Positions 1 to 20,083 of a DNA stretch of 20,083 bases are shown piece after piece. The notes beneath the pieces were generated by a model, which worked only from the letters and a program-made list of their open reading frames with translations, ran no database searches and was not told where the DNA came from. Source of the DNA: a virus; IMG/VR virus record IMGVR_UViG_3300010375_000059, positions 1-20,083 of that record; one strand, 5' to 3'. Numbering within the stretch: position 1 is the first letter of the stretch; each line of letters opens with the position of its first letter. The position numbers and the translations under genes are program-made.

Positions 1-154
1 CCTTGGAAATTTGCTTTTAGTGAGCGGCAACACTATTAAGCTCCAAGATATCGGTAAGTTTTCGGGTACGTACATGATCGAAGCCGCACACCACAACATT
101 AGTAAAGACGGCTCGTACAAATCGAGTGCGAATATATACCGAGTTAAAAAATGA
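1..154 (+). CDS. Phage tail protein gpD-like (late control D), C-terminal end only
   Basis: This is an open frame entering from the left edge (codons read from base 2) and ending in TGA at 152-154. The last 50 residues include 'SGTYMIEAAHHNISK' and end in 'ANIYRVKK'. This matches the style of the C-terminus of phage late-control D / gpD proteins, the tail hub that sits on the tube end and carries the gpV spike. The stop overlaps the ATG of the next gene (ATGA), which fits translational coupling in the tail operon. The assignment rests on a short segment plus the gpV, gp25, gpJ order that follows. Confidence 0.6.
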   Translation, partial: LGNLLLVSGNTIKLQDIGKFSGTYMIEAAHHNISKDGSYKSSANIYRVKK

Positions 155-750
155 TTCTAAAATTTGGGATTATCAGCAACGCAAAGCCAGGGTACGCAAA
201 GGTATATTTTGAGGAAGATGACATAGTAACAGATTGGTGGCCGGTTGTCTTACCGTACACGCTGAAGGATAAAGTAAGCTACCCGCTCAATGTAAACGAA
301 CATGTCGTTTGTATTGCAGACGCGCGATTAGAGGAAGGTGCGATAGTGGGCGCTATTCACAACAGCCAGGATACACCCGACACGGGTGCAGGGACGGGAA
401 AGTTTCGGAAGGTGTTCGAGGACGGTACTGTTATCGAGTACGACAAGACTGCGCACAGCTTTAAAGGCACTATAAACGGATCGGCCGAGATCGAGGCGCA
501 AACGGTTAAGATTACCGGCGCATTAACGGCCGAGATCGAGGCGGCAAATATTACGCTTACCGGGAACGTTGCAATTTCGGGAAACCTGGCTTTCGGCGGA
601 TCACTCAGCGGCGGGAGCGGCGCGGCAACCATTTCATTCGATGGGTCGACGCTGCAAGCGCCGGACGTGAAGGCTGGTACCGTATCGCTCCTGACTCATA
701 AGCATACTGGCGTAACAACCGGCGGCGGGGTAACGGGACCCGCCGTATAG
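151..750 (+). CDS. Baseplate assembly protein gpV (tail spike), OB-fold plus beta-helix
   Basis: This is a 199-residue protein. Residues 1-75 look like the OB-fold of phage baseplate V/gp5 proteins ('FGIISNAKPGYAKVYFEED', 'WWPVVLP', 'HVVCIADARLEEGAIVG'). Residues 85-170 are short repeating strands ('AEIEAQTVKITGALTAEIEA', 'NITLTGNVAISGNLAFG') expected for a trimeric beta-helix. The end has a 'THKHTG' segment (H183, H185), resembling the metal-binding HxH near the tip of P2-type spikes. The protein would form the membrane-puncturing tip of a contractile tail. ATG at 151 overlaps the preceding stop. A 63-bp gap follows, in which I see no gene. Confidence 0.85.
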   Translation: MILKFGIISNAKPGYAKVYFEEDDIVTDWWPVVLPYTLKDKVSYPLNVNEHVVCIADARLEEGAIVGAIHNSQDTPDTGAGTGKFRKVFEDGTVIEYDKTAHSFKGTINGSAEIEAQTVKITGALTAEIEAANITLTGNVAISGNLAFGGSLSGGSGAATISFDGSTLQAPDVKAGTVSLLTHKHTGVTTGGGVTGPAV

Positions 751-813
751 TGTGACGGTATATACACTATAGCGAGCCTATAGGAAACGCTCTCAGTATG
801 CGAATTTTACCCC

Positions 814-1737
814 GTGGCGACACTGGACGACATTCTTTCCCCCGTATGGACGCTTTCAATTGACGGCGGCGGAGCAATCGCCGAGGGAGTCGACGCTATT
901 AAGCAATGCCTTAATCTCATTGTTAGGACGACGCCGGGTACTGATCCTTTGCGTCCTGAGTTTGGTTGTGGGCTATATCGGTTCGTAGATCAACCGGAAA
1001 ATGTCGCGATTCCTAACATGAAAAAAGCCATGCTCGACGCCGTTGCACGTTGGGAGCCACGGGTTAAGATTGTACGCATTACGCACACCTTGGGCGACGG
1101 TGAGATTATCTTTTATCTCGGGTACCAACTTTCGGGCGGTTCAGTTAGCGACTCGCTTACGGTTTCTGTCGGCAGCGGCGGAGCCAATACAGGAGTAAAG
1201 CGTACAAGGCTAGTTATCCGCGCAGAGTTCCCAAGTAACCCGAGTAACCTACAATACGGAATTACCGGCCAAGTCAACGGGGCCGACATTGTGCCGGCGG
1301 CACCCGTTGGCGGGTTTGCTACAGTAGACGCGTTATACGCCTGGGTAGTTGACAATTGGACTATTTACGGGCAGTGGTACCGAACTGCTGACGCAATTGT
1401 AGGCTACTTAAAACCGGCCTTTCTAACCGGCAGCGTGGCAATTGAAGTGCTGACCGTCCGAAGGGTATTCGCTGACATACCAGGAGCATTTAACTACACA
1501 GTTACGGTTACAGTAGACGGTACGATTTACACGACAAGCGGTATTACAACATCGGGCGCTATCCTGGCTTACTTGCAAAACGACGATGTTTTGGCTCAAC
1601 TCGGTACTTGGACTGTACGAGTTGCGCCCGCTGATTTTAACGATGATTTTTCTGACGACTTTATCACTTACGCGCAAACACTTGAATTGACTACAGGAAG
1701 CGTACAAGATATTGAAATTACTATAACGGGTTTCTAG
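814..1737 (+). CDS. Baseplate wedge protein gp25/gpW family with long C-terminal extension
   Basis: The N-terminal ~110 residues match the gp25/gpW baseplate family: 'NLIVRTTPGTDPLRPEFGC' followed by 'WEPRVKI' carrying the family's EPR motif (81-83). Family members are usually only 110-140 residues, but this one has 307. The additional ~195 residues are beta-rich and Thr/Val-rich and contain two sections that look alike ('GSVSDSLTVSVGSGG', 'FNYTVTVTVDGTIYTTSG'). I do not recognise them; they could decorate the baseplate or act in attachment. The start is GTG at 814; an ATG at 798 is out of frame. The stop TAG shares its last base with the GTG of gpJ, so the genes are coupled. Confidence 0.82.
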   Translation: MATLDDILSPVWTLSIDGGGAIAEGVDAIKQCLNLIVRTTPGTDPLRPEFGCGLYRFVDQPENVAIPNMKKAMLDAVARWEPRVKIVRITHTLGDGEIIFYLGYQLSGGSVSDSLTVSVGSGGANTGVKRTRLVIRAEFPSNPSNLQYGITGQVNGADIVPAAPVGGFATVDALYAWVVDNWTIYGQWYRTADAIVGYLKPAFLTGSVAIEVLTVRRVFADIPGAFNYTVTVTVDGTIYTTSGITTSGAILAYLQNDDVLAQLGTWTVRVAPADFNDDFSDDFITYAQTLELTTGSVQDIEITITGF

Positions 1738-2843
1738 TGGCAGAATTACCGATAATATTTACCGAGGACGTAGCGCAAGTACAAGCGCGGTTACAGTCAA
1801 GCCTAGAAAAGGGCTTAGGCCGGGCACTTGCTCCCGGTGACGTAGAGGTTTTAATATTAAACGCGTTTGCCTATGAAATCCAACTACAGCGGATGGCCGC
1901 TAACAATGTGTTTCGGCAAAACCTTGTAGATTTCGCGGTGGCCCCTATGCTCGATTACCTTGCTGCCCTGGTCGGTGTTGTTCGACAACCTGCAGCCGGT
2001 TCGACTTGTACAATGCAATTCAATTTCGTAAGCGGTGCCGCCGCTGTTCTCTTACCTGCTGGTATCCGTGTGCAGTCGATAGACGGGCAAGCTATTTTCG
2101 AGACTGTCGAGGCGCTTAATGTGTCGGCGGGTACCGCGTCGGTTTCTGTCGACGCGATTTGTCAAACGTCAGGAAAGGCCGCGAACGGATACGCGATAGG
2201 TAATATCTCTGTGATCCTGGACCCGCAACCTTTCATTTCCAGCGCCGCTAATCTCGACGTGACTAGCGGCGGATCGGACGCAGAAACGGACGACCAACTA
2301 CGGGCGCGTGTGAAGCTGGCCCCGTCCGCCTTCAGCGTCGCGGGACCTACCGAGGCTTACAAGTTCTTTGCAAAAGGGGCGGACCCCTCAATAGTCGATG
2401 TTGCTTGCGTCACAACCGCACCGGGAGAAGTTACGCTCTACGTGCTGTGTAACGGCGGCGTCCTGGCGTCGACAGCGATTAAGGATAAGGTTTTAGCCAT
2501 TTGCAACGCCGACAAAGTACGACCGCAAAACGATACCGTTTTAGTCAGCGACGCGGCCGTAGTGCCATATGGGATAGATGTAACACTTACAACCTATAAC
2601 GATGCGGACCCGGCGGCGGTAACCGCTCAGGTTAACGCAAACCTCGCAGCCTTCAAACAAGCGCGATTAAATACGCTCGGCCTCGATGTTGTAATAGCTC
2701 AGATTATTGCCCAATGCGTTATACCTGGACAGGTATACAACGTAGTCGTAAACTCGCCGACAGCGAACATAGTAGCAAACGAAAGCACCTATACGAAATG
2801 CACCGGCATAACAGTAAATATAGGAGGGGCTACAGGTGGCTAA
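1737..2843 (+). CDS. Baseplate assembly protein gpJ
   Basis: This 368-residue protein is of the Baseplate_J family (P2 gpJ, Mu gp47, T4 gp6), which forms the baseplate wedge with gp25 and gpI. Visible family hallmarks are the N-terminal helical 'ILNAFAYEIQLQRMAANNVF', 'VAPMLDYLAALVGVVRQPA', the central 'DVTSGGSDAETDDQLRARVK' and the 'RPQNDTVLVSDAAVVPYGID' segment near residues 260-280. The start is GTG, overlapping the previous stop by one base. The end overlaps the next gene by 8 bases. Its place between gp25 and gpI is the canonical order of contractile-tail baseplate operons. Confidence 0.9.
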   Translation: MAELPIIFTEDVAQVQARLQSSLEKGLGRALAPGDVEVLILNAFAYEIQLQRMAANNVFRQNLVDFAVAPMLDYLAALVGVVRQPAAGSTCTMQFNFVSGAAAVLLPAGIRVQSIDGQAIFETVEALNVSAGTASVSVDAICQTSGKAANGYAIGNISVILDPQPFISSAANLDVTSGGSDAETDDQLRARVKLAPSAFSVAGPTEAYKFFAKGADPSIVDVACVTTAPGEVTLYVLCNGGVLASTAIKDKVLAICNADKVRPQNDTVLVSDAAVVPYGIDVTLTTYNDADPAAVTAQVNANLAAFKQARLNTLGLDVVIAQIIAQCVIPGQVYNVVVNSPTANIVANESTYTKCTGITVNIGGATGG

Positions 2844-3477
2844 TTTACCAATGGCTGATAGTATCGGCTATCTACCCGAGCCGCAAGCGTGGTTCACGAC
2901 GCTGAAAGCGGAGTTAGGAGAAATAGACCTTTCTAAGCTCCTGGTTTATTTGATAGATAGCGTAGACGTCTCAGCTCTGCCGCACTTGGGCGCTCAATTC
3001 GACGTACTAGGGTACAAAGGCTTTAAGATGGCACAAGACGAGGCAGGACAACGCGAGATATTGAAGCGTGCAATCGAGCTACATAAATTCAAGGGGACCG
3101 AGTGGGCCATATTGCAGGCGTTACAAAGTATCGGTTTTTCGAATGCAGAGCTTATAAAAGGTTATGATCATTGGGCTAAGTTCGGCCTACTGATTACAAG
3201 CGAGAATCTAACACTAACACCGGCGGCATTTGATGACATTACCGCTATGGTGAAGGAGTATAAGCGTGCGGTTTGCGTATTAGAGGAAATACGGATCACG
3301 ATAATTGCAACCGACTCGCTCACCAGTGACGACACAGCATACGTAAATATCCAAATACTTGCCGTTGACCGACTCACACTATCCGAGTCGCTTAAATATG
3401 ACGGGTCGGGTGAGTTTGACGGTACACATAATTTCAGTGGGGAGGGGGACGTAGCTACAATACATATAAAGTCATGA
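2836..3477 (+). CDS. Tail protein gpI family
   Basis: This 213-residue protein is of the phage tail protein I family, linking the baseplate wedge to tail fibres. Typical features are 'LPHLGAQFDVLGYKGFKMAQ' and 'LKRAIELHKFKGTEWAILQA', followed by 'GYDHWAKFGLL'. The C-terminal ~30 residues ('YDGSGEFDGTHNFSG') are a short Gly/Asp repeat of the kind that continues into fibre-binding parts in related proteins. GTG at 2836 is preferred over ATG at 2851 because an AGGAGG sits 8 bases ahead of the GTG, a strong Shine-Dalgarno that is rare in this lineage, and because the GTG gives the usual overlap with gpJ. Its stop overlaps the next ATG (ATGA). Confidence 0.85.
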   Translation: MANLPMADSIGYLPEPQAWFTTLKAELGEIDLSKLLVYLIDSVDVSALPHLGAQFDVLGYKGFKMAQDEAGQREILKRAIELHKFKGTEWAILQALQSIGFSNAELIKGYDHWAKFGLLITSENLTLTPAAFDDITAMVKEYKRAVCVLEEIRITIIATDSLTSDDTAYVNIQILAVDRLTLSESLKYDGSGEFDGTHNFSGEGDVATIHIKS

Positions 3478-3818
3478 TAACGGCAGCAGGGATATTAAAT
3501 GAGCAACGATTGCAGGCGGGTGATCCCGCCGGAAAACCGTATACCCATGTCGCGATAGGTACTAGCGGCGCACCGGTTACAGGGTCAGAGTCTTCGCTTA
3601 CAGGGCAGGTAGCGAAAAATATTTTAAGCGTCAACTATCTCGGTGGTGGGTACATACAGTTTAACGCACAGATTGATCCTACGGATGTGGGAATAACTAC
3701 ACGAGAAATGGGCCTCCTTAATGCTGACGGCGTTTTGTGTTACCGGCAAGTAATTACCGCTGTCACTACGACTACGGGAGTTGTTTATTCACTTGGTTAT
3801 AAAATAAAATTATCTTGA
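3474..3818 (+). CDS. Small tail fibre protein (gpH N-terminal-like)
   Basis: This 114-residue protein begins 'MITAAGILNEQRLQAGDPAG' and continues with 'YTHVAIGTSGAPVTGSESSL'. It resembles the N-terminal virion-attachment part of P2-type tail fibres (tail-collar fibre family). It lacks any C-terminal receptor-binding part, so it is either an adaptor between gpI and the following fibre or a fibre split into separate genes. It starts with ATG overlapping the gpI stop, and its TGA overlaps the TTG start of the next gene. The family call comes from position and motif style and is moderately sure. Confidence 0.6.
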   Translation: MITAAGILNEQRLQAGDPAGKPYTHVAIGTSGAPVTGSESSLTGQVAKNILSVNYLGGGYIQFNAQIDPTDVGITTREMGLLNADGVLCYRQVITAVTTTTGVVYSLGYKIKLS

Positions 3819-4804
3819 CGAACTATATAGCAGGTGACGTTTTTACCCCGTCCCAAATTTATGATCTATCCGACCTCGTACAGGGCGGCTACAGCGGCGA
3901 CGCGAACACACCATTAAAGGCCCTGGCGGACCAAAGTAACTATTTGCGTAATCGCTTGCGCCGTTGGGAAGGTATAAAGACGATTACTGATAACTACACG
4001 GTCGACGCGGTAGCTGACTTGGGATACCTTCTTTTTGTACAGATAAACGCGAATAAGACCCTTACTCTACCGAACGCGGGCAACTTCTTGGTAGGCACCC
4101 GTATAAAAATCCTAACCGCTATAACTGGCATAAAAGCGCTTACCGTTCAATCTCAGGCGTCACAAGCAATTGTAGACGGTTCAATTACCTGGACAAAATG
4201 GGATACGGGCGCGCCGGGTATCTACATGCACGACTCCGAAAAACTTGTTTTAGTTGCTGCCGGTGATCACTGGCTAGTAGAAGACGCCGTAGGAAATTTC
4301 TACACCTACGGCGACACGTTCGGTGCGCGTATTCAGCGAGGTAATACCGTGATATGTAACGGTACGACCTACAACCGCGCCGACATGCCCCGTATCGCTT
4401 TGATCGTTTCGGGCGGCGGGTCGTCCGTAAAGACGGAATTTAGTTGGATCGCCGGTGGCGACTTGTACAAAGGTTGTTTTAGCAACGGCGATGGTACGTC
4501 AACTATGCGCGTACCTGACGAGCGCGCGATGTTTGATAGGTATTTGGACCTGGGACGTGGTATCGATCTATACAGAATATCAAGCGTACCCGGTGCATTT
4601 GAGGACGAGCAAGTAGGGAAGCACACGCACCCTATCGTAACACCGCCGGAAGCGACGTCACAAGGTCAAAACGGTACAGGATATTTCACCGGAGGCGGGG
4701 AAGCGCACGAGCCTTTTGGTATGGTATCTTTTGACAGTAAGCAAAACGCAGGTTCGCAACAAATCGTTAAGAACATTGGTAAAATCCCACTTATAAAATA
4801 TTGA
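3815..4804 (+). CDS. Tail fibre / tail collar domain protein
   Basis: This 329-residue fibre protein starts with TTG; no other in-frame start lies near, and the TTG overlaps the upstream stop (TTGA). The N-terminus contains 'LKALADQSNYLRNRLRRWEG', a helical stalk-like stretch. The middle is beta-rich ('ANKTLTLPNAGNFLVGTRIK'), as in phage neck-appendage and fibre domains. The end carries a tail-collar-like module with 'GKHTHP' (H270, H272), a histidine pair used for metal binding in T4 gp12-type fibres. It probably serves as receptor-binding or short tail fibre. It is the last gene with the GC- and CpG-rich composition of the tail module. Confidence 0.75.
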   Translation: MTNYIAGDVFTPSQIYDLSDLVQGGYSGDANTPLKALADQSNYLRNRLRRWEGIKTITDNYTVDAVADLGYLLFVQINANKTLTLPNAGNFLVGTRIKILTAITGIKALTVQSQASQAIVDGSITWTKWDTGAPGIYMHDSEKLVLVAAGDHWLVEDAVGNFYTYGDTFGARIQRGNTVICNGTTYNRADMPRIALIVSGGGSSVKTEFSWIAGGDLYKGCFSNGDGTSTMRVPDERAMFDRYLDLGRGIDLYRISSVPGAFEDEQVGKHTHPIVTPPEATSQGQNGTGYFTGGGEAHEPFGMVSFDSKQNAGSQQIVKNIGKIPLIKY

Positions 4805-4805
4805 C

Positions 4806-6332
4806 ATGAAAAGAAGTTTGGTCTGTTTGGCGTTGTTCCTATCTTCATTTGTAAAGGCACAGATTATAGATACGGCTGGGTTAAGGTCGTATATTAACTC
4901 ACGGATAGTTACTAATGGCAATCGTTCTATTACTGCTCTAAATCTGAACGATATTCTCAACGCATATTTAAACCTATGGCCTAATGATTCAATTGCCTTA
5001 TCAAAAGGTGGACAGTATGATACATTGTATTATTACAAAAGAGGGAAAGCCGCCTTTTATACTTTGCTTGCTGGAACGAATACGTGGACAACTACAGGCA
5101 ACAGCGGGTTAAATGCCAGTCAGAATTTCATAGGTACAATTGATGATGTTCCTTTACTGTTTAAGGCAAACAACCAAAATGCCGCCTTCGTTTCGTCTCA
5201 TGGTGACATAACTGCATTTGGCTATCAGGCAGGAAATCCAACGCAGGTAACAAGTGGGTTTAACACTGCATTTGGTTATCAATCTCTCCAATTTAATAAT
5301 AGTTCCGGTAATTCAGGTTTTGGATTCCAGACGTTGCGAAATAATACGGACGGATTCCAAAACACGGCGGTAGGATATAATGCATTATTGTTTAATACTA
5401 CCGGCTTTAATAATGTGGCACTTGGCATGCAGACATTAGTAAACAACCTAACGGGCGGTGGCAATACTGCTATAGGATCATTCAGCCAAGTTTATAATGA
5501 AGCCGGGTCCAATAATACAGGAGTTGGGCAGGCCGCTTTACAATACACTGACGGCAATTTAAACACTGCTGTCGGTTACGGAGCCGCACAATATCAATTC
5601 GGGTCGGATAGTAACCTTTCAGTGGGTGCTGTATCTGGTGGAACGCTTAATTCTGGAAAGAGTAACACCTTTATTGGCACAAATACCGGAAGAGGTATCG
5701 TAGGCGGAAGCTATAATACTATTCTTGGCGCGAATGTAACAGGATTATCCGCTAGTTTATCAAACAATATAATTATCGCCGATGGACAGGGAAATAGACG
5801 AGTCAATATAGATAAGTCCGGCAATGTAATGTTCAATACCACGACTCCAAGTGCCAAAAATACATTTAGTGGATCGGGAGTTTTTACGGATACGCTGACC
5901 GCTACAACTATGGGCATTACGGACAGTAGCAATAGGGTTGCGACTACGGCGTGGGTAAAGAGAAAGCTACCGCCAACGGTGTATTCTGGGACATACACTC
6001 CTGTCGTGACCGTTGAATCCGGTAATATCGATATTAATCAGGTTTTAGAATGCACGGTAATGAGGATTGGAAATATCGTACATGTTGCAGGCAAAATAGT
6101 GGTGACAGTCAATGATGGAAATCAGGCGGCATTTGCCTTGTCTCTACCCTTTCCATCTTCTTTTACATCAGAGGACGATTGTAGTGGCACTATTGGCACC
6201 CTCTCGACTCCCGGATATAATGGCGGTGCTATTGATGGAGAAGAAGGCACAAATTTAGCCGTTGTGATATTTCAGCCTGGGGCTGTTTCAAGCACTGCGG
6301 TCATTTTTCAATTCACTTACATAATTAAATAA
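4806..6332 (+). CDS. Long fibre/adhesin with head-type repeats and a signal peptide
   Basis: This is a 508-residue protein. Residues 1-19 form a convincing signal peptide (KR, hydrophobic core 'LVCLALFLSSFV', cleavage at 'KAQ'). Residues ~135-310 are repeats of about 20-25 residues built on 'NTAFGYQSL'/'NTAVGYNAL', like trimeric adhesin head repeats. Next comes 'DSSNRVATTAWVKRKL', a phrase common near fibre ends. The last ~115 residues ('YSGTYTPVV', 'VMRIGNIVHVAGKI', 'LPFPSSFTS') look like a receptor-binding phage fibre tip. Its place directly after the collar fibre argues for a virion fibre, whereas the signal peptide argues for export. Base composition drops to AT-rich exactly at this gene, suggesting recent exchange. 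Confidence 0.72.
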   Translation: MKRSLVCLALFLSSFVKAQIIDTAGLRSYINSRIVTNGNRSITALNLNDILNAYLNLWPNDSIALSKGGQYDTLYYYKRGKAAFYTLLAGTNTWTTTGNSGLNASQNFIGTIDDVPLLFKANNQNAAFVSSHGDITAFGYQAGNPTQVTSGFNTAFGYQSLQFNNSSGNSGFGFQTLRNNTDGFQNTAVGYNALLFNTTGFNNVALGMQTLVNNLTGGGNTAIGSFSQVYNEAGSNNTGVGQAALQYTDGNLNTAVGYGAAQYQFGSDSNLSVGAVSGGTLNSGKSNTFIGTNTGRGIVGGSYNTILGANVTGLSASLSNNIIIADGQGNRRVNIDKSGNVMFNTTTPSAKNTFSGSGVFTDTLTATTMGITDSSNRVATTAWVKRKLPPTVYSGTYTPVVTVESGNIDINQVLECTVMRIGNIVHVAGKIVVTVNDGNQAAFALSLPFPSSFTSEDDCSGTIGTLSTPGYNGGAIDGEEGTNLAVVIFQPGAVSSTAVIFQFTYIIK

Positions 6333-6338
6333 AGACAC

Positions 6339-6488
6339 ATGGAGAAAGAAGGTATAGCACATTTATGTATGTGGACAGGAATTGCGTTGACGTTTAATCC
6401 CTCAATTATTCCATTGGTATTGTCGTCTATCGCATCCACAATGGCAATTGTCAATTATTTATTAACAATAAAGAAGAACAGAAAATGA
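6339..6488 (+). CDS. Small membrane protein, candidate holin component
   Basis: This 49-residue frame starts at ATG 6339, six bases after the fibre stop. It has hydrophobic stretches (about residues 12-20 and 22-43, with 'SIIPLVLSSIASTMAIVNYL') and a basic tail 'TIKKNRK'. Its stop overlaps the ATG of the next small membrane protein (ATGA). Size, membrane nature and position just ahead of a spanin-like protein and a lysozyme suggest a holin or antiholin. There is no diagnostic motif. Confidence 0.6.
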   Translation: MEKEGIAHLCMWTGIALTFNPSIIPLVLSSIASTMAIVNYLLTIKKNRK

Positions 6489-6649
6489 AAAGTTGGAAGA
6501 CCACATTGTTTGGAGCTATTGCAGCATTGGGCGTATTTTTTACAGCGCAGACTAACGCCGTCTTGCATGTGATAGGGTTAGTATTGTCGGCTGTTGGCAC
6601 ATTTGGTGCAGGTGCGGCAGCTCAGGACGCAGTTAACACCAAAAGTTAA
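6485..6649 (+). CDS. Small membrane protein, candidate holin
   Basis: This is a 54-residue protein. 'MKSWKTTLFGAIAALGVFFT' gives a first hydrophobic segment and 'AVLHVIGLVLSAVGTFGAGA' a second, followed by a polar end 'AQDAVNTKS'. Two short TM segments with a Gly/Ala-rich face match many small phage holins. It overlaps the preceding 49-residue gene by four bases, and the pair could form a holin/antiholin set. It lies three bases before the candidate spanin gene. Confidence 0.6.
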   Translation: MKSWKTTLFGAIAALGVFFTAQTNAVLHVIGLVLSAVGTFGAGAAAQDAVNTKS

Positions 6650-6652
6650 TCA

Positions 6653-7156
6653 ATGAAGAACCATGTAACAAGAGCGGCGGCGGCAATCGTCGTCGCTCTC
6701 TTTATCTCCTGTCATCCGGCAAGACAAGTGCAAAAGGAAGATCAGGACATTAGCGGACTAAAAGCTAAGTGGATACCTGAATGGGTTAAGGATCACCCGT
6801 GTCCCCAACTCCCCCCAATAAATCTGGACAGTCTTTGCAGCCTTAAAGACTTCGCCTTTGATATGCAGCCTGAAGATACTATACAGCACGATACAGTAGT
6901 AAGGGAACGTCCTCCTTTGATCCGTCGTATTTTGGTTCCTTACCAGGATACCAGGACTGTAGAGCTGCTGTATGATTCACTCAGGGAAAAAACGGAACGT
7001 ATTGCGATGCTGGAAGGAATACAGGAAGGACAAAATACCGTCGGTCTGATTGCTACTACCAAGAAAAGCCGCAATACCTGGTTATGGGCCTTCATTGGTG
7101 CGTGTGGGGTTGTGGTTCTTTTGGTGGTTAAGGATATTCGAACATTCTTTAAATAA
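6653..7156 (+). CDS. Lipoprotein with C-terminal TM: candidate unimolecular spanin
   Basis: This is a 167-residue protein. The N-terminus 'AAAAIVVALFISC' is a lipoprotein signal with lipidation at C20. Residues ~30-75 are Pro- and Cys-containing and extended. Residues ~100-130 ('VELLYDSLREKTERIAMLEG') form a short coiled coil. Residues ~144-162 ('WLWAFIGACGVVVLLVVKD') form a C-terminal TM with a short basic end. Outer-membrane lipid anchor plus inner-membrane TM in one chain is the topology of u-spanins (T1 gp11 type), which fuse the two membranes in the last lysis step. It sits between the holin-like genes and the lysozyme. The alternative is an unrelated phage membrane lipoprotein. Confidence 0.65.
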   Translation: MKNHVTRAAAAIVVALFISCHPARQVQKEDQDISGLKAKWIPEWVKDHPCPQLPPINLDSLCSLKDFAFDMQPEDTIQHDTVVRERPPLIRRILVPYQDTRTVELLYDSLREKTERIAMLEGIQEGQNTVGLIATTKKSRNTWLWAFIGACGVVVLLVVKDIRTFFK

Positions 7157-7162
7157 CTATAG

Positions 7163-7735
7163 ATGAATACAGAGAGTACCTTAGAATGGATAAAGGCGCA
7201 TTTAGGGCCGGTTATCCGTCAGGCCCTTCAAGAGGCGAAGGAAAAGACGCCGGACCTGCTGTATACCGAGGAATGGATAGCAGGGATTACTATGCGGGAG
7301 ACCGGGGAGCTGATAGCGCGGTATGTTAGTCGTGGGCTGCCAGCAGGAAAAGAGGTTGAGACTTTGGCCCCGCTAATGCGGGGGGATTATGGCCGTAGGT
7401 CCGGAGATATGACGCCGCAATATCACGGGTACGGGTTTATGCAGATCGACATTGCCAGCTTCCCGGCGTTCATAAGATCGGGTAATTGGAAGGACGCAAA
7501 TAAAGCCTATAAAATGGCCCTGGCTGTCCTTGAAGATAAGCGTAAATACTTACAGGCGCATTTTCCAACCCTTACCGGGAATAACTTGGAATGTGCCATA
7601 ACCGCCGCCTATAATTGCGGGGAGGGGAATGTAGGGAAGACCATAATTGGGGGGCAGGATGTTGACACAAGGACGGCGGGGCGAGATTACGTAAAGGCTG
7701 TTTGGGCTTTTAGGAATATCTATAAGGGGCTTTAG
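7163..7735 (+). CDS. Endolysin, GH23-like (goose-type lysozyme / lytic transglycosylase)
   Basis: This 190-residue enzyme is predicted to cleave the glycan of peptidoglycan at lysis. Characteristic points in order are 'GITMRETG' with candidate catalytic Glu E46, 'GYGFMQIDIASF' (about 89-100, the GLMQID-like motif) and 'AITAAYNCGEGNV' (about 145-156, the AAYNaG-like motif). No signal peptide is visible, so export would depend on the holin. It follows the spanin-like gene by six bases and ends just ahead of a strong terminator, making it the last gene of the late operon. Confidence 0.85.
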   Translation: MNTESTLEWIKAHLGPVIRQALQEAKEKTPDLLYTEEWIAGITMRETGELIARYVSRGLPAGKEVETLAPLMRGDYGRRSGDMTPQYHGYGFMQIDIASFPAFIRSGNWKDANKAYKMALAVLEDKRKYLQAHFPTLTGNNLECAITAAYNCGEGNVGKTIIGGQDVDTRTAGRDYVKAVWAFRNIYKGL

Positions 7736-7766
7736 AATACAAGATAAGGCAGCACAATTATTTAAT

Positions 7767-7790
7767 GGGGGCTATTTTGCCCCCTTTTTC
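7767..7790 (+). terminator. Intrinsic terminator of the late/lysis operon
   Basis: The stem GGGGGC/GCCCCC (7767-7772 and 7779-7784) has a TATTTT loop and is followed by TTTTTC on the plus strand. It stands 31 bases after the lysozyme stop. Its left arm also holds the stop codon of the convergent XRE gene. On the minus strand no T-run follows the stem. Confidence 0.88.
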
Positions 7791-8056
7791 TTTGGGGGTT
7801 TAACCGGAGAATGTTGGTCTATAAACGCTTTAATGTTGTCAGTAAGTAGGGTGCTAAGATCGTAATATATCAAAATTTCAGCCGATACATTGAAAATATC
7901 CCTCAATTGTTCAATACGATTTAGATCAGGAAAGGACACATTATTCTCATAATTACTAATGGCTTTTGCGGTCACATCCATCTTTACAGCAAGTTGATTT
8001 TGCGATAAGTCAAATACCGCCCTTAATATGGCAATGTTGCCGCCTATATATATCAT
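7772..8056 (-). CDS. XRE-family helix-turn-helix repressor
   Basis: This 94-residue protein has an HTH_XRE domain at about 8-62: 'RAVFDLSQNQLAVKMDVTAK' then 'ISNYENNVSFPDLNRIEQL' and 'DIFNVSAEILI'. No protease or dimerisation domain follows, only a short Lys/Pro tail. It is divergent from the 8157 operon across a 100-bp region holding a palindromic operator and both promoters, so it most likely represses that operon and possibly itself. It is a candidate for the lysogeny repressor of this phage. A TACATTTG -7 element ends six bases before the ATG, suggesting a nearly leaderless mRNA. Confidence 0.85.
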   Translation of the reverse strand: MIYIGGNIAILRAVFDLSQNQLAVKMDVTAKAISNYENNVSFPDLNRIEQLRDIFNVSAEILIYYDLSTLLTDNIKAFIDQHSPVKPPKKKGAK

Positions 8057-8061
8057 AGGTG

Positions 8062-8069
8062 CAAATGTA
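8062..8069 (-). promoter_or_regulatory. -7 promoter element for the XRE gene
   Basis: TACATTTG on the minus strand is a full match to the Bacteroidota -7 consensus TAnnTTTG. Only five bases (CACCT) separate it from the start codon, so the predicted transcription start falls on or beside the ATG. Confidence 0.6.
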
Positions 8070-8093
8070 GAATGAAAAAAGGGTAAAAAAAAC

Positions 8094-8120
8094 TATCCAA
8101 GATGCTTGGATATATCCAAG
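8094..8120. promoter_or_regulatory. Operator: palindrome plus third half-site
   Basis: TATCCAAG (8094-8101), three bases, then CTTGGATA (8105-8112) form a perfect 8-bp inverted repeat. A third copy, TATCCAAG, follows at once at 8113-8120. The cluster overlaps the -33 region and spacer of the plus-strand promoter and lies upstream of the XRE promoter, which is where a repressor from 7772-8056 would be expected to bind. Confidence 0.75.
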
Positions 8121-8135
8121 AAACTTGTACCTTTG
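8106..8135 (+). promoter_or_regulatory. Promoter of the 8157-9050 operon
   Basis: TACCTTTG at 8128-8135 matches TAnnTTTG exactly, with a TTG at 8106-8108, 19 bases upstream. The start would lie near 8141, giving a ~16-base leader before ATG 8157. The -33 region is inside the TATCCAAG operator. Confidence 0.72.
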
Positions 8136-8156
8136 ATTTATCAAAAACACATAATC

Positions 8157-8471
8157 ATGTTACCCGCAGAAATCATTTTACAACAACTTGGAGGTCGGCA
8201 ATTCATAGCTATGACCGGAAGCAAGAATTTCACTCATTCCAACAATGGAAGGACTTTGACTATGCATTTAACACCTAATCTTGCAAAGGCAAGATACTTG
8301 CAAATAACATTAGATGAAGAATACGACAGCTATACCATGACCTTTTCGGCTGTTAAGAAAAATGAACTTGTCGAAGTAGCAAAATACGATGGGGTGTATT
8401 GTGACATGTTGCAAGACATATTTACTAAGGTGACGGGTCTTTATACGTCTTTTGGTACGATGGGCCGATAA
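8157..8471 (+). CDS. Conserved-looking phage protein of unknown function
   Basis: This is a 104-residue protein. ATG 8157 is chosen because the mapped promoter elements (8106-8135) lie inside any longer version. The sequence includes 'IAMTGSKNFTHSNNGRTLTM', 'KARYLQITLDEEYDSYTMTF' and 'YDGVYCDMLQDIFTKVTGLY'. I recall similar short proteins, with a beta-sheet plus 'TGLYTS' ending, in phages and mobile elements of several phyla, but no function is known to me. As first gene under the XRE-controlled promoter it occupies an early or cro-like position, though it shows no HTH. Confidence 0.7.
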   Translation: MLPAEIILQQLGGRQFIAMTGSKNFTHSNNGRTLTMHLTPNLAKARYLQITLDEEYDSYTMTFSAVKKNELVEVAKYDGVYCDMLQDIFTKVTGLYTSFGTMGR

Positions 8472-8520
8472 TCTTCCTAACCCGTCGGCTCCAAACTTGG
8501 GGCCGCCTCAATCCCAGCAT

Positions 8521-8775
8521 ATGAATACTGTAAAAGTTTATAAAATTGAATTTATCAGGGATGCTGAAGGTAAGTACACCTATGATGACGCGGCAATACA
8601 TAAGTTTCGCGATAAGATGGTTAAGAAGATGAAAAGACAGAATGAAAAAATAGCAGCAGATCCCGAAAAGTTTAAAGGGATTTCGATTTGCGACCCTGAA
8701 GAATATGGAGACTTCCAGGTGCGACTATTAAAGCACAATTTTCGAATGACCAAACAAATTGAAATAACAAAATAA
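8521..8775 (+). CDS. Small hypothetical protein
   Basis: This is an 84-residue, Lys- and Glu-rich soluble protein ('FRDKMVKKMKRQNEKIAADP'). ATG 8521 is preferred because the extra upstream residues are Pro/Asn-rich and overlap the previous gene. The N-terminus 'MNTVKVYKIEFIRDAEGKYT' suggests two beta strands before a helix. It is the second gene of the XRE-controlled operon. A GC-rich inverted repeat (8486-8505) lies in the 49-bp gap ahead of it, without a following T-run. No family recognised. Confidence 0.6.
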   Translation: MNTVKVYKIEFIRDAEGKYTYDDAAIHKFRDKMVKKMKRQNEKIAADPEKFKGISICDPEEYGDFQVRLLKHNFRMTKQIEITK

Positions 8776-8795
8776 TCCGTAATAAAATCACCACC

Positions 8796-9050
8796 ATGAA
8801 AAAGAACATAAACCAGGAGAGCCAAGGAATTGCTTTAAAAATAAGCGGGAGACCGTTCCCTATAGAGCAACTTTCCTCCCGCGAAAGTATCTGCCGTCAA
8901 TTTTCATTAGAGTTGCTAAAAAATGCGCAAACTGCCTTAGTTGCCGAAAGGGATATTTTGGGTAAATCGTGCCCTGTTGCAACTCTTTTGGGAATCGCGA
9001 AAATAGAGTTGCTTATAGGAGAATTGACAGCCGTGAGGCCATTGCCATAA
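8796..9050 (+). CDS. Small hypothetical protein, operon end
   Basis: This is an 84-residue protein, probably helical from about residue 24 to 78 ('ICRQFSLELLKNAQTALVAE', 'VATLLGIAKIELLIGELTAV'). No known motif or membrane segment is evident. It is the third and last gene of the operon from 8141, 20 bases after the preceding stop and ~45 bases ahead of a strong terminator. Confidence 0.6.
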   Translation: MKKNINQESQGIALKISGRPFPIEQLSSRESICRQFSLELLKNAQTALVAERDILGKSCPVATLLGIAKIELLIGELTAVRPLP

Positions 9051-9094
9051 ATTCGCCCGTTGAATCCGTACTTAATCGACACGAATCAACAGCA

Positions 9095-9118
9095 GGGGGC
9101 CTAAGCGGCCCCCTTTCT
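9095..9118 (+). terminator. Intrinsic terminator of the 8157-9050 operon
   Basis: The stem GGGGGCC/GGCCCCC (9095-9101 and 9107-9113) has the loop TAAGC and is followed by TTTCTT on the plus strand. It also lies downstream of the convergent minus-strand block, but on that strand no T-run follows. Confidence 0.87.
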
Positions 9119-9155
9119 TATTGTAAGTATTTTGACGGTCCTAATGCTTCTATTT

Positions 9156-9560
9156 TCATTTTGTTTTCTTCGACACCGGTTTTGGTTTCGATCTAACAAA
9201 TATCGTGTCTTTCACGAAACTGAAACGGTAGGTCGACCCGTCTGTTAGTTCCTTTAACAATTCATTTAGTGGGGCATCTGTTCCGATATGTCCGCCACCC
9301 AACGCGCCTATATTCGCTGTGTCAACAGGTTTAATAAAATATAGATATTCCTTTCCATACGCAATAGCTACTTGGAACATAACATCCTGGACAGACCTTT
9401 TATCAAATGAGATATAATTGTGATCAAACTTTGCACGGTTAATCTTCCATTTGATGCTATGTGGACCGTTGTAAATAATTTCACCACGCCCATCGCGTTG
9501 GATGGGAAGCCATGCGGCTGTAAAAATGCAGATCGAAATAAGAGAAATTAAACGAGTCAT
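9156..9560 (-). CDS. Secreted stand-alone STN/DUF4974-like protein
   Basis: This is a 134-residue protein. Residues 1-20 are a signal peptide. Residues ~50-124 look like an STN (secretin/TonB N-terminal) or the related FecR C-terminal DUF4974 fold: 'SFDKRSVQDVMFQVAIAYGK', 'DAPLNELLKELTDGSTYRFS', then 'VKDTIFVR'. Such domains normally sit at the front of TonB-dependent transducers, where they contact FecR in the periplasm. Here no barrel follows, only a basic tail 'KPKPVSKKTK'. It is the last gene of the minus-strand block that also holds a FecR-like and a sigma-like protein. Confidence 0.62.
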   Translation of the reverse strand: MTRLISLISICIFTAAWLPIQRDGRGEIIYNGPHSIKWKINRAKFDHNYISFDKRSVQDVMFQVAIAYGKEYLYFIKPVDTANIGALGGGHIGTDAPLNELLKELTDGSTYRFSFVKDTIFVRSKPKPVSKKTK

Positions 9561-9593
9561 ATCATGTTATTTGAGTGAATAAACGTTTTTGAT

Positions 9594-10208
9594 TTAATGT
9601 TTTAATTGAAATGTACCCCAAAGTTCTGCGGGGGCGGTATCGCCTCGTAGTATCATGTTATTGTAGCATTCTGCGGCTTGTGCGTCACTGGGTCTTGAAT
9701 CGGCGGAAGTAATACCGACATTAATTTCAGCCGGACCTTTCATTACAAAGATTTTATGATAAGTAGTGTCCCACACAGCTAATGGGGGGTGGTACACTAC
9801 TTCAAATAATGGTTTGTTATAAAGTTGAGAATCTGCGGCAAAAGTTATTGAATACTTTCCATGTCCTTTGACGCTATCTGGGTTAATTAGAGGGATAGCA
9901 CCTAAGTAGAATACACGCATCCCGGTAGACATAGGAGGTAGTCCTTCATACTCGTTCAAAACTGTATCACTCGTGGTAAAAGGACCAGGAATCGACGCTA
10001 TACGACCAAATAGCACATTTTGAATTTGATTAAATGGATCGGAATAATAGTCTACATTCCAATCAAAAGGTATTAGAACAACAGTGTTGATCGTATCAGT
10101 TATCGGTGGTGGAGAAGAATAGTCAGGGAAGGTCGTAAAATCGGTAATGGTTTTCTCACACGATACAATAAGCAATGCAAAGAATAAAGGAAAGGTGAGT
10201 TTGCGCAT
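9594..10208 (-). CDS. Predicted lipoprotein, unknown function
   Basis: This is a 204-residue protein. 'MRKLTFPLFFALLIVSCEK' is a lipoprotein signal with lipidation at C17. The mature part is beta-rich, with Pro-rich 'FPDYSSPPPITDT' and 'MSTGMRVFYLGAIPLINPDS', and has no catalytic motif I recognise. The signal and block context place it in the periplasm or at the outer membrane. It lies 33 bases ahead of the STN-like gene. Confidence 0.68.
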   Translation of the reverse strand: MRKLTFPLFFALLIVSCEKTITDFTTFPDYSSPPPITDTINTVVLIPFDWNVDYYSDPFNQIQNVLFGRIASIPGPFTTSDTVLNEYEGLPPMSTGMRVFYLGAIPLINPDSVKGHGKYSITFAADSQLYNKPLFEVVYHPPLAVWDTTYHKIFVMKGPAEINVGITSADSRPSDAQAAECYNNMILRGDTAPAELWGTFQLKH

Positions 10209-10296
10209 AGTTTAACGAATAATAACGTATTAGCAATCTTACGTCGGTGTTTATGAATTTTGTATGTTATTTTAATGAACAAACACGCCAGGAATC

Positions 10297-10938
10297 TTAA
10301 TGCGAATTGCGTACTTTCCTTTTGGCGCCCTTTATATTTGTAATCGTCTTATAGTGCTTTAACCCAAAGATCATTTCTTTTTGATTGGTTTGAAGCGGAA
10401 TGACGTTGAACCAAATTTTTATCATTTCGTCTTTTTTTTGGGGAATCGTTTTAATCGAATAAAATGCAAAGATTTTCTCCAATAAAGCCTTTCGGTTAAC
10501 TCGATAGGTTCCATACTGGGATTGATTTACCCGCATTTCTCCCTTTCGAATTTGGCGCGATCTTGGATTTACGAATAGGAGAAGGCCCCGTGTTTTTCTC
10601 TCCGTTCCATTCAATAGAGTAACGATACCATCGGTTAGTGCAATAGTTTCTATTTCGATGCCATTCCGTTTAAAATACAAACCTGTATTCAATTCGTGAA
10701 TGGTGTGACTAGCATCGATTCGAATAGTTGCCTGCAAGTCGTACGAAAAAAACTTTCCTTTGGGTATTTCCCGAAGTTCGAAATTTAAATCGTCAAAATT
10801 GATCTCTGCGGGGATGGGTTTATATGCAATTTCTATGGGTTGAATGGACGGAACCACTTTTTCCTTTTTCAAAAGTTTGGAATTGCTTTTGCCCCTTCTC
10901 GGAGCCGTTTTTTTACTATTTTCTTTTATATCTGGCAT
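10297..10938 (-). CDS. Hypothetical protein with a basic N-terminus
   Basis: This is a 213-residue protein. The first ~30 residues are strongly basic ('KTAPRRGKSNSKLLKKEK') and there is no signal peptide, so it should be cytoplasmic, unlike most of its neighbours. The rest alternates strands and charged turns ('FFSYDLQATIRIDASHTIHE', 'IWFNVIPLQTNQKEMIFGLK'). The basic tail could bind nucleic acid, but this is only a suggestion. It lies 65 bases downstream of the FecR-like gene and 88 bases upstream of the lipoprotein gene. No family recognised. Confidence 0.6.
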   Translation of the reverse strand: MPDIKENSKKTAPRRGKSNSKLLKKEKVVPSIQPIEIAYKPIPAEINFDDLNFELREIPKGKFFSYDLQATIRIDASHTIHELNTGLYFKRNGIEIETIALTDGIVTLLNGTERKTRGLLLFVNPRSRQIRKGEMRVNQSQYGTYRVNRKALLEKIFAFYSIKTIPQKKDEMIKIWFNVIPLQTNQKEMIFGLKHYKTITNIKGAKRKVRNSH

Positions 10939-11003
10939 AATGAAATTATTTCCGATGGGGCCATTTATCGCACTCTTTTGCGAGAATGCGTTCTGTTTGG
11001 CTA

Positions 11004-11813
11004 TTAATCTCTATGATGAAAGTAGATTTCACTTTTTCGTACTTTATATATCGATTTTCCATCGAACCATGAATCTTTAATAGTGTTTAACATATCCGTC
11101 AATGAAAGAGACTTAGGGAGTATAGCGTACAGTTTTTTGTTTTCATCTGCATAATCATAGGTGATGTTAACGTGATACCATCTATTTACACTGGCGATTG
11201 CCGTGCGCAATGAAACACGATCGAAATGCCAGCTAGTTTTATCTGTTCGCCATCGGGTGGTGGTAGGCCAATCAATGGAAGTATCGGTAACGACCGAATC
11301 ATTTCCCAATATATCGACACTAGTGGGAGCAACGAATTTTCTGTCGATGGTGGGGGTAACCAGCCTGAAGCTGCCTTTTAGAAAGTTGAAAGAGCTAAGA
11401 ACATATTTTTCTTTTGGCGTTGGCGGATTCCACGGTATTGATTCAATGTCTAATTCACTACCGGGGTCAACAATTAGATCGTAGTATGCGCAGTGTATCC
11501 GGAACGCCTTGTCTCGCTTTGACGAAACGGTAAAACTGATATGGCCGTTGACCCATAAGTCGTTCGGTTCTCCTTGTTTACAGGTAGGAAACCACAAGGA
11601 CGTTTCATAATCGAGGACAACTTGGCTTTCGTCGGGCAATTGTATTGATAAGCAGGAAGAATCTCCACTTATTACGATATGATAGTCGAGGTCAGGAGCA
11701 GGAGAAGGCAGCCCACTATAGGTGGAAACTGTGCTTTGAGCCTCTAAGTTTTTGCTGACGGCGCATACACTAGCCATTAGAACAAGAAAGTAAGAGCTTA
11801 GATTTGTGTTCAT
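11004..11813 (-). CDS. Secreted FecR-like protein (sensor and DUF4974 parts, no cytoplasmic domain)
   Basis: This is a 269-residue protein. An N-terminal signal peptide (about 1-25, ending 'EAQ') replaces the usual cytoplasmic anti-sigma domain and TM of FecR proteins. Residues ~55-125 follow the FecR core: 'LSIQLPDESQVVLDYETSLW', then 'LWVNGHISFTV', 'KAFRIHCAYYDLIVDPGSEL'. Residues ~193-269 look like the FecR C-terminal DUF4974/STN-like domain ('FDRVSLRTAIASVNRWYHVN', 'SLSLTDMLNTIKDSWFDG'). FecR normally relays an outer-membrane signal to an ECF sigma factor; this version cannot reach the cytoplasm by itself. A sigma-like fragment is encoded two genes upstream. Confidence 0.68.
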   Translation of the reverse strand: MNTNLSSYFLVLMASVCAVSKNLEAQSTVSTYSGLPSPAPDLDYHIVISGDSSCLSIQLPDESQVVLDYETSLWFPTCKQGEPNDLWVNGHISFTVSSKRDKAFRIHCAYYDLIVDPGSELDIESIPWNPPTPKEKYVLSSFNFLKGSFRLVTPTIDRKFVAPTSVDILGNDSVVTDTSIDWPTTTRWRTDKTSWHFDRVSLRTAIASVNRWYHVNITYDYADENKKLYAILPKSLSLTDMLNTIKDSWFDGKSIYKVRKSEIYFHHRD

Positions 11814-11874
11814 GTTGGAAGCAATTAATTTAGTAAATAATAAAAGTGAAAGAAGGTGCTACCTGTGGTGTAAG

Positions 11875-12588
11875 CTATTTGATCTTTGCGTTATGGGACA
11901 CATTGTAAGTCCAATTAGCAATATATCTTTTGTAATGTTTTCGGAAATTATTATCGATAATCAGATTCTTACCTAAATATTCCTTTCCGCTTTCAAATTT
12001 TATAGTCAGTCTCTTTAGTTTTTCGTCGGCAACAAAGTTATAAATGGAAAAAACCAGCATATTGTAATAATTCCCGTCTAAGGCATCTTTAAGAGGCTTA
12101 TCAAAATGAATTGATACGAAAATGCTGTCTTTCCCGTAGCAATTTCCATCAGCGTCGTACGGCAAATTGGTAAGAAGCAATTTCAATTTATCACGTCGGC
12201 TTTTTCCAAGTAAAACCATACTATTTCTTTGAACTACATCATAATCCATTGGAACATTTCTAAATGAGTCTAAGGATAAAGCAAAACCGTTTATCGGGTA
12301 GCGTTTTGTTTCAGGAAAAAGATAGGCGTTTAAGAATAGTTTCATCCTGTCTTTCATTGTTTCATACATCGTCGCACCCATAAGGCGGTATCTGTCAAAA
12401 TTGAAATTAAATTTCAAGTACCTATTGCCCGAAATATTAGTAGGCGCTAAATAAACAGAAGTGTCACCTTGGATCAATATGGCTGCTATGCTGGCCCTAA
12501 CGCGGATCGGCCACTCTAGTTTTTGTGGAAATGCGCTTTCTATGGATAAAATAGTACATAAGATAAATACGAGATAAAGTTTAATCAT
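11875..12588 (-). CDS. Secreted protein, paralogue B
   Basis: This is a 237-residue protein with a signal peptide (about 1-21, ending 'FPQ'). It aligns by eye with the 12910-13620 product: an early 'RASIAAILIQGDTSVYLAP' (versus 'RANIASTLAQGK' plus 'AIAIP'), then 'YLKFNFNFDRY' (versus 'YFQFTFRRDFF'), and a late 'YYNMLVFSIYNFVADEKLKR' (versus 'YYGILAAVIHYYITDGKLDV'). The fold looks beta-rich. No known family is recognised, and the protein is predicted periplasmic or exported. Confidence 0.65.
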   Translation of the reverse strand: MIKLYLVFILCTILSIESAFPQKLEWPIRVRASIAAILIQGDTSVYLAPTNISGNRYLKFNFNFDRYRLMGATMYETMKDRMKLFLNAYLFPETKRYPINGFALSLDSFRNVPMDYDVVQRNSMVLLGKSRRDKLKLLLTNLPYDADGNCYGKDSIFVSIHFDKPLKDALDGNYYNMLVFSIYNFVADEKLKRLTIKFESGKEYLGKNLIIDNNFRKHYKRYIANWTYNVSHNAKIK

Positions 12589-12612
12589 GGCAAGGAGTTT
12601 GGTCCTAAAAGG

Positions 12613-12873
12613 TCAAATTGAATTACTATCCTCAATATTTTTATTAAGTTCTTCTTTTATAAATGTCAGTAAAGGAAGAAATGCGTTTGCAAAGCCAGTA
12701 GTGGCCCACAAGCGTCCTACTGTGTAGTTTGTCATGTCCCTGGCCCTATTGGAGTCTTTTAATATTGAGTAAGCATATTCCTCCAATGGCTCCAAAAAAA
12801 ATAGACAAAATTCCTTGAATGCTCGAATGTCTTTTTTCTTCAGCTTCTCTAATAGAATATGTTCGTCCGTCAT
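12613..12873 (-). CDS. ECF sigma region-2-like protein lacking region 4
   Basis: This is an 86-residue protein. 'LLEKLKKKDIRAFKEFCLFF' then 'EPLEEYAYSILKDSNRARDM' and 'TVGRLWA' follow the region 2 pattern of ECF sigma factors (helix, 'DxxAFxxxxxxxxxxLxxYA', 'AxD', 'xxLW'), which binds RNA polymerase and the -10 element. The remaining ~28 residues cover the end of region 2, and the protein stops at 'KNIEDSNSI' with no region 4. I see no region 4-like frame nearby. It may be a degenerate remnant or a small RNA-polymerase-binding modulator. It lies between the two secreted paralogues, 24 and 36 bases from them. Confidence 0.55.
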   Translation of the reverse strand: MTDEHILLEKLKKKDIRAFKEFCLFFLEPLEEYAYSILKDSNRARDMTNYTVGRLWATTGFANAFLPLLTFIKEELNKNIEDSNSI

Positions 12874-12909
12874 TGTATTACAGATAACTGCAGTTTCCTT
12901 TTTAGAAAG

Positions 12910-13620
12910 CTACTTGTTTGAATAATACGTTTTTGGATATGCAGGTATGTGCCGTAATGCTAATTCGTAGTCAGAATCTTTATTAAAAGTGTACACATCT
13001 GATTTAGATGCGGTCGTATGATATATCTTTACGTCTAACTTTCCGTCTGTGATATAGTAGTGTATTACTGCCGCAAGAATGCCGTAATAATGTCTATTTT
13101 CCACCCGAATAATTCCATTTGATTCTTCATTAAGGACCAGACAATAACATCCGTTGGCGTAAAAGCGATTGATAGATTTGATCGGAAAAGGCAAAATCTG
13201 AAATAAACTATTCTCACGTTTTGACATAGTAGTTTTACGCCATGACCCAATTCCTCCTGTCCAATCATGGTGTAGGATTTTCGGCTGCAAACTGTCGTCC
13301 TGCTCGAAAAAATTTACGTAATATAAAAAACCAGCTGAATCTACCGAGGAAAGAAAGCCGCCCAAAAAGTTGGCGAGATGGACGACAAGTTTTTCGCTCC
13401 GATTAGCGTTTCTGCTAAAAAAGTCACGACGGAACGTGAATTGAAAATATAATTTTCCATCAACCTCCTTTTTATTAGGGATAGCAATTGCATCGTTTAC
13501 AATTTTACCTTGTGCTAAGGTACTGGCAATATTAGCTCTCCTATGTAAGGACCAATTCACTTGCCCACATAAGGTACTAGATATAAATAATAGACCGAAC
13601 AAAGGAAATAAGGCTTTCAT
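12910..13620 (-). CDS. Secreted protein, paralogue A
   Basis: This is a 236-residue protein starting at ATG 13620, which opens a signal peptide ('MKALFPLFGLLFISSTLCGQ'). The frame stays open upstream to 13740, but the added residues would bury the signal. It is related to the 11875-12588 product along its whole length (shared 'RANIA' region, 'FQFTF' strand, 'YYGIL' and 'DGKLDVKIY' near the end). It has a few Cys residues ('YANGCYCLVLNEE'). It is the first gene of the minus-strand block, so the block promoter should lie in 13621-13860. Function unknown. Confidence 0.65.
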   Translation of the reverse strand: MKALFPLFGLLFISSTLCGQVNWSLHRRANIASTLAQGKIVNDAIAIPNKKEVDGKLYFQFTFRRDFFSRNANRSEKLVVHLANFLGGFLSSVDSAGFLYYVNFFEQDDSLQPKILHHDWTGGIGSWRKTTMSKRENSLFQILPFPIKSINRFYANGCYCLVLNEESNGIIRVENRHYYGILAAVIHYYITDGKLDVKIYHTTASKSDVYTFNKDSDYELALRHIPAYPKTYYSNK

Positions 13621-13857
13621 GGTAATAATAAGGTTTGAGTACAAATTATGGTCTTGGGCAAAAAATATTCTAAACCTCCTGGAATAGAGGAACAATATAC
13701 TATTTAATAACATTTGGGTAATTGCTTTAGAGGCAATCACATTAATAGAGCGCTAACCAATATGGAAACGTAATCGCGGTACTGAGCATCTACCGGGTCG
13801 CTGTTATATAGAAGTCCGCTCACGGGCTACTAACCGCAAGCGTGTAGTGAATCTCAC

Positions 13858-13925
13858 AAAATCCCCCAGGGTTTGCTGGGGGAGCACTAATCAAATACCA
13901 TAACCATTAAACCTTATCCTATTAG
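13858..13925 (-). ncRNA. Predicted 68-nt small RNA or terminated leader, copy 1
   Basis: On the minus strand, TATCTTTA (13930-13937, 5 of 6 consensus bases) is followed by four bases and then the 42-bp repeat, placing the start at about 13925. The repeat leads straight into the hairpin TCCCCCAG/CTGGGGGA (loop CAAACC on this strand) and then TTTT, an intrinsic terminator. The RNA would be ~68 nt. A six-codon frame (13907-13887, encoding MVMVFD) ends just before the hairpin. It lies ~240 bases upstream of the minus-strand secreted block, so it could be an attenuated leader of that block or an independent sRNA. Confidence 0.55.
13884..13925. repeat. 42-bp perfect direct repeat, copy 1
   Basis: It is identical over 42 bases to 18186-18227 and in the same orientation (begins GCACTAATCAAATACC, ends CTTATCCTATTAG on the plus strand). 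Similarity of detail stops on both sides, but each copy has a C-rich/G-rich hairpin on its left and a CGTAT (minus strand) nine bases beyond its right end. Confidence 0.93.
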
Positions 13926-13998
13926 ACCGTAAAGATACGAAGTGCTTTAAAAGAGGATATAAAGAAAGTTCTATATTTTAGGTCTAAAAAAGCTCATA

Positions 13999-14050
13999 AT
14001 AGGCTTATTTGAATCCTATATTAGGTATGAGTAAGCCTATTATAGGCTTA
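13999..14050. promoter_or_regulatory. Operator candidates of the 14089 HTH gene
   Basis: TAAGCCTAT-T-ATAGGCTTA at 14032-14050 is a perfect 19-bp palindrome. A separate half-site ATAGGCTTA lies at 13999-14007. Both copies of ATAGGCTTA are followed by TTTG. The palindrome abuts the -33 region of the promoter for the adjacent HTH gene, so autoregulation is likely. Confidence 0.65.
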
Positions 14051-14054
14051 TTTG

Positions 14055-14083
14055 TTTGATTATCCGCAAGTTGTGTTATTTTG
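14055..14083 (+). promoter_or_regulatory. Promoter of the HTH gene
   Basis: TTTG at 14055-14058 and TTATTTTG at 14076-14083 (5 of 6 fixed bases of TAnnTTTG) are 17 bases apart. Five bases (GCCGA) separate the element from ATG 14089, the same spacing as at the XRE gene, so this transcript may also be nearly leaderless. Confidence 0.45.
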
Positions 14084-14088
14084 GCCGA

Positions 14089-14370
14089 ATGGATTCGAAG
14101 GAACTCAAACTTGCAAAAGATGGAATAGAAAAAAAGAGCCTGAAGCGGTTTCAAGATATTTTTTATATTGTTTCTAGTAACGACATGGCCGATCAATTGC
14201 ATATTAATCGGTCCCGGTTCCGTGCATTAATAAAGAATCCATTCCCAATGAGGGTGAGGGAGATATACAAAGTTTCCAAAATTCTTAATGTTCAAGCGGA
14301 GCAGATAAGCCAAATGATTCATTACCAATTGGAGAACCCCGCAAAAAGCGAGAGGGCCAAGGCAAAATAG
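14089..14370 (+). CDS. Small HTH regulator (Cro/XRE-like)
   Basis: This is a 93-residue protein. ATG 14089 is used because the longer reading would include the promoter element. The central part 'FYIVSSNDMADQLHINRSRF' with 'EIYKVSKILNVQAEQISQMI' has the helix spacing and hydrophobic pattern of a Cro/XRE-type HTH. The C-terminus is a basic tail 'KSERAKAK'. The palindrome immediately upstream suggests it controls itself, and perhaps the kinase-terpene synthase-regulator genes that follow 57 bases downstream. Confidence 0.68.
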   Translation: MDSKELKLAKDGIEKKSLKRFQDIFYIVSSNDMADQLHINRSRFRALIKNPFPMRVREIYKVSKILNVQAEQISQMIHYQLENPAKSERAKAK

Positions 14371-14427
14371 GTGTTTTCACGCTTATTTTTCCACATATTA
14401 AGTTAGATATTGCATTTTACCGTATTA

Positions 14428-15804
14428 ATGGAAGAGGTATTTCTAACTATGAAAAGTTTAAAAAATTGGTGGCTTTCGATGGTGCGTTCCGGCACGGAAA
14501 GTCTTTCTAGCCATGATCCTCAGAAGCGCGTAATTATCGGCGTCAATCGAATGTCGCTTACAGTGATCCTTCTTAACGTTACTGTGGGAACTTTTGTCTG
14601 GCTGGTCACAGGAAAAATAAGCATATTATTTGGGGTGACAGTAGAAACCTCGGCTTTGGCGTTACCTCTTGTACTTAATCGATATCGAAAGTACAATGGT
14701 GCGGCAATGTCGATTTATTTAACTATGTCTGTTGCAACGCTCTATTTTGGCTGTGCGCTAGGAAAGGCAATTGAATCGCAGCTAATGATAACCTATTTGA
14801 TTGGGGTTTCACTATTTATGTTTTCGCGAAGAATCTACAAAGCGGTCTGCATTCTTTCGTCTTTTCTTATCTTAATTTGTTTAGAGCTTAATTCGAAATA
14901 TGAGGTTATTGCTCCTATTAGGATGAATGTTTTCACTCAGGTTGCTGTGAGGTGGTCAGCATATCTTGCAATAATTATCTTAGTAATTATTACTTTTCAT
15001 CTATATTGGAAAAATGATCGAGCCTTGCGAAAAGAGTTGCAAAAATATGCAGATCAGGTAAAGGAAAATTTAGAAAAGGAAACTCGTGAGCATAAGAATA
15101 AAGATAAATTTATAACAAATGCTGGTCATGAAATAAAAGTATCTTTTCATAGTATCTTTGCGATCATAAGTATCTTGGAAAATGATCTGAAAAGAAATGG
15201 AGACATTAATAAGACAATTAAGGTTATTAACGATTTGAAAGCTGCGTGTAAAATTTCTCAAAGTATTAATGACAATATCATGCAGTTTGAAAAATATAAC
15301 GCAGGTATACCAACCATACCGAGAGATCAACTTTTCAATCCTAAAATCTTATTCGAAAGCATTGTAGACCTCTATAAATATGTCGCGATACGAAATAAAA
15401 TTGAGATAGAATGCGTCATCCTGGATATGCCAAAACATATCCGAAGCGACGATGTGATGATCCGACATATCTTGTCTAATTTGTTGCATAATGCTATTAA
15501 ATATGCGCCGAACAATTCGGTCGTCTTAGTGACATGTAAGATAAAGAATGACATATTAGTCTTCAGTGTTAAAGACAGCGGAGAAGGGATACCCAAGTCG
15601 GTAGATATTTTTGGTGCGTACGTAAGCCAGAATCCTGATGGGTTGGGAATAGGACTTTTTCTAGTAAAGGAATTGGTTACTAATCTTGAGGGTAAAATTG
15701 CTGTAGAAAGTGATGAAAACGGGACTATTTTTACAGTGTCTATCCCGTTGCATCCAATTAAATGTAATAAATCTGCAGTTTTACCTCAGAGTAACCTAAG
15801 TTAG
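14428..15804 (+). CDS. Membrane sensor histidine kinase
   Basis: This is a 458-residue protein counted from ATG 14428 (ATG 14449, with AGAGG upstream, is an equally plausible start). Six hydrophobic segments lie between about residues 42 and 195, with no large periplasmic loop, so it probably senses something in or at the membrane. A coiled linker leads to the H-box 'NAGHEIKVSFHSI' (His at 234), the N-box 'SNLLHNAIKY' (350-359), G1 'KDSGEGIP' (382-389) and G2 'DGLGIGLFLVKEL'. The proline usual after HEIRT is missing. The response regulator at 16878 is its obvious partner, with the terpene synthase between them. Confidence 0.88.
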   Translation: MEEVFLTMKSLKNWWLSMVRSGTESLSSHDPQKRVIIGVNRMSLTVILLNVTVGTFVWLVTGKISILFGVTVETSALALPLVLNRYRKYNGAAMSIYLTMSVATLYFGCALGKAIESQLMITYLIGVSLFMFSRRIYKAVCILSSFLILICLELNSKYEVIAPIRMNVFTQVAVRWSAYLAIIILVIITFHLYWKNDRALRKELQKYADQVKENLEKETREHKNKDKFITNAGHEIKVSFHSIFAIISILENDLKRNGDINKTIKVINDLKAACKISQSINDNIMQFEKYNAGIPTIPRDQLFNPKILFESIVDLYKYVAIRNKIEIECVILDMPKHIRSDDVMIRHILSNLLHNAIKYAPNNSVVLVTCKIKNDILVFSVKDSGEGIPKSVDIFGAYVSQNPDGLGIGLFLVKELVTNLEGKIAVESDENGTIFTVSIPLHPIKCNKSAVLPQSNLS

Positions 15805-15889
15805 ACAAAGAGTAATGCTCTTAAATGTGAACGTTTATGGGTTATGTCCAGATAAATCTTTAGATTCGGGGTAATTAAACCTTTCCTAT

Positions 15890-16885
15890 ATGCATCTCTA
15901 TAGAATCCCCGTTCTATATTGCCCATTCGATGGTGCAATTCATCCACAGGTAAATGAAATCGAAGAACATACACTGCAATGGCTGTTGGATTTTAAGCTG
16001 GTTGACAATCACAATACATTTATTAAATATAAGCGAAACAAATTTCCGCAATTCATTGCACGGACATTTCCAGAGGGCGATTTTATAGATATTTGTACTT
16101 GGTGTGATCTGAATAGTTTGCTTTTTATCGTTGATGATTTCTTTGATGCAAACCATGTAATAAAAGACAAGCAATCGTTTAAACAGTTTCAAGGAAAAAT
16201 TATGGAAATTCTCCTTTACCATAAAAATTTTGCAATTGAGGATGGGCCAATATTTGTTGCATTTAGCGATATTTGGGAACGACTTTGTTTAAGGTCTTCT
16301 TCAAAATGGCAATCTAAATTCATAGGTTGTATAAAGAAAATGTTTGAAGGGCTCTATTGGCAATTTAAAAATATAAGTCTTGGAATTTATCCGGCCTATG
16401 AAGATTACTTGGAAATAAGGCAATATTTGGGGGCGTCGCACCTCTCTACCGACAGTTTAGAATTAACTGGCAAAATATATTTGTCAGAAACGGTTTATCG
16501 AAATTCAACTGTACGCAGATTGACTGAAATTAGCAGAAACTGCGTTTGCTTTGCTAATGATCTGTTTTCCCTGAGTAAGGAAAAAGACGAGTCACAAAAC
16601 TCCGGCGAATATAATCTTGTAGGCGTAATGAAACGCAAATTTAATCTTTCATGGGAGGAAGCCATTAAGAAAGCCGCTGACCTCCATGACGATCTTGTTC
16701 GCAAGTTCATTGGTCTAACGCCACAAGCCTATGTTTTTGATGAAAACACTAATAAAACCCTGGCAAAATATATTCGGGCGTTACAGATACAGATGATAGC
16801 GAATATTGAATGGTCAACCACAGAGACAGACAGGTATCCACATATATATAGCAATCACACAGAAGAAATTAAATTACATGATTAA
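15890..16885 (+). CDS. Class I terpene synthase (terpene cyclase)
   Basis: This 331-residue protein has the usual length for bacterial terpene cyclases, which ionise a prenyl diphosphate with Mg2+ and cyclise it. Visible hallmarks in order are the aspartate-rich DDFFD (82-86), the effector region 'EIRQYLGAS' with diphosphate-sensor Arg177 and G181-A182, the NSE triad NDLFSLSKE (223-231: N223, S227, E231) and the C-terminal RY pair (315-316) in 'TETDRYPHIY'. All catalytic positions are intact, so activity is expected. The product cannot be told from sequence. No prenyl transferase or tailoring enzyme lies in the window, so substrate must come from the host. It overlaps the response regulator by 8 bases. 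Confidence 0.92.
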   Translation: MHLYRIPVLYCPFDGAIHPQVNEIEEHTLQWLLDFKLVDNHNTFIKYKRNKFPQFIARTFPEGDFIDICTWCDLNSLLFIVDDFFDANHVIKDKQSFKQFQGKIMEILLYHKNFAIEDGPIFVAFSDIWERLCLRSSSKWQSKFIGCIKKMFEGLYWQFKNISLGIYPAYEDYLEIRQYLGASHLSTDSLELTGKIYLSETVYRNSTVRRLTEISRNCVCFANDLFSLSKEKDESQNSGEYNLVGVMKRKFNLSWEEAIKKAADLHDDLVRKFIGLTPQAYVFDENTNKTLAKYIRALQIQMIANIEWSTTETDRYPHIYSNHTEEIKLHD

Positions 16886-17495
16886 AACGGAAATAAATAT
16901 TAATAAGATCTTGATTGCAGATGATCATCTAACCGTTGCATTTGGCCTTAAAGGACTAATTGAGAGTTATTTTGGATATACTAATATTGAAAGTGTTAGG
17001 AGTTGCAGTAAAATAATGGAAGAACTGAAGTCTCATGAATATACACACTTAATATTAGATATTGGCTTGTCGGATGGGTCTGCAATGGAAATCCTTCCTA
17101 ACATAAGAAAATTGTACCCCTCCTTGCATATCATGGTTTATTCGGCTAAACCTGCCGCCGCATATAAGAAAGCATTTGCTAAGTATGGAATACAGCATTA
17201 TTTATCGAAGGAGGAAGAAATAGAGGCAACAAATAGCGGGTTACGTAGTTTTTTCAGCAATCATCCAATGCGCTTAGTTGAATCAACTGAAAACCCTTTT
17301 TCGAAACTTTCACCTAGAGAATTGGAAGTATTTTCATATCTTATTGAAGGCAAAAGTGGGAATGAGATTGCGGCTGCACTGGGTTTAGCCAAAAATACTG
17401 TATCAGTTTATAGAGGGAACATCCATGAGAAAACAGAGACTAAAAATGTGGCAGAGTTGATTAATTTAGCCATTGCGTATAATATGTTAGATTAG
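16878..17495 (+). CDS. NarL/FixJ-type response regulator
   Basis: This 205-residue protein starts at ATG 16878, eight bases before the terpene synthase stop; the frame continues upstream, but the receiver begins here. The receiver domain (~10-125) has D15/D16, the phospho-acceptor D61 in 'LILDIGLSDGS', S89 and K111. The LuxR-type HTH (~143-205) has 'LSPRELEVFSYLIEGKSGNE' and 'LAKNTVSVYRGNIHEKTETK'. The overlap implies translational coupling with the terpene synthase. With the kinase encoded upstream, this makes a complete two-component system around the biosynthetic gene. Confidence 0.88.
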   Translation: MIKTEININKILIADDHLTVAFGLKGLIESYFGYTNIESVRSCSKIMEELKSHEYTHLILDIGLSDGSAMEILPNIRKLYPSLHIMVYSAKPAAAYKKAFAKYGIQHYLSKEEEIEATNSGLRSFFSNHPMRLVESTENPFSKLSPRELEVFSYLIEGKSGNEIAAALGLAKNTVSVYRGNIHEKTETKNVAELINLAIAYNMLD

Positions 17496-17722
17496 TTTTT
17501 ATCAGGTAGCTTTTCCAGCATGGATAATGCTATCATCATTTTTTGAAGTAAGGCATTACATACCTTTTTGTTTTCTCTGCTACTACTTTCCTGCAAACAA
17601 ACTGACAAATCGGGAGTAACTTACAGCAAATGACGGAGCAAGATATTCACCACGCGTCCCTTTTCCACTAACATATATTCTTTTACTAAATTTTGCTAAC
17701 ACCTGGATTTGAGGTTTGATGT

Positions 17723-18025
17723 ATGGAAAAGACATACACCCTCAAAAAATTCTTCCGCCACCCGTCCTACTTTATTATGGATGGTCAGGAAGTGGTTGGC
17801 AAAGCCTTGTTTGATCATCAAGAAGGAAACTGGTTGGTAGTTAACGACGTGGGCAAACGAGTAGCAACGGCGACCAAAAAAGAAAACATTATTTTCGTTT
17901 TCAAGATTCACAAAAACCGGGTTCCGGTTCCAAGAATGCACCCTCTATGTGAATACTGCCCTTTACATAAAGTAGATACGGCAACTAGAAAACAAATACG
18001 TCGCAAAGCGGTCAATAAAAGTTAA
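17723..18025 (+). CDS. Small protein with HxxCxxCxxH motif
   Basis: This is a 100-residue protein. The first ~65 residues alternate strands and turns ('FFRHPSYFIMDGQEVVGKAL', 'NWLVVNDVGKRVATATKKEN'). Then 'RMHPLCEYCPLHK' places H73, C76, C79 and H82 at even three-residue steps, a possible metal site. The last 20 residues are basic ('TRKQIRRKAVNKS'). No family recognised. It is preceded by 227 bases without a gene (one weak inverted repeat AGCAT/ATGCT at about 17518-17532 before a T-run, perhaps ending the regulator transcript). Confidence 0.6.
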   Translation: MEKTYTLKKFFRHPSYFIMDGQEVVGKALFDHQEGNWLVVNDVGKRVATATKKENIIFVFKIHKNRVPVPRMHPLCEYCPLHKVDTATRKQIRRKAVNKS

Positions 18026-18094
18026 TAAGTGAAGTGTTCGAACTATATCAACTTATCCCCTGGTAAAGGAAACAGAACAGGGTAAAAAAGCGAT

Positions 18095-18114
18095 GACCTG
18101 CCACGAGGCAGGTC
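18095..18114. terminator. Strong hairpin, possible bidirectional terminator
   Basis: A perfect 8-bp stem GACCTGCC/GGCAGGTC closes an ACGA loop 70 bases after the 17723-18025 stop. On the plus strand it is followed by GTTAATATTT, and on the minus strand by ATCGCTTTTTT. It could end the plus-strand small gene and back up the minus-strand small RNA terminator. Confidence 0.5.
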
Positions 18115-18145
18115 GTTAATATTTAGGCAGGTATATAACCTCCAT

Positions 18146-18227
18146 AAAAAATCCCCGAGTATAAGTTGCGCCTACATTCGGGGATGCACTAATCAAATAC
18201 CATAACCATTAAACCTTATCCTATTAG
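18146..18227 (-). ncRNA. Predicted 82-nt small RNA, copy 2
   Basis: On the minus strand, TTTG, 20 bases, TATTATAG (18232-18239), four bases, then the 42-bp repeat starting at 18227: the same geometry as copy 1. The repeat runs into the hairpin ATCCCCGA/TCGGGGAT (18151-18158 with 18178-18185) and a T-run (18146-18151). The predicted RNA is ~82 nt. The same six-codon frame lies at 18209-18189. No minus-strand gene follows (17723-18025 is on the other strand), so here it cannot be a leader and is more likely a free sRNA. Confidence 0.58.
18186..18227. repeat. 42-bp perfect direct repeat, copy 2
   Basis: It is identical to 13884-13925 and in the same orientation, 4302 bases further on. The two copies enclose the HTH, histidine kinase, terpene synthase, response regulator and small Cys/His protein genes. 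The remainder of 18026-18385 holds only hairpins and AT-rich sequence. Confidence 0.93.
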
Positions 18228-18337
18228 GCTACTATAATACGGGGTTTTTTGGATTGGACCAAAAATCTCGTATGAACCATAGATTTTATATTTATAATAA
18301 TATAAGTGAAAATACTTATAACACTATTTCCTGACAC

Positions 18338-18366
18338 AAAAAAAGCGCACCATTTAGATGCGCTTT
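18338..18366 (-). terminator. Intrinsic terminator of the integrase gene
   Basis: On the minus strand AAAGCGCA and TGCGCTTT (18359-18366 and 18342-18349) form an 8-bp stem followed by a run of seven T. It begins ~20 bases after the integrase stop. The A/T ends make it partly bidirectional. Confidence 0.85.
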
Positions 18367-18385
18367 AGATGCCTATTACCTGACG

Positions 18386-19852
18386 TTATGCTGCCAACAT
18401 TGTTAGATGTTGTCCGGTGGGTACCATGCGTTCTGCCTTGCAGGGAAAACACGGTACACGCTGAATGCAAACAATCATAAATGCGGAGAGAGGTGGGACG
18501 CAAGGACTGGAATGTGGTAGGCTTAATTGCCTTGGAGCAGCTCCAAAATGATTATCTGCTGTTTTAATTGTTTCATGACTCCTTTGACGTTTACGTAAAT
18601 CATAAATCCTTTTCACCATTTCTTCGGTAGTATGGTTGGCAGCAGCAGCGGCGGCTTCTGATCCGAATTTGTCAACCAAATCCGTTAGGTTAGTGTGTTT
18701 CAATTCATACGGGCGAACATTAATTCCAAGCTCTTCTACCACATATTTACGCCAACGCTTATTAATGTTATCTGGACGTATCGGCTTATCTCCTGGCCGG
18801 AACCCACGGCTAAAAAGATATTGCCCCGGTTTGCATTCCTTTAAAGCGCGTTCCCAAAATTGCTTGGCTATTTCCTTTATAGTTATTGTGACGGGGGCAT
18901 TTTGCCCTCCTTTGAGTACCGTATTTTCGACTATATTATTTTCAAGATGTACACCAATGTCCTGGACTAAAAGTAATTCGGTTTCGCGGGCTGAAGAATG
19001 AAAGAATATGTTTATGAAGGTTGCAAAATCAGGGTCGCGTTTCCATAAATGCGTGTCAATAATTTCACGTTGTTCCTGAGTAAAGCCAATGGGATCGGCT
19101 GTTTTCCAAGGCAAATCTTCCAAACCATGACAGGGATTAGTCAAGAGTATCTTTTTCTTTTTGAAAATATTGAAGTGCATGGATAAATAATCTTTGGCTC
19201 TATTCTTTTGGTAATTTGACCATTTAAAAACTGTCTCTTTTTTTGTTATAGGGTGAAAACCTTTAGCTATAGTATATGTCTTTTCGAGTATGGTATCTAT
19301 ATGCTGAGGGGTTATGTCCTCAATGGATAAATCATGGTATTTAAGGATTCTTATTGCTGGATAAACCCGGGTCATGTACCCTCCTATATCAATTTTGGCT
19401 TTATGAACCCATGTAGCTTTTTTATAGGCCCATTCCAATGAAAAAAGAAGATCACTCTTGCGGGTTATAGTCTCATCCTCTTTTCCGGCAATCCTGGTAC
19501 TATTGTCTGTATTACTGTCAACTTCAATAGGATCGGAGGCTATCGGTTCAATTTTGCCCGTAAAAGGATTTAGGCCGTTTTTCAAATCATCTATAGTATC
19601 AATTAGAAGCTGCCGGGCGGCGTCCTGCCTTGCATGAAGCGTTTTATACTTGTTTCCTGCCCGCCATTTAACTTCCATTACGCCCCGTACGGGGTGATGG
19701 AACGTAAATTTTATGAACCAGTCCCGTTTAACACTTGCTTTTGAGGATTCCCAATTTGAAGGATTAATGTACGGTTGAGTGAATTTGCAGCCGTTGGAAA
19801 GGGTGGTGTACGCTGTGGAGCGGTCTTGTTTTTTGGTCTCTTTTTTAGCCAT
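18386..19852 (-). CDS. Tyrosine recombinase / phage integrase
   Basis: This is a 488-residue protein from ATG 19852; a GTG 27 bases upstream would add nine residues. Residues ~130-240 hold a SAM-like core-binding domain, and residues ~255-430 the catalytic domain. Visible catalytic positions are R289 in 'FFHSSARETELLLV', K385-H386 in 'RPYELKHTNLTDL' (canonical HxLRH here reads YELKH), H407 in 'AANHTTEEM' and the nucleophile Y417 in 'VKRIYDL'. KHT boxes are common in recombinases of this phylum. A ~55-residue tail after residue 433 is Pro/Cys-containing ('PCFPCKAERM') and unlike typical ends. It probably integrates the phage at the adjacent tRNA-Gln. Confidence 0.88.
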   Translation of the reverse strand: MAKKETKKQDRSTAYTTLSNGCKFTQPYINPSNWESSKASVKRDWFIKFTFHHPVRGVMEVKWRAGNKYKTLHARQDAARQLLIDTIDDLKNGLNPFTGKIEPIASDPIEVDSNTDNSTRIAGKEDETITRKSDLLFSLEWAYKKATWVHKAKIDIGGYMTRVYPAIRILKYHDLSIEDITPQHIDTILEKTYTIAKGFHPITKKETVFKWSNYQKNRAKDYLSMHFNIFKKKKILLTNPCHGLEDLPWKTADPIGFTQEQREIIDTHLWKRDPDFATFINIFFHSSARETELLLVQDIGVHLENNIVENTVLKGGQNAPVTITIKEIAKQFWERALKECKPGQYLFSRGFRPGDKPIRPDNINKRWRKYVVEELGINVRPYELKHTNLTDLVDKFGSEAAAAAANHTTEEMVKRIYDLRKRQRSHETIKTADNHFGAAPRQLSLPHSSPCVPPLSAFMIVCIQRVPCFPCKAERMVPTGQHLTMLAA

Positions 19853-19884
19853 TTTAGTGCATTTAATGCCCAGCGACACCCTTG

Positions 19885-19908
19885 TAACCGGGCGTCTAAC
19901 CGGGCGTT
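19885..19908. repeat. 12-bp tandem repeat upstream of the integrase
   Basis: TAACCGGGCGTC and TAACCGGGCGTT stand head to tail, 11 of 12 bases identical. They are flanked by the inverted pair GTGCATTT (19857-19864) and AAATGCAC (19915-19922). Position between the integrase start and the tRNA suggests arm-type binding sites for the integrase or an excision factor, or an operator for the integrase gene. Confidence 0.7.
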
Positions 19909-19936
19909 TTAGAAAAATGCACGTAAAGCAAAGAGC

Positions 19937-19977
19937 AAAAAAACGGCTAGAACCTGTATTGCTACTGCATTCTAGCC
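19937..19977 (-). terminator. Intrinsic terminator after tRNA-Gln
   Basis: On the minus strand GGCTAGAA and TTCTAGCC (19970-19977 and 19945-19952) pair over 8 bp with a 17-base loop, followed by G and seven T. It lies 15 bases past the tRNA 3' end and separates tRNA transcription from the integrase. Confidence 0.8.
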
Positions 19978-19992
19978 ATTGTTAACTTAATG

Positions 19993-20063
19993 TTGCCCGA
20001 CCTGGATTCGAACCAAGACAAACAGAACCAAAATCTGTCGTACTACCATTATACTATCGGGCA
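19993..20063 (-). tRNA. tRNA-Gln (anticodon TTG)
   Basis: This is a 71-nt cloverleaf. Acceptor stem TGCCCGA/TCGGGCA with discriminator A, D arm region 'TAGTATAATGGTAGTAC', anticodon stem ACAGA/TCTGT around loop TTTTGGT (anticodon TTG), T loop 'GGTTCGAATCC'. CCA is not encoded in full (CA follows). Its 3' end faces the integrase, the usual arrangement when a phage has integrated into the 3' part of a tRNA gene and restored it. The sequence right of 20063 is probably host. Confidence 0.93.
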
Positions 20064-20083
20064 ATCCGTCCTTTAACTTGGCC

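Follow-up and report, generated by a model that had tools for sequence, protein, structure and literature searches.

A cargo block in a prophage of a Chitinophaga-like bacterium encodes an unanchored FecR-like protein and a sigma region 2-like protein

Organization and genome setting

At positions 9156-13620 of the window, the whole stretch of 20,083 bases that makes up the virus record, lie seven intact minus-strand ORFs, g1 to g7, with g7 as the first gene of the block. All seven had been described in the initial annotation and are confirmed here. Six minus-strand ORFs of at least 130 aa were observed in the block, compared with a mean of 0.03 expected from 1000 first-order shuffles, and the intergenic gaps are 24-88 nt. 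Terminator-like stems flank the block on both sides: a strong one of 8 pairs (7 G-C) at 9094-9114, located after g1 and common to the convergent gene 8796-9050, and another at 13862-13883 (minus strand), upstream of g7, which sets the block apart from the genes further right. A search for the Bacteroidota -33/-7 promoter motif did not find one.

The 5′ part of the record lies in a P2-like tail module, and the baseplate J protein of the window matches many myovirus J proteins. The closest tail genes found are those of Chitinophaga, with J 56 % identical to that of Chitinophaga sp. CF418 and 38 % identical to that of C. skermanii, and the virus is a P2-like prophage integrated in a Chitinophaga-like bacterium. 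In the right part of the window the integrase gene (18386-19879, minus strand) adjoins a tRNA-Gln (TTG) gene (19992-20063, minus strand), and the right end of the prophage, at this tRNA, is therefore probably the attachment site; this is the only prophage end that the record contains. The block is situated between the endolysin and integrase genes, in agreement with the prophage setting first proposed for it. Related prophages were recovered with a J profile from 10 of 396 Chitinophagaceae genomes. In the C. skermanii prophage the integrase gene follows the endolysin gene by about 350 nt, and in the Chitinophagaceae prophages where endolysin and integrase are both visible the slot between them is empty or occupied by a few unrelated genes. 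Since the corresponding gap in the window is 10.6 kb, the block is prophage cargo, lying in a slot that related prophages also use for cargo.

Other cargo is present at 14410-17495, where a histidine kinase gene is in a row with genes for a terpene synthase and for a response regulator of the LuxR type. The terpene synthase (Pfam Terpene_syn_C_2, 5e-37) looks unusual as a lysogenic-conversion gene. Two short genes, 7772-8056 and 14056-14370, resemble Cro/C1-type HTH regulators; the second of these (Pfam HTH_26, 0.0015) is transcribed in the direction leading out of the block, for which it could serve as a regulator.

The FecR-like and sigma-like proteins

The product of g4 (11004-11813, minus strand) matches Pfam FecR_C (3.9e-7) and FecR (1.2e-3), and its alignment to a Chitinophaga FecR profile of 392 positions is confined to positions 194-375 (E-value 2e-18); the FecR family profile in turn matches the solved ectodomains 4m0n and 4m0h and that of PupR, 6ovk. 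The N-terminal part of FecR, comprising the cytoplasmic anti-sigma domain, the single membrane helix and the linker, is missing from the alignment and is replaced by a signal peptide, and no anti-sigma domain was found in any frame. What g4 contains is a juxta-membrane domain and a C-terminal STN-like domain, that is, the periplasmic half of FecR and nothing else, and the earlier description of a FecR-like protein without an anchor is borne out. This half of FecR normally contacts the nutrient receptor. From these alignments g4 is firmly assigned as a complete receptor-binding periplasmic half of FecR, unanchored and with its own predicted signal peptide. It is about 20 % identical at most to any host FecR, and the Gly-Thr self-cleavage motif of FoxR and FecR aligns with Gly-Ser in g4.

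An ECF sigma region 2-like protein had also been proposed, and this assignment stands for g6 (12613-12873, minus strand; 86 aa). With a profile of seven Chitinophaga ECF sigmas, whose members were taken solely for preceding FecR genes and not chosen through g6, the E-value is 9e-7; a larger sigma profile gives 1e-12, a value to be read with the fact that its members were partly chosen through g6. A match in the genome search is 35 % identical (2.9e-6), and the NCBIfam value of 0.044 is below threshold. Alignment to the Chitinophaga ECF sigmas covers their region 2, at about 35-38 % identity over 47-54 residues, but these proteins are of about 190 aa, whereas g6 lacks the linker and region 4, and their conserved D-V-V-Q-x-x-F stretch is D-M-T-N-Y-T-V in g6. 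The ORF stops after region 2, 24 nt ahead of g5, and region 4, the part of sigma that binds the -35 element, is absent both from g6 and from all frames of 9000-14400. The profile and genome searches together make a good case that g6 represents region 2 of an ECF sigma, with region 4 absent.

Stand-alone sigma region 2 proteins of 90 aa are encoded right after FecR in three Chitinophaga chromosomes (L073:9178-9450, L074:1501-1773 and L075:1501-1773). They are conserved half sigmas without region 4, not recognised by Pfam, and since they are under purifying selection (dN/dS 0.11-0.17) half sigmas can be functional. They share with g6 their size, the region retained, the lack of region 4 and a nearby FecR gene, but they are only 28 % identical to g6, are chromosomal and stand beside a complete FecR. 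The L073 gene overlaps the 3′ end of FecR, and this locus also has a complete sigma gene before FecR and an AraC-like gene. In three other Chitinophaga genomes sigmas of 165-176 aa (L069:7984-8508, L070:8754-9251 and L071:7755-8285) have region 2 but not region 4; gene order is conserved among them, and each has as its neighbour a FecR of 400-415 aa, a receptor gene being absent.

The STN-like and orphan proteins

A weaker case is presented by g1 (9156-9560, minus strand), a 134-aa exported protein that the initial annotation called a lone STN-like protein. It matches Pfam STN at 0.22, two independent FecR_C profiles at E-values of 0.04 and 0.12, and receptor STN profiles at 0.04-0.27, the receptor profile that gives 0.04 being built in part from loci chosen through g1. 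With the largest independent FecR_C profile (E-value 0.12) g1 scores above all of its own shuffles (2000/2000). Stronger support from the first FecR_C profile was set aside because that profile had been partly chosen through g1, and its rebuilding from independent FecR proteins gave the value of 0.12. The AlphaFold prediction for g1 alone (pLDDT 41) is of too low a confidence for use. Although these matches are weak, an STN-type fold, as a lone STN/FecR_C-type domain, is probable; an origin as a piece of a receptor is not favoured, since the best genome matches are mostly to FecR C-terminal domains and not to receptors.

The remaining four of the seven genes are orphans. The first gene of the block, g7 (12910-13620, minus strand), encodes an exported protein of 236 aa; translation from the ATG at 13620 yields a signal peptide, and a longer GTG start at 13740 is possible. 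Searches of 197 Chitinophagaceae genomes, of phages and of viral contigs gave no homologue. Among 395 Bacteroidia genomes there was no convincing relative of the 237-aa product of g5 (11875-12588, minus strand). Signal peptides are present on both, as expected of the two secreted paralogues first described, but their relatedness is weak (pairwise BLASTP, E-value 6e-5 over about 106 residues). One genome gave a match to g5/g7, also weak, and the AlphaFold prediction for g7 with g5 (pLDDT 33.5) has a confidence too low for use. The lipoprotein and the basic protein of the initial annotation are both recovered, as g2 (9594-10208, minus strand; 204 aa, lipobox LIVSC) and g3 (10297-10938, minus strand; 213 aa, computed pI 10.1, no signal peptide). 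Neither 79 Chitinophaga genomes nor the plasmids and viral contigs searched contained a match to g3, and g2 gave chance-level matches only in 79 + 231 genomes. A SusD-like match of g2 (40 % over 65 aa, E-value 0.005, two near-identical loci) lay mostly in the signal peptide and lipobox, was absent on repeat in 231 more genomes and was treated as chance.

Relatives of the block in other genomes

A search for the same gene set in other prophages, suggested by the initial annotation, was negative, and the block was absent from every collection searched (genome samples, a phage collection, IMG/VR and plasmids). Pattern scans of IMG/VR, which detect close relatives only, found no relatives of g4, g7, g3, g5 or g1, and two patterns for canonical FecR gave no confirmed example there. 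In the phage collection g6 had no relative and g4 a single weak match, in a bacterial FecR operon. Since the searches were uneven, consisting of such pattern scans and of samples of Chitinophagaceae and Bacteroidia genomes, their outcome means that the block is rare or diverged, and not that it is unique. One candidate for a phage FecR, MT835631.1 (L048), was rejected, as its FecR belongs to a complete sigma-FecR-SusC operon of bacterial type and no phage genes are visible there; this record, a 'Bacteriophage sp.' from human faeces, looks like a mislabelled bacterial scaffold, and other MT83xxxx 'Bacteriophage sp.' records from human faeces also gave FecR matches.

Possible functions of the block

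In Bacteroidota many nutrient receptors are under the control of sigma/FecR/receptor chains, and phages also enter cells by way of TonB-type receptors. In Chitinophaga host operons the order is sigma, FecR and STN-bearing receptor. No complete locus of this kind (sigma, anchored FecR and STN receptor) is present in the block: the six-frame segments of 9000-14400 contain no receptor plug (with a profile of the N-terminal ~420 residues of receptors only), no sigma region 4 and no anti-sigma domain, and none of the ORFs is long enough for a 22-strand barrel. This supports the earlier view of a signalling chain present as separate domains and lacking a receptor barrel. On the question of whether the folds might be unrelated to those of sigma, FecR and STN, which the initial annotation had raised, sequence profiles uphold FecR and sigma region 2, although STN is weak. 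The block is thus real and intact and, on these comparisons, has one firm (g4) and one good (g6) link to host cell-surface signalling; with an exported g4 and a half sigma g6, the virus may interfere with host sensing of the surroundings.

The reading that we prefer, with a probability of about 0.4, is that the block is a lysogenic-conversion operon centred on soluble, exported g4 and that, in this soluble form, it competes with host FecR. We infer that g4, once in the periplasm, would bind the STN domain of at least one host TonB/SusC-type transducer, replacing the membrane-anchored host FecR and uncoupling the receptor from its sigma factor. By withdrawing the receptor domain, free g4 would leave host FecR unprotected and sigma output would rise; g1, if it has an STN fold, would act on the same interface and, as an STN mimic, would have the opposite effect, with sigma output going down. 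The presumed site of action of g6 is the cytosol, on RNA polymerase and not on FecR, and because g6 lacks region 4, the part of FecI that FecR is reported to bind (PMC9249621), FecR would not be expected to retain it. Any benefit might fall to the phage or to the lysogen.

Published work on related proteins favours such competition. The periplasmic half of PupR is made up of juxta-membrane and STN subdomains that are both required for binding the signalling domain of the receptor, with a Kd of 0.69 uM (PMC7186176). The entire periplasmic region of Pseudomonas FoxR is soluble and includes the segment responsible for binding to the receptor domain, and overproduction of the free receptor signalling domain inhibits signalling completely, shielding the anti-sigma factor from proteolysis (PMC11637429). 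Since g4 corresponds exactly to the periplasmic half that binds the receptor, and such systems are known to be switched off by free signalling domains (PMC11637429), a phage-made decoy, as first suggested, is biochemically plausible. The extent of FecR covered by g4, the intact ORFs bounded by terminators and the cargo slot also favour a competitor of FecR, as does the abundance of host targets, which is indicated by the sigma-FecR-receptor operons and by two genomes in which g4 has 31 and 18 matches. Against it stand the failure to find a homologue of the block, the weak STN match of g1, the four orphans among seven genes and the low confidence of both structure predictions; binding of g4 to a host receptor is uncertain because of its low identity to host FecR proteins. 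That the soluble signalling parts compete with host FecR for TonB/SusC transducers so as to rewire or silence receptor expression in lysogens is doubtful. The further suggestion that superinfection through TonB receptors is blocked gained no support, as the block genes show no homology to exclusion proteins or defence models, PADLOC gave no convincing match for them and no other prophage searched carried the block.

The main rival explanation is that the cargo region took up fragments of one or more host sigma/FecR/receptor loci, which now drift there without function; we consider this unlikely. In its favour, only a FecR half and a sigma half are recognisable, their order along the block, with sigma before FecR, is that of host operons, and the block has not been found elsewhere and has orphans among its genes. 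However, all seven ORFs are intact, g4 has a signal peptide of its own at its start and the end of g6 is clean, short of g5. The pseudogene remnants of a full locus were also looked for in six frames and no missing part was found; with no anti-sigma domain, region 4 or receptor sequence left in any frame, a frameshifted relic is disfavoured. This absence argues against a locus broken in place, but not against the capture of single domains followed by drift.

It is distinctly unlikely, though consistent with the export signals on five of the seven products and with most of the coding length having no tie to signalling, that the FecR and STN folds have been reused as structural modules and, together with g2, g5 and g7, form a complex that is secreted or lies in the outer membrane and has no relation to sigma signalling, such as surface or competition proteins; against this, the sigma region 2 gene sits mid-block between two secreted genes, 24 nt from g5. 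A self-contained new signalling device, in which g4 and g1 would be the periplasmic sensors and g6, together with g3, would act on prophage or host transcription, is improbable, for although envelope and cytosolic parts are encoded together and the Chitinophaga region 2 proteins beside FecR are under selection, hydropathy reveals no recognisable membrane-crossing protein in the block to join periplasm and cytosol, and g6 is without region 4.

Comparison with known systems

If g4 does compete with host FecR, a phage-borne, unanchored receptor-binding domain of FecR would be a new viral route into receptor control, and the block would represent viral interference with cell-surface signalling by a temperate Bacteroidota phage; g4 would then also be a natural reagent for asking whether the contact between FecR and receptor protects FecR or triggers it. 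Among FecR-type regulators (E. coli FecR, PupR and FoxR, and the FecR/DUF4974 proteins of Bacteroidota) g4 has the same periplasmic FecR and STN-like half, but it has a signal peptide instead of the cytoplasmic anti-sigma domain and membrane helix. Known phage proteins acting on TonB receptors are Llp (PMC9586334) and Cor (PMC11436027), and no block gene hit Llp, Cor or similar exclusion proteins in the database searches made. The block resembles T5 Llp and phi80/N15 Cor in comprising small exported phage products, one of them a lipoprotein, and in having TonB-dependent transporters as a possible target class. Whereas T5 Llp jams the plug of FhuA (PMC9586334), the products of the block would act on the signalling domain. 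Compared with these systems, the block is new in its arrangement and ordinary in its parts.
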